Shown here one piece after another: positions 1 to 64,000 of a stretch of DNA of 64,000 bases (position 1 is its first letter; each line of letters opens with the position of its first letter). The position numbers were made by a program, and so were the translations under genes. Source of the stretch: Medakamo hakoo (taxonomy: Eukaryota; Chlorophyta; Trebouxiophyceae; Coccomyxaceae); the NCBI GenBank assembly GCA_026636295.1, contig CP089450.1, forward strand, positions 558,001 to 622,000, in the 5' to 3' direction. A model generated the notes under the pieces. That model saw only the letters and a program-made list of their open reading frames with translations, searched no databases and was not told the origin of the DNA.

Positions 1-428
1 GCGTCGGCTGCGCACGTGAGCACGCCGTCCCGGCCGGAGGGCGAGGCTGCTGCAACGGCCGCGGCCGCGGTCGCCAAGCGGCCGGCGTCACAGTTGTCGA
101 CCAGGCACACGCCCGCCGCGCCGGCGGACGCCAAAGCCGCGGCGATGGCGGAGCCGATGCCGCCCGCGCCGCCAGTGACGAGCGCGACGCGGCCGGCCTG
201 GCCAAAGAGGTGGGAGAGGAGGGTGGTGGGCGGTGGTGGTGGTGGTGGTGGCGGGCGGCGAGGCGCGTCGCCGTCCTTTGCGGCGGCGCGCTTGGTCGCT
301 TGTGCCGCCACGGCCCGGCGCAGCGGGACGGCAAACCCGGGCTTCCCAGGAGCGGAACAGACGCGGTGACACGCCGCACGCGCCAGGCCCAGCGTGTCGG
401 GCCGGGCGCGTGCGAGGGACGGCCGCAT
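1..428 (-). CDS. Short-chain dehydrogenase/reductase, N-terminal part (runs off the window)
   Basis: Partial NAD(P)-dependent oxidoreductase of the SDR superfamily; its 3' part lies beyond base 1. The reading frame from the ATG at 428-426 is open to the edge. It starts with an Arg/Ala-rich, acid-poor segment of about 60 residues, like an organelle transit peptide, followed by a proline run. Then comes the SDR Rossmann start GRVALVTGGAGGIGSAIA, which holds the TGxxxGIG cofactor motif. An acidic residue follows the second beta strand (LVDNCD), which favours NAD(H) (inference). The catalytic YxxxK is outside the window, so the substrate cannot be named. It is divergent from the Mg2+ transporter at 577, with 148 bp between the start codons. 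An intron between the transit region and the domain cannot be excluded, but none is needed. Confidence 0.82.
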   Translation of the reverse strand, partial: MRPSLARARPDTLGLARAACHRVCSAPGKPGFAVPLRRAVAAQATKRAAAKDGDAPRRPPPPPPPPPTTLLSHLFGQAGRVALVTGGAGGIGSAIAAALASAGAAGVCLVDNCDAGRLATAAAAVAAASPSGRDGVLTCAAD

Positions 429-576
429 CTCTCTCTTTTCGGGGTGCTTGTGTGTGAAGAGAAAAGGACAAAAACGCGCGAGCGAAAAAACGAATGCTAT
501 CATTGCAACTCTCCGCGAAAACGCCGCGCCCACGCTCTGCAGAGGCAACTGCCACGCCAGTCGCCGCCTGCAAACC

Positions 577-2382
577 ATGCAGGCCGTGGCCACTGCCCTC
601 GTGCGGCGATGGCGCGGCAGCTGCGCCGTCCCCTCCGCGCTCCTCTCCCGGCCGGCCGCGACCCTGGCCTCCAGCCAACCCGCGCTGCCTTCGCCCTCCC
701 TCTCGTCCCTGGTCGCCCGCGTCGCCGCGTCCTCCCCTGCCCCCGCCTCCTGCCCGGTCACGCAGTCAGTGGATTGGGAAGTCGTCCGCATCGATGCCAC
801 CGGCCAGCCGTCCGCCGTCCGCGTGTCCGCGGCGTCTCTGGGCCTGGCCCCGCGCGACGCGGGCCTCTTCTCCCGCGGAGCCGGGGGCGCGGCCACCCTC
901 GCCGCCGGCGTGCCGGGACGGCCAGACGCGGCGCCTGCCGTCCTCCCAGCTCAGCGCGCGACGCTCGTGTCCCGAATCGTCCGCGTGGGCGGCAGCGCGG
1001 CGGCGGCACCGCCCGGGGCGACGCCGCCCAGCCACCGCGGCCTCATTCTGCTGCGCACCGAAGCCGTCCGCGCGCTGATCGCGACGGACGAGGCCTTCAT
1101 CTTCCCGGCGCGGAGGGAAAGGGACACGGAGACGCTCCTGGAATCGGTGCGGGACGCGGTGCGCAGCGCGGCCGCCGCGGTGGGCGCGGCGCCGGCGACC
1201 GCGCCAGTGGACGGCGGCGCGGCACCCCCACCCCCACCCTCGTCTTCCTCCACCCGCCTGCCCTTTGAACTCGCGGTCTTAGAAGCATTGTTGGCAGAGA
1301 CAGTGCGCCAGTTTGAGCGGCGGCATCGCCAGTTGCGCTTGGTCGCGGACGGCGTGGCGGACGACGTGCGGCGGGCGTTGCGCGGCGGCAGCGGCAGGCG
1401 CAGCCTGCTGAGCACCGGCGGCGGCGGCGGCGGCGGCGGCGCGGACGAGGACGGTGGAGGCGGCAGCTCTTCCACCTCGACCGTCGGCTTCACGGCGGCA
1501 GCAGCCTCCATGTCCGGGCTGGACGCGGGCGCGGAAGTCGGCCGCCTCCTGCCCATCCAAATCGCGCTGCAGGAGGTGCGGCACGACGTGCGCGAAGCGG
1601 CGGCGGCCGTCGCGGAGGTCGCCGACTCGGACGCCCTCCTCTCCGCCATCTGCCTGTCCGACCACGACTACAGCGCCGGGCGCGACGGCGGCGGCGTCGG
1701 CGGCAAACGGGCGTCCCCACCGCCGCACGCCCACGTCGCCGCCGCGCTGCTGGAAGCGTACGAACGCCAGATCGAGACGGTCGCGTCCGCCGTGCGGGAG
1801 CTCGAGGAAAACACGCTGTCGCTGCAGGCGGCGCTGGCGATGGGCCTGGACGCCCACCGCAATTCCATCATGTTCCTCAACGCGACCATGACGATCTGTT
1901 CCCTGTCCGTGGCCGCCTGCGCCCTGCCCGCGACCTGGTTTGGGGCCAACCTGGCGTCAGGGCTGGAAGACACGGCCGGCGTGTTTTGGCCGCTCGTCGG
2001 CTGGTCGGTCGCGGGCGCGGCCGCCCTGGGCGCCGCCATCGCGGTCGGATGGCGGCGCTGGCCGCGCGCGGCCGCGGCAGCCCGTGCGGCCGACATGCAG
2101 GGCCTGCGCGACCTTTTACTTTACCACCTAGACGACATGGACGACATTTTAGCGGCCGCCGCACGCCAGGAGCGGGCGGGCGGCGGCGGCCTGTCGCGAC
2201 CCGCGTTCCAGGCCGCGGTCCGCCAAGCCGTCCAGGGCCGGCCCATCGCGCAGGATGAGCTGGATCTCTTGTTCCGCGTGTACGACGCGGACCGGGACGG
2301 GTTCATCCGGGCGGCCGAACTGAGCGCGGCGGCGGCGCGGTGGTCGGTCACGCACAACGGGAAGGAGGGGCGGCTGGAGTAA
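577..2382 (+). CDS. Mrs2/CorA-type Mg2+ transporter with C-terminal EF-hand
   Basis: 601 residues, one exon. The start at 577 was chosen because it opens an Arg/Ala/Ser-rich mitochondrial-type presequence; the frame is open further upstream but looks non-coding. A cytosolic or matrix Mrs2-like domain follows (about 65-430), then two hydrophobic segments (about 430-500). The loop motif after the first, GMN in the family, is GAN here (456-458, context WFGANLASG). After the membrane part there is an about 100-residue tail with a canonical EF-hand loop at 570-581 (Asp570, Asp572, Asp574, Gly575, Ile577, Glu581). Mrs2 proteins move Mg2+ across the inner mitochondrial or plastid membrane. The EF-hand would place a Ca2+ sensor on the channel (inference). 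It is divergent from the SDR gene. Confidence 0.85.
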   Translation: MQAVATALVRRWRGSCAVPSALLSRPAATLASSQPALPSPSLSSLVARVAASSPAPASCPVTQSVDWEVVRIDATGQPSAVRVSAASLGLAPRDAGLFSRGAGGAATLAAGVPGRPDAAPAVLPAQRATLVSRIVRVGGSAAAAPPGATPPSHRGLILLRTEAVRALIATDEAFIFPARRERDTETLLESVRDAVRSAAAAVGAAPATAPVDGGAAPPPPPSSSSTRLPFELAVLEALLAETVRQFERRHRQLRLVADGVADDVRRALRGGSGRRSLLSTGGGGGGGGADEDGGGGSSSTSTVGFTAAAASMSGLDAGAEVGRLLPIQIALQEVRHDVREAAAAVAEVADSDALLSAICLSDHDYSAGRDGGGVGGKRASPPPHAHVAAALLEAYERQIETVASAVRELEENTLSLQAALAMGLDAHRNSIMFLNATMTICSLSVAACALPATWFGANLASGLEDTAGVFWPLVGWSVAGAAALGAAIAVGWRRWPRAAAAARAADMQGLRDLLLYHLDDMDDILAAAARQERAGGGGLSRPAFQAAVRQAVQGRPIAQDELDLLFRVYDADRDGFIRAAELSAAAARWSVTHNGKEGRLE

Positions 2383-2476
2383 GAGACGCGCCGCGCTCGG
2401 TCGACGGGGGGCATGCCCTCCCCACTTAGTCATTCATTTCATCGGTGGGCGCCGCCCGTCCGTCCACCGCCTTCCC

Positions 2477-4174
2477 ATGGCACCTCCATCCACGTTCGTC
2501 CTCATCGCGGGCGCGGGCCCTGCGGGGCTGGCGACCGCCTGGACCCTGCTCCGCGCGGGCGTGCCCGCCAAAGCCATTCGCGTCATCGACGCCCGGCCCA
2601 ACCCCATCGACGGCCTGGACTCCCGGGCGTTGGGCATTCACCCTCGGACACTGGAGAGCCTGGGACCGGATGTAGCCGCCAGGCTGGTGGGCGCGGGCAA
2701 GCCCATGGGCGGCATCGCACTGCACGACGTGGCCGGCCGCCTGCTCCTGGCCGTCGACTTGACGGACGACGTCGGCCAACTCACGCGGTATCCTTACGTC
2801 CTGACGCTGGCCCAGGGCCGGACGGAGGAGATCCTGAGGGCGGCGCTCAAGGAGAAGGGCGTGCGCCCGGAGTGGGGCGTGGCGTTCGCGGGCCTGGAGG
2901 CCGGCGCGCGCCCGGGCGAGCCGGCCGTGGTCGCCCGCCTGGACAGGGGCGGCAAGGCCGAGGCCGCGACGGCGTCCTTCCTCGTCGGCGCGGACGGCCT
3001 GTCCTCGTCCGTGCGCGGCGCCGCCGGCATCGCCACCGCCTCCGCGGCCCGCGGCGCCTGGAACCTGCTGGCGGACGTGGAGGTGGCCGGCCCGGGCCTG
3101 GGCGCGGCGCTGGCCCGCCCGCGCGCGTTCCTTGGCCCCTTCCAGGCGGCCGGCCCGGGCGCCGCCTTTTCCCTGACCATCCCCATGGAACGGGACGGCT
3201 GGGTGCGCATCGTCTTCGACGGCCCGCCCGCGGAGGGCGCGGACCGCGGCCAGACGGCCAAGCCCGTGCTGGGCGAAGGCGAGCTGCGCCGCCTGTTCCG
3301 GTCCCGCATCCCCTTCGCCGCGGGCTGGACGGGCGGGCGTCCCCTGGCCGAGCCGTCCCCCCTGGCCGGCGCGGCCCTGGAGATTAAGACCGTGGGGTGG
3401 ACGTCCGCGTTCCGCGTGCGGGAACAGGTCGCGTCGTCCTTCCGCGCCGGCCGCGTCTTCTTGGTGGGCGACGCCGCGCACGCGCACTCGCCCGCGGGCG
3501 GCCAAGGCATGAACCTGGGGATCCAAGACGGCGCGGCCTTGGGATGGCGCCTGGGCGCGGTGTGCGGCGGCCGCGGCGGCCTGGCGGACGGGAGCCCGGG
3601 CGCGGAGCGGCTCCTGGACTCGTACAGCGCCGAGCGCCGGCCCGTCGCCGCGGCGCGCGTCCGCGCGACCGGCCTCGCCGCGCGCGCCCTGATGGAGGCG
3701 CGGTCCGCCGCCTTTGCGTCGCTGCGCAACGCGCTCCTGGGCACGGTCGGCCGGTCGCCCCGCCTCCTCGCCCGCCTGAACGAGGCGGCGGGCACGCGCC
3801 TGACCATGCTGCGCGTGTCGTACCCGCGCGACGGGCGCCTGTTGTCCGAGGGCCCGGGCGGCGGGCCGTGGAGGAAGGGCTCGCCCGGGCCCGGGCGCCG
3901 GGCCCCACTGGCTGCCGGCGCCCTGACCGAACGCCTGGACAAAGCCGGGCAACGCTTTTTGGCGGTGGTGTGGGGCGGCGCGGCGCCGGCGTCCTCCCTG
4001 CCGCGGTCGGCGTTTGAGACGTGGGCCGACCCGCCGGCAGACGTGGTGGAGGCGCTGGGCGGGCGGCCCGACCGCCCGGGCGCGGCGGTCATTCGCCCCG
4101 ACGGGTTTGTTGGCTGGCGTGGGGCGGGCCTGGGCGGTGCGGAGGCCTGGTGGGCCCGCCTGGTCGCAGCGTGA
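2477..4174 (+). CDS. FAD-dependent aromatic-type monooxygenase (FAD_binding_3 family)
   Basis: 565 residues, single exon, starting 94 nt after the previous stop. Class A flavoprotein monooxygenases hydroxylate aromatic or phenol-like substrates using NAD(P)H and O2. The N terminus is a dinucleotide-binding fold (FVLIAGAGPAGLATAWTLL). The second FAD motif is RVFLVGDAAHAHSPAGGQGM near residues 325-345, with the GD Asp that contacts the ribityl chain. The C-terminal about 150 residues have the size and layout of the thioredoxin-like tail found in the pentachlorophenol monooxygenase/MhpA branch. No clear presequence is present, since the Rossmann strand begins at about residue 5. The substrate is unknown. 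Confidence 0.85.
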   Translation: MAPPSTFVLIAGAGPAGLATAWTLLRAGVPAKAIRVIDARPNPIDGLDSRALGIHPRTLESLGPDVAARLVGAGKPMGGIALHDVAGRLLLAVDLTDDVGQLTRYPYVLTLAQGRTEEILRAALKEKGVRPEWGVAFAGLEAGARPGEPAVVARLDRGGKAEAATASFLVGADGLSSSVRGAAGIATASAARGAWNLLADVEVAGPGLGAALARPRAFLGPFQAAGPGAAFSLTIPMERDGWVRIVFDGPPAEGADRGQTAKPVLGEGELRRLFRSRIPFAAGWTGGRPLAEPSPLAGAALEIKTVGWTSAFRVREQVASSFRAGRVFLVGDAAHAHSPAGGQGMNLGIQDGAALGWRLGAVCGGRGGLADGSPGAERLLDSYSAERRPVAAARVRATGLAARALMEARSAAFASLRNALLGTVGRSPRLLARLNEAAGTRLTMLRVSYPRDGRLLSEGPGGGPWRKGSPGPGRRAPLAAGALTERLDKAGQRFLAVVWGGAAPASSLPRSAFETWADPPADVVEALGGRPDRPGAAVIRPDGFVGWRGAGLGGAEAWWARLVAA

Positions 4175-4288
4175 GCGCGAGAGGGTGTCCTTTGTCTGTG
4201 CAATGTTTTCAGTTTTTTTTTGCAGGGTTTCCCCCAACCACGGCGGCCGTCTCTCACTCGAAGGTGGGATGGCAACGCCGGCCGCCCC

Positions 4289-5770
4289 TCACTCGAACGC
4301 GGCGCCTGTCAAGTACGGATGGGCCAGGCATTCCTCCACGCCCGGCCGGGCTTTCCAGTCGGGCGACAGGAGGCGGCCGACGAGGTCGTAGCCCGCGCCG
4401 CCGCCCGCGCGCAGCAGCGCGTCGCCGCCCGCCCAGGCCGGTTCGGCGCCAATGAACTCGGCCGCCGCGCGCACGTCCCCGCGGCAGGTCACGTCCAGCA
4501 GGCGGGCCAGCGACAGCGGGTCCAGGCTGCCAGGCGCGGCAAAGGGCGCGAGGGACAGGTAGGCGACCAGGTGCCCCGCCGCGGCCGCGTCGGCGCCGCG
4601 CGCGTACGCTGGCCTGTCCCAGACGGGCAGCCGCAGGGCGTCCGCCTCCGCCCACAGGGGCGCGGCCGGGCTCGCCGCATCCCGCGCCGCCTTGACGCGC
4701 ATGGCCAGCCCGCCCATGTCCCACAGCTCGCCCAGGGTCGCTCCGCCGGCGAGGGAGGACACCGCACAGTCAGCCGAAAACGCCAGGTCCGTGAGGCGTG
4801 CGACCAGGCGGGGCGCGTCAGACACGTCGCCCGTCGAGAGGAGGACCGACCCGGGTCCGAGCGAGCCGTGCGTCCGGTTGGCCGCGTGCAGGGCCGCCAG
4901 GCCTTTGAACGCGTGGCGCAGCGTGCGCAGCACGAAGCCGCGGCGCAGCGCCGTGGCCCGCGCTGCACCGCCACCGCCGCCCCCCAACAAGCCGCGCAGC
5001 CAGCCGCGCTGTGCCTGCGGCGGCTCGGGTGACGCCGGCGGCGCGTTGCCTGCCGCCTGGCCCCGCGCCCAGGCGTCGGCCGTGAGCACGCCGTCGTCCC
5101 TGAAGGCCAGCCACCGCTCCCCGCTGGCCAGCTCAAAGCCGCCCAACAAAAGGGCGAGGTGCGGGGAGGTGGAGGCAGGGGAGGACGACGCAGAGGACCC
5201 GGGCGACGGCCCGCCGCCGACGAGCCAGGGGTACGCGGGTTTCGCGGCGGCGACCACCTCTGCCCGGGACGGGCGCGGCGGCGGCTGGACGGCGGCGAAC
5301 GCTGCGAGCTCGTTGGCCGCGAGCGCGTCGGCTTCCTCGCCCGCTGGATACGCTTTGAGCAGGACGCACGTCCCCATCAAGGGCCCACGGACGCATTTGC
5401 CACGATAGAGCGTCACGGCCACGCCGCCCTGGTCAACAGACTGCCCGCCGCCCAGCGCCGACGGCGCGAGCGACGGCGGCAGGGCGCGCTCGCCGTCGTC
5501 GCGTCCGCCGTCCCTGCCCATGCCACCTGGCCGCGTTCGCGTGGTGGACACGGACAGGTAAACCGCCCGGCCGACGCGCCCTGACACGCGGAAATCCTGG
5601 GCGTCGAAGGACAGGACAGAGGCGGCAGCGCGGGCGGCGGTGGTGGGTGGGGTGGTGGTGGTGGTCGGCCGCGCGGCCGACGCACGCCGGCGAATTGAGG
5701 GCTGCCGCCCCGGCGGTGGTCGCCTGGTCGACGCGCCTCCGGCGCCGGAGAGCGCGCGGCCCGCTGCCAT
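4289..5770 (-). CDS. Plastid-type protein pseudokinase
   Basis: 493 residues, one exon. It begins with a transit-like stretch of about 60 residues (Arg/Ala/Ser/Thr-rich) at the ATG at 5770. The kinase fold can be followed: a Lys in LLKAY, an alpha-C Glu in NELAAF, a catalytic-loop region and a C-lobe ending SPDWKARPGVEECLAHPYL. The catalytic loop reads HGSLGPGSVLL where active kinases have HRDLKPxNxLL, so the catalytic Asp and the Asn are gone. The DFG position reads DLA. Phosphotransfer therefore looks impossible by the usual mechanism, and a scaffold or regulatory role is likely (inference). I do not recognise the exact orthologue. It is tail-to-tail with the monooxygenase, with 114 nt between stops. 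Confidence 0.7.
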   Translation of the reverse strand: MAAGRALSGAGGASTRRPPPGRQPSIRRRASAARPTTTTTPPTTAARAAASVLSFDAQDFRVSGRVGRAVYLSVSTTRTRPGGMGRDGGRDDGERALPPSLAPSALGGGQSVDQGGVAVTLYRGKCVRGPLMGTCVLLKAYPAGEEADALAANELAAFAAVQPPPRPSRAEVVAAAKPAYPWLVGGGPSPGSSASSSPASTSPHLALLLGGFELASGERWLAFRDDGVLTADAWARGQAAGNAPPASPEPPQAQRGWLRGLLGGGGGGAARATALRRGFVLRTLRHAFKGLAALHAANRTHGSLGPGSVLLSTGDVSDAPRLVARLTDLAFSADCAVSSLAGGATLGELWDMGGLAMRVKAARDAASPAAPLWAEADALRLPVWDRPAYARGADAAAAGHLVAYLSLAPFAAPGSLDPLSLARLLDVTCRGDVRAAAEFIGAEPAWAGGDALLRAGGGAGYDLVGRLLSPDWKARPGVEECLAHPYLTGAAFE

Positions 5771-5916
5771 CGACGCGCGATTGCCAGGGACGGGCAGGGG
5801 CGTTGGGCGGGCCGTGCAGGCGAGGGAGGAAAGAAAAGCGAGCGCGCTCGGGTGTGTGCTGCTGTGTGCAAGCCCTCTGTTGCCCAGTCCCTTTTTCCAC
5901 TGACACTGTTCCTTTT

Positions 5917-6771
5917 TCACTCCCACGCATCCCAGTCGTCGTCGCTGCCTCCCACCTTCCCTGCCCCACCAGGCTCGCCAACAGGCACGCCGGCTCCAGC
6001 GGCAGCGTCCTCGTCTCCCAGCTCTTCTTCTTCTTCTTCTCCTTCCACCACGCGCGCCGCGCGCACGCGCGCCTCATGCCGCGCCCGCACGCCTTCCAGG
6101 CGGTAAAAGTAGCGGTCCCAGAAGTCGGCGGCGGGGACGATGCCGGGGATGACGACGCGGGCGTGGAGCGCGGCGATGAAGGGGTCGGAGGCCAGGGCGG
6201 CGTCGGCGGCGCACGACCCTCCCCCAGCCTCCTTCGCCCGCTCCGCCCGCCACGCGGCATACGACGCGCCGTCTGCTGGCTCGGAACAGTAAGTGGCCGG
6301 GTCGTGGCGCACCCGGTCCAGCTCGGCTTCCAGGCGGGAGAAGGTCCGCGGTGCGGCGGGTGGAGGGGCGCCCGTCCCCTTTTTGCGGGGCGACGGCGCG
6401 GCGACCGTGACGGCGCCGTCGGCCGCAAAGCCGAGCGGCGCGCCCGCGTCGGCGTCGGCCGCCGCGATCTCGTGCGCGACGGCGGCCAGCGCAGCGCCCG
6501 CGCCGGCAGCCAAGCCCGCCAAGGCAGCTGTGACGGATTGCACGCTGGGCTTGGCGTCGGACGTCGCCACGGCCGCGGCGGCGCCGCCGGCCGCGGCGGA
6601 CACGCGGCCGACCACCGCGGCCGCGCACGCCGCTTCGCCCGCCAGCCCCTCCGCCAGCTCCCCCACTTCCGCCGCCCAGTCGACGGCCTGGAGCGCGGAG
6701 GCGATGTCTTCCACGCCCGCGGTCACGGTCGCGGCGGCGCCTTGCGCGGCGGACGCGAGGCGGGCCCACAT
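5917..6771 (-). CDS. BSD-domain protein (SYAP1/DOS2-like)
   Basis: 284 residues. The N-terminal half is Ala-rich and amphipathic, as in SYAP1-type proteins. A BSD domain occupies about 165-240, with the conserved layout of a Phe-Ile helix, DPFIAALHARVVIPGIVPA and the Trp-containing DFWDRYFYRLEG. An acidic stretch follows, and the C terminus DDDWDAWE resembles the acidic Trp tail of SYAP1 relatives. The start codon at 6771 lies only 10 nt after the stop of the small ORF at 6782-7597 on the same strand. Its 5' leader must therefore contain that ORF, making a dicistronic transcript likely. Function in the family is poorly defined (membrane and signalling adaptor roles). Confidence 0.8.
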   Translation of the reverse strand: MWARLASAAQGAAATVTAGVEDIASALQAVDWAAEVGELAEGLAGEAACAAAVVGRVSAAAGGAAAAVATSDAKPSVQSVTAALAGLAAGAGAALAAVAHEIAAADADAGAPLGFAADGAVTVAAPSPRKKGTGAPPPAAPRTFSRLEAELDRVRHDPATYCSEPADGASYAAWRAERAKEAGGGSCAADAALASDPFIAALHARVVIPGIVPAADFWDRYFYRLEGVRARHEARVRAARVVEGEEEEEELGDEDAAAGAGVPVGEPGGAGKVGGSDDDWDAWE

Positions 6772-6781
6772 GCCTGCCTTC

Positions 6782-7597
6782 TCAGGGCACGTGGGGAGGG
6801 TGGGGTGGGTGGGGCACGACCAACGACGCGTCGTCGGGCGCGAGCGCGTCCAGCACAGCAGCCGCCAGCGGGCCCAGGGAACCCGCGGCTCCGACTTCCG
6901 CGTCAAGCACGCGTTCAGTGACGGCGCCTGGTGCGGCCAGGACGCGAGCAGCGGCAGCGACGGCCGCCGGGTGGGCCAGGGCCGCGCGGACAGCGGGCGA
7001 CGCGGCTGTGGTGAGAGGGGCGGGATGAGAGGCGCGGCCGGCGAAAAACGCGCGCTCGCTTGGCACGCCACCCCCTCCTCTCCCGTCTCAGCTCACCTAA
7101 CGAGTCGCACTGCGCCCGGGTCAGCCTGCAGCGCAGATCGTCCGGGTCCAGGTCGGCCTCGGGCGGAGCCAGGCCTGTGGGGGTAGTGTGGGCGTGGGCG
7201 TTTTGGAGTTTTTGTGTTTCGCATGGTGCTTCAATTTTTTTTCCGTCGCGCCGCGCGCTGCGCGCCTCCTTCCCTCACCTCGGCGCCGGGGCACGGGAGC
7301 GACGCCCGCGTCGTCGACAGGGACAGGAGCACTCCCTGCTGCCGTCGCTACGCGGATCACAAGGCCGGCAAGCGCGCCTTCTGCCCGGCGCACGGACCGG
7401 ACGGTCGCGGACGAGCAAGAGGGCGGCAGGCCAGCCTGGGGCGGCAGCCGGCCGAGGAGCGTGTCGTCGTCGGCGGTGACGACAGACCAGCCGGCTCCGT
7501 CGTCGGGGAGCGAACGCAAGTGCACGGTCGAGCCCAGGCGGGGTGGGGGTGCGGCCGCGTTGACGTCCAGCAGTTCGGCGTCGGCGTGCTGGGCCAT
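6782..7597 (-). CDS. Small protein encoded upstream of the BSD gene (first ORF of a likely dicistron)
   Basis: 206 residues from three exons: 7597-7279, 7174-7097 and 7005-6782. Both junctions are phase 1 with GTGAGG or GTGAGC donors and CACAG acceptors. I do not recognise it with confidence. The N-terminal half looks like a compact beta domain (segments GSTVHLRSLPDDG, GWSVVTADDDTLLGRL). The C-terminal half is helical, with RAQCDSL, SPAVRAALAHPAAV and a final LAAAVLDAL. It loosely recalls the C-terminal helical region of ZNHIT3, but there is no HIT zinc finger. After the initiator Met the spliced ORF has no ATG in any frame until the BSD start codon. It is divergent from the Mpo1-like gene at 7865. 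Confidence 0.6.
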
Positions 7598-7864
7598 ATC
7601 GCGGGAGTGTGGAGAGGGGTCGAGACAACGTGCGGCTCGGCATTCCCGTCGTTACTTTCGGCAGGCTCCCCCACGCGCCGGCACGCCCCACACCGGCCCG
7701 CCTCATCGCCCGCACGCCTCCACCCTAGGCCGCCTGACGCACTTGCGCTCCCAGCACACCGCGAGCCAGGCCGTGAGCATTGCACGCTCCGCGCGCAACC
7801 ATTTTTTGCTGTGTTCTGTCGCGTCGCTGGACCCCATCCCCATCAAACCCCGGGCACACACGCC

Positions 7865-8518
7865 ATGCCTCCCTCCACCTCCAGCTCCGCCGCCGCCCGC
7901 CGGCGGGCGGCCCCGCCTCCCAGCCGCCGCCTGGAGGACGAACTGACTTTTTACGGCGCCTACCACTCCAAGGCCGGCAACCAGCTCGTCCACGCCCTCT
8001 TCGTCCCGCCGATCATGGCGACGATCTGCTGCTGGCTGGCGTACACGCGCCCGGCGTCCGCGCCCGCCCTGCCGCTGCTCCCGCGCTCCGCGCCCGCCTG
8101 GGCCGCGGCGGGCGCCGTGCCCAACGCGGCCGGCCTCCTCATCGCCGCGTACGCGCTGTACTACGTCCAGCTGGAACCGGTGGCGGGGTTGTCATGGACG
8201 GTCTGCCAGGGCGTCCCGATGTGGGTGGGCGCGACGGCCGCGCGCGTCCTCCGCCCGGACACCGCCTGGAAGGCGGCCGCTGTCGTGCATGTGCTGTCCT
8301 GGGTGATTCAAGTCGGCGTCGGCCACGGGCTCATCGAACACCGCCGGCCCGCCCTCACAGTCTCGGCGTCCCAGGCCTTTGGAACGGCGGCGCTCTTTGC
8401 CTGGCTGGAGATTCTGTTCCGCCTGGGGTACCGAGCCGACCTGAAGGCGCGGCTGGACGGGCGGGTGGCGGTGGAGCAGGCCCGCATGGACAGGAAGGGG
8501 CGGGGTGGGCGGCGGTGA
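7865..8518 (+). CDS. Mpo1-like (DUF962) 2-hydroxy fatty acid dioxygenase
   Basis: 217 residues, single exon. Yeast Mpo1 is an ER membrane Fe2+-dependent dioxygenase that shortens 2-hydroxy fatty acids from phytosphingosine breakdown. The family signature is present: FYGAYHSKAGNQLVHALFVP (His, Asn and His ligand region) near residues 28-50, and WVIQVGVGHGLIEHRRPAL in the C-terminal half. Four hydrophobic segments lie between and around these motifs. The ATG at 7865 starts a short Ser/Ala/Arg-rich leader directly before the conserved core. The frame is open upstream over the divergent promoter, but that part is antisense to the first exon of the gene at 6782-7597 and was left out. Confidence 0.88.
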   Translation: MPPSTSSSAAARRRAAPPPSRRLEDELTFYGAYHSKAGNQLVHALFVPPIMATICCWLAYTRPASAPALPLLPRSAPAWAAAGAVPNAAGLLIAAYALYYVQLEPVAGLSWTVCQGVPMWVGATAARVLRPDTAWKAAAVVHVLSWVIQVGVGHGLIEHRRPALTVSASQAFGTAALFAWLEILFRLGYRADLKARLDGRVAVEQARMDRKGRGGRR

Positions 8519-8622
8519 GTGTGTTAGTGTCCCGCAGGTCTCTTGTCCTTCCAGGCTGAGGAGGTCGGGGGGCGCCGTCGTTCGACGCCTGCTCACTTGT
8601 TCTTTCGCCCAAAAAAAAACTC

Positions 8623-9765
8623 ATGCGCCGCGCCACCCTCCTCGCCGCCCGCCGGGCTGCCGCCGCGGCAGCCGCCGCGGGCCTGGCTTCGACCACCTCG
8701 ACGCCTGGCGGCGCGGCGGCGTTGCGGTCCGCCGGCATAGCGACGACGACGACGGTGCGTGTTGTGAATTGCGTCGCTAGCCTGCAGAAACACGAGTGTT
8801 GCGGCCGCGCCCACGCTTTGCACCCGCCCTGAGCCGGCGTCCCCGGTGCGCTCGAATGACTGCGCACCTGTGCCTGGCGGTGGCTTGGGGGAGAAAAGAC
8901 TGCACGCTCCCGCGGCACGCCGGGAAAAGAGAGACGCCTCGCACGCGCTCACGCCCCGCCCTCCCATCCACTCCCCCCAACCCAGGCCGCCTGGACCGCG
9001 CCGCCCCGCTTCGCGGCCGCCCGCACTGTCGCCGCCCCGGCCACGCCCCACGCCCGCTCCCTGTACATTCAGACCCAGGAAACGCCCAACCCGGCGTCGC
9101 TGATGTTCCTGCCGGGACAAGCCGTCCTGGGCGTCCCCGACGCGTCAGCGCCGTCCGAGGGCAGCGCCGCGTCGCCCGCCCCGCCCGCGTCCGCGCACTT
9201 TTCGTCCGCGCGCGAAGCGGCCGCCGCCTCCCCGCTCGCGGCCGCCCTCTTCCGCGTGGACGGCGTGACGGCCGTCTTCTTGGGCTCCGACTTCCTGACC
9301 GTCACCAAGGCCGACGGCGCGGCGTGGGGCGAGGTGAAGCCGGGCGTCTTTGCCGCGATCACGGAACACTTTGCGTCCGGGCTGCCCGCGCTCCGCCCGC
9401 TCGCGCCCGGCTCGGCGCCCCTGGCGCCGCACCACGCCTCGGACACGGCCCCGCACCCGGACGACTCGGAGACCGTCGCCATGATCAAGGAACTGCTGGA
9501 CACGCGCATCCGGCCGGCGGTCGCGGAGGACGGCGGCGACATCGCGTTCGCGGGCTTTGACGCGGACACTGGCACCGTCTCGCTCCGCCTCCAGGGCGCG
9601 TGTTCGGGCTGCCCCTCGTCCGCCATCACCCTCAAGTCGGGCATCGAGAACATGCTGCAACACTACATCCCGGAGGTGAAGCAAGTCGTGGAAGCGCCGC
9701 CTGACGGGGCGACGAATGAGGGGCTGGCGCACTTTAAGAGGGTGGAGGACATGCTGTCGACGTGA
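8623..9765 (+). CDS. NFU1: Mitochondrial NFU1 iron-sulfur cluster scaffold
   Basis: 303 residues in two exons, 8623-8754 and 8986-9765, phase 0, donor GTGCGT, acceptor CCCAG. Exon 1 encodes an Arg/Ala mitochondrial presequence. Exon 2 holds the Nfu N-terminal domain (RSLYIQTQETPNPASLMFLP and VFLGSDFLTVTK) and the C-terminal NifU domain with the cluster-binding CxxC in ACSGCPSSAITLKSG. NFU1 delivers [4Fe-4S] clusters to mitochondrial proteins such as lipoyl synthase and complex II. Length and domain order are as in other eukaryotic NFU1. It starts about 100 nt after the Mpo1-like gene on the same strand. Confidence 0.93.
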
Positions 9766-9903
9766 TGAGCCGGGGGGGGGGTGAGAAAAAAAACCATGGG
9801 TGGACACACACACATGGGAGGTTGAGTGGGCGGGGAGAGAGGTGCTGTCTGCCTTGTCGTCTCTAAAGTTTGCTGAAGTCACACCCGCCCTCCCGCCCCT
9901 TCG

Positions 9904-11849
9904 TCACGCCCACACGGCCGGGCCGTACGCAATGACGGTGACCACCACCGCCACGGCCCAGGTCAGGCCAACGTAAGCATACCCACTCGCGTCGGCGGGC
10001 ACCCGCCTCAGCTGCGCGCCCGTCTCCGCCATAAAGGTGGACACCGTGGACAGCGCGCCGCAGAAGCCGGCTTGGGCCGCGCGCGTCCAGACGCGGCCCC
10101 AGGAGTGGGCCGGCACGGCCGGCGAGGCCGGCGGCAGGGCGCGCACCGCGACGACGGACAGCAGAGCGGTCGCCAGGCAGCCCAGCGCGTTGGCCGCGAG
10201 CGTCCCCGCCGGCAGCGCCCGCCACCGCCCGCGCAGGCGGTAGTTGAGGGGCGCCAGGCGCCAGCGCAGGATGCAGCCAAAGGGCGCCAGCAGGACGGCG
10301 GCCCACCGCGTGCGCCGGGCCTCTCCCGCCGGGCCCGGCGTTTTCGAGTCGAGCGCGAGCGCGAGCGCCGCGCCGGCCCACAGCCCGCCAGCCAGCAGGG
10401 CGACCGCAATGTGCGTGCGCAGGACGAAGCGCACGGCCGCGTCCGGGCGCGTGCCCAAGACTGTGCGCGCGACGGAGCGGACGCGGTTGAAGAGCGGGCG
10501 GCGGTGGCGGTGGCCGGACGCGGTGGAACCGTCCAGGCCGGCCACGGCCGCGGCGCGCCCGCCGCCGCCCGCTGCCGCCGCGCCGACCTTGGCCGCCAGC
10601 TCCGACGCGTGCACGCTCACCTCCACCGTCGGAGGCGGTGGCGGTGGCAGCGGCAGCGGCGCTTCCCGCCGCCGTGCCGACGCCCGCCGGGCGCGGGCGG
10701 CGGCCGTGCTGTCTTCCATGGCGGCCCGGGCGGCGCCTTGAGCGGCCCGGCGCAGCGCCGCCACGCGCTCTGCGACCGCGGCGCGTGCGACTGGATCCGC
10801 CGCGTCCGGCGGCCGGGCTGCGTGGTGGCGGGCGATGTCGGTCAGGCTGAGCCGGACTTCGTCCGCTCCTGCTGCGAGGGCGGCACCCAGGGCGGCCGCG
10901 GCGGCGTCGCCCCAGTTTTCGCGGGCGGGCGGGGGCCAGGCCACGGCGCCGCCGCCGCCGCCGCCGCCCCCCCCCTCCGGTGCGCGGCGGCCCGCCCCCA
11001 CGACCCTCCCACCACGCTGGGCACGACGACCCCGCCCGCCGCCGAATCGCCAATGGCCGCGGCTCGGTCCTCTTCTTCGGCGGCGGCGCGGGCGGCGCGG
11101 GCGGCAGCCCGGTCGGACGCGGGGCGCCCCCGGTCGTCGGCCAGGCGCGCGGCGTGCTCGCCCAGTGTGTACGACCCGAGCGCGAGGTGGAGCCCCACCA
11201 CCCAGCCCCACGCCCACTGGGCGGGGCGGCGCCCGGCCCGGCCGTCGCCGCCGATGAGCTGGAGCGTCAGCGCCATGGCCCAGGAGGACAGCGTGGTCAG
11301 GGAGCCGCAGAAGCCGGTGCGGAGGCCGATGTGCAGCTCGGGCGCGGCCTGCCAGGGGTGGGAGGCCGGCAGGGCGGCCAGCGGCTTCGGGTCGCCCAGC
11401 GTCAGCGTCGACGAGGCGGCGAGCAAGCCCATGAGGAAGCAGCCCAGCGCGTTGGCGGGCAGGTCCGGGAAGTAGGCGCCGTACGGGTCGCGGCCGGAGC
11501 CTGACACGGATGGATGGGAGAGGGGGGGTGAGGGATCCCGGCTGTCGTCGAAAAACGCATGCCGTCGGGTAAGAGGAAGAAAAAAAAGGACGACGCCCAC
11601 GCCCCCCACGCATTCATTACCTGTGGACGTCAGGCACACCCCCCACCCGCCGGTGCACCCGTCCGCAAACAGCTTGTCCAGCCAGACCCGGGTGAGGACG
11701 CCCAGTTGGGAGAACAGGGTGAGGTGGGCGACCACGACGGCCATTTCGCGGCGCCGCTGCCGCGCCGCGTCGGCTTGCGGCGACGGCGGGAGTGGTGAGA
11801 TGGGGAGCCCGCCCGCCGACGCGGGCGTGCGCACGCTGGCGCGCAGCAT
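9904..11849 (-). CDS. FEX: Fluoride export channel FEX with two fused CrcB domains (one frame change)
   Basis: The N-terminal CrcB repeat is in exon 1 (11849-11621) and the start of exon 2 (from 11500). Conserved pieces are FPDLPANALGCFLMGLL and LHIGLRTGFCGSLTTLSSW. The second repeat shows PAGTLAANALGCLATALL and AAQAGFCGALSTVSTFMAE. Each repeat has the NxxG and GFCGxxTTxS elements of Fluc/FEX channels, which release F- from cells. The frame of the first repeat shifts by one base to that of the second near the nine-C run at 10967-10975, in a poorly conserved linker. The 120-nt intron (11501-11620) is a multiple of three without stops. Met at 11744 is an alternative start. The stop codon is at 9904-9906. 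Confidence 0.85.
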
Positions 11850-12036
11850 CTGACGCGGTGTGTGGGGAAGTGCCGCGGCGCCGCCGTGTTTTGTGCGTGT
11901 CCCCCTTGTGCGGCAGGGCGACGCCGCGCCGCAACCAGCGAATGAAGCACACCTCGACGGACGAATTTTCCATCACATGATAAAAAAGAACCCGCCGGGG
12001 CCGACCACCGCCCCACACGCTCTCAACTTCCCTCCC

Positions 12037-13273
12037 TCACAACCCCTCAACGAAATTGGCGACGATCGACTTGCCGTTGTCCGTGATGATGGACTCCGGG
12101 TGGAACTGGACGCCCTGGATGTGGGGCAGGTCGCGGTGGCGCACAGCCATGACCGTCCCGTCCTCCGTCCACGCCGTCACCTCCAGCTCGGCCGGCATGG
12201 ACTCCTTGTCGATGACGAGCGAGTGGTAGCGCGCCGCCATGAAGGGCGAGGGCAGGCCCTTCAACAGCCCGACGCCGCTGTGGTGGACGGGCGAGGCCTT
12301 GCCGTGCATGACGCCGCACGGCGCGCGGATGACTTTGCCGCCAAACGCCTGGCCGATGCACTGGTGGCCCATGCACACGCCGAACAGGGGGGTGTCGGTG
12401 CCCAGGGAGCGGACGGCTTCCAGGGAGATGCCGGAGTCTTCGGGGCGGCCTGTTGGTGGTGGGGGTGGGGAAAGGGGGGTGCGTGAGAGGAAAGGATGGA
12501 TGGAAGAGAAAAAGGTCGAGAGAGGGTCGCGCCGGCTCGCTCCCCACCCGCGCGTCTTCTCACCTGGCCCGGGCGAAATCAGGACGCCGCGCGGCCGCAT
12601 CGCCCGGATTTCTGCGCAGGTCTTGGCGTCGTTCGGGAACACCGCCACCTCCACGCCCAAGTCGCCCAGGTACTGGACCAGGTTGTAGGTGAAGGAGTCG
12701 TAGTTGTCGATGACGACGAGCGGGCCCGGGCCACCTTTCACCGGCGACGGCGCGGCCGACGCGGCGCAGGTCAAGCGGGAGCGGCCTGGAGTGTGTGTTG
12801 GGATTTCATGGGAGTTTAGTCGTAATTGGCGGGTAGCTATGCATCTCTGCTCCCTCTAGGTCAGCGTGGCGGCGGGTGGCGAGGCCTGCCTTCGTGGCGG
12901 CGGCGGCCGTAAAAGCAACGCGTGCAAGCGGCTAGAAATTGAGAGCGGCGGGGCGCACGTCGCCCTTGCACCCTCGGCTCGCGAGTTTCGGCCAGTGTGG
13001 GGAGTCTGACACGCTCTTCTCACCGCCACATCGATGCTCGCAGCTCTTGAGCTGCCCTGTGCATCAGCGCGAGAGCTGTTTGAGGCCTGAGGAGAGCGCC
13101 GCGCAAACACACAAAAACGCAAACGCACCCGTAGTCGACGGCGCCGCCGTCGCACCCGACGCAAAGCCTGGCGCTGGCTGGCGGCCGCCCAGGCGCAACG
13201 CCACAGGCGCGGGCGGCGCGCAGCGCGGCCCGGCGCTGGAACCGGCCGCCCGGCGGGAGAGCAGGGCGTCCAT
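12037..13273 (-). CDS. ASB1: Anthranilate synthase beta subunit (glutamine amidotransferase), plastid
   Basis: 259 residues in three exons: 13273-13129, 12785-12564 and 12449-12037, phase 1 at both junctions. Exon 1 is a plastid transit peptide beginning MDALLSRRAAGSSAG. The class I amidotransferase follows: VVIDNYDSFTYNLVQYLG, SPGPG, the nucleophile in FGVCMGHQCIGQAFGG, and the His/Glu of the triad in QFHPESI. It supplies ammonia from glutamine to the alpha subunit in the first committed step of tryptophan synthesis. The 343-nt first intron uses donor GTGCGT. The second intron is 114 nt, has no stop and is a multiple of three, so its retention would insert 38 residues. It is divergent from the coiled-coil gene at 13447. 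Confidence 0.92.
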
Positions 13274-13446
13274 GGATTGGTCTCCTCGAGAAAACAAAAA
13301 AAACACGGGTGTGGGGAGCGCGGGCGACAAAAACTCGGCCGGGGCCGCTTGACCCTCCCCCTCCCCCCTACTCCTTGGTTTGGCCTGGTGGACGGGGGCG
13401 GCGGGCGGCAGCATCCACGGTCGCCTCGCACAACACCACACCCACC

Positions 13447-16158
13447 ATGGAGCCCACACTCGACCCGGACACCGAGCGCGTGGCGGGAGAGCCGTCGCAA
13501 CCACCCTCCCCTCCTCCCCCAGCGCCGCCCTTGGAAGATGAAGGGCCAGAGCCCACGACCACCCTCGCGTCGCTCGCGCCCGCCCGCGCCCAGCTCGAAG
13601 CCCAGCTGGCCGCCGAAGTCGACCGGCTGCAGGCCGCCCTGCGTGAGGCACGGGCGGATGCGGCCGCTGCGGCGGCGGCGCGGGAAAGCGCGGGCGTGGC
13701 GGCGGCCGCCGTGATGGCGGCGCTGGCGCGCGAGGGGCCGCTCGCGGCACGCGCCGCGAAAACAGCGGCGTCCGCCCGTGCCGCCCGCCTAGCCGCCGAA
13801 GCCAAGCTGGCCGGCCTGGATGAAGCCGAAGACGCAGAACTGGCGTCCTTGGCCGCCGAAGAAAAGGCCGTGGACGCGGCTTTGACCGACGCGGCCGCGG
13901 CGCGGGAGGCTGCGCGGGCCGAGCGGGTCAAAGCAGCCGCGCTGCGTGCGGCCGCGGACGCCGGGACCGCGGACGCGGCGGAGGCGCTGGCGTCCGCGGC
14001 GGCCGCACGCGCGGCAGAGGAAGCGTCTGAGGCCGCGGCTGCCGACCTGGAAGCCGCGACGGCGGCGGCCAAAGCCGCCGCCGGCCGGGCGGCGGAGCGA
14101 GGCGCCGCGGCCCGGGCAGCGGCCGCGGCCGCGCGCGCGGAAGCGGCGGGCGTCGTCGCTGCGGCCGCCGACGCCGGGCGGGCTGGGCGTGTGCTTGCGA
14201 CCAAATGGTCGGCGGCCGTGCGTGCGGCTGGTGCGGCGGCGGACGCGCGTGAAAAAGCGGGAGCGGCCGTCGCCGCGGCTGAAGTGGAGGGTCGTGAAGC
14301 TGGGGAGCGGCGGCAGGCGGCGCGCGCAGCCACGGGCGAGGCGGCCGCGACGGCCGCGGCCGCCGCGGCGCACGTGGCGCGCCTGGAGGCGGCCGCCGCG
14401 GCCGCCGACTCCCGCAGAGCCGCGGCTGCAGAGCGTGCGTCGTCCGCCGCCACTGCCGAATCCACGGCCCGGGGCGCTCTCCTGCCGCTGGTCGACAAGG
14501 CCGCCGAAGCCGGGGCTGCCCTGCGCGCGGCGGCGGCCCAGCGGCGGACGCTCGACGCGGCCGCGGCGGGCGCGGCTGCCGGCGCGGCGGCCGCGGCCGC
14601 CGCCCGCTTGGAAGCCCTGGCCGCCGCCGCAGGGGCGGGCGCCGACGCCGCGGCCGCCGCGGCTGGCGCGCGCAAAGACGAGGCTGCCGCCCTCAAAATC
14701 GAGGCGGGCGCGGCGACGACGCGGGAAGCGGGCGCCCGCCTGGCGCGGGCGGCCGCGGCCGCGGCCGCAAAGGCGGCGCGCCTGCGCGCGGCCGCCGGGC
14801 TGGCGTCCGCCGCCGCCGACGCGGCCGAGGCCGGCGCCGACGCCGCGGCCGCCGACGCCGACCGCACGGCTGCCGCCCTCGTCAAAGCCGCGCGGGCCTT
14901 GGACGACGCGCAGCGGGCGCTGGACCGGGCGCAGAGCGGCGCCGACTCGCCCGCCGGGCGCGAGGCCGCGAGCCTGGCCCGCACGACGGCCGACCTCCGC
15001 GGCCGGGCGGACGCCGCGGCCGCGGAAGCCAAAGCCGCCCGGGCCCGCGCCGCCTCCGCCCGGGCTGCTGCCGCGGCCGCCGCGGAAGCCGCGGCCGCCG
15101 CCGCGCCCGCGCGCGCGGCGGTGCTGGGCGCGCTCGTGCTGACGCGCGCGCGGCGCGACCGCCTGCGCGCGCGCGCCGCATTCGCTGACGAGGACGCAGC
15201 CAAGCTGGCGGACGAGGCTGAGCGGGCGCGCGCCGCCACCGCGCGCTTGGCGACCAAGGCCGCCGCCGCCACGGCCGCGGCCGCCAGCCTCAAGGCCACA
15301 GCCTCGGACGAGGACGCGGGCGCGGAAGCGCGGTGGGCGGCGCTGGAGGACGAGTGCGCCCGCCTCGAGGCGCGCAAGGGCGCGGCCCGGCGCGTCGCGG
15401 ACGCGGCGGCGGCGGACGCGGTGGACGCGGAGGCTGAGGCGGACGGCTGGCGGGCCCGCCTGGCTGCTTTGGAAGGCGGGCGTGGGGCGGGCGCGGCACC
15501 GGACCCGGGCGTCGCGGCCGCGGCCGCAGAAGCCGTGGCTCTGCGCGCCGCCGCCGCGCGCGCGCGGGGCGAAGCCCGCGCGTCGGCCATCGCTCGCGAC
15601 AAGCTGGCGGCCCGCGTCGCGGCCGCCGTCGGGCGCCGGGGCGTGCTGGCGGGCCGGGCGACGGCGGCGGCCGCGGCCGCGGGGCGGGGCGGCGGCGGTG
15701 GGGCGCCACCCCCGCCGACGCCGGCCGAAAAAGCGGCGGCCCGTGCCGCGCGCGACGCAGCGGGCCAGCTGCGGTGCGCGCTCGCGGCCGAAGCCGCCGC
15801 CGCCGACGACGCGGAAGCCAGGGCAGCCGAGGCCACTGAAGCCGAAGCCGCGGCTCAGGCTGCCGTGGCACGCGTTGCGGCAGCCGAAGCCGCCGCAGCG
15901 GATGCGGGCCGGGCGTGGGAGTGCGACCTCGCGGCCGTCGCGGCTGTCCAGGGCGCCGCGGCCGTCCTGGAGAAAGGCGGCGGCGGTGGTGGAGGGGAAG
16001 GCGGAGACGAGGCCGCCCTGGCGGCTGCGTCTGCTCGCTTGGCCGACCTGGCGTCCCGGGCGCGGGCCGCGGCCGCGGCCGCGCCCACGCCGACCGACGG
16101 CCACGCCTTTGCACTCGCGCTCGCGGCCGCGACCTTGCCCGCAGCGTTCTCATCATGA
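13447..16158 (+). CDS. Very Ala-rich long coiled-coil protein, unknown function
   Basis: 903 residues in a single exon, starting at the ATG at 13447 after a CCACC context. Almost half the residues are Ala. The rest are mainly Glu, Asp, Arg and Lys arranged in heptads, with few Pro or Gly after the acidic/Pro-rich first 50 residues. No ATPase, kinase or membrane segment is visible. This is the signature of a very long, low-complexity coiled coil, such as a cytoskeletal, basal-body or organelle filament-forming protein (inference). A Gly-rich break lies near residue 755 and another near 840. Composition alone does not give a homologue. It is transcribed divergently from anthranilate synthase beta, with 173 bp between start codons. 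Confidence 0.7.
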   Translation: MEPTLDPDTERVAGEPSQPPSPPPPAPPLEDEGPEPTTTLASLAPARAQLEAQLAAEVDRLQAALREARADAAAAAAARESAGVAAAAVMAALAREGPLAARAAKTAASARAARLAAEAKLAGLDEAEDAELASLAAEEKAVDAALTDAAAAREAARAERVKAAALRAAADAGTADAAEALASAAAARAAEEASEAAAADLEAATAAAKAAAGRAAERGAAARAAAAAARAEAAGVVAAAADAGRAGRVLATKWSAAVRAAGAAADAREKAGAAVAAAEVEGREAGERRQAARAATGEAAATAAAAAAHVARLEAAAAAADSRRAAAAERASSAATAESTARGALLPLVDKAAEAGAALRAAAAQRRTLDAAAAGAAAGAAAAAAARLEALAAAAGAGADAAAAAAGARKDEAAALKIEAGAATTREAGARLARAAAAAAAKAARLRAAAGLASAAADAAEAGADAAAADADRTAAALVKAARALDDAQRALDRAQSGADSPAGREAASLARTTADLRGRADAAAAEAKAARARAASARAAAAAAAEAAAAAAPARAAVLGALVLTRARRDRLRARAAFADEDAAKLADEAERARAATARLATKAAAATAAAASLKATASDEDAGAEARWAALEDECARLEARKGAARRVADAAAADAVDAEAEADGWRARLAALEGGRGAGAAPDPGVAAAAAEAVALRAAAARARGEARASAIARDKLAARVAAAVGRRGVLAGRATAAAAAAGRGGGGGAPPPPTPAEKAAARAARDAAGQLRCALAAEAAAADDAEARAAEATEAEAAAQAAVARVAAAEAAAADAGRAWECDLAAVAAVQGAAAVLEKGGGGGGGEGGDEAALAAASARLADLASRARAAAAAAPTPTDGHAFALALAAATLPAAFSS

Positions 16159-16204
16159 AAACAAAAATCTACGCAAAAAACACTCGTTACACAACTGCCT
16201 ACTG

Positions 16205-16726
16205 CTAAGATCTCCATCTCTTGGGCGTCGACCGCGTCCGGGCGGGGCGGGCGGGCGGTGGCAGCGCGGGCGAGACCGGGCCGGGCGGTTGTTGAGCCGC
16301 TTTTGCGGCTCTCTCAGCCGCGCGCGCCGCGATGGCAGCTTTCGTGCGCGGCGGGCGCGGGCCGCGCTTGCGTGGCGGCTTGGCTGGTGGTGCGGGTGGA
16401 GCCGGCTCCGACTCCGGGCTGCGCTCGTCGGCGGCCCGTCCGTCCTCGGCCGCCGGGAGTGGCGGGCCCAGCGGCGGAGCCAGGGCGACGGGAGGCACCG
16501 GGCTCAGCCACGGGCTTTCCTCCACGGGCACAAAGCCGGGCGCGCCCGGTTCGATGTCGGGAGCGGTGCCCGCGACGGGCTCGGCCACCATGTCGGGCGG
16601 CCACAGCCAGGGCGGCAGAGTGGAGAGGCCCCCGCCTTCAGTCGGCCAGGCCGCGAAATGGTCGGGCGGCGACGGGCGGCCGGTCGGGGAGAAGGGCAGT
16701 GGCGGTGGCGGCGGGGAGCCGACCAT
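16205..16726 (-). CDS. Proline-rich protein with a basic AT-hook-like tail, unknown
   Basis: 173 residues, not recognised. The first 110 residues are Pro-rich and mildly acidic, with several Trp (WPTEGGG, LPPWLWPPD, ESPWLSPV). The C-terminal third is basic: PPRKRGPRPPRTKAAIAARA resembles an AT-hook core (RGPRP) followed by a short Ala/Arg helix, and the end is Arg/Lys-rich with a likely nuclear localisation signal. A nuclear, DNA-associated role is possible but unproved. It is tail-to-tail with the coiled-coil gene, with 46 nt between stops. A first exon further upstream (up to 16.9 kb) cannot be excluded. Confidence 0.45.
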   Translation of the reverse strand: MVGSPPPPPLPFSPTGRPSPPDHFAAWPTEGGGLSTLPPWLWPPDMVAEPVAGTAPDIEPGAPGFVPVEESPWLSPVPPVALAPPLGPPLPAAEDGRAADERSPESEPAPPAPPAKPPRKRGPRPPRTKAAIAARAAERAAKAAQQPPGPVSPALPPPARPARTRSTPKRWRS

Positions 16727-16796
16727 TTCTTTTACAGGGGTGGGAGCGCGCGGGCGCGGCAGGTTCAGTCTGGCGCGGGTTGGCGGGCGGGCATGG

Positions 16797-16944
16797 TCGG
16801 GCGGGGCGGAGGCGGCCGTCGTGTCGCTTTCTCTCTCTCTTCCAGGAGAGCGCGGGTTGCGCGGAGTGAGCTCGGGCGGGGCGGAGGCGGCCGTCGCGTC
16901 GCTTTCTCTCTCTTCCAGGCAAGCGCGGGTTGCGCGGAGTGAGC
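16797..16944. repeat. Two tandem copies of a 75-bp unit in the 16727-17042 divergent region
   Basis: Bases 16797-16871 and 16872-16944 are near-identical direct repeats, both starting TCGGGCGGGGCGGAGGCGGC. They differ by a few substitutions and a two-base change in a CT-rich tract. Each copy carries a GC-rich block, a pyrimidine run (CTTTCTCTCTC) and a closing TTGCGCGGAGTGAGC. The rest of this 316-bp gap holds no gene that I can see. It serves as the shared upstream region of the Pro-rich gene (minus) and the SbcD-SbcC fusion (plus). Confidence 0.85.
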
Positions 16945-17042
16945 GGGAGTTGAGCGCGCGAGTGAGCCACTAGACCACGCGATGCTTTTGTTTTAGAGTC
17001 AATTTCTGGGCGCTCGCACGCTCTTCCTCGCGTCCTGGGCCC

Positions 17043-20000
17043 ATGCCAACCCACCCGGGCGCACCCCCAATGACCGCAGCCCGATTCGCGGCGGTGGGCG
17101 TCGCCGTGCGCATTGGCCGCTGGGCCGGGAGCGTCGCCCAATCGCCGCTGGCCGCGCGCAGGCCGATGACCTCTTCCTCGCTCGCCGCCGCGGCCGCCCG
17201 CGGCCGCCCGCCTGGTTCCGCTGCTTCGGCAGCAGAGGGTGGGACACAGTCACGCACGGTTCGGGCGCGGCGGACGAGGAAAGCGGATGCAGCCGAGGGC
17301 GTGGCGGTCGACCAAAAGATGGCGGTCGCGCCGTCTCCCGCCCTCGTCGCGGCCTCGATCCCCGTCGTCCCAGCGGCGCCACGCCCGCCGCCGTCATCGA
17401 CCAGCACGCCCACCACCACCATCACGCCCGCCGACCTGCTGTCGCCGGCCGTCCTGCCACCAGACCCAGCTCCATTCGCCGCCGTGCGCAGGTGGATTGT
17501 TTTCAGTGACCTGCACGTGTGCGACCGCACGCTGCCCGCGTGCCTGGCCGCCCTCCAGGCGGTGCGCGAGGCCGCCCTGTCCTCGCCCTCATCCGGCGTC
17601 CTCTTCTTGGGCGACTTCTTCATGGAGCGCGGCGCGCTGCCGCTGCGCCCCCTGCTGACGGTCTGGCGCGAGCTCGGCGCCTGGACCTTCCCCACCCTCT
17701 TCATCCCGGGCAACCACGACCAGCTCGACGCGGGCGGCGTGACCAACGCGCTCTCACCGCTGGTGGACGCGACGGCGGGGCCGGCGTGGGTGTTTGACCG
17801 CCCCGCCCTCTTCCTGGGCGCGCTGTGGCTGCCCTACCGCCGGTCGCGGGAAGAGCTGCGCGCGGCCGTCGCCGCCGCCGCGGCCGCCGTCTCCACCGGC
17901 GCCGCGCCGCCCATCGGCGCCGTGTTTGCGCACGCCGACGTCCAAGGCGCCGTCGCCAATTCCGCCTACCAGGCCGCGGGCGGCGTCGACCCGGCCCTCT
18001 TCCCCGCCAAGACGTGGTCCGGCCACTACCACAAGCCCCAGGCCCTCGCGGGCGGGCGGGTCGAATACGTCGGCAGTCCGTATCAGGTCTCCCGCGGCGA
18101 GGCGGGCGAGGCCAAGGCCCTGGTCCTGTTGGAAGGGTTGAGGAGGAGTGCGCGGGAGGGAGGAGGGGGCGGGGGCGGGGGCGGCGGGGCGGCCCACAGC
18201 TGGGCCGAGCTGGGCCGCGTGCCGCTGGACGTCGGCCCCCGCCACTTCAGCGGGGCGGGCGCGGGCGCGGGCGCGTTGCCCGACCCGGCGTCCCTGCGCC
18301 CGGGCGACCGCGTGCGGTGGACGCTGCCCGCCGGCACGCCGCCCGGCGAAGCAGCCGCGACCGCCGCCGCCCTGCGCGAGCGCGGCGTGGCGGTCGAACT
18401 GCTGCTCGCTCCGCCGCCGCCGTCCACCCGCCTGACGCCCGAAGCGGCGGCGGCCGGGCCCGTCGGCATTTTCGAAGCGTACGCCGACCACGCCCGCCTG
18501 ACGGACGCGGGGCGGGAGGCCGGCCGGTCCATACTGGCTCGCGTGCTGGCGGGGGGGTGCGGCGGGTCGGCGCCGGCCGCCTCCGCCTCCATTGCGACCG
18601 TGTCCTTGCAGGCCGTGACCGTGGAAGGGTACGGCCCCTTTGCCCGCGCCACGACCTACCCGCTCGCGGCGGCGCCGGGCCTGCGCGCCCTGACGGGCCG
18701 CAACGCCGACGACGCCGGCTCCGACTCCAACGGTGCGGGCAAAACCAGCTTGGCCCTGGCCGCGCACTGGGCGCTGACGGGCCGGTCGGACGCGCGCGCG
18801 GAGGGTGGCGGCGGGCGTGGCTTGGCCCACAGCGACGTCGTGTGCGACGCCAGCGACAGCGCGCGCGTCGTCGTGGAGGGGAGCGTGGCACGCGCGGGCG
18901 ACGGCGCGTCGTCCGGCGAGCCCGTGCCGTTCACCATCGAGCGCGTCGTGTCCCGCAAGAAGCTGGTGCGGCTGCGCTTCATCCTGGGCGGCCAGGACGC
19001 GAGCGGCGCCGACGCACGGCTGACCCAGGCAGCCATCGACGACGCGCTGGGCGGGGACGCGGGCCTGGTCGGCCGCGCCGCGTTCCTGGGCCAGACCGAA
19101 ATCAACGCCCTGCTGGAAGCTTCTGACGCCGACTTGAAGGCCGCGCTCGCCTCCGTCGCCACGGACGGGCACGTCTGGGATGAAGCGAAAGCCCTGTCGG
19201 CGTCGGACCTCAGGGCCGCGAGGTCCGAGGCCGCGGCCGCGGAAGCTGACGCGGGCGCGGCCGCCCGCGCGGCGGACGGCCTGGGCGCGGAAGCGCTGAC
19301 AGCGGCGGACGCGGCCCAGGCTTGGGAGGGCGAAGCCCTGGGCGTGGCGGAGGAGGCCGAGGAACGGCGGGTGGCGGCGGGCGGGCGGCTGGCGGCGGCC
19401 GCGGCCGCGGCCACGGCAGCGGCGGCGGGCGTGCGCGCGGCGGTCGCCCGCGGCGGCGGTGGCGGGCTGGGCCGCGCCGCCGTCGCGGCCGCCGCCGCCA
19501 TCCCACAGCCCGCCTGGACGACGGACGAAGAGGATGACGACTGGCCAGGCCAACCGTCCAACGCCGCGGCCGCGGCAGCGGGCGCGGCCGCCGCGGCCGA
19601 GCGCGCGGCCTCCGCGCGCGCGGCCCTGGGCGCGGCAGACGCGACCGCCGCCGCGGCCGCGGCGGCCGCCCGCGAGTTTGCGGCGCTGGCACCCCGCCCC
19701 GCTGCTCCCGTTGCCGTGCAGACCCGGTCACCACCACCGGGCGCGTGGGCTGCCGGCCGGCCGCCGTCGGGCGCGTGGGCGGCAGGCCCGAAGCACCAAC
19801 CCCCGCCGCCGCCGCCGCCGCCGCGCGTCCTCGCACCGCTGTGCGACCGGTGCCGCCAACCCATCTCCAGGGCCGTCTTCGAGGCGGGGCTGGCTCGCCT
19901 AGGCGGTGAAGCCCAGCGCGCGGCCCAAGCCCGGGCTGCGGCGGCAGCAGCCGCGGCCGCAGCCCAAGCCGACGCGACCGCGGCCGCGCAAGCCGCAGCC

Positions 20001-21041
20001 GACGCGGCGGCGCGCGACCTCGCGGCCGAACGCGCCGCCGCCGCCGCCCGGGAAGCCGCCGCCAACGCGGCCGCCGCCGCCGACCGTGCCCGGGCAGAGG
20101 ACGCGCTGGCCAAAGCCCGGGCCGTGGCGGCGGGCGAGACGGCCGCGGCGGCGGCCGCCCGCGCGGCCGCCCTGTTGGAGCACGAAGGGCTGGCGGGGGC
20201 GCGAGGCCAGAGCCCCTCCGCCCCTCCCGCCTTCCCGTCCCTGGACGCGGCCGCGTCGGCGGCGGTCGCGGCCGCGGCCGCCGCCGACGCGGCCGGCGCC
20301 GACTTGGTCTCCGCGTCTGCGGCGGCCAAAGCCGCGGCCGCCGCCGCGGCCGGGCCCAACCCGCACTCGGAGCGCGCGGCGCAGCTCGCGCGCATGGCCG
20401 CTGCCGAAGCCGACCGCGGCGAGAAGGCGGCGGCCGCGGCGGCGGCCGCCACTGCTCGCGCGGCCGCCCTTGGCGAAGCCGACACGGCATTTTCGTCGGC
20501 CGGCGCGCGGTCGTTCGCCCTGGAAGCCGCCCTGGCGGACTTGCAGGACCGCACGGCCGCGTACCTGGAAACGCTGTCGCCCGGCACGGCCCTCCTCCTG
20601 TCGGCCTGGCGCCCGCGGGCGTCCGGTGCCGGTGGCGTCTCCGCCGGCGCGGCCGCGGACATCGAGCGCATCACCAAGACCGTGCGCGTGTCCCGGCCCG
20701 ACGGCGGCGGCGGCGGCTTTGTCGAGCGCTCGGTCCGCGCGCTGTCGGGCGGGGAGCGCCGCCGCGTCGCCCTGGCTTTCGCCCTGGGCTTTGCCGACTT
20801 GGCCGCCGCCCGCCGCGTCTCCGTCGACACGCTCGTCCTGGATGAGGTCCTCCAACACCTGGACGACGCGGGCTGTGCCGCCGTCGCGCGCGTGCTGCGC
20901 GGCCTGGCCTCAACCTCTCGCACAACTGTCCTGGTCGTCGCCCAGCAAGGCTCGTTCGCGGCCCGCGAATTCGATGACGTGCATGTTGTCGTCAAGCAGG
21001 GTGGGGAGGCAAGCGTAGAGATGTGGGGAGGTGGAGGGTGA
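17043..21041 (+). CDS. SbcD(Mre11)-SbcC(Rad50) fusion: nuclease plus zinc-hook ABC ATPase in one chain
   Basis: 1332 residues, one uninterrupted frame. About 150 N-terminal residues are Arg/Ala/Ser-rich and acid-poor, like an organelle transit peptide. An SbcD/Mre11-type phosphoesterase follows: DLH at 156-158, GD at 190-191, GNHD at 223-226, a later His in FAHADVQ and GHYH at 327-330, which are the metal-binding residues of the family. Then comes an SbcC/Rad50 ATPase: Walker A SNGAGKTS (Lys567), a Q-loop-like FLGQTEINALL, a long Ala-rich coiled coil, a CxxC zinc hook (Cys934, Cys937, context LCDRCRQPIS), the returning coil, the signature LSGGE (1234-1238) and Walker B LVLDEV (Asp1267, Glu1268). 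The order matches the bacterial sbcD-sbcC operon. Expected role: DNA-end and hairpin processing, probably in plastid or mitochondrion (inference). Confidence 0.88.
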   Translation: MPTHPGAPPMTAARFAAVGVAVRIGRWAGSVAQSPLAARRPMTSSSLAAAAARGRPPGSAASAAEGGTQSRTVRARRTRKADAAEGVAVDQKMAVAPSPALVAASIPVVPAAPRPPPSSTSTPTTTITPADLLSPAVLPPDPAPFAAVRRWIVFSDLHVCDRTLPACLAALQAVREAALSSPSSGVLFLGDFFMERGALPLRPLLTVWRELGAWTFPTLFIPGNHDQLDAGGVTNALSPLVDATAGPAWVFDRPALFLGALWLPYRRSREELRAAVAAAAAAVSTGAAPPIGAVFAHADVQGAVANSAYQAAGGVDPALFPAKTWSGHYHKPQALAGGRVEYVGSPYQVSRGEAGEAKALVLLEGLRRSAREGGGGGGGGGGAAHSWAELGRVPLDVGPRHFSGAGAGAGALPDPASLRPGDRVRWTLPAGTPPGEAAATAAALRERGVAVELLLAPPPPSTRLTPEAAAAGPVGIFEAYADHARLTDAGREAGRSILARVLAGGCGGSAPAASASIATVSLQAVTVEGYGPFARATTYPLAAAPGLRALTGRNADDAGSDSNGAGKTSLALAAHWALTGRSDARAEGGGGRGLAHSDVVCDASDSARVVVEGSVARAGDGASSGEPVPFTIERVVSRKKLVRLRFILGGQDASGADARLTQAAIDDALGGDAGLVGRAAFLGQTEINALLEASDADLKAALASVATDGHVWDEAKALSASDLRAARSEAAAAEADAGAAARAADGLGAEALTAADAAQAWEGEALGVAEEAEERRVAAGGRLAAAAAAATAAAAGVRAAVARGGGGGLGRAAVAAAAAIPQPAWTTDEEDDDWPGQPSNAAAAAAGAAAAAERAASARAALGAADATAAAAAAAAREFAALAPRPAAPVAVQTRSPPPGAWAAGRPPSGAWAAGPKHQPPPPPPPPRVLAPLCDRCRQPISRAVFEAGLARLGGEAQRAAQARAAAAAAAAAAQADATAAAQAAADAAARDLAAERAAAAAREAAANAAAAADRARAEDALAKARAVAAGETAAAAAARAAALLEHEGLAGARGQSPSAPPAFPSLDAAASAAVAAAAAADAAGADLVSASAAAKAAAAAAAGPNPHSERAAQLARMAAAEADRGEKAAAAAAAATARAAALGEADTAFSSAGARSFALEAALADLQDRTAAYLETLSPGTALLLSAWRPRASGAGGVSAGAAADIERITKTVRVSRPDGGGGGFVERSVRALSGGERRRVALAFALGFADLAAARRVSVDTLVLDEVLQHLDDAGCAAVARVLRGLASTSRTTVLVVAQQGSFAAREFDDVHVVVKQGGEASVEMWGGGG

Positions 21042-21124
21042 GCTGCCAAGAGGACAAAAAAAAGACTCAAAAAAAAACGCCCTACGCCAAAGAACTCGAA
21101 CCCCCTCTTCCGCGCGCCGTTCCC

Positions 21125-21136
21125 AAAAAAAAAAAA
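21125..21136 (-). terminator. Pol III oligo-T terminator of the tRNA-Arg gene
   Basis: Twelve consecutive A on the plus strand, that is T12 on the tRNA transcript strand, 18 nt beyond the mature 3' end. A run of four or more T is the standard RNA polymerase III stop. Confidence 0.8.
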
Positions 21137-21154
21137 TTCACGCATACGGAACGC

Positions 21155-21309
21155 CAGCCCCGACGGGTCTCGATCCCGTGGCCTGCAGCTGTCTGCACTG
21201 GCTCCTCCCGGGCGGCCCACCGCCCGGCAATAAGGGGGGGCGGAGGGCGCGCGCGAGAAGGGGGTGAGAACTAGAAGGCTGCCGCTCTATCCGTCTGAGC
21301 TACGGGGCC
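21155..21309 (-). tRNA. trnR-UCU: tRNA-Arg(UCU) with an 81-nt intron
   Basis: Read on the minus strand, the 5' half (21309-21272) gives acceptor GGCCCCG, a D-arm GCTC...GAGC, anticodon stem GCAGC and loop CTTCTA with anticodon TCT. The intron 21271-21191 sits at the canonical position between 37 and 38. The 3' half (21190-21155) gives A38, stem GCTGC, variable AGGCC, T-arm ACGGG-ATCGAGA-CCCGT, acceptor CGGGGCT and discriminator G. All stems pair, with a G-U at position 1-72. CCA is not encoded. A run of 12 T on the transcript strand (21125-21136) starts 18 nt downstream and is a Pol III terminator. The T-loop starts with A instead of T. Confidence 0.9.
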
Positions 21310-21538
21310 GCACAGAGTGTGACGGTGTCTCGTTTTCACGAAAGCAATTGGCGCGTAACGCTCGTTCTGGTTGGCAGGTCATTTTTTGGCGTTTATAAAG
21401 GGTAGCGCTTGGGTCACACTTTTTTTTCTGCGGTGCACACGCCCCTCTCCGTCCCCCTTTCCACCCTCAAACTCAATGTTTTTTATTTTTCACGCACAAT
21501 GTTCACGCAACTCTGCCCACCTCCCTCCCCAGCCCTCC

Positions 21539-22853
21539 TCACCGCCCACGCCACAGCTCGTAGCTCAGCCCGATGTGGGCCCGGTCCGGCCCACCAATGC
21601 CCGCACCCGCAAAAGGGTGCTTGTCGTCCAGCGGGACCACACGCACCACAACCCGCCGCCCGGCCGCCGCACCAGCCGCGGGCAGGCCGCGCAGCAGGGC
21701 GTCCCGGACCTGCGCCGCCGACGCCCCGCCGCACGGCGCAAAGGGCGCCAAGCACACGCCGTCCAACGGCACCTGGCGCAGGGTCAGCCGGCCCAGGCGG
21801 GGGAGCGACGCCACGACCGCGCACGCCCAGCCGCCCGCCAGCGAGGGACCGTCGACGGTGAACGCCCGGCCCACGACGTCCAGTTCTTCCAGGGCGGGGA
21901 GGGCCCAGTCCGCCCGGCCCCAGGCCGCCAGGTTGATGGGCGTGCGGCAGGCGTCGCCGGGCAGGGACCCGTACGCCAGGCGGGCCAGGCGGCCAAAGGC
22001 GGCGGCGCGGCCGTGCAAAAACGCGGGCGGGCCGCCAAGCCAGGGGCCCGCCTCCTGGACGGCCAGGCCTTCCAGGCGGGCGGCCATGGGGGCGGGCAGC
22101 CGGACGGTCGCGCCGCCCTGGCACACCTTCAAGGCCAGGCGGGCCAGGCGGCGCGGCGGGGACGCGACGGACGTCAGGTCCAGGGGGGCCGCCGCCCCGG
22201 GGCCGCCCCACGTGCAGTCGACACTGAGCTCACGCAAGCACGGCAGGCCGGCGATGAGGGCGGCCAGGGCGGCGCACGCCGCGGCATCAACGGCCGGGCC
22301 TGTGCCCACGCCCACCGGCGCGCCGCCGTCCTCCGCGGCCACCCCCGCCGCCGCCGCCGCCGGCACGGCGTGACGGCGCAGGCCCGTTTTGATGCCGAGC
22401 CGTGTGACGGCCGCGCCCACTCCCCCCACAAACGCCCGCACAAACGCCGCCGCCGCCTCCGACCCGTCCCACGGCAGCAGCAGGTTCTCCAGGAGGGTCA
22501 GGTAGACGGACCCCGCCCCGCCCCCCAGTCCGCCCGCGCGGCACCGGGCAGACGGCCGGGGCTGCATCTGATGGCGACTGCGACGCGTCCACTGTCAGGC
22601 GTTTGACGTGGGGAGCCGCACGGATGAGCGCCCGATACAGGGCGGCGGCCGCGCCGGGCGGCACTCCTGTGTCAGGCCGCGCCAGCAGCCGGGCCGGCAC
22701 TTCGGTCTCGCCCCACAACGCGCCGCACGGCGACGCCAACGCGGCCGCCAGGTCCCGGCAGGCCAGGGCGGGCTTGAACCGGTCGTCCAGGCGGCGGATG
22801 TGGGACAGGATTGCGCACAGCAGGTCGGGGTGCAGGTCGGTGAGGAGCGTCAT
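21539..22853 (-). CDS. F-box protein with LRR-like C-terminal region (one frame change)
   Basis: The start at 22853 opens directly into an F-box (LTDLHPDLLCAILSHIRRLDD then FKPALACRDLAAALASP), the Skp1-binding module of SCF ubiquitin ligases. The following sequence to about 22560 is in the same frame. From about 22510 to the stop at 21539 the coding frame moves by one base. The downstream part is Leu-rich with irregular repeats (LPCLRELSVDC, LARLALKVC, LPALEELDVVG, LPRLGRLTLRQV), typical of an LRR substrate-recognition domain. The change lies in a G-rich stretch (six-C run at 22521-22526 on the plus strand). I found no convincing intron there, so an assembly indel is the best guess. Substrate unknown. 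Confidence 0.7.
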
Positions 22854-23163
22854 GTTAGGGGAGGGGGGGGGATGAGCGAACCCAACGGTCCCGCAAAACG
22901 CGACAGGTGGACAGGGCGACTTGTGATGGAATGCGACGCTTTGGCGCCTACTTAAGGTCACGCGCAGGAGCGGGATGGGTGCAGGCCTTGTTGAAGGCCG
23001 TCTGGGGTGCGTGGGCAGGAGGGGGCGGGGGCGCGGTGGAGGTGACGGAAGGGCGGGGCGTGTTTCGTGTGGCAAAAAAAAAGCAGAGAAAGGCGGAGTG
23101 CGGCGCAACGACAGACAAGGCACCAACACCCTCGTGTTTTTAGTTCACGGCGCCCTCTCCCCC
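22854..23163. other. Gap between the F-box gene and the MED27-like gene
   Basis: 310 bp holding the presumed F-box promoter (minus strand) and the 3' untranslated end of the MED27-like gene. It is GC-rich with short A and G runs. I see no ORF with family support and no RNA gene in it. Confidence 0.5.
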
Positions 23164-24282
23164 TCACAGCGCCTCGCCCGGCGCCGTCCACTGATGGTAC
23201 ACGACCCCACCCGCGCCCGCCGCGGCCGCCAGCCGCTCCAGCTCCGCTCTTGGCAACGCGTGCGGCCGCGCGCTCGGCGGCGTCCACACGCACCCCCGGC
23301 CGGCGTCGCTGCCCAGCAGCGCGGCCGTGCGCGCGCACCGGGCGCTCCACGCGTGCCGCCCGGACGCCAGCCACAACAGGGTTTCTTCCAAGGCCACAGA
23401 CGCGGGGAGGAGGTCGTCGGACGCGGCTCCCTCACACGGCGGCCGCGCCGCGCCCGCCGCCGCGCGTGCCAGGTAATAAGCGTGCGCGCGCCGCGCGCGC
23501 CGGGTCAGGGCCGCCGCGGCCGCAGAGGCCGGCGGCGCCCACCCCGCGCCCGCTTCCGTGCCTGGGGTGGCGGACGTCGCGGCGGACGGCGGCGCGTGCA
23601 CAGCCAGGCATGCGACCGCGGGCAGGCCGGGCGACAGGAGGGAGACGGCCGCAATGAAGGCGGCGCCGGCGTGCAGCCACAGGCCGGTGGAGGCGGCCGC
23701 GGCGGCGCGGGTCGCCGCCACGCCTCCACTCGAATCCCACGCAAACCCGCCAGTCCCCCACAGCTGCACCCGCATGCCGGACGTGCGGGCGACAGCCGAC
23801 GCGATGCGGGCGAGGGTGGAGGCGGCGGCGGCCCTGCCCGCCTCCGTGGCCGGCCGGAGCGGGCGGGCGACGGGTGGACGCGGGTGCGGCGGCGGGTGGG
23901 CGGCCCGCAGCGCGAGGTCCAAGGCGGCGAGGGCGGAACCGGCCGCGGCGCGCGCCCTACCGGCTTGAGCAGCGGCAGACGCAGCTGCTTCCGCTGCAGG
24001 GTCGTCGTCGCCTGGGGCCGGCGCCATCAGGCCGGACGCGCGCAACGCAGCGCCCGCGGCCGAGGCAGCAGCCGCAGCGTCGGCCGCGGCCGACACCAGC
24101 GGCCCCACCCGCGCCGCGGCTGCCGCGCCGTCGGCGTCTTTACCGGCGGCGAACGCCGCTTCTAAGATGGCGCGTGCACCGGTCCGCAAGGCCGCCACTT
24201 GCTCGCGCGCGACGGCGACGAGCTGGAGCGCGTCGGACGGCGGGCACGCCCCGCCCGGGACGGGGGTCGCCGCGCGGCTCAT
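23164..24282 (-). CDS. Mediator subunit 27-like protein
   Basis: 372 residues, start at 24282. The N-terminal region is an Ala-rich helical bundle (LQLVAVAREQVAALRTGARA). The C-terminal part follows the plant MED27 pattern of an aromatic helix, a Cys-containing core and PP/R and YH elements: ETLLWLASGRHAWSARCART, then WTPPSARPH, then VVYHQW. In land plants this block carries more Cys and probably binds zinc; only two Cys are left here. MED27 belongs to the Mediator head/tail junction that couples transcription factors to RNA polymerase II. The identification rests on the C-terminal pattern and length, so it is moderate. The start codon lies 7 nt after the stop of the SMIM8-like ORF, a likely dicistron. 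Confidence 0.5.
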   Translation of the reverse strand: MSRAATPVPGGACPPSDALQLVAVAREQVAALRTGARAILEAAFAAGKDADGAAAAARVGPLVSAAADAAAAASAAGAALRASGLMAPAPGDDDPAAEAAASAAAQAGRARAAAGSALAALDLALRAAHPPPHPRPPVARPLRPATEAGRAAAASTLARIASAVARTSGMRVQLWGTGGFAWDSSGGVAATRAAAAASTGLWLHAGAAFIAAVSLLSPGLPAVACLAVHAPPSAATSATPGTEAGAGWAPPASAAAAALTRRARRAHAYYLARAAAGAARPPCEGAASDDLLPASVALEETLLWLASGRHAWSARCARTAALLGSDAGRGCVWTPPSARPHALPRAELERLAAAAGAGGVVYHQWTAPGEAL

Positions 24283-24289
24283 CCGTCTG

Positions 24290-24748
24290 TCAATCCCAGC
24301 TGCGCCGTTCTGCCGCCGCCCGTTTCTCTTTGGCCACGTGCTCCGTCTCGTAGTACCAGTAGGCGACGACTCCCAACGCGACCGCCGTGCCGGCAAAGGA
24401 CAGGGCGCGGACGGCGCCCGTGGGCTTCTGCGCGTGGGTGGGTGGGTGGATGATGGGAGAGGGCCGCGGGGGGGTTGAGCCGAGCGCATGCTTTTGGACG
24501 GGGACGCGGGGGGCGCGCGCGGCCGCCGCCCCCATGCACGCGGCCCGCCGCATCCTGACTCATACCGTGTACAGCTCAAAGTTCAGGGCCCGGAACGCGC
24601 CCGACCCGGACGACGCGGTCACAAACTCCGGGCCGGGCGCGAGCGGCCGGCGCGGCGGAGGTTGGGAGGGACGGGCGGCGGAGGACGATGAAGGCGGCAC
24701 GGCAGGCCGGGGCTCGGTCGGCTGCTGGGGTGGGCGCTGCTCGGCCAT
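24290..24748 (-). CDS. SMIM8-like small integral membrane protein (first ORF of a likely dicistron)
   Basis: 106 residues in two exons, 24748-24566 and 24427-24290, phase 0, donor GTATGA, acceptor CGCAG. The spliced junction restores the family core FRALNFELYT-KPTGAV. It is followed by one membrane helix (AGTAVALGVVAYWYYE) and a charged tail ending RRSWD, as in animal SMIM8, which ends KWD. The N-terminal 40 residues are Pro/Ser-rich. The function of SMIM8 is not established. Apart from its start codon the spliced ORF contains no ATG in any frame, and the next ATG on the mRNA is the start of the MED27-like gene 7 nt after this stop. It is divergent from the REI1-like gene, with 142 bp between. 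Confidence 0.78.
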
Positions 24749-24890
24749 CCAGACCGCGCGGCGGAGGATGGGCGCGGGAGGGCGATGAAGCGTGCCCCCG
24801 AAACGAGTGAATAACGACGCGGCGCTGCGTCGCGTTTGCATTCCCGCAAAACGTTTTCGCGGGGCGTGGCAAACAAAGGAGACGCGCACG

Positions 24891-26352
24891 ATGGCGTCCG
24901 CCCAGCCGCCGCCCGGCGTCGGCACGTACTGCGCCACGGCCGGCGCTGTCTTCACGTCCAAGGAAGCCCTGACCGCGCACTACAAGTCGGACTTTCACCG
25001 GTGCGGACTTTTTGCGGGTCGGCTAGCACGCCGCGCATTTCCTCGACCGGCCGCCGAGCAAGTGTGTCGCTGACGCGTCCCCCACCCTCCACCCGCACAC
25101 ATCCAACAGCTACAACCTGAAGCGCAAGGTGGCCGGCCTCCCACCCGTGACGCGGGAGTGGTATGAAGCCCGGCGGGACGCGCTGTTGGCGGCCGGAACC
25201 AGCGGCGGCGGCGGCGGCGGCGTGCTCGCGTCGGCGACCCGCGTCTGGACCGACCCGCTGACGCGCAAGCGGTTCACGTCGGAAGCCACCTACCGCACGT
25301 TTGTGGAGTCGAAGAAGTATGCGGCGCTGGTGAAAAAGTCGGGCGTGGCGGCTCCCGCGCCCCTGGTGAGCGTCGTCCGCGCCGACGGCGGCGGCGGCGC
25401 GGCCGCGGCCGCGCCGTCCACCTCTGGGCGGGCAGCTGCCGCTCCGCCCACGCCCGCGTCCGCCGGCTTCCGCGTCGCCGCGCCCAACGGCGTCACGTTT
25501 TCCACGCCCGCCACGGCCATGGAAGGCGAAGGCGAAGCCGCCGCCGCCGCGGCGCCGGCCGGCGGCGACGACGTCGACGACGACGACGACGGCTGGGAGA
25601 CGGCCGGGTCGGACGACGAGCCGGAGTGGGTCACGTGGGACCCGCGCCGCTCGCTCTTCGACAACGCGTCCTTCCCCACCGTCGAAGCCTGCCTGGAACA
25701 CATGTGGCGCAAGTACGGCTTCTACCTGCCCGACGCGCCGTACCTGGCCGACCCGGAAGGCCTGCTGCGGTACCTGGGGGAAAAACTCGCCAACGGGCGC
25801 GTGCCGCTCTACACCCGCGGCGACGACGAGGGCGCGCGCGTCTTCCCCTCGCTCCACGCCGTCCAGCGCCACATGGTCGACTCCGGCCGCACAAAGCTGG
25901 CCTGGGAGGGCAATGAGGAGGAGTACGACGAGTGGTACGATTACTCCGCGCTGGACGACGGCGACGGCGACGGCGATGATGGGAGTGATGGGTCGGGCGG
26001 CGGACGCGGCGCGATGATTGTCGACGGCGGGGAAGCCGACCTGGCCGGCCCGTCCACCGCCCTGTCCCTGTACGAGCTGACCCTGCCGGGCGGGAAGACG
26101 CTGGGCTCCCGCCACCTGGCGCGGTACTACAAACAGAAGCACCGGCCGGACGCGGACGCGCGCGCCGCGGCCGCCGCGGCGGTGGCCGCGCGCTACCGCC
26201 TGCTGGGCGTGGGCGGCGCCGACGACGGCCCGGGCGCCGCCGTCGCCCGGGCCAAGGCGCACAAGGCGCGCACACGCGTGGTCCGCAATGAGATCCGCAC
26301 CCAGCTGGCGGCGAATGTGACGCGCAACCTGCCGCGCAATGTTCCGTACTGA
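24891..26352 (+). CDS. REI1/ZNF622-like 60S ribosome maturation factor with lost zinc ligands
   Basis: 450 residues in two exons, 24891-25000 and 25110-26352, phase 2; splicing gives HYKSDFHR-YNLKRKVAGLPPV, the hallmark of the family. REI1/ZNF622 acts in the cytosol on late pre-60S particles, in the release of Arx1. The second zinc-finger region (SLFDNASF, then LEHMWRKYGFYLPD), LLRYLGEKL, VFPSLHAVQRHMVD and the C-terminal LTLPGGKTLGSRHLARYYKQ are all recognisable. Nearly every zinc ligand is replaced: the first finger has Ala17 for the second Cys, CxxC is Ser218/Asp221, the next CxxC is Pro269/Thr272 and the final HC is RT. Long Ala/acidic linkers separate the blocks. Confidence 0.85.
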
Positions 26353-26582
26353 GGGGAGGGGGAGAGGGGCTGGGTGGGTGGGTGGGTGCGTATGTTTTCT
26401 TCTTGTCTTGCACCCATGCTCGCTCTCTCTCTCAACAACGCAAGGGGTCGCACCCGGGCCGGCGCACGCGCACCGCTCCTTCAAAAAAAACAACAATGAG
26501 GGCGTGCACAGCGCGCTCCACGGCGCCAGGGCGCTTCATGTCCATTCGGGTGTGTAGTGTGTTGTGCGCGCGTGCGCCCCGT

Positions 26583-26888
26583 TCAGATGCCCGCCTGCGG
26601 CTCCGTGTCCTTCCCCGCCTCACCCTCCGCGCCGCCGACGGGCACGTCCGCCGGGATTTGGTCCGCCTCAGGCCCACCGCTGGCGCCCGCGCCCGGCTTG
26701 TACGTCTTCCCGGCTTCCAGCTCCTCGCCGGCGCCGCCCGCGCCCGCCGCCTTGATCGACTCCGCCTCTGCGCGCGGCGCGGCCTGTTCGACCGCGAGTT
26801 TTTTGGAGCCGGCGACCTCTTCGTGCATGGACTGCTCTTGCTTCCCGCCGCTGCCGTAGTGCGACTGACCCTGGCCCGCGCCGGACAT
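26583..26888 (-). CDS. Small hydrophilic Ala/Glu/Gly-rich protein
   Basis: 101 residues from the ATG at 26888. Upstream sequence in the same frame is Pro/His-rich and looks like leader. The composition is strongly hydrophilic (Gly, Ala, Glu, Lys, Gln), with a low content of aromatic and large aliphatic residues. One short amphipathic helix is predicted by eye around KKLAVEQAAPRAEAESIKAA. There is no membrane segment and no Cys. The profile resembles hydrophilins or LEA-like stress proteins, but no family motif is present, so the role is unassigned. It is convergent with the REI1-like gene. Confidence 0.5.
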   Translation of the reverse strand: MSGAGQGQSHYGSGGKQEQSMHEEVAGSKKLAVEQAAPRAEAESIKAAGAGGAGEELEAGKTYKPGAGASGGPEADQIPADVPVGGAEGEAGKDTEPQAGI

Positions 26889-27092
26889 CGTGGCTTGATT
26901 GGGTGGGGGTGGGTGCTGGTGTGGCGGAGGGGGTGGCGGCGTGTGTGTGCTGTGGGTTGGTGCGTGTGAGCGAGCGGGTGGGTTTTTCCCCATCCCTCTC
27001 TCTCTTTCACTCTCTCTTTCTCGCGCGCGCGCGCTCTACAGGCCGCCGCCACCCGCGCCACCGGACTGGGTCGGTCCCGCCGGACGAGGGCG

Positions 27093-27094
27093 CC

Positions 27095-27149
<55 letters not shown>
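27093..27149. repeat. Poly-C tract followed by a (CA)n microsatellite
   Basis: About 19 C (27093-27111) run straight into about 19 CA units ending one base before the ClpP stop codon at 27150. It lies in the 3' untranslated region of ClpP (minus strand). Confidence 0.95.
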
Positions 27150-27153
<4 letters not shown>

Positions 27154-27956
27154 GCCGCCCCTTCCCACGCCTCCTCCCCCCGCTTCGCGATGACCTCGTC
27201 GATCAGCCCAAACTTGAGCGCCTCGGCCGCCGACTGGAACGTGTCGCGCTCCAACGTCTCGCCGATCACGGCCGGCGTCTGGCCGGTGTGCGCGGCGTAC
27301 GCTTCGTTGATCAGGCCGCGCAGGCGCAGGATCTCTTCCGTGTGAATCCTGATGTCCGTGGCCTGGCCCTGGTACCCGCCCGACGGCTGGTGGAGCAGGA
27401 TGCGGGCGTGGGGCAGGGCGCGGCGGTGGCCGGCCGCGCCCGCGGCCAGCAGCAGCGACGCCATGGACGCGGCCTGCCCCACGCACAGCGTCGCGACGGG
27501 CGGCTTGATGTACTGCATCGTGTCGTAGATGGCCAGGCCCGCCGTGACGACGCCGCCCGGCGAGTTGATGTACATGGAAATGGGCTTGTCCGGGTGCTCC
27601 GACTCCAGGAAGAGCAGCTGGGCGACGACCAGGTTGGCCGACACGTCGTCGATGGGGCCGGACAGCACGACGATCCGCTCGCGCAGGAGGCGGGAGTAGA
27701 TGTCGAAGGCGCGCTCGCCCCGGGGCGTGGCTTCGATGACCATGGGGACGAGGGTGGAGGCCGTCGGCGCACTGGGCGCGCCGCCGCCGGCCCAGGAGGA
27801 GGCGTGGAGGCGGGCGAGGAGGGCGAGCGGCCCCGCGCGCGCCAGGGTCGGTGGAAACGCGGCCGACGTCGACGCCTCAAACGACGCGGGCGCCGCGTTG
27901 CCCAGCCCACGACCCAGCAGGCCGCGACCGGCGGCCAGGGCGGCCCGACGCAGCAT
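27150..27956 (-). CDS. CLPP: ClpP protease subunit, organellar (probably mitochondrial)
   Basis: 268 residues, single exon. A presequence of about 70 residues ([19 protein letters not shown]) precedes a complete Clp[34 protein letters not shown] and the catalytic Ser in [14 protein letters not shown]. The His is in [16 protein letters not shown] and the Asp in [11 protein letters not shown]. All three catalytic residues are present, so this is an active ClpP and not a ClpR. ClpP forms double heptameric rings with a ClpX-type ATPase. The presequence and the single-copy bacterial-type core fit the mitochondrial ClpP2 branch (inference). The stop is immediately followed by the CA microsatellite. 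Confidence 0.92.
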
Positions 27957-28124
27957 GGGTTGGAGGGGGTGACGGGTGGGCGGCCGAGTGTGTGCGGGAC
28001 GCGGCGTGCTGCGCTGCGCGCAGACTCGAATGGCTGCGTCGTGTGTGTGACATCAAGCATCGATACAACACAGCCCCGACGCCCCCTCCGCCAGTACTCG
28101 TACAAGAAAGACAGCCGCCGAACC

Positions 28125-29330
28125 TCACTCCTCCCCCCCGCCGCCCTCCACAGCGCCGCGCAGGGCAGCCCGCGCCGCCAAATCCGCGAGGTGCGCCCGC
28201 ACCGCTTCCAGAACGAAGGCCAGGCGCGCGGCCGTGTCGGTAACCTCGCACAGCGCCACGGCTTCAACAGGCCCCAACGCCAGGGCATCCGCGGCGGCAA
28301 AGCTGAACAGCTCGCGGCGGCGGCGGGAGGACGGCGAGCCGGCGACGGCCTCGCCCACGCGCGCGGCCGCCAGCGCATACGGGTTGCCGGGCGGCGCGGC
28401 GGGGTTGCCGGGCGCCCGGCCCGCGTCGGCGGCAGCGGCCGCCAGCAGCGGGTCAGCGGGCGGCGGCGGGGCCGGGGACGCGGCAGCCCCCTGGCGGGCC
28501 CAGGCCGCGACGGCGCGGGCGGCCGCGTCGTGGCCCGACGCGCGCAGGCCGGCCGCGACGGTGCCGCCCGGCTGGGCCGGCTCGGGAGGCGGCGGCGGCG
28601 GCGGCGCGTGTTCCGCGACTCCGGGCGGCAGCCGCGAGCCCGGCCCCTCACCGGGCCCGCGCGGCGTCAGGCGGTCGACGGCCGCCAAGGCGGCGGCCAG
28701 GTCGAGTTCCAGGGACGCGGCCGCGGCCGCGGACCGCGCGTCGGGCGGCGGCGCGTCGGACAGGGGGGCAACCGTCGCCGTCGCGTACAGCCCCGGCCCC
28801 CTCCCCGCGTTGCCCGCGTCCAGGACCGTCACTCGGCCCAGGCCCTCGTACTCGACGAGGACCTCGCCGCCGCGGCCGCCGCCCGCGATGGACGTGGTGC
28901 GCGTGGCGCGGGCGAGCGTCGCGACGCGCGGCAGGCCGCCCGGGCCCGCCGCCCGCCCGGGCGGGCCCGCGCCCTGGGAGGGGGCGTGGACGAACCGGCC
29001 GTCCGCGGATGCCAGGGCCGCGGCCAGTGCGGCGACCAGGCGGGGCTCGTACAGGCGGGCCGCGCCCCGGGAGGCCGGCAACAGGACGCGGGGCAGGGTG
29101 ATGACCGGGAGGGTGGCCAGGGCCGGCGTGGTGGCGGCGGAGGCCGACGGCGCGTCGACGCCGCCGGCGGGGCGGGGGCCGCGGCCGGCCTCGCCTGGGC
29201 CTGGGGGTGGGGGTGCGGAGGCCGCGGCGGCGGCGACGGGGCGGCGAGGGGCGGAGGGCGCGCGGGCCGGGCCGGGCGGGCGTGCGGCGCCCGGGCGGCG
29301 CGCGGCCGCGGCTGGGGTGGCGCGCAGCAT
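28125..29330 (-). CDS. LON substrate-binding domain protein, plastid-type
   Basis: 401 residues, start at 29330. It opens with an Arg/Ala/Pro transit-like leader, then the LON N-terminal domain: LPVITLPRVLLPASRGAARL, a middle LPRVATLARATRT, EVLVEYEGLGRVTVLDA and LYATATVAPLSDAPP. The helical C-terminal part includes ELFSFAAADALALGPVEAVA and ends in a helix of about 35 residues. There is no AAA+ or peptidase domain, so it is a stand-alone LON (PUA-like) protein of the kind found in plastids and cyanobacteria. Its role is unknown, possibly substrate recognition. Long Pro/Ala/Gly linkers split the domain in the middle. It lies 168 nt upstream of ClpP on the same strand. Confidence 0.78.
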   Translation of the reverse strand: MLRATPAAAARRPGAARPPGPARAPSAPRRPVAAAAASAPPPPGPGEAGRGPRPAGGVDAPSASAATTPALATLPVITLPRVLLPASRGAARLYEPRLVAALAAALASADGRFVHAPSQGAGPPGRAAGPGGLPRVATLARATRTTSIAGGGRGGEVLVEYEGLGRVTVLDAGNAGRGPGLYATATVAPLSDAPPPDARSAAAAASLELDLAAALAAVDRLTPRGPGEGPGSRLPPGVAEHAPPPPPPPEPAQPGGTVAAGLRASGHDAAARAVAAWARQGAAASPAPPPPADPLLAAAAADAGRAPGNPAAPPGNPYALAAARVGEAVAGSPSSRRRRELFSFAAADALALGPVEAVALCEVTDTAARLAFVLEAVRAHLADLAARAALRGAVEGGGGEE

Positions 29331-29663
29331 TGTCGGGGCAAACACGTCAGGCGCGCGGGCGGGCGGCGAGCCCGCGCAAGGTCTGAACGCCCAACAGTCG
29401 CGTTCTGCTAGGAGGTAGAAGCCTGGCGCACCCAGGTGGCGTGGCGCGGGTGCGAGATAGCGCCGCCTTGGGCCGTGGCGGGAGCCGGAGGAGGGGGAAC
29501 GAGCGCGCGCAGCTCCGAAACGACGACGGTGTGCGGCCCCGCCCGACCACCCCTGTGCACATTTCTCTCCCGGGGCCTGAAAGACAGAAAAAGTCACACA
29601 GCTCACACATCCTCCACACGCCCCGCCCCGCCCTTCCACCCTGCCCTCCCCCCACCCCATCCC
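29331..29663. other. Gap between LON-domain gene and proteasome alpha-3 gene
   Basis: 333 bp containing the presumed promoter of the LON-domain gene and the 3' end of the proteasome gene, both on the minus strand. I see no further gene. The frame of the LON ORF stays open upstream, but without conserved content. Confidence 0.5.
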
Positions 29664-31026
29664 TCACTCATCCATGTCGCTGTCCGCCAGCGCCGCCTTG
29701 GCCGCCGCCTCCGCGGCGGTCGCAACATCGGCCGGCACGCGCTCAAACCGCCGGCCCGAAGCCTCGCACACCCAGGCCAGCTCCAGCTCAAACGGCTTGT
29801 CGCCCTCGTGGACAGAGTGCAGGCTGTTGTTGTTTGGTGGGGGGGTGGGGTGGGGCGTGGCGTGAGGGGCGCGCGCTCTGTCCCCTGAGCTTTTTTCCAT
29901 CCACCCATCCCGCCCCCCAGGCTCGACGGACACTGGAGACGCCCCCACCCCACACACGCACATTTTCGCCACTTCCACGACGCCCTGCGCGCACGTCAGG
30001 TTGGCCAGGTCCAGCCGCTCGATGGCGGTCTTTGCGGCCTGCCGCCCCTTGCCCACCGCCGTGCCGTAGTACCGGTGCGCCGCGCCCGACGGGTCGATGG
30101 CGTAGAGGGCGGGGCCCGCGCCGCTGTGGCCCGCTGAGGCCGGCGGCGCGCCGGCCTCCGCGCCGCCGACCGCCTCCTCCTCGTCCACGTCGTACGTCGC
30201 CAGCAGGGCAGTCGACCCGAAGGGGCGCACGTACCAGTACAGGTTGAAGGCGTGGACGAAGGAGGCCAGGCGCTCGGCGAGGACGTGGCCCGGGATGGGC
30301 GACCCGTACAGGCTGTGTGGTTGGAGTGGGGTGGGGTGGGGTGAGAAAGAGGGTGCGAGAGTGGGGTGGGGATGGAAAAAAAGAGAGGAGAATTTTTCTT
30401 TCGGGTCGAGAGTGATGATGGTTCCGACGCCAGCACCAGGGGCGCGCGCCCGGCCGCCCCCTCCTCCGCGCCCGTGACTCACTTTTTGTATGCGACAGCC
30501 TCGGCCTGGGCCCGGCCCGCGACCGCCCGGCCGTCGGCCGCGACGCCACCCACGGCCAGCCCCGCGTGCCGGGCGGCCGCGTACGCACGGGACGCGGAAC
30601 CCGGTTCGATCATTTTGGAGACGAACGGGTTTTCCACGCCCAGGACGACGCCGTCCGTGCACCGGATGCCGACGACGGTGCTGGAGGTTGGTGGGCAGTG
30701 GGGATAGGTGAGGGGGGCGTGGTGAGGGGTGGTCGAGCAGGGTTGGTTGGGGGCGTCACGCAGCACGGCGTGTGAAGCGTGCGGCGACCGCGCGGCTTGC
30801 CATCGTGCAGCCCGCGCCTCACCCGTCCGCCTGCCAGGCGAGCTGGCGGCAAGCCGCCGGCGCATCCCGCCCGTCGCAGCGTCCCAAAGTTCAATGGCCC
30901 ATCAAAAACAGAGCGCGCTTCTCGCAAAGCTCAACTCACCCGGCGCTGTCCACCGCTTTTTGCGCGTACTCCGTCTGGAAGACGCGGCCGTCGGGCGAGA
31001 ACGTGCCGACAGACAGGTCGTACTGG

Positions 31027-31075
<49 letters not shown>

Positions 31076-31204
31076 GTGGAAAGCGGGCCGTGAGAAAGGA
31101 TGATGGAGGCATTGGGGACAGCGATCGACCGGCGCGCGCCGTGTTTGGTCGCGCAAGCTGAAGCCGCCCTTCCATCCACTCACCCCGCTGCCGATGCCGG
31201 CCAT
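29664..31204 (-). CDS. PAG1: 20S proteasome subunit alpha type 3 (PSMA3/PAG1)
   Basis: 270 residues in five exons: 31204-31184, 31022-30940, 30680-30483, 30312-29962 and 29823-29664. Phases close exactly through all junctions (donors GTGAGT or GTGCGT). Exon 1 encodes only seven residues (MAGIGSG). The alpha-type signature follows ([20 protein letters not shown]). Then come [51 protein letters not shown] and [12 protein letters not shown], with an acidic C-terminal tail ADSDMDE as in alpha-3 subunits. It forms part of the outer ring of the proteasome core that gates substrate entry. Intron 1 carries a (GT)20 tract on the plus strand directly next to its acceptor. Confidence 0.95.
31031..31070. 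repeat. (GT)20 microsatellite inside intron 1 of proteasome alpha-3
   Basis: Forty bases of perfect GT on the plus strand. On the transcript it reads (AC)20 followed by AAAACCAG and exon 2, so it occupies the place of the polypyrimidine tract. Confidence 0.95.
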
Positions 31205-31912
31205 GGTGTGTGAGGCCGGGTGTCTGAGGGTGCGGCGGGTGAAGACGGCAAGAAAGGGGAGGGGGCGCGCGGCGAGTCTTTTTCGCAGCGAAAGCGCGCG
31301 GCGCGTTTTTCTCGCTCTGACCGACCTCGACGCGCCGACGAAAAAAGGGTGGATGGACAGGCCACCTTGTTGCTTCGTTGGACATGAGGCCATTCACTTG
31401 GGGTTCACACATACACACACACAAACACACACTTCGGATATACGCGCGCAGTCAGGGGGGCACGCTCCCTCAGATTCCGAGAGGGAGGCGAGGAGGCAAC
31501 CCCCACGCTCTCCCCTCTCTCCGTCTCTTCCTCGCTCACTCGTTCATGCAAACCTGTCCATTCCCTGACCTAATCGCATGCAGGGGGTGTCGGAGGGTCG
31601 ATGGACACAAAAACAGGCAACCGTGTTGTCCAAGGCGCACACACAAACTCAAGGGGGAAAAGGTCGCAAACACTTCGGATGGAAAAAAAGGGGGAGAGCA
31701 TTGCTAGGGGAAAGGAGGAAGAAGAAACGATCACTTCGTCTTTTTCGTAGTTCTCGGTTCGGCCAGCAGCACTCCAGTCTTGTAGTTACGGGGCGGGGGT
31801 GGTGCGCGAATCGTTCAGGTTCACGGCTTCGGCACGAAAAAATTAAAAAAAAAGAGAGAGTAGGGTTTTTTTGTAGGATGGACGAGGGGGGACCGAACAA
31901 AAAGGGACAGCC
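31205..31912. other. Low-GC gap between proteasome alpha-3 and the receptor-like kinase
   Basis: 708 bp containing the proteasome gene's upstream region and the 3' untranslated region of the kinase. It is visibly poorer in GC than its surroundings, with A and T runs and an imperfect CA stretch at 31407-31432. I find no ORF or RNA gene with support here. Confidence 0.5.
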
Positions 31913-34735
31913 TCACGCCGCGCCCGCCGCGCCCGGCTGGCCCGCACCGCCAGCCGGTGCAACGAGTCGCCGCCGGTCAGCCGCCGCTTGGGCCGCGATG
32001 ATGGGCCGCAAGGCGGCAATGACGGCGGAAAAGTCCGGGCGGCGCGCCGGGTCGTCGGCCCAGCACGACCGGACGAGGGCGCCGTACGCGGCCGCGGCGG
32101 CGGGCAGCCCGCCCGGCGGCAGGTCGGCGTCGGGGAGGACGGGCGACGACGGCGGCGGGCCGTCCCCGGCCTTCATGGCGGACGGCAGGGGCAGGCGGGC
32201 CCGGCGCTCGACGACGGCCAGCACGACCTGCCACGGCCCGAGCGCGGCCCACGGCAGCGCGCACGTCAGCAACTCCCACAGCACGACGCCGAAGGAGAAG
32301 ACGTCGGCGGCGGGCGTGGCGCGGCCGCCGGCCAGGACTTCGGGCGCGACCCAGCGCGGGTTGGCGGCGGCGGCCAGGGACGACCGGGCGGACGCCGGGC
32401 CGGCGGGCGGCGGCGCGCCCGCGTCCAGGTCGCCGGCCGCGCGCGCGAGGTTGAAGTCCGCGACCTTGACCCGCCACCCGGCGTCGACGAGCAGGTTGGC
32501 CGGCTTCAGGTCGCGGTGCAGCACGGGCGGCGCCTGGGCGTGCAGGTACAGCATGCCCTTGGCCGCGCCCAGGGCAAAGCCCAGGCGGCGGGACCAGGGC
32601 AGCAGGGCGGCGGCGTCGCGCCCGCCGCCACCAGCCGCCGCGCGGGCCAGCACGTCGGCGACGGACCCGTTGGGGCAGTACTCCGAAATGACGGCGGGCG
32701 GGTGGGAGACGGTGCCCAGGTACTGGAGGACGTTGGGGTGGCGCAGCCGGGCCATGAGCGCGGCCTCCCGGCGGACGGACGCGAGCAGGGCGGTCGCCGC
32801 GGCCGCGCCGGCCGCGTCCGCGTCGGCGTCGGCGTCGGCGGTCGCCCGCCGGCTGAGCGACCCGCCGACGAGGGGGTTCACTGTCGCATCCCCGCCGTGC
32901 CGGTACTCGCCCATGACACCATCCCACTCCTCCAGGGGGCGGGGCGCCAGCAGCTTGACCGCGACGGCCGTCTCCCGCCAGGCCGCGAGGAAGACCCGGC
33001 CAAACGCGCCCTCGCCCACGGGGCGGGCGAGCGCGAGTTCGGAGAACGGCACGTCGCCCACGGCGGCGGTCGCGGCGGTCGCGGCGTCCGGTGGCGGGGA
33101 GCCGCCGTCACTGGTCGCGGTGGTGGCCGTCCGGCCGGACCGGGCGGAGCGGTCGCCGACGTCGGCGGCGCCGCTGCCGCACCGGCTGCGCGCGCCCGAC
33201 CCCGACGCGCCGGGCGTGAGCAGGGAGCCCGCCGCCAGGGCGACGGGCGGCACGGGCGCGGGCGCTTTGCCGCCGGTGGAGGGCGGCGCGCCAAGGGCGG
33301 CGGGCCGCACGGTGGGCGCGAACGTCGACGCGGCCCAGGGGCTGTCGGCCGCGGCGCCGCCCTTGCCGCCGGCCTCCGCCTTTGTGAGCGCGCCGCCCGC
33401 GCCGCCCTTCAGCGACGCCGCCCCGGTGGCCGCGGCCGCAGCCGCCCGCCGCGCCCGCCGGGCCCGGGTCACGCCCACAAAGACGCCAGCCCCCAGGGCG
33501 ATGGCCACCGCGCTGGCCAGCCCCGCGGACAGGCCGATGACGGCCGAGCTGGGGCGGTCGCGCGCGGCGGGTGGCAGCGCTGCGACGGCGTGCGGAGAGC
33601 CGGAAGCGCCGTCGCGCGAGCGCGGCGTGCGGGCGGCCGCCAGTTCCAGAAGTCTCAGGCCTGTTGCTGGCACGCCCCGTGACTGCAGGTCGGTGGCCAG
33701 GCGGCCGGAGGAGACGGCGACCCTCAACTCGCCTTGCACCACGCCCGCGAGCGGGACGGGGGGTTCGAGCACCAGGCTCAAGTGGACGTGCGGGTAATCG
33801 TCGGGCGAGCCGCCGACTTCGCCGTGGACGGGGCGCGACGTGTGTGATGGCTCTGGCACTGCTGCCTGCGCCAGAGCCCGGCGCGGCGGCCGTGGCGGCG
33901 GCTGCGGCTGCTCGCCGCCGCCAGGCCCGTCCCCGCCGCTCACGACGCGCGCGGCCAGCCCGGACAGCAATTCCGCGTTCGGCCCGCTCTCCGGCAGGAT
34001 TTCTTCAACGGACACGAGCGTGATGTCCGTCGAGTTGATGGACGGCACGGTCGCGTTGATGGCCTGGACCAGGATCTGTTGTTTGTGCGTTTTTTGGTGG
34101 AGGGAGCCAGGGTGAGGGGGTGTGGGTTGGGCCCAGCACGAGCGCATGGGCGTGCGCGAAAAAAAGAGAAAACTCGACGCCCGCCAAAACTCACGCTGCG
34201 GTAGCTTTCCCGGAAGGGGACGAGGTCCGGGCCGTCCAGTTCGAGCACGACCCGGATGGTGGCGGTGGTCGTGGTGGGGCGAGCTGTTTTTTTTTTTGGA
34301 AGGGGAGGCAGGGAGGGGAGACCGAGTGAGGGCGGGGCCGATCGAAAGGAAGCAGACTAGGCCGGCGTGTCGAGGCTAGGCATGCGCACACCCCAGTCCA
34401 CGTCCCGCGTCGTGGTTGCCAGGCGCCGGCCATGCCATCGGGCGAGGCGGCCAGCCGCGGAATTGTGTATCCTCGCCATCGTTGGGCCGCAAGACGACCC
34501 ACCGCTGCGGGCAAAACACCAACGAAAAAAAAACAAGTTTTGGGGTTGCGCCCCAGGCCGCGAGGGGTAAAGCGCGAGCGCCCGACCCCCACAGCCACGC
34601 CACGGCCGGTCTCAACTCATCGGAAAAGAAAAACAACGCACCTGCGGCTGCCGGCAGCCCGGCCAGGAGCGCCAACAGTGCGGCGAGCGTGACAAACTTT
34701 CGCACGACCGGGCCGACGACCCGGCGCGCAAGCAT
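31913..34735 (-). CDS. Receptor-like TKL (RAF-like) protein kinase
   Basis: 781 residues in three exons: 34735-34642, 34283-34195 and 34075-31913 (phases 1 and 0). Exon 1 encodes a signal peptide (VTLAALLALLAGLPAAA). The ectodomain of about 240 residues includes IRVVLELDGPDLVPFRE and AINATVPSINSTDITLVSVE. A transmembrane helix (SAVIGLSAGLASAVAIALGA) and a basic stop-transfer follow. The cytosolic kinase domain has VGEGAFGRVFLA, AVKLLAP, HRDLKPANLLVDAG, an activation segment starting DFN instead of DFG, WVAPEVLAGG and FSFGVVLWELLT. It should be a membrane-bound Ser/Thr (TKL) kinase that senses an extracellular cue; the ligand is unknown. Met at 34789 is a possible longer start. It is divergent from the ectodomain protein at 35199. 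Confidence 0.85.
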
Positions 34736-35198
34736 GCGGCCGCCCGCCCGCGCGCCGGCCACATCTGGCCCGCTCCCTCGGTCCTTCATTTGTAGCACAC
34801 CGACCCCCTCCACAGCCCGATGTGGCTTGGGCGTGGAGAGAGTGGGGCGTGGGCCGGCCACTGTGGCCGCCTTTTTTTCTTGCGCAATAGACTGTGACCA
34901 CAGGCTCGCCCTCCACAGAATAAATTGTCGGGGCTCCTTTGAGCGGTCGAGCGCGCGTCCTCCTCCAGGACCGCTCGCGGCCTCGTCGGACGCCGGACGG
35001 CCTCTTACCCGCCGCAGCGCGCCGCCCAGGCGAAAACCGCGGCCGGACGCGGCGCGCGCACGGCCCGAGACACACACCACCCGCTCCACCGAAATCGGGG
35101 ACTTGCCGCGGAACTGCCCGCCCCCCTGTGTGTGCCACGCCGCGCGCGCACCGCACACGCTCGCGCCACCTGCTAGACCCGGATTTGACGCGCCCAGC
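34736..35198. promoter_or_regulatory. Shared upstream region of the receptor kinase and the ectodomain protein
   Basis: 463 bp between two divergent start codons, containing both 5' leaders and promoters. It is moderately GC-rich with a T run and an A/T-richer centre (34870-34940). No conserved core promoter element is certain. Confidence 0.55.
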
Positions 35199-37271
35199 AT
35201 GGCGTGCGCGCGAGCGTGCGGAGGACGGCGCCAGGCGGGCGTGTGCGTCGTGTGTGTGTTGCTTGCCGTGTCGGCGGCGGCGTTCGCCGCGGGCCTGCCC
35301 GACTCGCCGGCCGGTGCTGCCGCCACCTCTCCGCCGCTGCCCCCGCTCGAGTGCGCCGCTTCCACGGGCGCCGAGCTGGTCGCCGCCCTGGCCGACAACG
35401 CCGGCTGTTCGACCATTCTGTTGGATGGCGTCGTCACCCTGCACGACGGCGACTTCCCGGGCAACAGGGACGTGCGGCGGACGAGGGACGTGGCCCTGAC
35501 CTCGGCGGCGGCCGCGTCGGCGTCGCCGGCGCCGGCGCCCCACCAGCAGCCGCGGCCGTGGGCCACGCTGGAGACGTCCGCGCTGCTCAGCCGCCACATC
35601 GACGTCCCGGCCGGCGTCAACGTGACGTTGACCGACCTGCACATCGCGGGCGGCGCCCGCGTGGTGGGCGACGCCATGCCGGCCGAACGCCCGCTGTCCG
35701 TCTTCTCCCTGTACGACGGCGCGGCCGCCACGCTCGCCCGGTGCGACGTCCGCCTGGCACCCGCCAGCTGCCCTGCCGGATCAGACGCCGAGAACGTGGC
35801 CTGGCTGCACGCGTTCGACCCGGCCAGCAAGTCCGCGCCCGCGCCGGGCGGTGGCGGCGTGGCCGTGGCCGCGGCGACGCTCCCCGTCGATGCGCTGCAC
35901 CTGTCCGCCGAAGCCGTCGCGGCCGCCACGGCGGCCGGCGTCGCAGCCGGCCGGTCCAAAGCCGCGCGGGTGACGGTGCGCGACTCCATGCTGTGGTGCA
36001 CGCGGTACTCGGAAGCGGGCGTGGCGGCGGCCGCGGGCGATGCGGGCGGCGCGGCGGCCGGGCGGGCGACGGCCGTCGTCACCGCCCGCGTCTGGACGGG
36101 CGCCGAACTCGTCGCCGCGCTCGACCGCACCGGCTCCCGCACCATCCTGGTGGCCGCCGACGAGATCACGCTCCCGCCGCCCGTCACCGACGCGCTGGAT
36201 GGGCCGGAGGCGCTCATCCAAGACCGGGAGGTCGTCCTGCGCGGCCGCGACCTCGCGCCGCCCCGCGTCCTCATCCCGCCCGCGCACGCGTCGCCGCACA
36301 ACCGCACCCACCAGTGCAAGCAACCCCTGCTGCGAGCGGGAGCGGGCGGGTCGGTGACGCTGACGGGCCTGACGCTCGCGGCGCGCGACCCGGGCTGCCC
36401 GCTCTGGCCGCCCGGCCACCCCGCCGTCTGCTCGCTCAACGGCGGGGCAGCGCCCTTTGCCAACCTGCTGCGCGGGGCCATCTTGCCGGCGGGCATGGCG
36501 GGCGCCGAACCGGGCGGCCTTCTGAGTCTCAAGGACGTGGCCATCGAGTTTGAGGACTGCACGCCGGCTTTGGCTGCCACTGCCGCGGAGATTGTCGCGT
36601 CGGCCGGCCCCGGCGCGGGCGCGGCGCTCGTGCGCGTCACGGCGGGCGGCGACGTCGCGATGGGCCCGCCGCCCGACGGCGACGACCCGGCGGGCCTGGT
36701 CCTGACGTGCGCCCGGTGCGAATTCAACTGCCGCAAACCGGACGTCACCCTGCCGACGCAGATGGGGCTGTGGAACGTGACGGTCGCGTGCGGGCGCGCG
36801 GCGCGGCGGGGTGGTGGGATGGTCAGCGGCGGCGGCGTGCCCGCCGCTGCCGCGGCCAAACCCCGGTCCGTCGGCCTGGACGCCCGGGCCGGCGGTGCGG
36901 GTGGTGGCGACGGCTCCCGCGCGCACGCGCCCGCCGTCATCGCCCTGGCCGTGACGATGGGCGTGGCGTCGTGCCTGGCGGCCGTGGCGGCGGTCGTCGC
37001 GGCCGTGACGTGGGCCGGCGGGCGGCGGACAGCCGCGGCAGCAGCGCCTGCCCCCGCCGCCGCTGCTGCCGCTTCGCGGTCCGCGCCTGCCACCACGCCG
37101 TCCGGCGACACCGCGTCCGCCAGCGGCAGCACCGACGGCGACGACAGCGCCCTGGCCGGGCGTGGACGGCGCGGCTGGGTGGCCAAGCTGTTGCGGAGCA
37201 GCGGCGGGCGCGGCGGCGACCGCGACGACGACAAGCCGCCCGGCGACGGCGCGGGTGCACCCGAGCCGTGA
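35199..37271 (+). CDS. Type I single-pass membrane protein with duplicated ectodomain
   Basis: 690 residues. A signal peptide (VCVVCVLLAVSAAAFAAG) is followed by an ectodomain of about 530 residues built from two related halves. Repeat 1 starts at residue 57 (GAELVAALADNAGCSTILLD) and repeat 2 at residue 301 (GAELVAALDRTGSRTILVAA). Both continue with strand-rich segments such as VTLTDLHIAGG and VTLTGLTLAARD, suggesting a right-handed beta-helix (inference). Several paired Cys and NxT sites (NVTL, NRTH, NVTV) fit an extracellular location. One membrane helix (VIALAVTMGVASCLAAVAAV) is followed by a basic, Ser-rich tail of about 85 residues without a kinase. It is divergent from a receptor kinase, so it may be its partner. 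Confidence 0.75.
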   Translation: MACARACGGRRQAGVCVVCVLLAVSAAAFAAGLPDSPAGAAATSPPLPPLECAASTGAELVAALADNAGCSTILLDGVVTLHDGDFPGNRDVRRTRDVALTSAAAASASPAPAPHQQPRPWATLETSALLSRHIDVPAGVNVTLTDLHIAGGARVVGDAMPAERPLSVFSLYDGAAATLARCDVRLAPASCPAGSDAENVAWLHAFDPASKSAPAPGGGGVAVAAATLPVDALHLSAEAVAAATAAGVAAGRSKAARVTVRDSMLWCTRYSEAGVAAAAGDAGGAAAGRATAVVTARVWTGAELVAALDRTGSRTILVAADEITLPPPVTDALDGPEALIQDREVVLRGRDLAPPRVLIPPAHASPHNRTHQCKQPLLRAGAGGSVTLTGLTLAARDPGCPLWPPGHPAVCSLNGGAAPFANLLRGAILPAGMAGAEPGGLLSLKDVAIEFEDCTPALAATAAEIVASAGPGAGAALVRVTAGGDVAMGPPPDGDDPAGLVLTCARCEFNCRKPDVTLPTQMGLWNVTVACGRAARRGGGMVSGGGVPAAAAAKPRSVGLDARAGGAGGGDGSRAHAPAVIALAVTMGVASCLAAVAAVVAAVTWAGGRRTAAAAAPAPAAAAAASRSAPATTPSGDTASASGSTDGDDSALAGRGRRGWVAKLLRSSGGRGGDRDDDKPPGDGAGAPEP

Positions 37272-37474
37272 ATATTTACTACTTTTTGTTGGCTTTGCCC
37301 TTTTTGTTGCGCGCGAACCCGCTGCGAGCATTTTATTTAGCAGGCGGGCGTGAGAGTCTTGTAGTTTGTATCGCTTTTTTTTCCCCATCCAACGACCATC
37401 CTTTCGCTCTCAACCGACGGACGAGATTGCTTTTTTTTTTCACAGGCGCCTGTCCGGTATGCCCGCCGCCCTCT

Positions 37475-37507
<33 letters not shown>

Positions 37508-37691
37508 TCATTGCGCCCCGGCCTCTCACTCCCACACTCCAAAACAAAAGGGACAAAAAAGATTTGTCGGCCCTCTCACTCGTCCCCGGCCTCTCTCACT
37601 CTCTCATTGTGACCGCTCACTCGCACCCCCTCCTCCCCATCCCAGCACTCGCACTCAAGTCCCTCTCATTGTTTTCCCTCCCGCAACCCTC
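37272..37691. other. Convergent 3' regions with a (CA)14 microsatellite
   Basis: 420 bp between the stop codons of the ectodomain gene and PETs. It is A/T-richer than the coding DNA, with T runs near 37374 and 37431, and (CA)14 at 37477-37505. No gene is seen. Confidence 0.6.
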
Positions 37692-40600
37692 TCACACCGC
37701 CCCGCCCGTCTGGGCCGCGACCTCCGCCGCAAAGTCGTTGGCCTTCTTCTCAATGCCCTCACCCAGCACAAACCGCTCGAACCGGCGCAGGCGGATGTTC
37801 TCGCCCACGGACGCGACGCACGCCTTGATGTGCTCGCCGACCGTCACGTTGGTGTCTTTGATGAACGGCTGTTCGAGCAGGGCCGCCTCCGACGCCAGCT
37901 TGGCGACGCGGCCGTCCACAATCTTGGCCCGGATGGCTTCGGGCTTGGACTGCAGGTCCTCGCGCTGCATCTCCAGCTCGCGCTCCTTGGCCAGGAAGGC
38001 GGGGTCGACGTCCTCGACGGCCACGCACGTGACCCCCGGGCACGCGGCCACCTGCATGGCCAGGTCCGCGACCAGCTCCTGGAACGCAGCGCCCCGGGCC
38101 ACGAAGTCCGTCTCGCAGTTGACTTCGACGAGGACGCCCAGGCGGGAGCCGGCGTGGATGTAGGCGCCGACGGAGCCGTCGCCCGCCACGCGGCCGGCCT
38201 TCTTGTCGGCCGACGCCAGGCCCTTCTTGCGAAGGTACGCGGCCGCGGCCTCCAAGTCGCCACCGGACTCGGCCAGGGCTTTCTTGCAGTCCATCATGCC
38301 CGCGCCCGACTGTTCGCGCAGGGCCTTGACGGTGGCGGCGGAGACGGCGACGGCCGGCTTGGCCTCGGCCTTCGGCGCCGCCTCTTCCTTCTTGGGCGAC
38401 TCGTCCTTGGCCGCCGCCGCCGCGGCTTCCTTCATCGCCGCCGTCTGTTGGGCGACTTCGGCGGCCAGGTCGGTCGACCGCTTCTCCAGGCCCTCGCCCA
38501 GCACGAAGCGCGTGAACCGGCGGACCTTGATGTTCTCGCCCAGCGCCGCGACGGCTTCCTTGACGACCGTGCCGACGGTCTTGTCCGAATCCTTGATGAA
38601 CGGCTGCTCCAGCAGCGCGCGCGTCTTCTTCAGCTTGTCGACGCGGCCGGCCACCATCTTCTCCCGGATGGCTTCGGGCTTGGACTGGATGTCTTCCTTG
38701 GCCATTTCGGCCGCCGTCTCGGCCGCCACCCAGTCGGACGGCAGGTCGTCGACGGACACCACGGTCACGTCCGGGCAGGCGGCGACTTGCATGGCCAGGT
38801 CCGAGACGAGCTCCTTGAACGCGTCGCCGCGGGCCACAAAGTCCGTCTCGCAGTTGACTTCCAGGAGGACGCCCAGGCGGGAGCCGGCGTGGATGTAGGC
38901 GCACACCTCGCCTTCGGCGGCGACGCGCCCGGCCTTCTTGTCGGCCGACGCCAGGCCCTTTTTGCGCAGGTAGTCCGCGGCCGCGGCCAGGTCGCCGTCG
39001 CACTCGGCCAGGGCTTTCTTGCAGTCCATCATGCCCGCGCCAGACTGTTCGCGCAGGGCCTTGACGGTCGCGGCCGAAATGCCGCCGGCCGCGGCAGCGG
39101 CAGCAGACGGCGCGTCGGCCTTGGCGGCGGCGGGAGCGGGCGCTTTCTTCGCTTCCTTCGCCGCCTTGGGCTCAGCCGCCGGGCTGGCGGAAGAGGCCAG
39201 TGCCTCCACCGGCGCGTCCGTCTTGGTGGAAGAGGACGACGGCGCGGGAGCCTTGGAGGCGGCCTTAGGGAAAGACGACGACGAGATGCCGGCGCGCGCG
39301 AGCGCGGCGTGGAGGGAGAGCGCCCCCGGCGGGACTTCGCCCGCGGACGCGCCCTTGGCCCGGATCTCGGCTTCGGCGGCCAGGTCTTCCGCCGACCGGG
39401 TCGTCAGGTCGACGCGGCGGCGGCGGGCGTCCACGTTGAGGACGCGCACGGTCAGGGCGTCGCCGGCGGCGGGGAGCGGGCCGTCGGCCTGGTCGGGCGA
39501 GAGCATGCCGGTCAGCCCGTCCTGGCCGTCCAGCTCGATGCGCATGCCGTACGGGCCCGCCTCGCCGACGGCCTTGCCCGTCAGTTCGTCGCCCTTTTTC
39601 AGGGTGATGGCCGGGCGGGCGTCGCGCGGGGCGCCGCCGCCGCGGGCCTTGCCGCGCGTCGCGACCTTGCCGCGGGTGGGGGCTTCGCCGCCCTCGGCGC
39701 CGGCGTCGCCGCGGTCGCCGCCGCCGCGGCCGCCGCCGCCGCGGGCCTTGTTTTCCGCGCCGACGGGCAGCATGGTCAGGGACAGGCGGCCCGACCCCGG
39801 CTCGACGGACAGGACGCGGACGGTGACCGCCTGGCCGGGCGAGAGGATGTCCGCGACAGCGGTGACGAACGACTCGGACACGTGGGAGATGTGGACGAGG
39901 CCGTCGGAGGAGGAGCCGACGTCGACAAAGGCGCCGTAGTCGACGACGGTGCGCTGTGTGTTGGGAGTGGGGGGGAGGGAGGGTGGGAGAGGGTGGGAGA
40001 GGGGGTTGTTGGAGGGTCGGGTGGGGGGGCGGGGCGGCGCCGAGAACGCCGCGGCGGCTGCGCGCGTGCGTTTTTTCCTCGACGGGAAAAGAGAAGCGGC
40101 GCGCCACGGCCGGGCCAGCCGTCGCTCGCTTGCCTGCCCTACACAGGAGCATAGATGCTCGTCCTCGCATTGCTCCCGCGAGGAATGTGGGTGCAGGGAC
40201 GGCGGCCTTTCCCATGGACAAGCGTGGCGGCGTGAGGCTGGCCGGCCGCGAGCGCCCGGCTCCCCCCCCCCGACGTGGCCGTGCTAGCCTCACGCTCGGA
40301 GCGCGGACGGCCGAGCCTTGCTCGCCCTGCCGGGCCTCTCCCCCAGCCGAACGCCAACCACTCACCACAGTGCCTTGCAGCTCCTGGCCCACGGCAATGT
40401 CCTCCATTTTCAGGGTGACGTTGCGGCGGGGCGCGCGGCCGCCGGCCTTTTTCGCGCCGCCGCCGCGGGCGGCTTTCTTGTCGCCGCCGGCGTCGGCCGC
40501 CGCGGCTTCGGCCTCGACTTCCACGGCCGCCGCGCGCAGGGAGTGGCGGACAGACGGGCCGACGGACGCGGACGGGCGGCTGTGGGGGTGAGAGGATGGA

Positions 40601-40996
40601 GGAGGAGGCGTGAGAGAGAGGAACACAGGGAGCCACGGGCGCGAGCGTTTGTGGCACGGAGCCAGCCGCGGGGGGCCGCGGCTTGGGAAAGGCTCGGGCT
40701 GCGCCCCCGGCCGCCAACAGATGCGCGCCAACCCGCGCCCGCTGTAAGACGCACCGCTGGAGGGACGCTCCCGGCACGCGCGTGGCCTGTTGGTGGGAAG
40801 GGCAGGGGTGGGGGGGGCAAGGGTGAGCGCTGCAAAAAAAAACGGCCCGCACTAGACCCGCCGCATGCGTGTCGGGGAGCAAAAAGAGAGAGCAACTTGT
40901 TTTTTTTCTTTTCGGTCCCACGCGCGGCGGCCACGGCGCCTGTCCGACACAGCGTTCGACTCGCACCTGCAGGCCCGCGCGGCTGAGGATGAACAT
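37692..40996 (-). CDS. PETs: PETs: plastid polyprotein with two S1 domains and two EF-Ts modules
   Basis: 845 residues in four exons: 40996-40967, a 32-nt microexon 40786-40755, 40579-40366 and 39953-37692. Phases 0, 2 and 0 fit exactly and give a plastid transit peptide ([21 protein letters not shown]). S1 domain 1 spans exons 3 and 4 ([29 protein letters not shown]). S1 domain 2 begins [21 protein letters not shown]. Two EF-Ts units follow, each with [21 protein letters not shown] and the catalytic [20 protein letters not shown] core. In Chlamydomonas such a protein yields both EF-Ts and the ribosomal protein PSRP-7 with S1 domains. It recycles EF-Tu and works on plastid ribosomes. Confidence 0.93.
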
Positions 40997-41817
40997 GGTG
41001 CTGGTTTGTGGTGCTTCGCAAAGGGGTGGGCGATGGGGAGGACAAACTGTGCCTTTAGTGAACGAAAGAGTGGGGAGGTGACGAAACGTTGTTTCGCGGG
41101 CCTCAAACCTGCAGGGCTTGGTTTTTTTTTTTCCTCATCGTCGTTTTTGCACTCACACAAACGCACGCACACGCCCCGCTTCTCGCCATGTCCTAGGGCT
41201 CTCTCCCTCTCCGTCCGCACACACACACGCACACACACAAAACCACCACCCACGCACACACACGCCAAAACTCGCACGCGCCTCTCCACTCTCGGCGCGC
41301 GCGCGTCAGCCCGAAACCAGTGAAATGGAAACGGGCGACGGTTAAGAAAAAACAGGGGGGTTGGGCCGCGCCCGCAGGCTAAAAAAGGGGGTAACTGATG
41401 CAACGGCCGTCGCGGAAAATGTAAGGATTAAAAGGGGGGTCTGCGGTCAGTCTGTGACGGGGAGGAGGGGAAGGGGTGGGAGGGAGAGCGGGGGTGGGCC
41501 GGTGGCGCGCGCACCCCGCTCTCTCTCTCGCACCCCCCCCCCCTCCCGCCCCGCCCTAAAGGAAAAACACGGGGGGGAATGGTCAGCTGCGTTTGTTGGG
41601 GCCTGCCCCCCGGGCGGCCAGGCACCGCGCGAAAGAAGGCCCCAGGTCAAAAAAGGAATTTGAAAAGGAAGGGGGGGAAAGGGGGGGTCAGTCATGTTGG
41701 TGGGTGTCCCAGGAAAACACACGACACGCCGCGCGGGGAGGAGAGGGACGAGCGCCCTGCGGGACCCGCCCGCCCTCTCTCCTCCCGCCCGCGGGCAAGC
41801 GCACGCCACGCGCCCGC
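40997..41817. other. Gap between PETs start and importin alpha stop
   Basis: 821 bp on the upstream side of PETs and the downstream side of importin alpha (both minus strand). It contains imperfect CA repeats (about 41217-41255), G runs and T runs. I found no supported ORF, tRNA or other RNA. Most should be PETs promoter/leader and importin 3' untranslated region. Confidence 0.5.
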
Positions 41818-44001
41818 CTAGCCCATGGCCGCGCCGCCGCCAAAGTCAAAGCCGCCGCCACCGGCGGGCGGGGCGCCGCCGGGCGGGGCGCCGAAAGCGT
41901 ACGCTCCGCCGCCGCCCGCCCCGCCGGCCGGCCCGCCGGCAGCCACCGCCGCCGGCGCCAGGTTCTCCACCTCCCCGCCCTCCACGTCGAAGAACGCCTC
42001 CAGCAGGGCGACCGCCTTGTCGTACACGTCCTCGTTCGTGTGGTTTTGCAGGTCCTCGATCTTGTCCAGGCCTTCCGCCTCGTCGACGAGGGCGGTGTAC
42101 GGGTTGACGCCGGCCGGCCCCGCCAACTCCTTGTCCGCCTCGCCCACTTTCAGGATGTTTTCCAGGCCCTCCAGGGCGACGATGACGATGCGGGCGTCCG
42201 CGCACGTCAGCAGGTCGCACAGCGGCTTGACCGCGCCCGCCTGGACGAGGTAGCGAATCTGGTCGGGCGACCCGCCGGACGTCGCGTTGGAGACCGCCCA
42301 CGCCGCCTCCTTCTTGATGTCAAACTCCGCCGCGCCCAGCAGGGCGACGAGGGGCGGGACCAGGCCCGCGTCGATGACGGCCGCGATCTGGTCCTTGGTC
42401 CCCGCCGTGATGTTGGACACCGTCCAGCACGCCTCCTTCTTGATGGATTTTTTCACCGCGGCCGTCAGCAGGTTGAGCAGGCAGGGCAGCGCGCCGCAGT
42501 TGATGACGGCCTGCGTCTGGACGTCGTCGCCCGTGACGATGTTGCCCACGGTGCGCAGGGCGGGCACCAGGACGCCGGCCGCCGGGTGCAGCAGCAGCTC
42601 CACCAGGCGGCGGCAGACGCCGCCGTCGATGACGGCCTGGATGCGGTCGTTCGTCCCGTCGGACAGGTACGACAGCGCCCAGCACGCGTCGGTGAGGACT
42701 TCGTCGTCGGCCGAGTGGATGAGGCCGGCCAGCGTGGGCAGGGCCAGCCGCGTCTGGTCGAAGGACGGCTGGGGCTTGCCCCGGCAAAAGTTGGAGAGCG
42801 TCCAGGTCGCGTTGCGGACCATGGAGAGCTTGGAGTGGTCGCGCAGCTGGTCCAGGAGGGGGGGCAGCGCGCCGTGCGCCAGCACCAGGTCCCGGCACTT
42901 GGGCGAGTCGCCCGCGATGTTGCCCAGCGCCCAGACCGCCTGCTCCCGGACGTCGTCCGACGGCGAGGCGAGCAGCGACACGAAGACGGGGACGGCGCCA
43001 GCGTCGATCACGACGCGCGTGTGGTCCGACGTGCCCGACGCCACGTTGGTCAGGGCCCACGCCGCCTCGAATTGCAGGGCCGGGTTGTCGGACCGCTGCA
43101 GGAACTGGACGAAGCGCGGGACGACGCCCTGGGCGATGACTTCTTCGATGGGCGGGTTGCGCTCTGTTTTTTTTTTTGGTGGAGGGGGGGTGGGGCCGGG
43201 GCGGGGGCGGGGATGGATGGACAGGAGAGTGAGTGAGGTGGATGGAGGAGAGACCAGCGGCGCGCCCGCGTGCCCGCCCACCTCTCATGCCCCACACCGC
43301 CGGCTCGCAGCGCGACCGCGCCCCCTCCTCAGGGCGGCTCGCGGGCGCGCCGGCACGCCCAACGAAAACCCACAGCGCACCGATCGAGAGCAGCTTGCGG
43401 AACTGGGTCGTCGCTTCCAGCTGGGCCGCCGGGTCTTCGGACCAGGCGCCCTGCACCATGGCCGCCATGTTCTCCAGCTGCAGGTGACGTGGGTGTGGTG
43501 GTGGTGGGGTGGGTGAGGGTGAGTGGACGGGCATTGAGCAAGCGCGCCGCGAGAGGCGCGCATGGGCGCCAGCGACGCGCTCGCGCCGCACAGCGACAGG
43601 AACGCGCGGCGCGGATCGACGCCCTCGCCGCGCCGCATCCCCAAACCCGGGGCCGGGCCGGGTGTGCCGACATGTCCACCACCCACCCCCGGCGTGCGGG
43701 CTGTGAACGAGGCTTCTCTGCGCGCGCCGCGCCCCTCCAAAAAAACCAAAAAACGCACCCGCGCCGCCGCCGTCGCGCGCGTCGAGTCTTCCATGGCCGA
43801 CCCGTCGGCCATGACGCCCGACCCGGTCGCGTCCAGGCCGGCCGCGCCGGGCGTGGGCCCACCGAAGACGGCCCGTTTCTTCATCAGGGATTCATCGCGC
43901 TTGCTTTTGCGCAGCTCGATAATTGTGTCCTCGCGCTTGCGCCGCGACTCATCCGCGTCCACGCCGCGCATGTAGGCGCGGCGGCGAGGGGGTCCGGACA
44001 T
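41818..44001 (-). CDS. Importin subunit alpha
   Basis: 561 residues in three exons: 44001-43759 (phase 0), 43477-43381 (phase 1) and 43163-41818. Exon 1 has the importin-beta-binding domain, with [20 protein letters not shown] and the basic [15 protein letters not shown]. The junction of exons 2 and 3 restores [15 protein letters not shown]. Ten ARM repeats follow with the Trp/Asn arrays that grip nuclear localisation signals ([66 protein letters not shown]). A Gly/Pro-rich tail follows the last repeat. It carries classical NLS cargo into the nucleus together with importin beta. Intron 2 ends in A11-CAG instead of a pyrimidine tract. Confidence 0.95.
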
Positions 44002-44241
44002 CGGGGAACGGTCGCTCGTGCGCTGGAGGTGGTGGGTCAGGGGTTCGGTGCGTGGGGAGGCGGCGCTGCAGTGTTCCGGCCAGGCTTTTCTTCTTTTTTC
44101 GTTTCGCACCCCACGCCCCGCGTTGAGAAGAGTGGTGAGGAGGCCGCCAACCCGCTGCGGAATGGATGGATGGATGGATGTAAAAACAAGTAGAGCGCGC
44201 TGTCCGCGGCAAACTCGGTTCTTCTACAGTGTCATCCCCCC

Positions 44242-44865
44242 TCAGTCCCCACCCACCGTGGCAGCAGCAGCAGCAGCAGCAGCAGCTGGCCGGTCCCGGC
44301 TCCGGCTCCGCGACCGCGACCGCGAACGTGACCGCCGCCGACCACCACGACCGCCGTCGAACGACCGCGAACGCGACCGCCGCCGCCGCTTCTTTTTCTT
44401 GTCCTTCTTGCTCTTTTTACGCCGGTGGCGACGCTCGTCATCAGACGATGAAGAAGAGGAAGAAGAAGAGGAATCAGAGGAATAACTCCGCGACCGCCGC
44501 CGGTGGTGTTTCTTCTTTTTTTTGCGGTCGTCCGTTTTCCGCTTCTTCTTCTCGTCTCTTTTAGCTTTCGCCTTCAGCTCCGCCCGCAGCGCGCCCTGGT
44601 TGACGCCATGCGCCAGACGCGCCGCCCGGTCCGCGTCCAGTTGAGCTCGAAACGCCGCTTGCGCAGCTTCTGCTTCCGCTTCCGTGGCCGCCTCCCCCGC
44701 CGCCGCGGCTTTCTGTTTTGCTTTGTAGTCTTCCCACGACACGCGCGTCACTTCCATGGCGGCAATGCGGGCGGCGTGCCAGGCTGGCGTGTGGTAGGAC
44801 GCGTCCACATCTGCCGGGCGAGAGGAGGAGGGCGGTTGCGCGTTGGAGGGGCCGTCGTCGGCCAT
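44242..44865 (-). CDS. RS-rich nuclear protein, probably splicing-related
   Basis: 207 residues. The first 110 residues carry a conserved-looking helical segment (RVSWEDYKAKQ, then AAFRAQLDADRAARLAHGVN). A Lys-rich block, a Ser run with DDE and an Arg/Ser dipeptide region (RRSRSRSRSRSRSRDRP) follow, ending in poly-Ala coded by a CAG/CTG-type tract. The layout of WEDxK motif, Lys/Ser acidic tract and RS tail resembles FAM133/NKAP-like nuclear proteins of the spliceosome, but I cannot assign an orthologue. The RS dipeptides predict phosphorylation by SR kinases and nuclear speckle localisation (inference). Confidence 0.7.
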   Translation of the reverse strand: MADDGPSNAQPPSSSRPADVDASYHTPAWHAARIAAMEVTRVSWEDYKAKQKAAAAGEAATEAEAEAAQAAFRAQLDADRAARLAHGVNQGALRAELKAKAKRDEKKKRKTDDRKKKKKHHRRRSRSYSSDSSSSSSSSSSDDERRHRRKKSKKDKKKKRRRRSRSRSFDGGRGGRRRSRSRSRSRSRSRDRPAAAAAAAAATVGGD

Positions 44866-45218
44866 GGCTCTGGAGATGGATGGGAGCGGCCGGCCAGAAA
44901 AGGGTCAGGGGACCGTCGGCGAATGGGTTCCAGCAAGGGGCGGGCGCGGCGGGCGAATGCGCGAGGCGCAGGGCCTCAGCTCACGCGCTGCGTGGAGGAG
45001 CGGTTGTCGCCGATCTGGCCGCGAAGGAGGGGAGGTCGGCCTGAGAGGAGCGCGGGCCCTGGCGCCGGCCCACAGAGTGTGTGCGCTGCGCTGTTTTGCT
45101 GCGCTGTGTTGCGAGAGTGCAGTGCGGTCGGCCGCAGTCGAGGGCTCCGCCGACCTGCTCCCCACTGTCTCTCCATCGTTTGCTACACGCGTGTTGTCTA
45201 ACACACACACAGGCCCCC
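44866..45218. other. Gap between RS-protein gene and LYR gene
   Basis: 353 bp with the RS gene's upstream region and the 3' end of the LYR gene (both minus strand). GC-rich; no gene with support is visible. Confidence 0.5.
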
Positions 45219-45494
45219 TCACCCAAACGGCGCCCCGCCTCCGTAGAGACCTTTCCCCGGCCCAATCTCAGCATCCCCTGCAGCCGACGCCGCTCCGTAC
45301 GCCTGCAGCTGCCGCACGCCATCCCGCGCCAGCGCAACTTTCGCGTCCCGCTCAGGCCCAGGCTCCAGCGCCGCATTGACCCGCCACTCCGCCTTGATCT
45401 CTGCGATGAGACCGGCCCGGTTGCGGGACGGGAACGTGGCCGCGGACTTCAAGAGGCGGCGGTACAGGGCCAAGAGGTCGGCCCGGGTGGCCAT
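45219..45494 (-). CDS. LYR-motif mitochondrial assembly protein (second ORF of a likely dicistron)
   Basis: 91 residues. It starts with the LYR signature (LLALYRRLLKSAATFP), followed by the charged helix (GLIAEIKAEWRVNAALEPG) and a last helix with GVRQLQAYGA. This is the complete three-helix layout of Complex1_LYR proteins, small matrix proteins that pair with acyl carrier protein and help assemble respiratory complexes or Fe-S proteins. The length fits LYRM9-like plant members. The ATG context (GAGATGG) is strong. It lies 9 nt after the stop of the COA4-like ORF on the same strand, and no other ATG intervenes on the spliced mRNA after the COA4 start. Confidence 0.85.
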   Translation of the reverse strand: MATRADLLALYRRLLKSAATFPSRNRAGLIAEIKAEWRVNAALEPGPERDAKVALARDGVRQLQAYGAASAAGDAEIGPGKGLYGGGAPFG

Positions 45495-45503
45495 CTCTTT
45501 TCT

Positions 45504-45845
45504 TCACTTGCCTCCTGGTTGCTGCGGCGGCGGCGGCGGCGGTGGAGGTGTTGCCTTGTCCGCCTTGTCAGCAGTGCCTGAGAGCTTGGCCGTGCAGGCG
45601 CGCAGGGCGGCGACCTCTGTTGGTGTGGGTGTGAGTGCGGCACGGATGAGGGAGGGGCGAGAGGGTGGATGGAGGAGAGGATGGTCGAAGGGTTGTGCAC
45701 CGCAACAAATTCCCTTGCCTTTTTGGCACGCCGTCCACGCCCGGTCGTGCTCGGCCAGGCAGGCCTCTAGTCGGCTGTATGCAGGCGCGCACGAACCGAG
45801 CTGCACAACCGCTGGGTCGTCGTCCTCGACGGGCGCGTGGCTCAT
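45504..45845 (-). CDS. COA4: COA4-like twin CX9C protein with a GC-AG intron (first ORF of a likely dicistron)
   Basis: 79 residues in two exons, 45845-45719 and 45616-45504. The intron uses a GC donor (AAAAAG/GCAAGG) and a CAACAG acceptor, phase 1. Splicing makes the second CX9C exact: CAPAYSRLEAC, then CQKEVAALRAC. With ECxxEHxxW-like spacing this matches COA4 (CHCHD8/Cmc3), an intermembrane-space factor for cytochrome c oxidase assembly imported through Mia40. The C terminus is a Pro run ending QQPGGK. The start codon context is weak (T at -3, A at +4). The unspliced frame is also open (113 residues) but breaks the CX9C spacing. It is divergent from the dehydrogenase at 45939, only 93 bp away. 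Confidence 0.85.
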   Translation of the reverse strand: MSHAPVEDDDPAVVQLGSCAPAYSRLEACLAEHDRAWTACQKGKGICCGAQPFDHPLLHPPSRPSLIRAALTPTPTEVAALRACTAKLSGTADKADKATPPPPPPPPQQPGGK

Positions 45846-45938
45846 TTAGAATCGAAGGTGTGTGAAGGGGGCGCGAGCGTGTTTTTGCGCACGTCACTCT
45901 GTTTTCTCGTCGCCGTACTAGACTCCGGGCGACGGAGC

Positions 45939-47126
45939 ATGCGCGGCGCCGCCGCCGCGGCTGCCTTGCTCAGGAGGTGGAGCACATTGACCAGCACTGT
46001 CGCAGCACAAGGGCGGAGCTGTGCGATGGCGACGACGGCGGACGCGAGCGCTCTCACCGGCCGCGACGGACCGGCCGCACGGCCGGCTTCGACCCCGCCT
46101 CCTCCCTTCCGCGTCCTCTTTTGCGGGCCGGACATGGCGTACGGCTTTACGCGCACGGCCGCCGCCCTGGCGCCCGATGCCCCACGCATCCAAGTCGTCC
46201 AAGCGCGCACACGAGAAGATGGCGTCGCCCTCCTGCCGACCGCGGACCTGGCCGTCCCACTGATGACGGTGCTGCCAGGGGCCGCGATCGGCTCCGCCGC
46301 GCGCGCGCACGGCGGCCGCCTGGCCACCATCCTCCAATTTGGCGTGGGGCTGGAAGGCGTGGACGTGGACGCTGCGTCGGCGTCGGGCGTGGCCGTGCGC
46401 AACATCCCGTCGCGCGACAGCCGCAACGCGGCCGCGTGTGCGGAGATGGCCATCCTGCTGGCCCTGGGCCTGTTGCGCCGCCTGCCGGAGTGCGCGGCGG
46501 GCGTGGCGGCGCGCACGGTCGGCGGCCCGCCGGGGCGCACGCTCGCGGGGAAGCGGGCCCTGGTCATCGGCCTGGGCGGCATCGCGGCCGAGCTCATCCC
46601 CCGCCTGGCCGGCCTGGGCGTCACCGTCGACGGCGTGCGCCGGTCGGCCTGGGAGGCGGACGGCGGCGACGCCGCGCTGACCGCCGCGGCCGCGTTGTTG
46701 GACCGGCGCGGGCGCCTGCCGCGCGACCTCCCCGCCCTGGCGTCGACGGCGGACCTGGTGTTCCTCGCCCTGCCCCTGACCCCGTCCACGGCCGGCCTGA
46801 TCGGCCACGACTTTTGGAGGCACGCCGCCAAGCCCGGCACGCTCGTCATCAACGTGTGCCGGGGTGGGCTGGTGTGCCCTGACGCGGCGATGGAGGCGTT
46901 GGACTCCGGCGTGGCGGGCGGCCTGGGCCTGGACGTCGCCTGGGAGGAGCCCGTCCCGCCCGCCCACCCGCTCGTGGCCCACCCGCGCGTCATCATCACG
47001 CCGCACGTCGCGGGCGTGACGGAGGAGTCGTACGGCGACATGGGCGGCATTGTGGCGGACGTGGCACGGCAGATGTGCAGTGACGACGAGGAGAGGCGGC
47101 GGCGGGAAGGGGCGGCGGCGGGGTGA
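45939..47126 (+). CDS. D-isomer-specific 2-hydroxyacid dehydrogenase, organellar
   Basis: 395 residues, with a presequence (MRGAAAAAALLRRWSTLTST) and a second Met after it. The family fold is complete: ILQFGVGLEGVDVDAASASG, the NAD motif ALVIGLGGIAAELIPRLAGLG, STADLVFLALPLTPSTAGLI, the catalytic Arg in INVCRGGLV, the Glu in DVAWEEPVPP and the His in IITPHVAGVTEE. The last glycine of the GxGxxG motif is Ala. Members reduce 2-oxoacids such as hydroxypyruvate or glyoxylate, or oxidise 3-phosphoglycerate; the catalytic domain alone does not tell which. No ACT domain is present, which argues against a serine-pathway PGDH with feedback control. Confidence 0.88.
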   Translation: MRGAAAAAALLRRWSTLTSTVAAQGRSCAMATTADASALTGRDGPAARPASTPPPPFRVLFCGPDMAYGFTRTAAALAPDAPRIQVVQARTREDGVALLPTADLAVPLMTVLPGAAIGSAARAHGGRLATILQFGVGLEGVDVDAASASGVAVRNIPSRDSRNAAACAEMAILLALGLLRRLPECAAGVAARTVGGPPGRTLAGKRALVIGLGGIAAELIPRLAGLGVTVDGVRRSAWEADGGDAALTAAAALLDRRGRLPRDLPALASTADLVFLALPLTPSTAGLIGHDFWRHAAKPGTLVINVCRGGLVCPDAAMEALDSGVAGGLGLDVAWEEPVPPAHPLVAHPRVIITPHVAGVTEESYGDMGGIVADVARQMCSDDEERRRREGAAAG

Positions 47127-47391
47127 AAGGGTGGAGAGGTGTGGAGGGGGGGGATGGCAGGCACGTGCGCGCGTGCCTCGGTGTCTGGGACGTCTCCCCA
47201 CACCACCGCCCACTGAAAAGCAGCTCTAGAAAAATCGCGACCTGTTTACACACACGGACACACACGCGCCCACCTCGCACCCTCCCCTCGCCATTAGAAG
47301 CAGTCGCCTCCCCGCGCCTCCCCCTCATTTTTTGCATCCATGCCGCCCTCTCCCATACGCCTGTTTTAGTCAAAAAAAGGGGGCAAAGGTG

Positions 47392-48328
47392 TCAAGACGT
47401 TTTCCGGCGGGAGTCCAGTTCCGCCAGGGCGCGCGCCGCCGCGGCCGCCACGGCCTCCCTGTCCAGCGTGCCGTCCGCCCTGAAGAACGCGGTCGCGGAC
47501 AGGGCCAGGGTGACGCGGGCCGGGTGGGCGACGGCGGAGCGCGGGCGGGACGGCGCGCGCGAGGACGCGGCCGCGCGCGCCGCACCGCCACCGCGCGGCA
47601 CCAAGGACCCGTCCGTCGCTTCCACGACCAGCTCATACTCGGGCGAGAAGCGGGGCATGGTGGACGACACGCGCATGGCGCCCGGGCCGGAGGACTGGTT
47701 TGGGCGGGTGGGAGGAGGGAGGCCGGTTGAGGAGGGGGGCGTGTGCGTGGATTTTGTGGGTGGGCGCACTCCAGACCCCAACCCCCCGCGTTTCGCACGC
47801 CCGACCCGCTCTCGACCGCCGCCCCTCACCTGCGCGCGCGTGACCATGAAGGCGTCCCCCTCCACCCACGTCGCAAAGGCGGCGCTGGCCAGGGACAGGG
47901 CGACGTAGGCGGCGACGCAGCCGGCGAGGAGGGGCGTCGTCGCCGGCGGTTTGCCCGGGTAAAACTGGGCGAGCAGGGCGACGAGGCACCTGAGTCCGAG
48001 GAGAGGGGAGGGGAGGCGGGCGCGCGGACGTGAGGGGCCGGGCGAGAGAGGCGTGGCGGGTCGATCGAATGCTCAGCATTGCCGCGCCCCCCCCCCCCCC
48101 CCCACCAAAAAAAAAGCACGAAACAACGCACGCCGCTAGGCCGAGCCCGAATTTCCAGTGGAACAACCGCATGTCCTCGACCGCGCCGGCTTCCAAGAAC
48201 GCTTCGGCAAGGGCATCGTCCAGCGCGCGCTTGACGGCCGCGTGGTCGAGCAGGTCGACGCTCGGTTCAGGCGCGGGCTTTGGGGACGGCGACTCGCCGT
48301 CGTCCTTGGGTCGGGTGAACGGCCACAT
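47392..48328 (-). CDS. SPCS2: Signal peptidase complex subunit 2 (SPCS2/SPC25)
   Basis: 219 residues in three exons: 48328-48132 (phase 2), 47989-47830 (phase 0) and 47694-47392. It begins MWPFTRPKDD, then VDLLDHAAVKRALDDALAEA and VEDMRLFHWKFGLG. Two membrane helices follow (LAACLVALLAQFY and AAYVALSLASAAFATW), then a lumenal/cytosolic C-terminal domain (MRVSSTMPRFSPEYELVVEA). This is the standard SPCS2 layout. The ER-membrane complex removes signal peptides, and SPCS2 bridges the catalytic subunit and the translocon. Intron 1 contains a run of 17 C near 48087. Confidence 0.92.
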
Positions 48329-48584
48329 GGTTCTGAGGGCAGACAGTGCGGGCGTGTGGAAGGGCAGGGGAGGCGCGGCGTGCGTGGCTTCCGCAAATGG
48401 TGGTGTGTGCGAAACCCAATGCTTTTCTCCGCGCGAGAGCATTCTCGCGCCCCATCCTCCACCCCAAAAAACCTCGACCCGTGTGCAGGCGCGCGCAGCG
48501 CCCTCCCACCTTTAGCCTGTGCAAGTGCGCTCTTACAGAACAAAAAACACCTCTGGCACCACCACCAACCACCCCACCCCACCA

Positions 48585-49523
48585 CTAAGACGTCCGCCGC
48601 CCGCCCGTCCCCTCCGTCACCAACAGCGCGGCCTCCCAGGCGGCCAGCCGCTCGTCGTACGCCGCCCGCCGGCCCTCGTGCCCCAGCAGGGCGGCCGTCC
48701 GCGTGACGCGCTCCACCGCCGCGGTCGAAGCGGCGTGGTACGCGCTCGTCACGCCGGCGCGCGGGCTCCACCCGCCCAGCTTGTCGGGGTGGCAGCCGCG
48801 CAGGGCGCGCGCGCGCGCGGCCCGGACGGCCGAGGCGGGCGCGTCGCGCGGCACGCCCAGCACGGCGTAGAGGTCGCCGCCGTCCAGGACGCGGGCCAAA
48901 TCCGGCCAGGCGGCCGCACCGCCCTCGGGCAGGAGGTGGAGGAGGGAGGGCAGCGCCGCGGCCGCGTCGCCCTCCCAGGCAGACCCGTCGGCGCCGCCGC
49001 CGCTGCCATCCCGCCCCGGCCCCGCCCACTCCGCGGCCGACGTGAGTTTCGCGTACAGGCTCGTCAGGACGAGGCGCAGTCCCCAGCTGACGAGGCGGCG
49101 GTTGCCTGAGAGGGACGGCGCCGCGGCACAGCCCGCCCACCAGAGCGGGCCCCAGACGAGGGCGGCCACGCCGTGCGCAATGTCTGCGTCGCCCGCCCGC
49201 CCCGTCGGCCCCGCGGCTGCTCCCGTCGACACGGCTAAAAACGCGACTCCCGCCGTGGCGGCGTACCCCAACACCGTGCTCACCCCACTCGTCTGGTACC
49301 AGAGCCAGGGCTGGGTGGCGGTGACGGTGGCCAGGGCGGCGAGCGGGCCTGGCGGCGACGTTGCGGCGAGCGCGACGCACGCCGCGCTCTCCAGCGCCGC
49401 GATGAGGAAGGGCGGGCGGCCGATGGACAGGGTGTAGATGGCGCCGACGGTGTGGACGCCGAGGCCGGCCATGCGGGCGGTGATGCGCAGCGGGAGGGTG
49501 AGGAGGGAGAGGGCGGCGCCCAT
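48585..49523 (-). CDS. Membrane protein with C-terminal J domain
   Basis: 312 residues from the ATG at 49523; Met at 49625 would add 34 residues. The N-terminal 200 residues have several hydrophobic segments (IYTLSIGRPPFLIAALESAA, AAVALAATSPPG-like region, VLGYAATAGVAFLAVST). A J domain occupies about 225-300: DLYAVLGVPRDAPASAVRAA, the HPD tripeptide in GCHPDKLGG, and a last helix. The HPD means it should stimulate an Hsp70 ATPase on the side facing the J domain. The membrane (ER, plastid or mitochondrial) is not clear from the sequence. The Pro/Gly-rich insertion between the two parts is unconserved. Confidence 0.8.
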   Translation of the reverse strand: MGAALSLLTLPLRITARMAGLGVHTVGAIYTLSIGRPPFLIAALESAACVALAATSPPGPLAALATVTATQPWLWYQTSGVSTVLGYAATAGVAFLAVSTGAAAGPTGRAGDADIAHGVAALVWGPLWWAGCAAAPSLSGNRRLVSWGLRLVLTSLYAKLTSAAEWAGPGRDGSGGGADGSAWEGDAAAALPSLLHLLPEGGAAAWPDLARVLDGGDLYAVLGVPRDAPASAVRAARARALRGCHPDKLGGWSPRAGVTSAYHAASTAAVERVTRTAALLGHEGRRAAYDERLAAWEAALLVTEGTGGRRTS

Positions 49524-50023
49524 CTTGTTGTGCGGGTCCCAAGGTTGGGGACGCACAGGGCGCGCGCGCGGCGAGCCGAGCCGCTGGTTTTGGTTTTCGC
49601 TGTCGGAGGCGGGTGCGGACGCCAATGCGCGACGGTGTGCTGCGCGACAGTGAAGTGCGGATGTTGGCGCCCCCGGCAGCGCGCGTGGGCGGGCGTGCGG
49701 ACGGCAGGAGGCGGCCCGCCGGGCCCGCGACGAGGAAGTTCACTTTGAAAAAAAAGGCGAGTGAAGCACGGACAGGCGTTTCGGTTTGCGGGGCGAGAGA
49801 GAGTGGGCGAGCGAGCGCGCTTCCTCCTCTCACTCCTTCATTTCCGTCCCCGCTCCCACTGTCCCACCTCCCGTTGCCGTCACCGCGTGTTCACACCGGG
49901 TCCCACACACCAAAGACACCCGCGGGAGCCTGCCGCCTCCGCGCTCTCTCTGCCGCTTCATCCCCGCACCCCGCTCTCTTCGCCAAAATCGCTCCCCTCC
50001 GCCCTGAGCAGCCGCCGGCCAGC
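49524..50023. promoter_or_regulatory. Divergent upstream region of the J-protein and RPN12 genes
   Basis: 500 bp between the two start codons, containing both promoters and leaders. The part next to RPN12 (49820-50000) is CT-rich. No gene or RNA is apparent. Confidence 0.5.
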
Positions 50024-51268
50024 ATGGCGTCCCTTCCCGAGGCGACCAAGATGCTGGACGCCTTCAAGGTACTGGGACGGAGGGAGAGGAGAAAGCGCGG
50101 TCTCCGCACGCGGGCCCTCCTCGTTGCTCTCGACGGATCGACCCATTGACACGCTCCCCTCCCTTTCAACAGGCCGCCATCGCTAAAAAGGACTACGCCT
50201 CCGCCAAGAAGCACCTGGTCCAGCTCAAGGTACGTGGGTTTGCGGCCTGTGGGTGGAGACTGGGCTGTTGTGAGGGCGGCTTCTTCAAGGCGCGCGGCCG
50301 TTTGTTTCGCTCGTGCCGACGCTGCTCATGCGCGCTCGTTCGGACACCTCAACCTGCCCCCCGCTCCCCTCTCTCAAAACACACCGCGCAGATCAAAATG
50401 ACGGAGCTGCCGTCCCTGCCGCCGCTGTTTGCGCCCTCGCCGACCGCCGTCCAGGAACTGACCCTTGCACGTGAGTTTTTTGGTGGGTGGGCGGCGTCCT
50501 TCATTATTCCTCCTGACTTCCCACTCGTCAGCGGTGGGCGAATGAAAAAAACGAGCGGCGCCTTCCCCTGCCACCCCGTCGTCGTCCCCGCCTCACGCAG
50601 GAAGCCGCCACCCGGCCACCCCCACTCAACACTCCCCAGGCGACGCCCTCGAACACGCCCTCCTCCTCGACGTCGCCACCGCGGACGACGACGCCTTCGA
50701 ACGGGACGCCGCCCAGCTGCGCCCGTACTACACGGACGCGCGGCCGCTGCTGCCGCCGTCGCCGTCCGAAGGCACCGCGCGCGGCCTGACGCTGCTGCGC
50801 CTGCTGTCCGCGTCGCGCATCGCCGACTTTGCGGCCGAAGCCGCGTCCCTGCCCGCCGACGTCGCGGCCGCGCCCACGCCGGCGTTGGCCCTGCGGCTGG
50901 AGGCCGCCATGGCGGAGGGCGCGTATCCGACAGCGCTGGCCGCCGCGCGCGCGCCCCTGGCCGACCCGGCCGCCTCCCGTTTCGTCTCCTCCCTGGAAAC
51001 CGCCATCCGCGCCGAGGTGGCCGCCTGCGCCGCGGCCGCCTACCCGTCCCTGGCCCTGGAGGACGCGGCCCGCCTGCTCATGCTGGACGGCGGCGCGCCT
51101 GCCGTCGCGGCGCTGGCGGCCGAAAAAGGGTGGGAAGTGCGCGGGGGGCGCGTCTGGTTTGGGGGCGGCGGCGAGAAGGAGGGCGGCGGCGCGACGTCGA
51201 GCCTGCCGGGCCCGGAGCTGCTGGCCCAGGCGCTGACGTATGCTCGGGAACTGGAACGGATTGTTTGA
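50024..51268 (+). CDS. RPN12: 26S proteasome regulatory subunit RPN12 (PSMD8)
   Basis: 269 residues in four exons: 50024-50068, 50173-50229, 50392-50470 and 50640-51268 (phases 0, 0 and 1). Donors are GTACTG, GTACGT and GTGAGT. The lid-subunit sequence is continuous across junctions: ATKMLDAFK-AAIAKKDYASAKKHL, then LTLA-RDALEHALLLDVAT and FERDAAQLRPYYTD. It continues with the PCI/winged-helix part (LLRLLSASRIADFAAE, IRAEVAACAAAAYPSL, EKGWEVRGGRVWF) and the C-terminal helix LAQALTYARELERIV. RPN12 joins last to the proteasome lid and controls its docking to the base. The window thus holds two proteasome genes, this one and the alpha-3 subunit at 29.7-31.2 kb. Confidence 0.94.
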
Positions 51269-51591
51269 CGGTGGGTGGGGGTGAGGGTGGAGGGGTGGGG
51301 TGGTGCATGGTGCAAAGAACGAAAAAACACAGCCCAGCGAACAACGATCCAAACAAACTCAGTCCGGTGTCGGTTTTTCCCAGCTACACACACGATGCCC
51401 CGGGCTGGATGGAGGGGGTGGGCGTGGGAGAGTGGTGGCGGCGGCGCCGCACACTCCCCCACACCCCAAGCCCCCACTCCCCCATCCCATCCCCACACTC
51501 ACCATTCACCCACCTCCCCGTCCCCGTCCCGTCTTCAACCCGGCGCCCGCGGGCGCCCACACGCCCTCCTTGGCCGGCGTGGCCGGCCATC
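51269..51591. other. Convergent 3' regions of RPN12 and GrpE
   Basis: 323 bp between stop codons, Pro-codon-like C and CA rich, with G runs. No gene is visible. Confidence 0.5.
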
Positions 51592-52775
51592 TCAGCTGGC
51601 GCGCGCCACCCCGACCTCCGCCGGCCGCACGATGCGCCCGTTCAGTTTGTAGCCGGCCTTCGTGACGACCGCCACGGTCCCGGCCTCCACGCCGGGCGGC
51701 GCCGGCACCTCGAACAGGGCCGACTGCTCGTTCGGGTCGAACGCGGCGCCGGGCTCCGGCACATACTTTTCAATGCCCGCCCCGCGGAACGCCGACTGGA
51801 GGACGCGTTCCGTGAGGGCGACGCCCTCGCGCAGCGACGCGAGCGCGGCGGCCGGGTCGGGCGGGGAGCCGCCACCCCCGGCGATCGGCCCTTCCACCGC
51901 GGCTGTCGCCGCCTCCGCCGCCCGCTCCAAGTTGTCCGCCACGTCCAGCATGGCGCGAGCCAGGCCCTGCACGGCAAAGGCGCGCGCGTCGGCGGCCTGG
52001 CGCGCCGTGCGCGCGCGCAGGTTCTCCATGTCGGCGAGCGTGCGGGTGACGCGGTCGCGCAGGGCGTCGGCCTGTGCGTGTGTGTGGTGTGTGTGGGTGA
52101 CCGGGGGAGGGGGGGGGCGGGCGTGAGGCGGGGGCGAGCGCGTGCGTGCGGGGCGAGCGGGCCTGGGCCGTGTGGCGTGCCCGCCAGGCGGGCCCAGGGC
52201 CGCCGTGCCTGCCTGGGAGATGGTTGGCTGGGGAGAGGAGAGGCTGCCCCGCCCGCCCGCCCGTCGCCCCTCACCCCGACAACACCGTCAACGCCCTCTC
52301 ACCTCTGCCCGCGCTTTCACCAGTTCCGCTTCCTGGTCTGCGAGCGCGGCCGCCAGCTCGTCCGGCGTGGGGGGTGGGCCACCATCCGAGACGCCGCCGT
52401 CGACGGCGTCCGCGCCCGCTGGTCCAGGTTCGCTGGCCGGCGTCGCGTCGCCGGGTGGGGGTGGCGTGGCGGGCCCGGACGACCAGGGCCGCCATCCTCC
52501 CAGGAGGCGTGGAGGCGTGGTGCGGTGGGGCAGGGCTAGAGTGGACTGCGCGTGGGCCAAGAGCTGCGTGTGTGGTGTGTTGGGGGCGGGCGGCCAGTGT
52601 GAGAGGCGACGAATGCGGTGGCAAGGCGGACGCGGGGTCGGCTCGAAGACACAGCAATCACGCCGCGACTTACCCTCCCACCCTCCCCTAGTCGCCGGCC
52701 CGCGAGGGTGCCGGCCTCTTCGCTCGCGACGAGGAGGGCGCGGGCCAGGGCGCGGGCGCCCGTGAGGCGGGACAT
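51592..52775 (-). CDS. GrpE nucleotide exchange factor, organellar
   Basis: 280 residues in three exons, 52775-52674, 52563-52303 and 52071-51592, all phase 0 (first donor GTAAGT). Exons 1 and 2 encode a leader and an acidic/Pro-rich linker, then the long GrpE helix (LAAALADQEAELVKARAE-ADALRDRVTRTLADMENLR). The core has MLDVADNLERA, LREGVALTERVLQSAFRGAGI and the beta domain with FDPNEQSALFEVPAP and AGYKLNGRIVRPAEVGVA. It releases ADP from organellar Hsp70. Which organelle is not decidable from the leader alone. It lies 78 nt downstream of the hydrolase gene on the same strand. Confidence 0.9.
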
Positions 52776-52853
52776 TGTGTTTTTTTGGGGGGGTCGAGCG
52801 CGCGACAGCGAAGCAACAAATGATGGCCCGGGCGCCCTCTCCAACCTCCTCCA

Positions 52854-53846
52854 TCACACCCCTTCCAACCACCCGGCCAACGCCTCCGCCGCTGCCTCCC
52901 ACCCCACATCCAGCATCAAATCATGCGCCAGGCCCGGCAGCATGACCGGCTCCCCAGCCCCTATCGCGGCAGCCGCCTCGGCCAGGCCCTCCACATCCAC
53001 GATCGAGTCCGCGGCGCCGCCCATCACAAATCCCGGCACGGCCCGGGCCGGCGGCGGGACAGGCAGCTCAGCGCTCAGGCTGCGCACGTCCACAACCGGC
53101 GTCGCGCCATCCTGGTCCGCCAGCTTCCGCATCAACCGCTCCACGTCGGCCTCCGGCATCGCCGCGCAAAAAAACAACCTCCGCGCGGCGGCTGGGTCGC
53201 TGCGATACGTTTTTGCGATGAAATCCCAGGTCAGGACGGCGGACGACCACAGGCCCCTGGCCTTGGCAATGCGCTTGATCATGGGGCCATTGCCGGACGG
53301 CGGGACGGAGGCGGCCAGGGCCAAGCCGGAGAGCGGGGGCAGGGACGGGTCGGCAGCAAAGGCCTGCGCGATCAGTCCACCAAAGGAGTGGCCGACCAGG
53401 ACGGGGGGACGGGCGGCGGCCGCCTTCCCCCCGCCATCCTGGCCGTACCCGGCTTTGATGACAGCCGCCACGTCGGCGGCGTGAGACGCGAGCGACCCTC
53501 CGGACTTGGCACCCGGCGGCGGCGGGCCCGACCCGCCACGGCCGCGCAGCGACAGCGCGTGCGCCGCCCACCCCCTCTCCGCAAACCACGGCAAAAAATT
53601 TTCCGCCCAGCACCAGGCCGCGTGGGCGGAACCATGGACAAAGAGTAAGGGGGGACGAGTGGATGGCGACGCCGGCAGCGACGACAGGACCTCCAGGCGG
53701 GAGCCCGGGATGGGGACCGAGGTCGAGGTCGACGAGACGGCAGCAGTTGCGGTGGCACGTCTTTGAGCGTGGCGCGCGCCCACGTCACGCCGCGCCGTCG
53801 GCGTCGGTACCGCGCTGGGCCTGCCTAACAGCCCGGCTGTCGCCAT
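52854..53846 (-). CDS. Alpha/beta hydrolase
   Basis: 330 residues, single exon. A Thr/Ala/Arg-rich leader of about 50 residues may be a transit peptide. The hydrolase core has the oxyanion strand PPLLFVHGSAHAAWCWAENF, the nucleophile elbow in VLVGHSFGGLIAQAF, an acid in GGAADSIVD and the His in PGLAHDLML. So the Ser-Asp-His triad is present. Close relatives include esterases, lipases and epoxide hydrolases, but no substrate can be named. The cap region between about 180 and 260 is short and carries WDFIAKTYRSD. Confidence 0.85.
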   Translation of the reverse strand: MATAGLLGRPSAVPTPTARRDVGARHAQRRATATAAVSSTSTSVPIPGSRLEVLSSLPASPSTRPPLLFVHGSAHAAWCWAENFLPWFAERGWAAHALSLRGRGGSGPPPPGAKSGGSLASHAADVAAVIKAGYGQDGGGKAAAARPPVLVGHSFGGLIAQAFAADPSLPPLSGLALAASVPPSGNGPMIKRIAKARGLWSSAVLTWDFIAKTYRSDPAAARRLFFCAAMPEADVERLMRKLADQDGATPVVDVRSLSAELPVPPPARAVPGFVMGGAADSIVDVEGLAEAAAAIGAGEPVMLPGLAHDLMLDVGWEAAAEALAGWLEGV

Positions 53847-54001
53847 CGCAGAGTGGAGATCGGCTGACGGACGTGCGGACGGAAAAAAAACGAGAGTGTG
53901 CGGCTAGGAAATTCGTCGTCGCTTTCACTTTCGCATTGCCCCGTTGGCGCCGGGCCGCGCGCAACCAGACGCACGCGGGGCCAACACACACCCACTCACG
54001 A

Positions 54002-54916
54002 ATGGCCGGCTTGGATGTCCCGTCCACCCGGCCAAGCGCGCCGCCGTCTGGAGGCGGCGGCGGCGCAGCTGTCGCGGCCGCAGCGGCGGCGGCCGTCGCT
54101 GCGGGTGCGGCCGCGCCTCCGTCCGACGCGCCCAAACCGCCCCAGCTCTTCCCGGTGAGATGGATGGAAAGAGGATGAGCGCCTGTCCTCGTTAGTGCAT
54201 TGACCGCAGCCGCCAAAAGCCTTTTCTCACGGGGTTAAAAAAAAAAACTCAACCTCCACCTGCAGGACGTCGACGCCTTGCCGCCCGACACGTCCATCCA
54301 CCCGGCCGACGCCGCCCTCTTAGCGCACTGGCACTGCCTGGAAGCCAGGTGGCGGTCGTCACCCTGGCATTTACAGGCCGGAAGTGGTGGGGGGCCGGCG
54401 GTGCTGGCGGACGCGGCGGGCGACGTGGTGCACCGCGGCCTGGTCCCACTCGAACTCTGTGGTGGCGGCGGTGGCGCCGGCCCGCCTCCTCTTCGTCCCG
54501 GCACCTCCAGGCCAAGCAGCGGACGCGCCCCTCTCAGTCCGACAGCCGGCGGCGGCGAGTCCGTGTGGGAGCGCATGGAGGCGCTGTCGTCGCTCGAGGT
54601 CGGAGGGAGCGGTGGCCCGACCGCGGGCCCTGCCAGCCCGACGGCGGCACGCCCGCCAGGCGGCGGGGTCGGCCCGTCCGGTCGCATCACCCGGTCTGCA
54701 GCCCTGGCGGCCGCAGCGGGTGGAGCCCAGGACGACGGCGACGACGGCGGCGGCGGCGGTGGGCCGGGCGAGGCCGGGCCCGGCGCCCAGCCGACCACTT
54801 ACGACGACTTCGACGACGGCGCGGGCGATGATGACTACCTCCAAGGCCCCGCCTTTGACGACGACGACGAATACGACGACGACGGGGACGGTGGGGAGGA
54901 CGGGCCGTTTTATTGA
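54002..54916 (+). CDS. RNA polymerase III subunit RPC7-like protein
   Basis: 267 residues in two exons, 54002-54154 and 54266-54916, phase 0 (donor GTGAGA, acceptor TGCAG). Across the junction the sequence reads PPQLFP-DVDALPPDTSIHPAD, then HWHCLEARWRSSPWHL. This matches the RPC7/POLR3G pattern, where a Pro-rich entry leads to a helix and a SPxxL element. The C terminus is highly acidic with repeated Asp (DYDDFDD-like, FDDDDEYDDD) and ends GEDGPFY, as in RPC7 relatives. RPC7 stabilises the Pol III initiation heterotrimer RPC3-RPC6-RPC7. The long Gly/Pro middle region is low complexity, so identification rests on the two ends. Confidence 0.6.
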
Positions 54917-55344
54917 AACACGAACACACACGACGAAACGACGCAGACCTGTTTTTCTCCATTTTTTTTTCCATCCCGGCCCTGTGCGAGTCTCTCTCCA
55001 CAGCCATGTGAAAATTTCCGTCGGGTCCCTCAGTCAGCATGTGAAAATTTCCGTCGGGAAGTGGGGCGGGAGGGGGAGCGGGGACGGCCCGCGCCTGGGC
55101 ACAGCCCGGGCACGGACGGCGCCCCGCACCCCCCCACCCGCCGCCTCCCTTTCTCTTTGTCCAGTTCTCACACACGCGTTTTTTCCATCCCCACCATCAC
55201 CGGAAAACACACCACACCACACCACACGCCGGAAAAAAAGCCCACCACGCACACGCACATAACGTAAGACACAGCGCCCCACCCCCCCACCAAAGACAGA
55301 CGCAGGGTCCCTCCCCCCACCACCCCACGCTCAACAACCCCTCT
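54917..55344. other. Convergent 3' regions with a repeated 21-bp element
   Basis: 428 bp between the RPC7-like and UDP-glucose dehydrogenase stop codons. It contains two exact copies of a 21-bp sequence (55005-55025 and 55038-55058, core GTGAAAATTTCCGTC), 33 bp apart. The right part is CA/C-rich. No ORF or RNA gene is supported. Confidence 0.6.
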
Positions 55345-57176
55345 TCAGTGGTTGTTCAGGAAGGGGTCGAGCGGCTTGCCGATGGCGTACACGACGAAGC
55401 CGATGGCCCGCAGCGCGTCGTGGTCAAGAATGTTGCGGCCGTCGAACACGAAGGCGGGCTTGGTCATGCCGTCGTAGATGCGGCGGTAGTCGAGCGTCTT
55501 GAACTCGTCCCACTCGGTGAGGACGGTCAGCGCGTGCGCGCCCTGGGCGGCGGCGTACGGGCAGGGCAGGACCTCGACGTCGTCGGCGCGCGGCGTGCCG
55601 CCCGGCTTGGACGAGCCGGCGCGCGGGTGGTCCCACTCAAACTTGGCGGTGTGCAGGTCCTCCATGATCTGGGCTTCCGTGACCTTGGGGTCGTAGATTG
55701 CCAGGCGGGCGCGGTCGGCCAGCAGCCCCCGGCACACGTCGATGGCCGGCGTCTCCCGCGTGTCGCCCGTGTCCTTCTTGAAGGCAAAGCCCAGGACGGC
55801 CACCCGCTTGCCCGCGGCCGTGTTGAACATGGCTTCGATGACCCGGCCCACGAACCGGTGCTTCTGGTAGTCGTTCATGGCCACGACCGCCGCCCAGTAG
55901 TCGGCCACCTGCTGCAGGCCGACCGACTCGCAGATGTACACCAGGTTGAGGATGTCCTTTTGGAAGCAGGAGCCGCCAAAGCCGACGGAGGCGTTGAGGA
56001 ACTTGGGGCCGATGCGGGAGTCGGTGCCGACGCAGCGGGCGACCTGTTGCACGTCCGCGCCCGTCGCCTCGCACAGGGCGGAGACGGCGTTCATGGAGGA
56101 GACGCGCTGGGCGAGCATGGCGTTGGCGATCAGCTTGGACAGTTCCGCACTCCACAGGTTGGCGCGCAGCACGCGCTCGGTCGGCACCCACCGCTCGTAC
56201 ACGGCCGCCAGGGCTTCGACGGCCGCCCGGCCTTCCGGCGTGTCCTTGCCGCCGATGAGCACGCGGTCCGGGGACGCCAAGTCTTCCATGGCCGTCCCCT
56301 CGGCCAGGAACTCCGGGTTGGACAGGATGTCAAAGCGCACGTTGGGCGCGTTGCGGGTCAGCACCTTTTCGATGGCCTCCGCCGTCTTGACGGGGACCGT
56401 CGACTTTTCCACCACGATCTTGGGCGTGGAGGAGACGGACGCGATCATGCGGGCCGCGCCCTCCCAGTACGTCAGGTCGGCGGCCTTGCCCGCGCCGACG
56501 CCGCGCGTCTTGGTCGGCGTGTTGACGGACACGAAGACGATGTCGGCCTCGCCCACGTGCTTGGTGGTGTCGGTGGAGAAGAACAGGTTGCGGCCCCGGC
56601 AGGCTTTGACGACCTCGTCCAGCCCAGGCTCAAAGATGGGCAGGTCGTCCGAGTTCCAGGCGTCGATGCGAGCCTGGAGGGGATGGGGGGGGGGTGGGGG
56701 GGTGGGGGGGTGAGGCGAGCGACGCGGAAGGACGAGGGATCGATGGGGGTGCAAGCATCAGACGACGCGCACCTGGTTGATGTCGACGACCGTGACCTGG
56801 ACGTCCGGGCACTTGTACGCGATCATGGCCATGGTCGGGCCTGGGGGCGTGAGGATGGGGGTGGGCAGAGTGAGGGGTGGTGCGCGCGAAACGGGCGCCC
56901 CTCCTTCCGTCGGGGGCTCTCGGCGGCGGGCACGCCCTCGCTCTCACGCCCGCCCTCTCTTCCCCTTTCCCGCCTCCGGGTCTGGCCTCGAACGCCAGGC
57001 GCGCGGGATGGAGCGTGGGAGTCGAGCAGCAGGGCGCAGGCGTCCAATTGCTTCGCTCGCGCGCCGATGAGTAGCTGGCGCGCGAAAAAAACTCCAAAAC
57101 GCTCTCTGAACGCACCGCCCACATAGCCGGCGCCGATGCAGCAAATTTTGACGGCGGGCGACTTCTGGTCCACCAT
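55345..57176 (-). CDS. UGDH: UDP-glucose 6-dehydrogenase
   Basis: 485 residues in three exons: 57176-57116 (phase 1), 56840-56773 (phase 0) and 56673-55345. Splicing restores the NAD fold [42 protein letters not shown]. Conserved elements are [14 protein letters not shown], the [10 protein letters not shown] helix, [13 protein letters not shown], the Lys of [20 protein letters not shown] and the catalytic Cys in [17 protein letters not shown]. The C-terminal domain has [18 protein letters not shown]. It oxidises UDP-glucose to UDP-glucuronate with two NAD+, the entry to cell-wall uronic acids. Length is standard. Confidence 0.96.
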
Positions 57177-58085
57177 GGTTGAAAGGCGGGTGGCGGAAGG
57201 GCAGGAAAGGGCGGGAGGGTGGTCGCGAGGACGGAGCTCAGAGCGTTAGCGCCGCGGCACTCGCTTTTGTGTTTTGCGCTTCCGGGAGAGGAGGAAGAGC
57301 ACTGTGTGGAGAGGGTTTTGTTGATGGACAGAGAGAGAGCGGACGTGAGCGAGGTGTGCGAGCGGCGGGCACAGGTTGGAAGCGACCGGGAGGGAGAGGC
57401 GCCGGCTCCCGCATGCGCGGCCAGCTTTGCGGTCGGTCTATGCGCGCGTTCTCCCCCGTGGCGGACGAGCAAGTCCCGGCGCCGGCATGGCACGGACACG
57501 GCTCCGCCTAGTCGTCCGCGCCTTGGCATGCACGAACCAGCGCACAGGCGGGGAGCGGGAGGGATGCCGAGGCCTGCCAGCGCTGTCGGCCTTAAGGCCG
57601 CGGGCGGTGCGACACACACTCGCTGCGAGAGGGCGCTGCCCACGCGCTGGGCCGGACGCGCGCCGTGCGTGGCTCCGCACGTACCACGCCACGACCTCCC
57701 GCACCCACGGCGCTGGCCGCCCTCCCGCGTGACGTGCAAGACCCGTGCCGCACGTGGTGTGTGGTCGACGAAGTCAACAGGCGCGTGCCGACCGGCCTCC
57801 GCCAAGGAAAACGATCACTCACCACTCGCGAATGGAGACTGTGAAACGCGCAACCGGCCTCCTCGCTCGGCCGGAGCACAAAAAACATTCGTTCCGCCTG
57901 CGCCCCACACCCCGCCCCACGGACCCAAGGACCCGGCCTCCTGCGACACGCCCGCTCCGCACAGCAGTCTGTGCCCTCGCTCTCACGTCTCGCGTGTGAC
58001 GCGAGCCGAGTCGTCCCCATCCCGCGGCCGTGAGCGAGCGGCGCGTGTGCGCCCCCGTCCTCGCGAAACACCCCCCAACCCAACC
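57177..58085. promoter_or_regulatory. Long divergent upstream region of UGDH and the SOUL gene
   Basis: 909 bp, the longest gap in the window without a gene. The plus-strand frame of the SOUL gene stays open across most of it, but the translation is Arg/Pro-rich without any recognisable domain, so I treat it as non-coding. A first exon of either gene or a small unannotated transcript cannot be ruled out. Confidence 0.45.
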
Positions 58086-58850
58086 ATGCCTTCCCTCACC
58101 GCCACCGCCTGCACGGCCGCCCTCGTCGCCGCCGCCGCCCTCGCCGCCGGCGCGGGCGGCGTGGCGTGCGCCGCGGCCGGTGCCGGGCCGCGCGCGCCGG
58201 CGGCGGCGCCCTGGTTCTGCCACGGACTGGACTGCCCCGCCTACAAACTGGTCGGCACCGGCGGCGGCAAGGACGGGCGCATCCCATACGAGATCCGGGC
58301 GTACGAGCGGTCCGTGTGGGCGTCCACGCGCGTCGAAGCTTACACGCTCGCGACCGGCCAGGCGCGCGGCTTCCAGCGCCTGTTCGATTTCATCAGCGGC
58401 AAAAACGCGGCAAACGCCTCGATCCCGATGACGGCGCCCGTCCTGACGGCGCTGCCCGACCCGCCGCCGGCGGGGCCCTTCTGCGCCGCCAACTGGACCG
58501 TCTCGTTCCTCATGGCGTCGAAGTTCAGGTCGCACCCGCCGCGCCCGCTCGACCGCGCCGTCTTCATTTCCTCCCTGCCCGCGGGGTCGTTCTACGTCGC
58601 GTCCCGCGGCGGGTGGGCGTGGGAGAGTGACGCCGCCGTCGCCAAGGCCGCGTCCGAGCTGGTGGAGTCCGCCCGGGCAGATGGCCGGCCCGCGTCGCTG
58701 AAGCAGGCTGCCTTTGTCGCGGGGTACGACCCGCCCTTCCGCCTGCGCGGGCGGCACACGGAGGTGTGGGTGGCCGTGCCGCCCGAGGAAGAGGTGGGGG
58801 GAGGGGGAGGAGGAGAAGAAAGGGGCCAGCCACGGGTGGGCGTGGCCTGA
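58086..58850 (+). CDS. SOUL haem-binding protein, secretory
   Basis: 254 residues. A hydrophobic Ala-rich signal peptide (ACTAALVAAAALAAGAGG) is followed by CHGLDCPAYKLVG, as in plant SOUL proteins. The SOUL/HBP domain then has YEIRAYERSVWASTRVEA, GFQRLFDFISGKNAANASI, IPMTAPVLTALPD, VSFLMASKF and the closing FRLRGRHTEVWVAV. HBP/SOUL proteins bind haem or tetrapyrroles loosely. Here the signal peptide, the CxxxxC pair and an NAS site suggest the secretory pathway or vacuole. The C terminus is a Gly/Glu-rich tail. Confidence 0.87.
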   Translation: MPSLTATACTAALVAAAALAAGAGGVACAAAGAGPRAPAAAPWFCHGLDCPAYKLVGTGGGKDGRIPYEIRAYERSVWASTRVEAYTLATGQARGFQRLFDFISGKNAANASIPMTAPVLTALPDPPPAGPFCAANWTVSFLMASKFRSHPPRPLDRAVFISSLPAGSFYVASRGGWAWESDAAVAKAASELVESARADGRPASLKQAAFVAGYDPPFRLRGRHTEVWVAVPPEEEVGGGGGGEERGQPRVGVA

Positions 58851-59002
58851 AGAGAGAAAGAGAGACAGAGAGAGAGAGGCTCTCGGGAGAGGGGCGCTGT
58901 TGCTTTGTTCTTGCTTTTACACCCGCGCGAATAAAAAAAACGGGGGCTGGGTGGCGCCTGGCACCCGCGTCCCTGTTTTTTTTGGCGGCGCCACAGAGAG
59001 CT

Positions 59003-59977
59003 TCACCCACCCCCTTCCACCTCTCGCACCATCTCCGCCCGCCGGTCCTCCCCGCCCGTCGCCGCCAGCACACCAAACACATCGACCGCGATGGCCTGGG
59101 CGTCCGGGTCTTCGCCTCCCAGCCGCATGGCGGACACCAGCGCAGACAGAGCGCCGGGCGTCGCGAGGACGGCCTCTCCCGCGGCAGCAGCAGGCGAGGC
59201 GCCGCCGCTGTCGCCCCCGGCCGGCGGGGGGACCAGCATGGCCAGGCCCAGGAGCGCGCGGACCCGGGCTTCGCCATCCGGGCCCGGGCCGTCTGTGGCA
59301 CTGGAATCAACCAGAGTCTTGGCCAGGGCGGCGGGCGCGCCGGCGGCGACCAGGGCGGCGCGGGCGGACGGCCCCGCGCTCGCGAGCGCGCACAACCCGT
59401 CCGTCGCGGCCTCCAACAACGGCGAGTGCGGCGGCGCGGCCGCGCTGGTCAGGGCAGACATCAGGGCGTCCCCACCGCCCGCGGCGAGGACGGCGCCCGC
59501 GCCGTCCTCGCCGCCCGCCCGGGCCAGGCCGCCGAGCAGGGACGCGGCGTTGAGCGCGCCGGGGCCGTCGGGCGGGTCAGCGGCCAGCGCGGCCGCCAAC
59601 GCGGCCGCGGCCGCGGCTGGCGCGCCGGCTGCCATCGCGGCTTCCAGGACGGCCGGGTCGTCCGCGATGCCCAGCAGGGCGTTCAGCGCCGCGGCGGCGT
59701 TGCGGCCCACGCCCGCCTCGCCCGCGTCGGGGCGGGCGAGGCCCGCCGCCGCCTGGGTCGCCGCCGCCGCCAGGGCTGGGCCAGTGCCGTCACTGCTGCC
59801 ACCCATGGCAAAGGCTTCGCCCAGCTTTTGACAGGTCAGAACGACGGTCACGCCGGCGAGCGCAGCCTTGGCCGTGTCGGCCTCCTTGGCCAGAGCGCCG
59901 GCCGACAGGGCGGCCAGGTTTGCGAGCTCGGCCGGTGTCGCGGCCTTTTTTGCCGTCGCGGTGGGAGCAGGCGGCAT
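59003..59977 (-). CDS. Ala-rich ARM-like repeat protein
   Basis: 324 residues from the first ATG (59977); sequence upstream in frame starts only with GTG. It is helical and Ala-rich, with repeated ARM-like units (GRNAAAALNALLGIAD, NAASLLGGLARAGGEDGAGA, ATDGLCALASAGPSARAALV, ALLGLAMLVPPPAGG, AIAVDVFGVLAATGGED). No specific family signature is visible. The repeat pattern suggests a protein-binding superhelix of about five repeats, and UNC45/HSPBP1-like chaperone cofactors would be one comparison. It ends in a short charged helix. It is divergent from LSM1, with 222 bp between starts. Confidence 0.6.
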   Translation of the reverse strand: MPPAPTATAKKAATPAELANLAALSAGALAKEADTAKAALAGVTVVLTCQKLGEAFAMGGSSDGTGPALAAAATQAAAGLARPDAGEAGVGRNAAAALNALLGIADDPAVLEAAMAAGAPAAAAAALAAALAADPPDGPGALNAASLLGGLARAGGEDGAGAVLAAGGGDALMSALTSAAAPPHSPLLEAATDGLCALASAGPSARAALVAAGAPAALAKTLVDSSATDGPGPDGEARVRALLGLAMLVPPPAGGDSGGASPAAAAGEAVLATPGALSALVSAMRLGGEDPDAQAIAVDVFGVLAATGGEDRRAEMVREVEGGG

Positions 59978-60199
59978 GGTGTCCGACACTTCGCGTCAAG
60001 GACGTGCTGGCGTGAGCGATAGACAGGCGTGTGGAAAGGCTGGTGCTGGGCCCGAGGAGGTGGGCCGGGGCGCGCCCCTGACTAGAATGAGCGAGTGAGT
60101 GGCGAAGCGATGCCTGTGCACAACGCTCTTCCTTTGGGGCGAAGACACACACGCCCGTCCCTCAGTTTTTTTCGCCGCACTTATAAAACACGCACACGG

Positions 60200-60845
60200 A
60201 TGGATGGCCGGACCGTCATCCCGCCGCCCGGCACGGCCCTCGTGGTAAGTGGGTGGTGTGGAGTCGCGTGCACGGCCGATGAAACAACAGACGAGCGGCC
60301 GATGCCAGTGACCTGACCGGCGGCAAAGGACCAGCAACTCGCCCGCGCACGCCCCACTCACCCGGCCACCCACTCCCACTCAACAGGAGGAGCTGGACGA
60401 GAAGCTCATGGTCCAGCTGCGGGACGGCCGCAAGATCATGGGCGTGCTGCGCTCGTTCGACCAGGTGTGTGTGTGTGAGCGAGGGGGGGAGCGTGCGCCA
60501 CGCCGCGAGCCTGGCCCACCACCCCACCACTCGCGCCACGCCTCTCCCCAAAACGCGCCCTCAACGCCCCCCTCACAGTTTGCCAACCTCGTCCTGGAAC
60601 ACGCGGTCGAACGCCTGATCGTCGGGTCCGTCTTCGCCGACGTCCCACTCGGCCTGTACGTCGTCCGCGGCGAGAACGTGGTGTGGATGGGCCGCCTGGA
60701 CCAGGCGGCCGACGCCGCTGGGCCGCCGGGCCTGGAGCGCGCGCCCGAGGCCGACGTCCGGCGGGCGGCCAAAGCCGAGAAGGAGGCGGACAAACTGAAA
60801 AAGGGGATGAAGGCCCGCATGGATTTCTTGCTGGACCTGGAGTGA
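60200..60845 (+). CDS. LSM1: LSM1, decapping activator subunit
   Basis: 129 residues in three exons: 60200-60244, 60387-60464 and 60579-60845, all phase 0 (first donor GTAAGT). The Sm1 motif is LDEKLMVQLRDGRKIMGVLRSFDQ, joined to FANLVLEHAVERLIVG. The Sm2 motif is LGLYVVRGENVVWMG. The C-terminal helix typical of LSM1 follows (VRRAAKAEKEADKLKKGMKA) and ends FLLDLE. It forms the cytoplasmic LSM1-7 ring that binds deadenylated mRNA 3' ends and triggers decapping. A TATAAAA element at 60182-60188 lies so close to the ATG that it is unlikely to be the working TATA box. Confidence 0.94.
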
Positions 60846-61037
60846 GGTCCAGGTGAGGTCCAGGCCCACCAAGCGGCTTTTGGTGGGCCCGTGGAGGACG
60901 GAGGGTGTGCCCGCGCCTTTTTTTTTTTCGCTCGTGGCGCCCAAAAACATGGTTGGGGAGGGGGGGGTCGTGTTAGTTTCCCGTGTTGTCTCACGGCCTA
61001 GCTGTTTCATTCTACACGCGCGCGGTGTCCCTTTCCA

Positions 61038-62385
61038 CTAAAAATAGAGCATGGACGTCGCCAGCGGCATGACGACCGGTTCCACCACCCACCGCGCCGC
61101 GGCCGTGCAGGCGGCGCCCAAGGCAATGGAAATGGGGAGGGCGGGGAGCGCGCTCTGGTGCAGGGCCAGGGCGGCGAGCGTCGCGCCCAGCCCGGCGACC
61201 ACGCCCAGGAACGCCGCGCCCGCCTCCAGGCCGTCGCCCATGGACGCCCGGCCCACCAGGACGGAGTAGAAGATGAAGTCGCCCAGGCCGAGCTTGATGG
61301 ACTCGGGCAGGGCGTGGAGCAGTGAGGCGTCGGCCGTTTCGGGTTCGCCCACCCGCGCGGGTGGCGGCGCGCGCGGCTCGGCGCCCGGGCCGGCCGCCCG
61401 GTCCGCCATCGCCGCCAGCGGCAGGCCGGCCCCACCGCCACGCCGTGGCCGCACCGCCGCCAGCTCGTCATCCCCACCACTGGCGGGCCGGCCGCGGGAC
61501 CGGCCCTCGAAAATGAGCGCCGGGATGTCCTCTCCCCGCGCCGCCGCGGTTTCGACCAGGGCCTTGAGCGGGCCGCCACTGCCCAGCACCGCCCACAGGT
61601 CGTACACCGCCATGGCGCCCAGCAGCGCCCACGTGGTCCACTCCGGCACGTGGCAGAAGATGTAAGCGGTGGCGACGCCGGTGTATATGCAAAAGGCCTG
61701 GCGCGCGGCGAGGGGCGAGGCGGGCAGCACAAACAGGGACGCGACGCCCGCGACGGCAAAGTTCCACAGGCCAAGCGCGAACGTGACCGCGTCGACGGGA
61801 ATGGCCAGCACGGCAATGATTTGGAGGGCCAGGTCGCCGGCCAGGAAGAAGAAGAGGGAAAAGCCGGACCAGGCCAGGTAGGCGTAAATCGCGCGGGTGA
61901 AGCCCCGCTTGAAGGCGGCGGCCAGGCCGAACGTGATGGCGGCGACGCCCAGGACGAAGATGCCGGCGTTGGCGAGGGCGCCCCAGAATTTGGTGGTGTC
62001 AGAATCGGAGGGCTGGGCATGTGTGTGTGGGGGGGGGGGGCGTGAAAAGGTGAGGAGGTGGGTGGAGGGGGGCGAGCGGGGTGGTCGCGCGCGCGCGAGA
62101 GCAAAAAAAACGACGCACGTCTTCACTGTACGCCGCGCTCGCCCACGCGACGCCCGGCCCGCTTCCCTCCCCGCCCGGATCCAGCAGGCGGACGAGGGCC
62201 ACAGTCAAGGCCATGCACAGACACACAGGGCCCACAACCGAAACGACCTCGCCGCCCAAATCGTCGAGGACGCTCTTGCCTTCCAAGCGCGGGCGGTCGG
62301 GCAAGGGCTGCGGTGGAGTGGGCGTGGAGGGGCCTGGCGCCGCCGCATCCTCGCCGATGAGCGGGGCGGCGTCGGAGGACGACAT
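61038..62385 (-). CDS. PSN: Presenilin, catalytic subunit of gamma-secretase
   Basis: 413 residues in two exons, 62385-62119 and 62012-61038, phase 0, donor GTGCGT. Exon 1 has a cytosolic head and TM1 (VVSVVGPVCLCMALTVALVR). Exon 2 opens AYSED-PSDSDTTKFWGALANA and carries the remaining helices. Both catalytic aspartates of this intramembrane protease are present: Asp227 in MAVYDLWAVL and Asp334 in LGLGDFIFYSVLVG. The PAL motif is in QSALPALPISI. The loop between TM6 and TM7 is about 80 residues, Arg/Gly-rich and shorter than in animals. The last helix ends the protein at LYF. Presenilins also act outside Notch-like cleavage in plants and algae. Confidence 0.94.
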
Positions 62386-62517
62386 GGACGAGAACGGAGC
62401 GTGGCGTTTCTTGTCGGCGTGTCCTCGGCGTTCGGTGTTTTCGTGGGAGTGAGAAAAGGCATGCGTTTTTTTTCCACCTCGGCGTCTCTGTCCATCCCTC
62501 TCCCCGTCGTCGTCTCC

Positions 62518-64000
62518 TCACACCCGCCGCTTCCCACCGTTCCCACCAGAAGCCGCCACCGCCGCTTTGCGCTTCAGGCTGGCCACCATGGTCTTGAGAT
62601 CTCCAGCCGGCGTGGCAGGGGCGGTGGGATGCGCAGCGCCGCCGCCGCCGCCGTCCTCCCCACCTTTTTTCTGTCGCGCAGCCGCGGCCTCAGCCCGGGC
62701 CGCCAGCACGGCGGCCGCGTAGCTCTCGCCCTCTCCTCCACCCTTCTTTTTCTTCTTGTTCTTAGACGCAGACGCGGCAGACCCACCACCGACGCGCGCG
62801 TACTGCGGGTCGGTCGGGTCGAGCGCGAACTCGGGGGAAGTGAGCAGCGCGGAAAAGCGCGGGTCGGCCAGGTCGGCCTTGAAGGCGGCGCCGCCATCCT
62901 TGGTCCCAGCGCCCAGCGCCTCGTCATCGGAGTCCGCGCCTCGGGCAGCGGACCGGGCGGCCCGGCGGGCGGCGGCCCGGGCTTTGCGGGACAGGCGGCC
63001 GGCTTTCTCGCCGCCGCCGCCGCCTCCCGCCGCTTCAGCCGCCGCGATCGCGGCCCGGGCGGCGGCTTCGCCGCCCGCGCCGCGTAAAGCGGCGTCGTCC
63101 ATGGTCAGGAGCTCCAATTCGGCGGCCGTCGTGGCGGAGACAGGGGCGGCGGCCGCGGCGGTACCTTTTTTCTTCTTGGCCTTTGTCGCCGCGGCCGCGC
63201 GGCCGCCGCCACGACGGCCGCCACCCTCTTCCTCCGAATCGACCGCGCCGTCGAACGCGGCCTCATGGCCGTCGTCATCCGCAAAGAACGGGTCGTCAAA
63301 GGCGGCCGCCGCCGCCTGGGCCGCCCGGTCGGCGGCCAGGGCTTCAGCCGCCGCCGCGGCGCCGGCGGCCGGGCCCGCCTTGGCGCGCCGTCCACCATCC
63401 TCGTCGCTGTCGGACGAGCTCACGTCCCGCCGCCCCGCCGCCCTCCTGGCCGCCCGCTTCTCCCGGCGGCGGCGCTCGTAGGCGGCCCACACGGATTCGC
63501 CGCCTTTGTCGGCGGCGCCCGCCCGCGCGGCCAGGCGGTCGGTCAGCGCGTCCAGGCCCGACGCAAAGGTCACGGTCACGTCGCCAGGCGCGCCGCCCGC
63601 TTTCCTCGCCGCGCCGCCCTTCCCGCCGCCCCCGTCATCCTCATCCTCAGCAGCGCCGGCCCAGGCTTTGCCGCCCCGCCGGGCGGCGGCGGGTCCATCG
63701 CCAGCCAACAAAGCCCTGTACTTGGCGGCGGCGGCGGCTTTTTTCTTGTCATCGCCGCCGCCTCCACCTCCTTCGTCGTCGTCGTCCTCCTCCTCATCCG
63801 ACGACGACTCGTCGGACCCCAAATACGCGCGCAGCTCCGCCGCCCGCAGCGCGTCCGCGCTTTTGCCTTTGACAGCTTCACCCGCCAGAGTCGCCGCCCG
63901 GGCCAGGGCCCGCGCCCGGCCGCCGTCGGCCGCGTCCCACGACAGCTTCACGCGCGTGTGCTGGAGGGCGGACGACGCAAAGTCGGGGGCTTCGTAATCG
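62518..64000 (-). CDS. ESF1: ESF1 (NUC153-domain) 18S rRNA processing factor, C-terminal part
   Basis: The reading frame is open to the right edge, so the N-terminal part is missing. The visible start reads DYEAPDFASSALQHTRVKLS, followed by WDAADGGRARALAR, the segment that ends the ESF1 core. Then come an acidic/Ser stretch (SDESSSDEEEDDDDE), Lys/Ala linkers and VTVTFASGLDALTDRL. The NUC153 motif is DPRFSALLTSPEFALDPTDP and the C terminus is basic (SGGNGGKRRV). ESF1 works in the nucleolus on early pre-40S processing. The combination of LSWD and NUC153 distinguishes it from other NUC153 proteins. The stop is 132 nt upstream of the presenilin start. Confidence 0.85.
   Translation of the reverse strand, partial: DYEAPDFASSALQHTRVKLSWDAADGGRARALARAATLAGEAVKGKSADALRAAELRAYLGSDESSSDEEEDDDDEGGGGGGDDKKKAAAAAKYRALLAGDGPAAARRGGKAWAGAAEDEDDGGGGKGGAARKAGGAPGDVTVTFASGLDALTDRLAARAGAADKGGESVWAAYERRRREKRAARRAAGRRDVSSSDSDEDGGRRAKAGPAAGAAAAAEALAADRAAQAAAAAFDDPFFADDDGHEAAFDGAVDSEEEGGGRRGGGRAAAATKAKKKKGTAAAAAPVSATTAAELELLTMDDAALRGAGGEAAARAAIAAAEAAGGGGGGEKAGRLSRKARAAARRAARSAARGADSDDEALGAGTKDGGAAFKADLADPRFSALLTSPEFALDPTDPQYARVGGGSAASASKNKKKKKGGGEGESYAAAVLAARAEAAAARQKKGGEDGGGGGAAHPTAPATPAGDLKTMVASLKRKAAVAASGGNGGKRRV

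Follow-up and report, generated by a model that had tools for sequence, protein, structure and literature searches.

Within the window, the 64,000-nucleotide stretch of Medakamo hakoo contig CP089450.1 that was analyzed, one frame encodes a single-chain SbcD-SbcC (Mre11-Rad50) protein whose features are collected in Table 1. This agrees with the original prediction of a phosphoesterase, an ATPase, and a zinc hook joined in one polypeptide, and the architecture is conserved in relatives. A search of the organism's own genome found only one copy of the fused gene. The boundaries of the capping domain were taken from the AlphaFold2 model, and its identity was assigned by position. The junction region between the two halves is read through in one frame without a stop. 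The spacing from R463 to F533 is 71 residues in the query, as compared with a median of 66 (60-88) over 67 aligned rows and 60 residues (43+17) for the equivalent in the two-gene phage L009.

Table 1. Features of the fused SbcD-SbcC gene, in window coordinates
Feature	Residues	Coordinates	Strand	Basis
Single-chain SbcD-SbcC (Mre11-Rad50), whole coding frame	1332 aa	17043..21041	+	
N-terminal extension, putative organelle presequence; first 60 aa without acidic residue	1-148	17043..17486	+	Composition test
SbcD/Mre11 phosphoesterase core, all metal-ligand motifs	~150-360	17490..18122	+	SbcD chain 7dog_A, E 9e-8
SbcD-half capping domain and C-terminal helices	~385-505	18195..18557	+	AlphaFold2 secondary structure, phage SbcD alignment
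Junction between the two halves	~506-517	18558..18593	+	R463-F533 spacing
SbcC/Rad50 ATPase N-lobe; Walker A 562-568, Q-loop Q684	~518-700	18594..19142	+	
First coiled-coil arm, interrupted by low-confidence stretch	~709-880	19167..19682	+	AlphaFold2 helices
Zinc-hook CxxC	C934-C937	19842..19853	+	Alignment
Second coiled-coil arm	~943-1178	19869..20576	+	AlphaFold2 helices
SbcC/Rad50 ATPase C-lobe; LSGGE 1234-1238, Walker B 1262-1268, H-loop position Gln1301	~1180-1326	20580..21020	+	

Alignment places all of the SbcD/Mre11 metal-ligand motifs (DxH, GD, GNH, H, and GHxH) in the query, and the Walker A and B motifs, signature, Q-loop, and coiled coil with CxxC hook of SbcC/Rad50 are all present as well. 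The active-site residues are near-invariant among single-chain homologues. The zinc-hook CxxC is kept in every row having the position filled (66/66), and the hook region is of low confidence in the AlphaFold2 model. The query deviates in Walker A, with an Asp at the first position. Additionally, the H-loop His is replaced by Gln in 61 of the 63 rows having that position, and ATP turnover may differ because of this substitution. Fold comparison, which spanned model residues 380-1193 and hence the ATPase, recovered a Rad50-type ABC head fold, with Rad50/SMC heads as the matches listed. For the nuclease half, the AlphaFold2 model is mostly confident and the sequence profile matches an SbcD chain (7dog_A; Table 1).

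Single-chain homologues were found in green algae, bryophytes, a lycophyte, red algae, and ochrophytes, so the fusion is not missing in relatives, and a scan of genome contigs confirmed at least 8 of them. Every organism named among the protein matches (116 proteins, and the 120 of 332 matches listed) belongs to a plastid-bearing lineage, the queries being green. Seed plants and ferns appear neither in the 116-protein set nor among the 120 of 332 matches listed, with ~8000 candidates scored in each case, and the fused protein is likely absent from both. Records matching the Trebouxia protein P0004 number 581 of 50,697 for phages and 821 of 72,556 for plasmids, none of them over 80% of its length.

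The original prediction held that no protein of this form had been described. Mre11/Rad50 fusion proteins were, in fact, first reported in 2011 by Yoshida, Claverie and Ogata (PMC3175470), and their fusions include a moss-diatom-prasinophyte group with moss, diatom, and Micromonas proteins. On sequence grounds, the query belongs with this group. As set out in the accessible text of PMC3175470, these fusions share with the query the order of a nuclease followed by SbcC with its coiled coil and the presence of regular MRE11 and RAD50 in the genome of each, and the query differs from the moss, diatom, and prasinophyte examples in being a trebouxiophyte-like member. Mimivirus R555 and the bacterial, plasmid, and phage SbcDC fusions are also single chains with the order seen in the query, and the same text places them outside the group. 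The pattern of fusions was there reported as sporadic; the sequences gathered here indicate instead a broader family that takes in reds, greens, bryophytes, a lycophyte, and ochrophytes. The accessible text of PMC3175470 yielded no discussion of N-terminal targeting, and relative to that text the wide single eukaryotic clade, the phage-like nearest relatives, and the acid-poor leaders described below are new.

Separate MRE11 and RAD50 are present in the same genome as the query: one search was over the cut-off, and the other MRE11/RAD50 genome search matched exons (E 3e-71) without reaching the cut-off for a whole protein. Considered as candidate parents of the fused gene, frames of at least 150 residues at these loci (L008, L089, and L090) matched none of the three family models, even with filters off, and for this reason they are absent from the trees. 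E. coli SbcCD and eukaryotic MRE11-RAD50 differ from the fused protein in having separate subunits and distant sequences, and the family nuclease model scores E. coli SbcD at 24 bits. Among two-gene relatives, the closest one found is L009 (IMG/VR contig IMGVR_UViG_2716884848_000001), with 38% identity to Trebouxia P0004 in the best segment. It shares the SbcD-then-SbcC gene order with the fused protein, and SPO1-like phages also carry SbcD and SbcC pairs, but L009 has two separate genes with a 4 bp overlap, no leader, and a retained H-loop His.

Trees were built from rows hand-chosen from 170 proteins plus fetched loci (nuclease, 80 rows; ATPase, 66; concatenated, 42; ATPase with cyanobacteria, 36), and the alignments likewise used hand-chosen rows (A1, 26, comprising the query and 25 of 29; A2, 17; A3, 67; A5, 45). 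In the concatenated tree, a single clade (99/99) unites the eukaryotic sequences, among them the query, Ceratodon, Thalassiosira, Ostreococcus, and Bathycoccus; the exact accessions of PMC3175470 are not among the rows. Eukaryote monophyly is not rejected with the 42-row set (p-AU 0.81), and the nuclease tree sets phage L009 beside Mesostigma within the eukaryotes (99/80). Outside the eukaryotes, the nearest relatives are phage-like, one of them a tailed-phage contig that carries the two genes separately, and P0022, P0122, and P0123 are called phage-like only because they are leaderless and branch beside L009. Searches of viral contigs with two fused metagenome proteins, P0122 and P0022, found none close to them, and those for L009 found no close relative beyond L009 itself, for which no host was found and a single terminase model gave no match. 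The viral fusions L027, L032, and L073 stand apart from the eukaryotic clade in both the nuclease and ATPase trees. Ochrophytes group with reds in the concatenated tree (87/83), in which the reds are split and do not form one clade. Because the ATPase half alone joins ochrophytes with greens (88/90; 89/70), passage of the gene with red plastids is uncertain.

One tentative history begins with the transfer of an SbcD-SbcC pair from a phage to the common ancestor of reds and greens, the two genes having fused while still in the phage or shortly afterward. The fused gene would then have gained a presequence and become the Mre11-Rad50 of the organelle, most likely the plastid. From there it would have reached ochrophytes via the red plastid and been lost toward seed plants. 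The lack of an ochrophyte-red grouping in the ATPase trees lowers the odds of this reading, which we regard as possible, if somewhat short of probable.

The leader was predicted to be transit-like, and its composition bears this out. Its first 60 residues contain no Asp/Glu and seven Arg/Lys, and the first 40 hold five basic residues and only four Ser/Thr. The composition set comprised 37 rows, of which the 31 with an extension of >60 aa were counted, leaving out three leaderless metagenome rows and three rows with short extensions; 28 of the 31, query included, have at most two acidic residues in the first 40. All six bryophyte and lycophyte rows tested have acid-poor leaders, with either no acidic residue or a single one among the first 40. 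The phage-like P0022, P0122, P0123, and L009 start just 7-20 residues ahead of the DxH motif. Judged by composition, then, acid-poor N-terminal extensions mark nearly all of the plant and algal members examined and are absent from the phage-like ones. Extensions are short in Picocystis (31 aa), Chlamydomonas UWO241 (39 aa), and Parachlorella (51 aa), perhaps from truncated gene models. The helical moment of the query leader is not above chance, as 454 of 2000 shuffles reach its value. Of 25 ochrophyte-like N-termini picked by hand, only 4 contain a strong hydrophobic stretch resembling a signal peptide, as do 0 of 23 greens, and an ASAFAP-like motif follows the hydrophobic stretch in P0121 and P0152; this diatom-type screen does not decide between plastid and mitochondrion. 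Several diatom-like leaders are Arg-rich and have no signal peptide. The fused protein is likely targeted to an organelle, and none of the open-access papers listed in the literature searches describes an SbcDC fusion located in plastids or mitochondria.

Taken together, we think it fairly probable that this protein is a single-chain SbcDC nuclease of a family common to plastid-bearing eukaryotes (red, green, and ochrophyte), with a phage-like source, that is directed to an organelle and processes breaks in its DNA. For assembly, activity, localization, and role, we infer the following scheme. Two fused chains would assemble into the usual M2R2 machine, in which the phosphoesterases would dimerize, ATP would make the ATPase heads engage, and the coiled coils and zinc hook would tether DNA. 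ATP hydrolysis would then allow the Mn-dependent nuclease to cut DNA ends, hairpins, or blocked ends. By means of its acid-poor leader, the protein would be imported into an organelle, the plastid being the likeliest destination and the mitochondrion a possible one. Its task there would be to process double-strand breaks and fold-backs in the organelle's DNA, with the separate MRE11 and RAD50 serving the nucleus.

A mitochondrial rather than plastid enzyme, gained independently of plastids and merely persisting in lineages that happen to be photosynthetic, would suit the basic, Ser/Thr-poor start of the query leader, the Arg-rich diatom-like leaders lacking a signal peptide, and the ATPase trees without an ochrophyte-red grouping. 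We nevertheless consider it rather unlikely, given that all named organisms among the matches listed for the green queries are plastid-bearing and that the concatenated tree groups reds with ochrophytes. An accessory MR nuclease of the nucleus or cytosol, working on nuclear DNA beside canonical MRN with a leader that is mere low-complexity sequence of a GC-rich genome, is improbable: the bryophyte and lycophyte leaders are also acid-poor, the phage-like relatives lack extensions, and separate MRE11 and RAD50 are present, although the 73-79% GC of the gene favors Ala/Arg/Pro-rich leaders, the helical moment of the query leader is unremarkable, and in some members the extension is short. The cyanobacterial donor, one of those named in the original prediction, fared poorly. 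If the cyanobacterial ancestor of plastids had passed on its sbcD and sbcC by endosymbiotic transfer, with the two fused afterward, this would fit the plastid-bearing character of the named organisms. In the ATPase half, however, cyanobacterial SbcC (four rows) groups with that of Chloroflexota (95/93), and uniting the cyanobacterial and eukaryotic sequences in one clade is rejected (p-AU 2e-120, four cyanobacterial sequences). Matches at E<=1e-12 occur in 74 of 244 cyanobacterial-phylum genomes (two candidates scored per genome), with every one listed lying within the ATPase part of the profile, and we hold such a transfer to be very improbable. That two genes or a misassembly were read as one frame deserves virtually no credence, since single-chain homologues with near-invariant active-site residues exist, the same head-to-tail fusion recurs across numerous further assemblies and gene sets, and the junction frame has no stop.

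Which enzyme first processes the ends of plastid and mitochondrial breaks seems unsettled. The hypothetical model of a 2021 review, in its accessible text, assigns organelle end processing to RecJ and RecQ and keeps MRE11/RAD50 nuclear (PMC8383295). With a single-chain Mre11-Rad50 that is conserved and carries a leader in algae, mosses, and liverworts, this question becomes testable by knock-out, and structural studies could use the fused protein as a naturally occurring complex with a fixed 1:1 ratio. Parallels between organelle replication and bacterial or phage systems have already been drawn (PMC6843274, accessible text), and an end nuclease of phage origin would take them further. If true, the phage-origin reading would place a recombination nuclease among the components of organelle DNA maintenance that derive from phages and would identify the end-processing enzyme so far missing for the organelles of algae and bryophytes.

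The single-chain SbcD-SbcC (Mre11-Rad50) organization of the 1332-residue protein of Medakamo hakoo was confirmed. A search with this protein matched 29 proteins of 1139-1836 aa, and simple pattern searching placed GNHD, GHxH, CxxC, and Walker B together in one chain in every one of them (LSGG[E/Q] in 28/29). The original prediction erred in taking this form to be undescribed. Yoshida, Claverie and Ogata described fused Mre11/Rad50 proteins in 2011, with a list that includes Mimivirus R555, bacterial, plasmid, and phage cases, Dictyostelium, and Polysphondylium, as well as a moss-diatom-prasinophyte group (bootstrap 91) within which our protein falls by tree (PMC3175470). These authors noted that fusion-bearing cellular organisms, Deferribacter excepted, keep separate canonical genes too, argued that a fusion may imitate the usual assembly of the two subunits, and proposed virus-mediated transfer for a distribution they called sporadic (PMC3175470). 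Our literature search found no later paper on the distribution and phage kinship of these fusions; the additions made here are that distribution, the phage kinship, and the leader.

A profile search returned 332 matches at E<=1e-5, with the names below taken from 120 of them, and a lycophyte query returned 116 at E<=1e-10. Among the matches listed, named sources include Trebouxiophyceae, Chlorophyceae, Ulvophyceae, Mamiellophyceae, Chloropicon, Picocystis, Mesostigma, Chlorokybus, and Closterium; mosses, liverworts, and the lycophyte Diphasiastrum; the red algae Rhodosorus, Cyanidium, and Galdieria; and the ochrophytes Tribonema, Scytosiphon, Thalassiosira, Pseudo-nitzschia, Seminavis, and an ochromonad. 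All named organisms among them belong to plastid-bearing lineages, most rows being unnamed metagenome proteins, and neither ferns nor seed plants appear among the 116 lycophyte-search matches or the 120 of 332 from the profile search. Ochrophyte-like fused proteins (such as P0120, P0121, P0134, P0136, P0137, P0139, P0145, P0146, P0148, P0151, P0154, and P0156) carry an additional segment between leader and nuclease, with a pattern like GD-V ... GWY-V-L ... K-RGTQL, that is absent from the green N-termini compared and is perhaps, at a guess, a small SH3/Tudor-like domain.

The M. hakoo genome comprises 15.81 Mb at 72.7% GC in 18 contigs, 2 of them organellar (PMC9871001). The fused gene sits on a 1.28 Mb contig and is therefore nuclear; one copy was found (assembly 15.64 Mb, 16 contigs), with separate MRE11 and RAD50 genes elsewhere in the genome, the latter matched exon by exon. 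Pfam matches were obtained for 3 of 10 neighboring frames tested (CrcB, a FAD-binding enzyme, and SOUL). The Ala-rich frame had no match in a Pfam search and may be a chance frame. The tRNA gene was detected by ARAGORN with introns allowed and was missed by the default tRNA scan and by Rfam at its gathering cut-off.

Features at the fused locus (window coordinates)
Feature	Position	Strand	Description
Ala-rich frame	13309-16158	plus	949 aa, extremely Ala-rich, 83% GC; upstream of fused gene
Fused SbcD-SbcC gene	17043-21041	plus	1332 aa
tRNA-Arg (TCT) gene	21153-21310	minus	81-nt intron; directly downstream of fused gene

When the nuclease and ATPase domains were concatenated (42 rows, 614 columns), the resulting tree united all 29 eukaryotic rows in one clade (99/99). 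The nearest branch consists of three fused metagenome proteins (P0022, P0122, P0123; 90/79), termed phage-like solely for lacking a leader and branching beside L009, a tailed-phage contig that joins next outside (100/99); beyond it lie one further fused metagenome protein, the 981-aa P0170 on a long branch, and more two-gene phages, with P0170 intermediate between these phages and the group made up of L009 and the eukaryotes. L009 encodes baseplate, DnaB helicase, primase, single-strand-binding, UvsX, and RuvC-like proteins, and its SbcD and SbcC are separate genes overlapping in ATGA. From a conserved Arg to the GPF motif there are 60 residues over its two proteins versus 71 in the M. hakoo protein and a median of 66 (67 rows), so the fusion needed little added linker. 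Viral contigs L027, L032, and L073 have their own SbcD-SbcC fusions of ~1000 aa away from the eukaryotic clade, and fusion therefore probably occurred more than once. A cyanobacterial donor is not borne out for the ATPase half: bacterial SbcC, cyanobacterial ones included, separate from the rest (100/97), and a clade joining cyanobacteria and eukaryotes was rejected (p-AU 2e-120, four cyanobacterial rows).

Within the eukaryotes, the concatenated tree holds greens together (94/99) and ochrophytes together (100/100), the latter joining reds (87/83) that are not one clade. Reds branch first in the ATPase tree (66 rows), with ochrophytes beside greens (88/90), as in a further ATPase tree (89/70); in a larger nuclease tree, Rhodosorus and Galdieria are the partners of the ochrophytes (94/97), and Cyanidium lies elsewhere. 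The two halves disagree on the ochrophyte position. That nuclease tree also sets L009 next to Mesostigma, within eukaryotes (99/80); when the eukaryotes were constrained together (42 rows), the likelihood improved and the test did not reject this topology (p-AU 0.81). A single entry before the red-green split, then inheritance, fits best, and ochrophytes possibly got the fusion with the red plastid.

ATP-driven head closure, DNA tethering, and Mn-nuclease cutting are established for SbcCD and Mre11-Rad50, and because the residues are near-invariant, such activity is likeliest here. Two fused chains would assemble as the usual M2R2 machine with halves held 1:1, ATP binding would shut the heads, hook and coils would tether DNA, and hydrolysis would free the Mn nuclease to cut ends, hairpins, or protein-blocked ends. 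The H-loop His position (residue 1301) is Gln in 61/63 rows, but His in L009, the three phage-like proteins, and the red algae Cyanidium and Galdieria; this Gln is an unexplained change.

The transit-like N terminus first noted from the sequence holds up, with 0 acidic residues in the first 60. In the 31 members with extensions >60 aa, this one included, the first 40 residues average 0.74 acidic, against a rate of 5.45 per 40 for the body. In 28/31 this stretch has <=2; the three phage-like proteins have 3-4. Some organellar location is plausible, and we consider it rather probable. Since a leader is present and MRN serves the nucleus, organelle DNA is suggested as substrate, with separate MRN acting in the nucleus and the fused enzyme presumably in an organelle. 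Distribution favors the plastid. The destination may possibly be the mitochondrion instead, as this leader and several diatom-like ones either combine much Arg with little Ser or have no signal peptide, and a signal-peptide-like stretch occurs in just 4/25 ochrophyte-like N-termini. The model in a 2021 review has RecJ and RecQ process DNA ends in organelles (PMC8383295), so an organellar Mre11-Rad50, if true, would be news.
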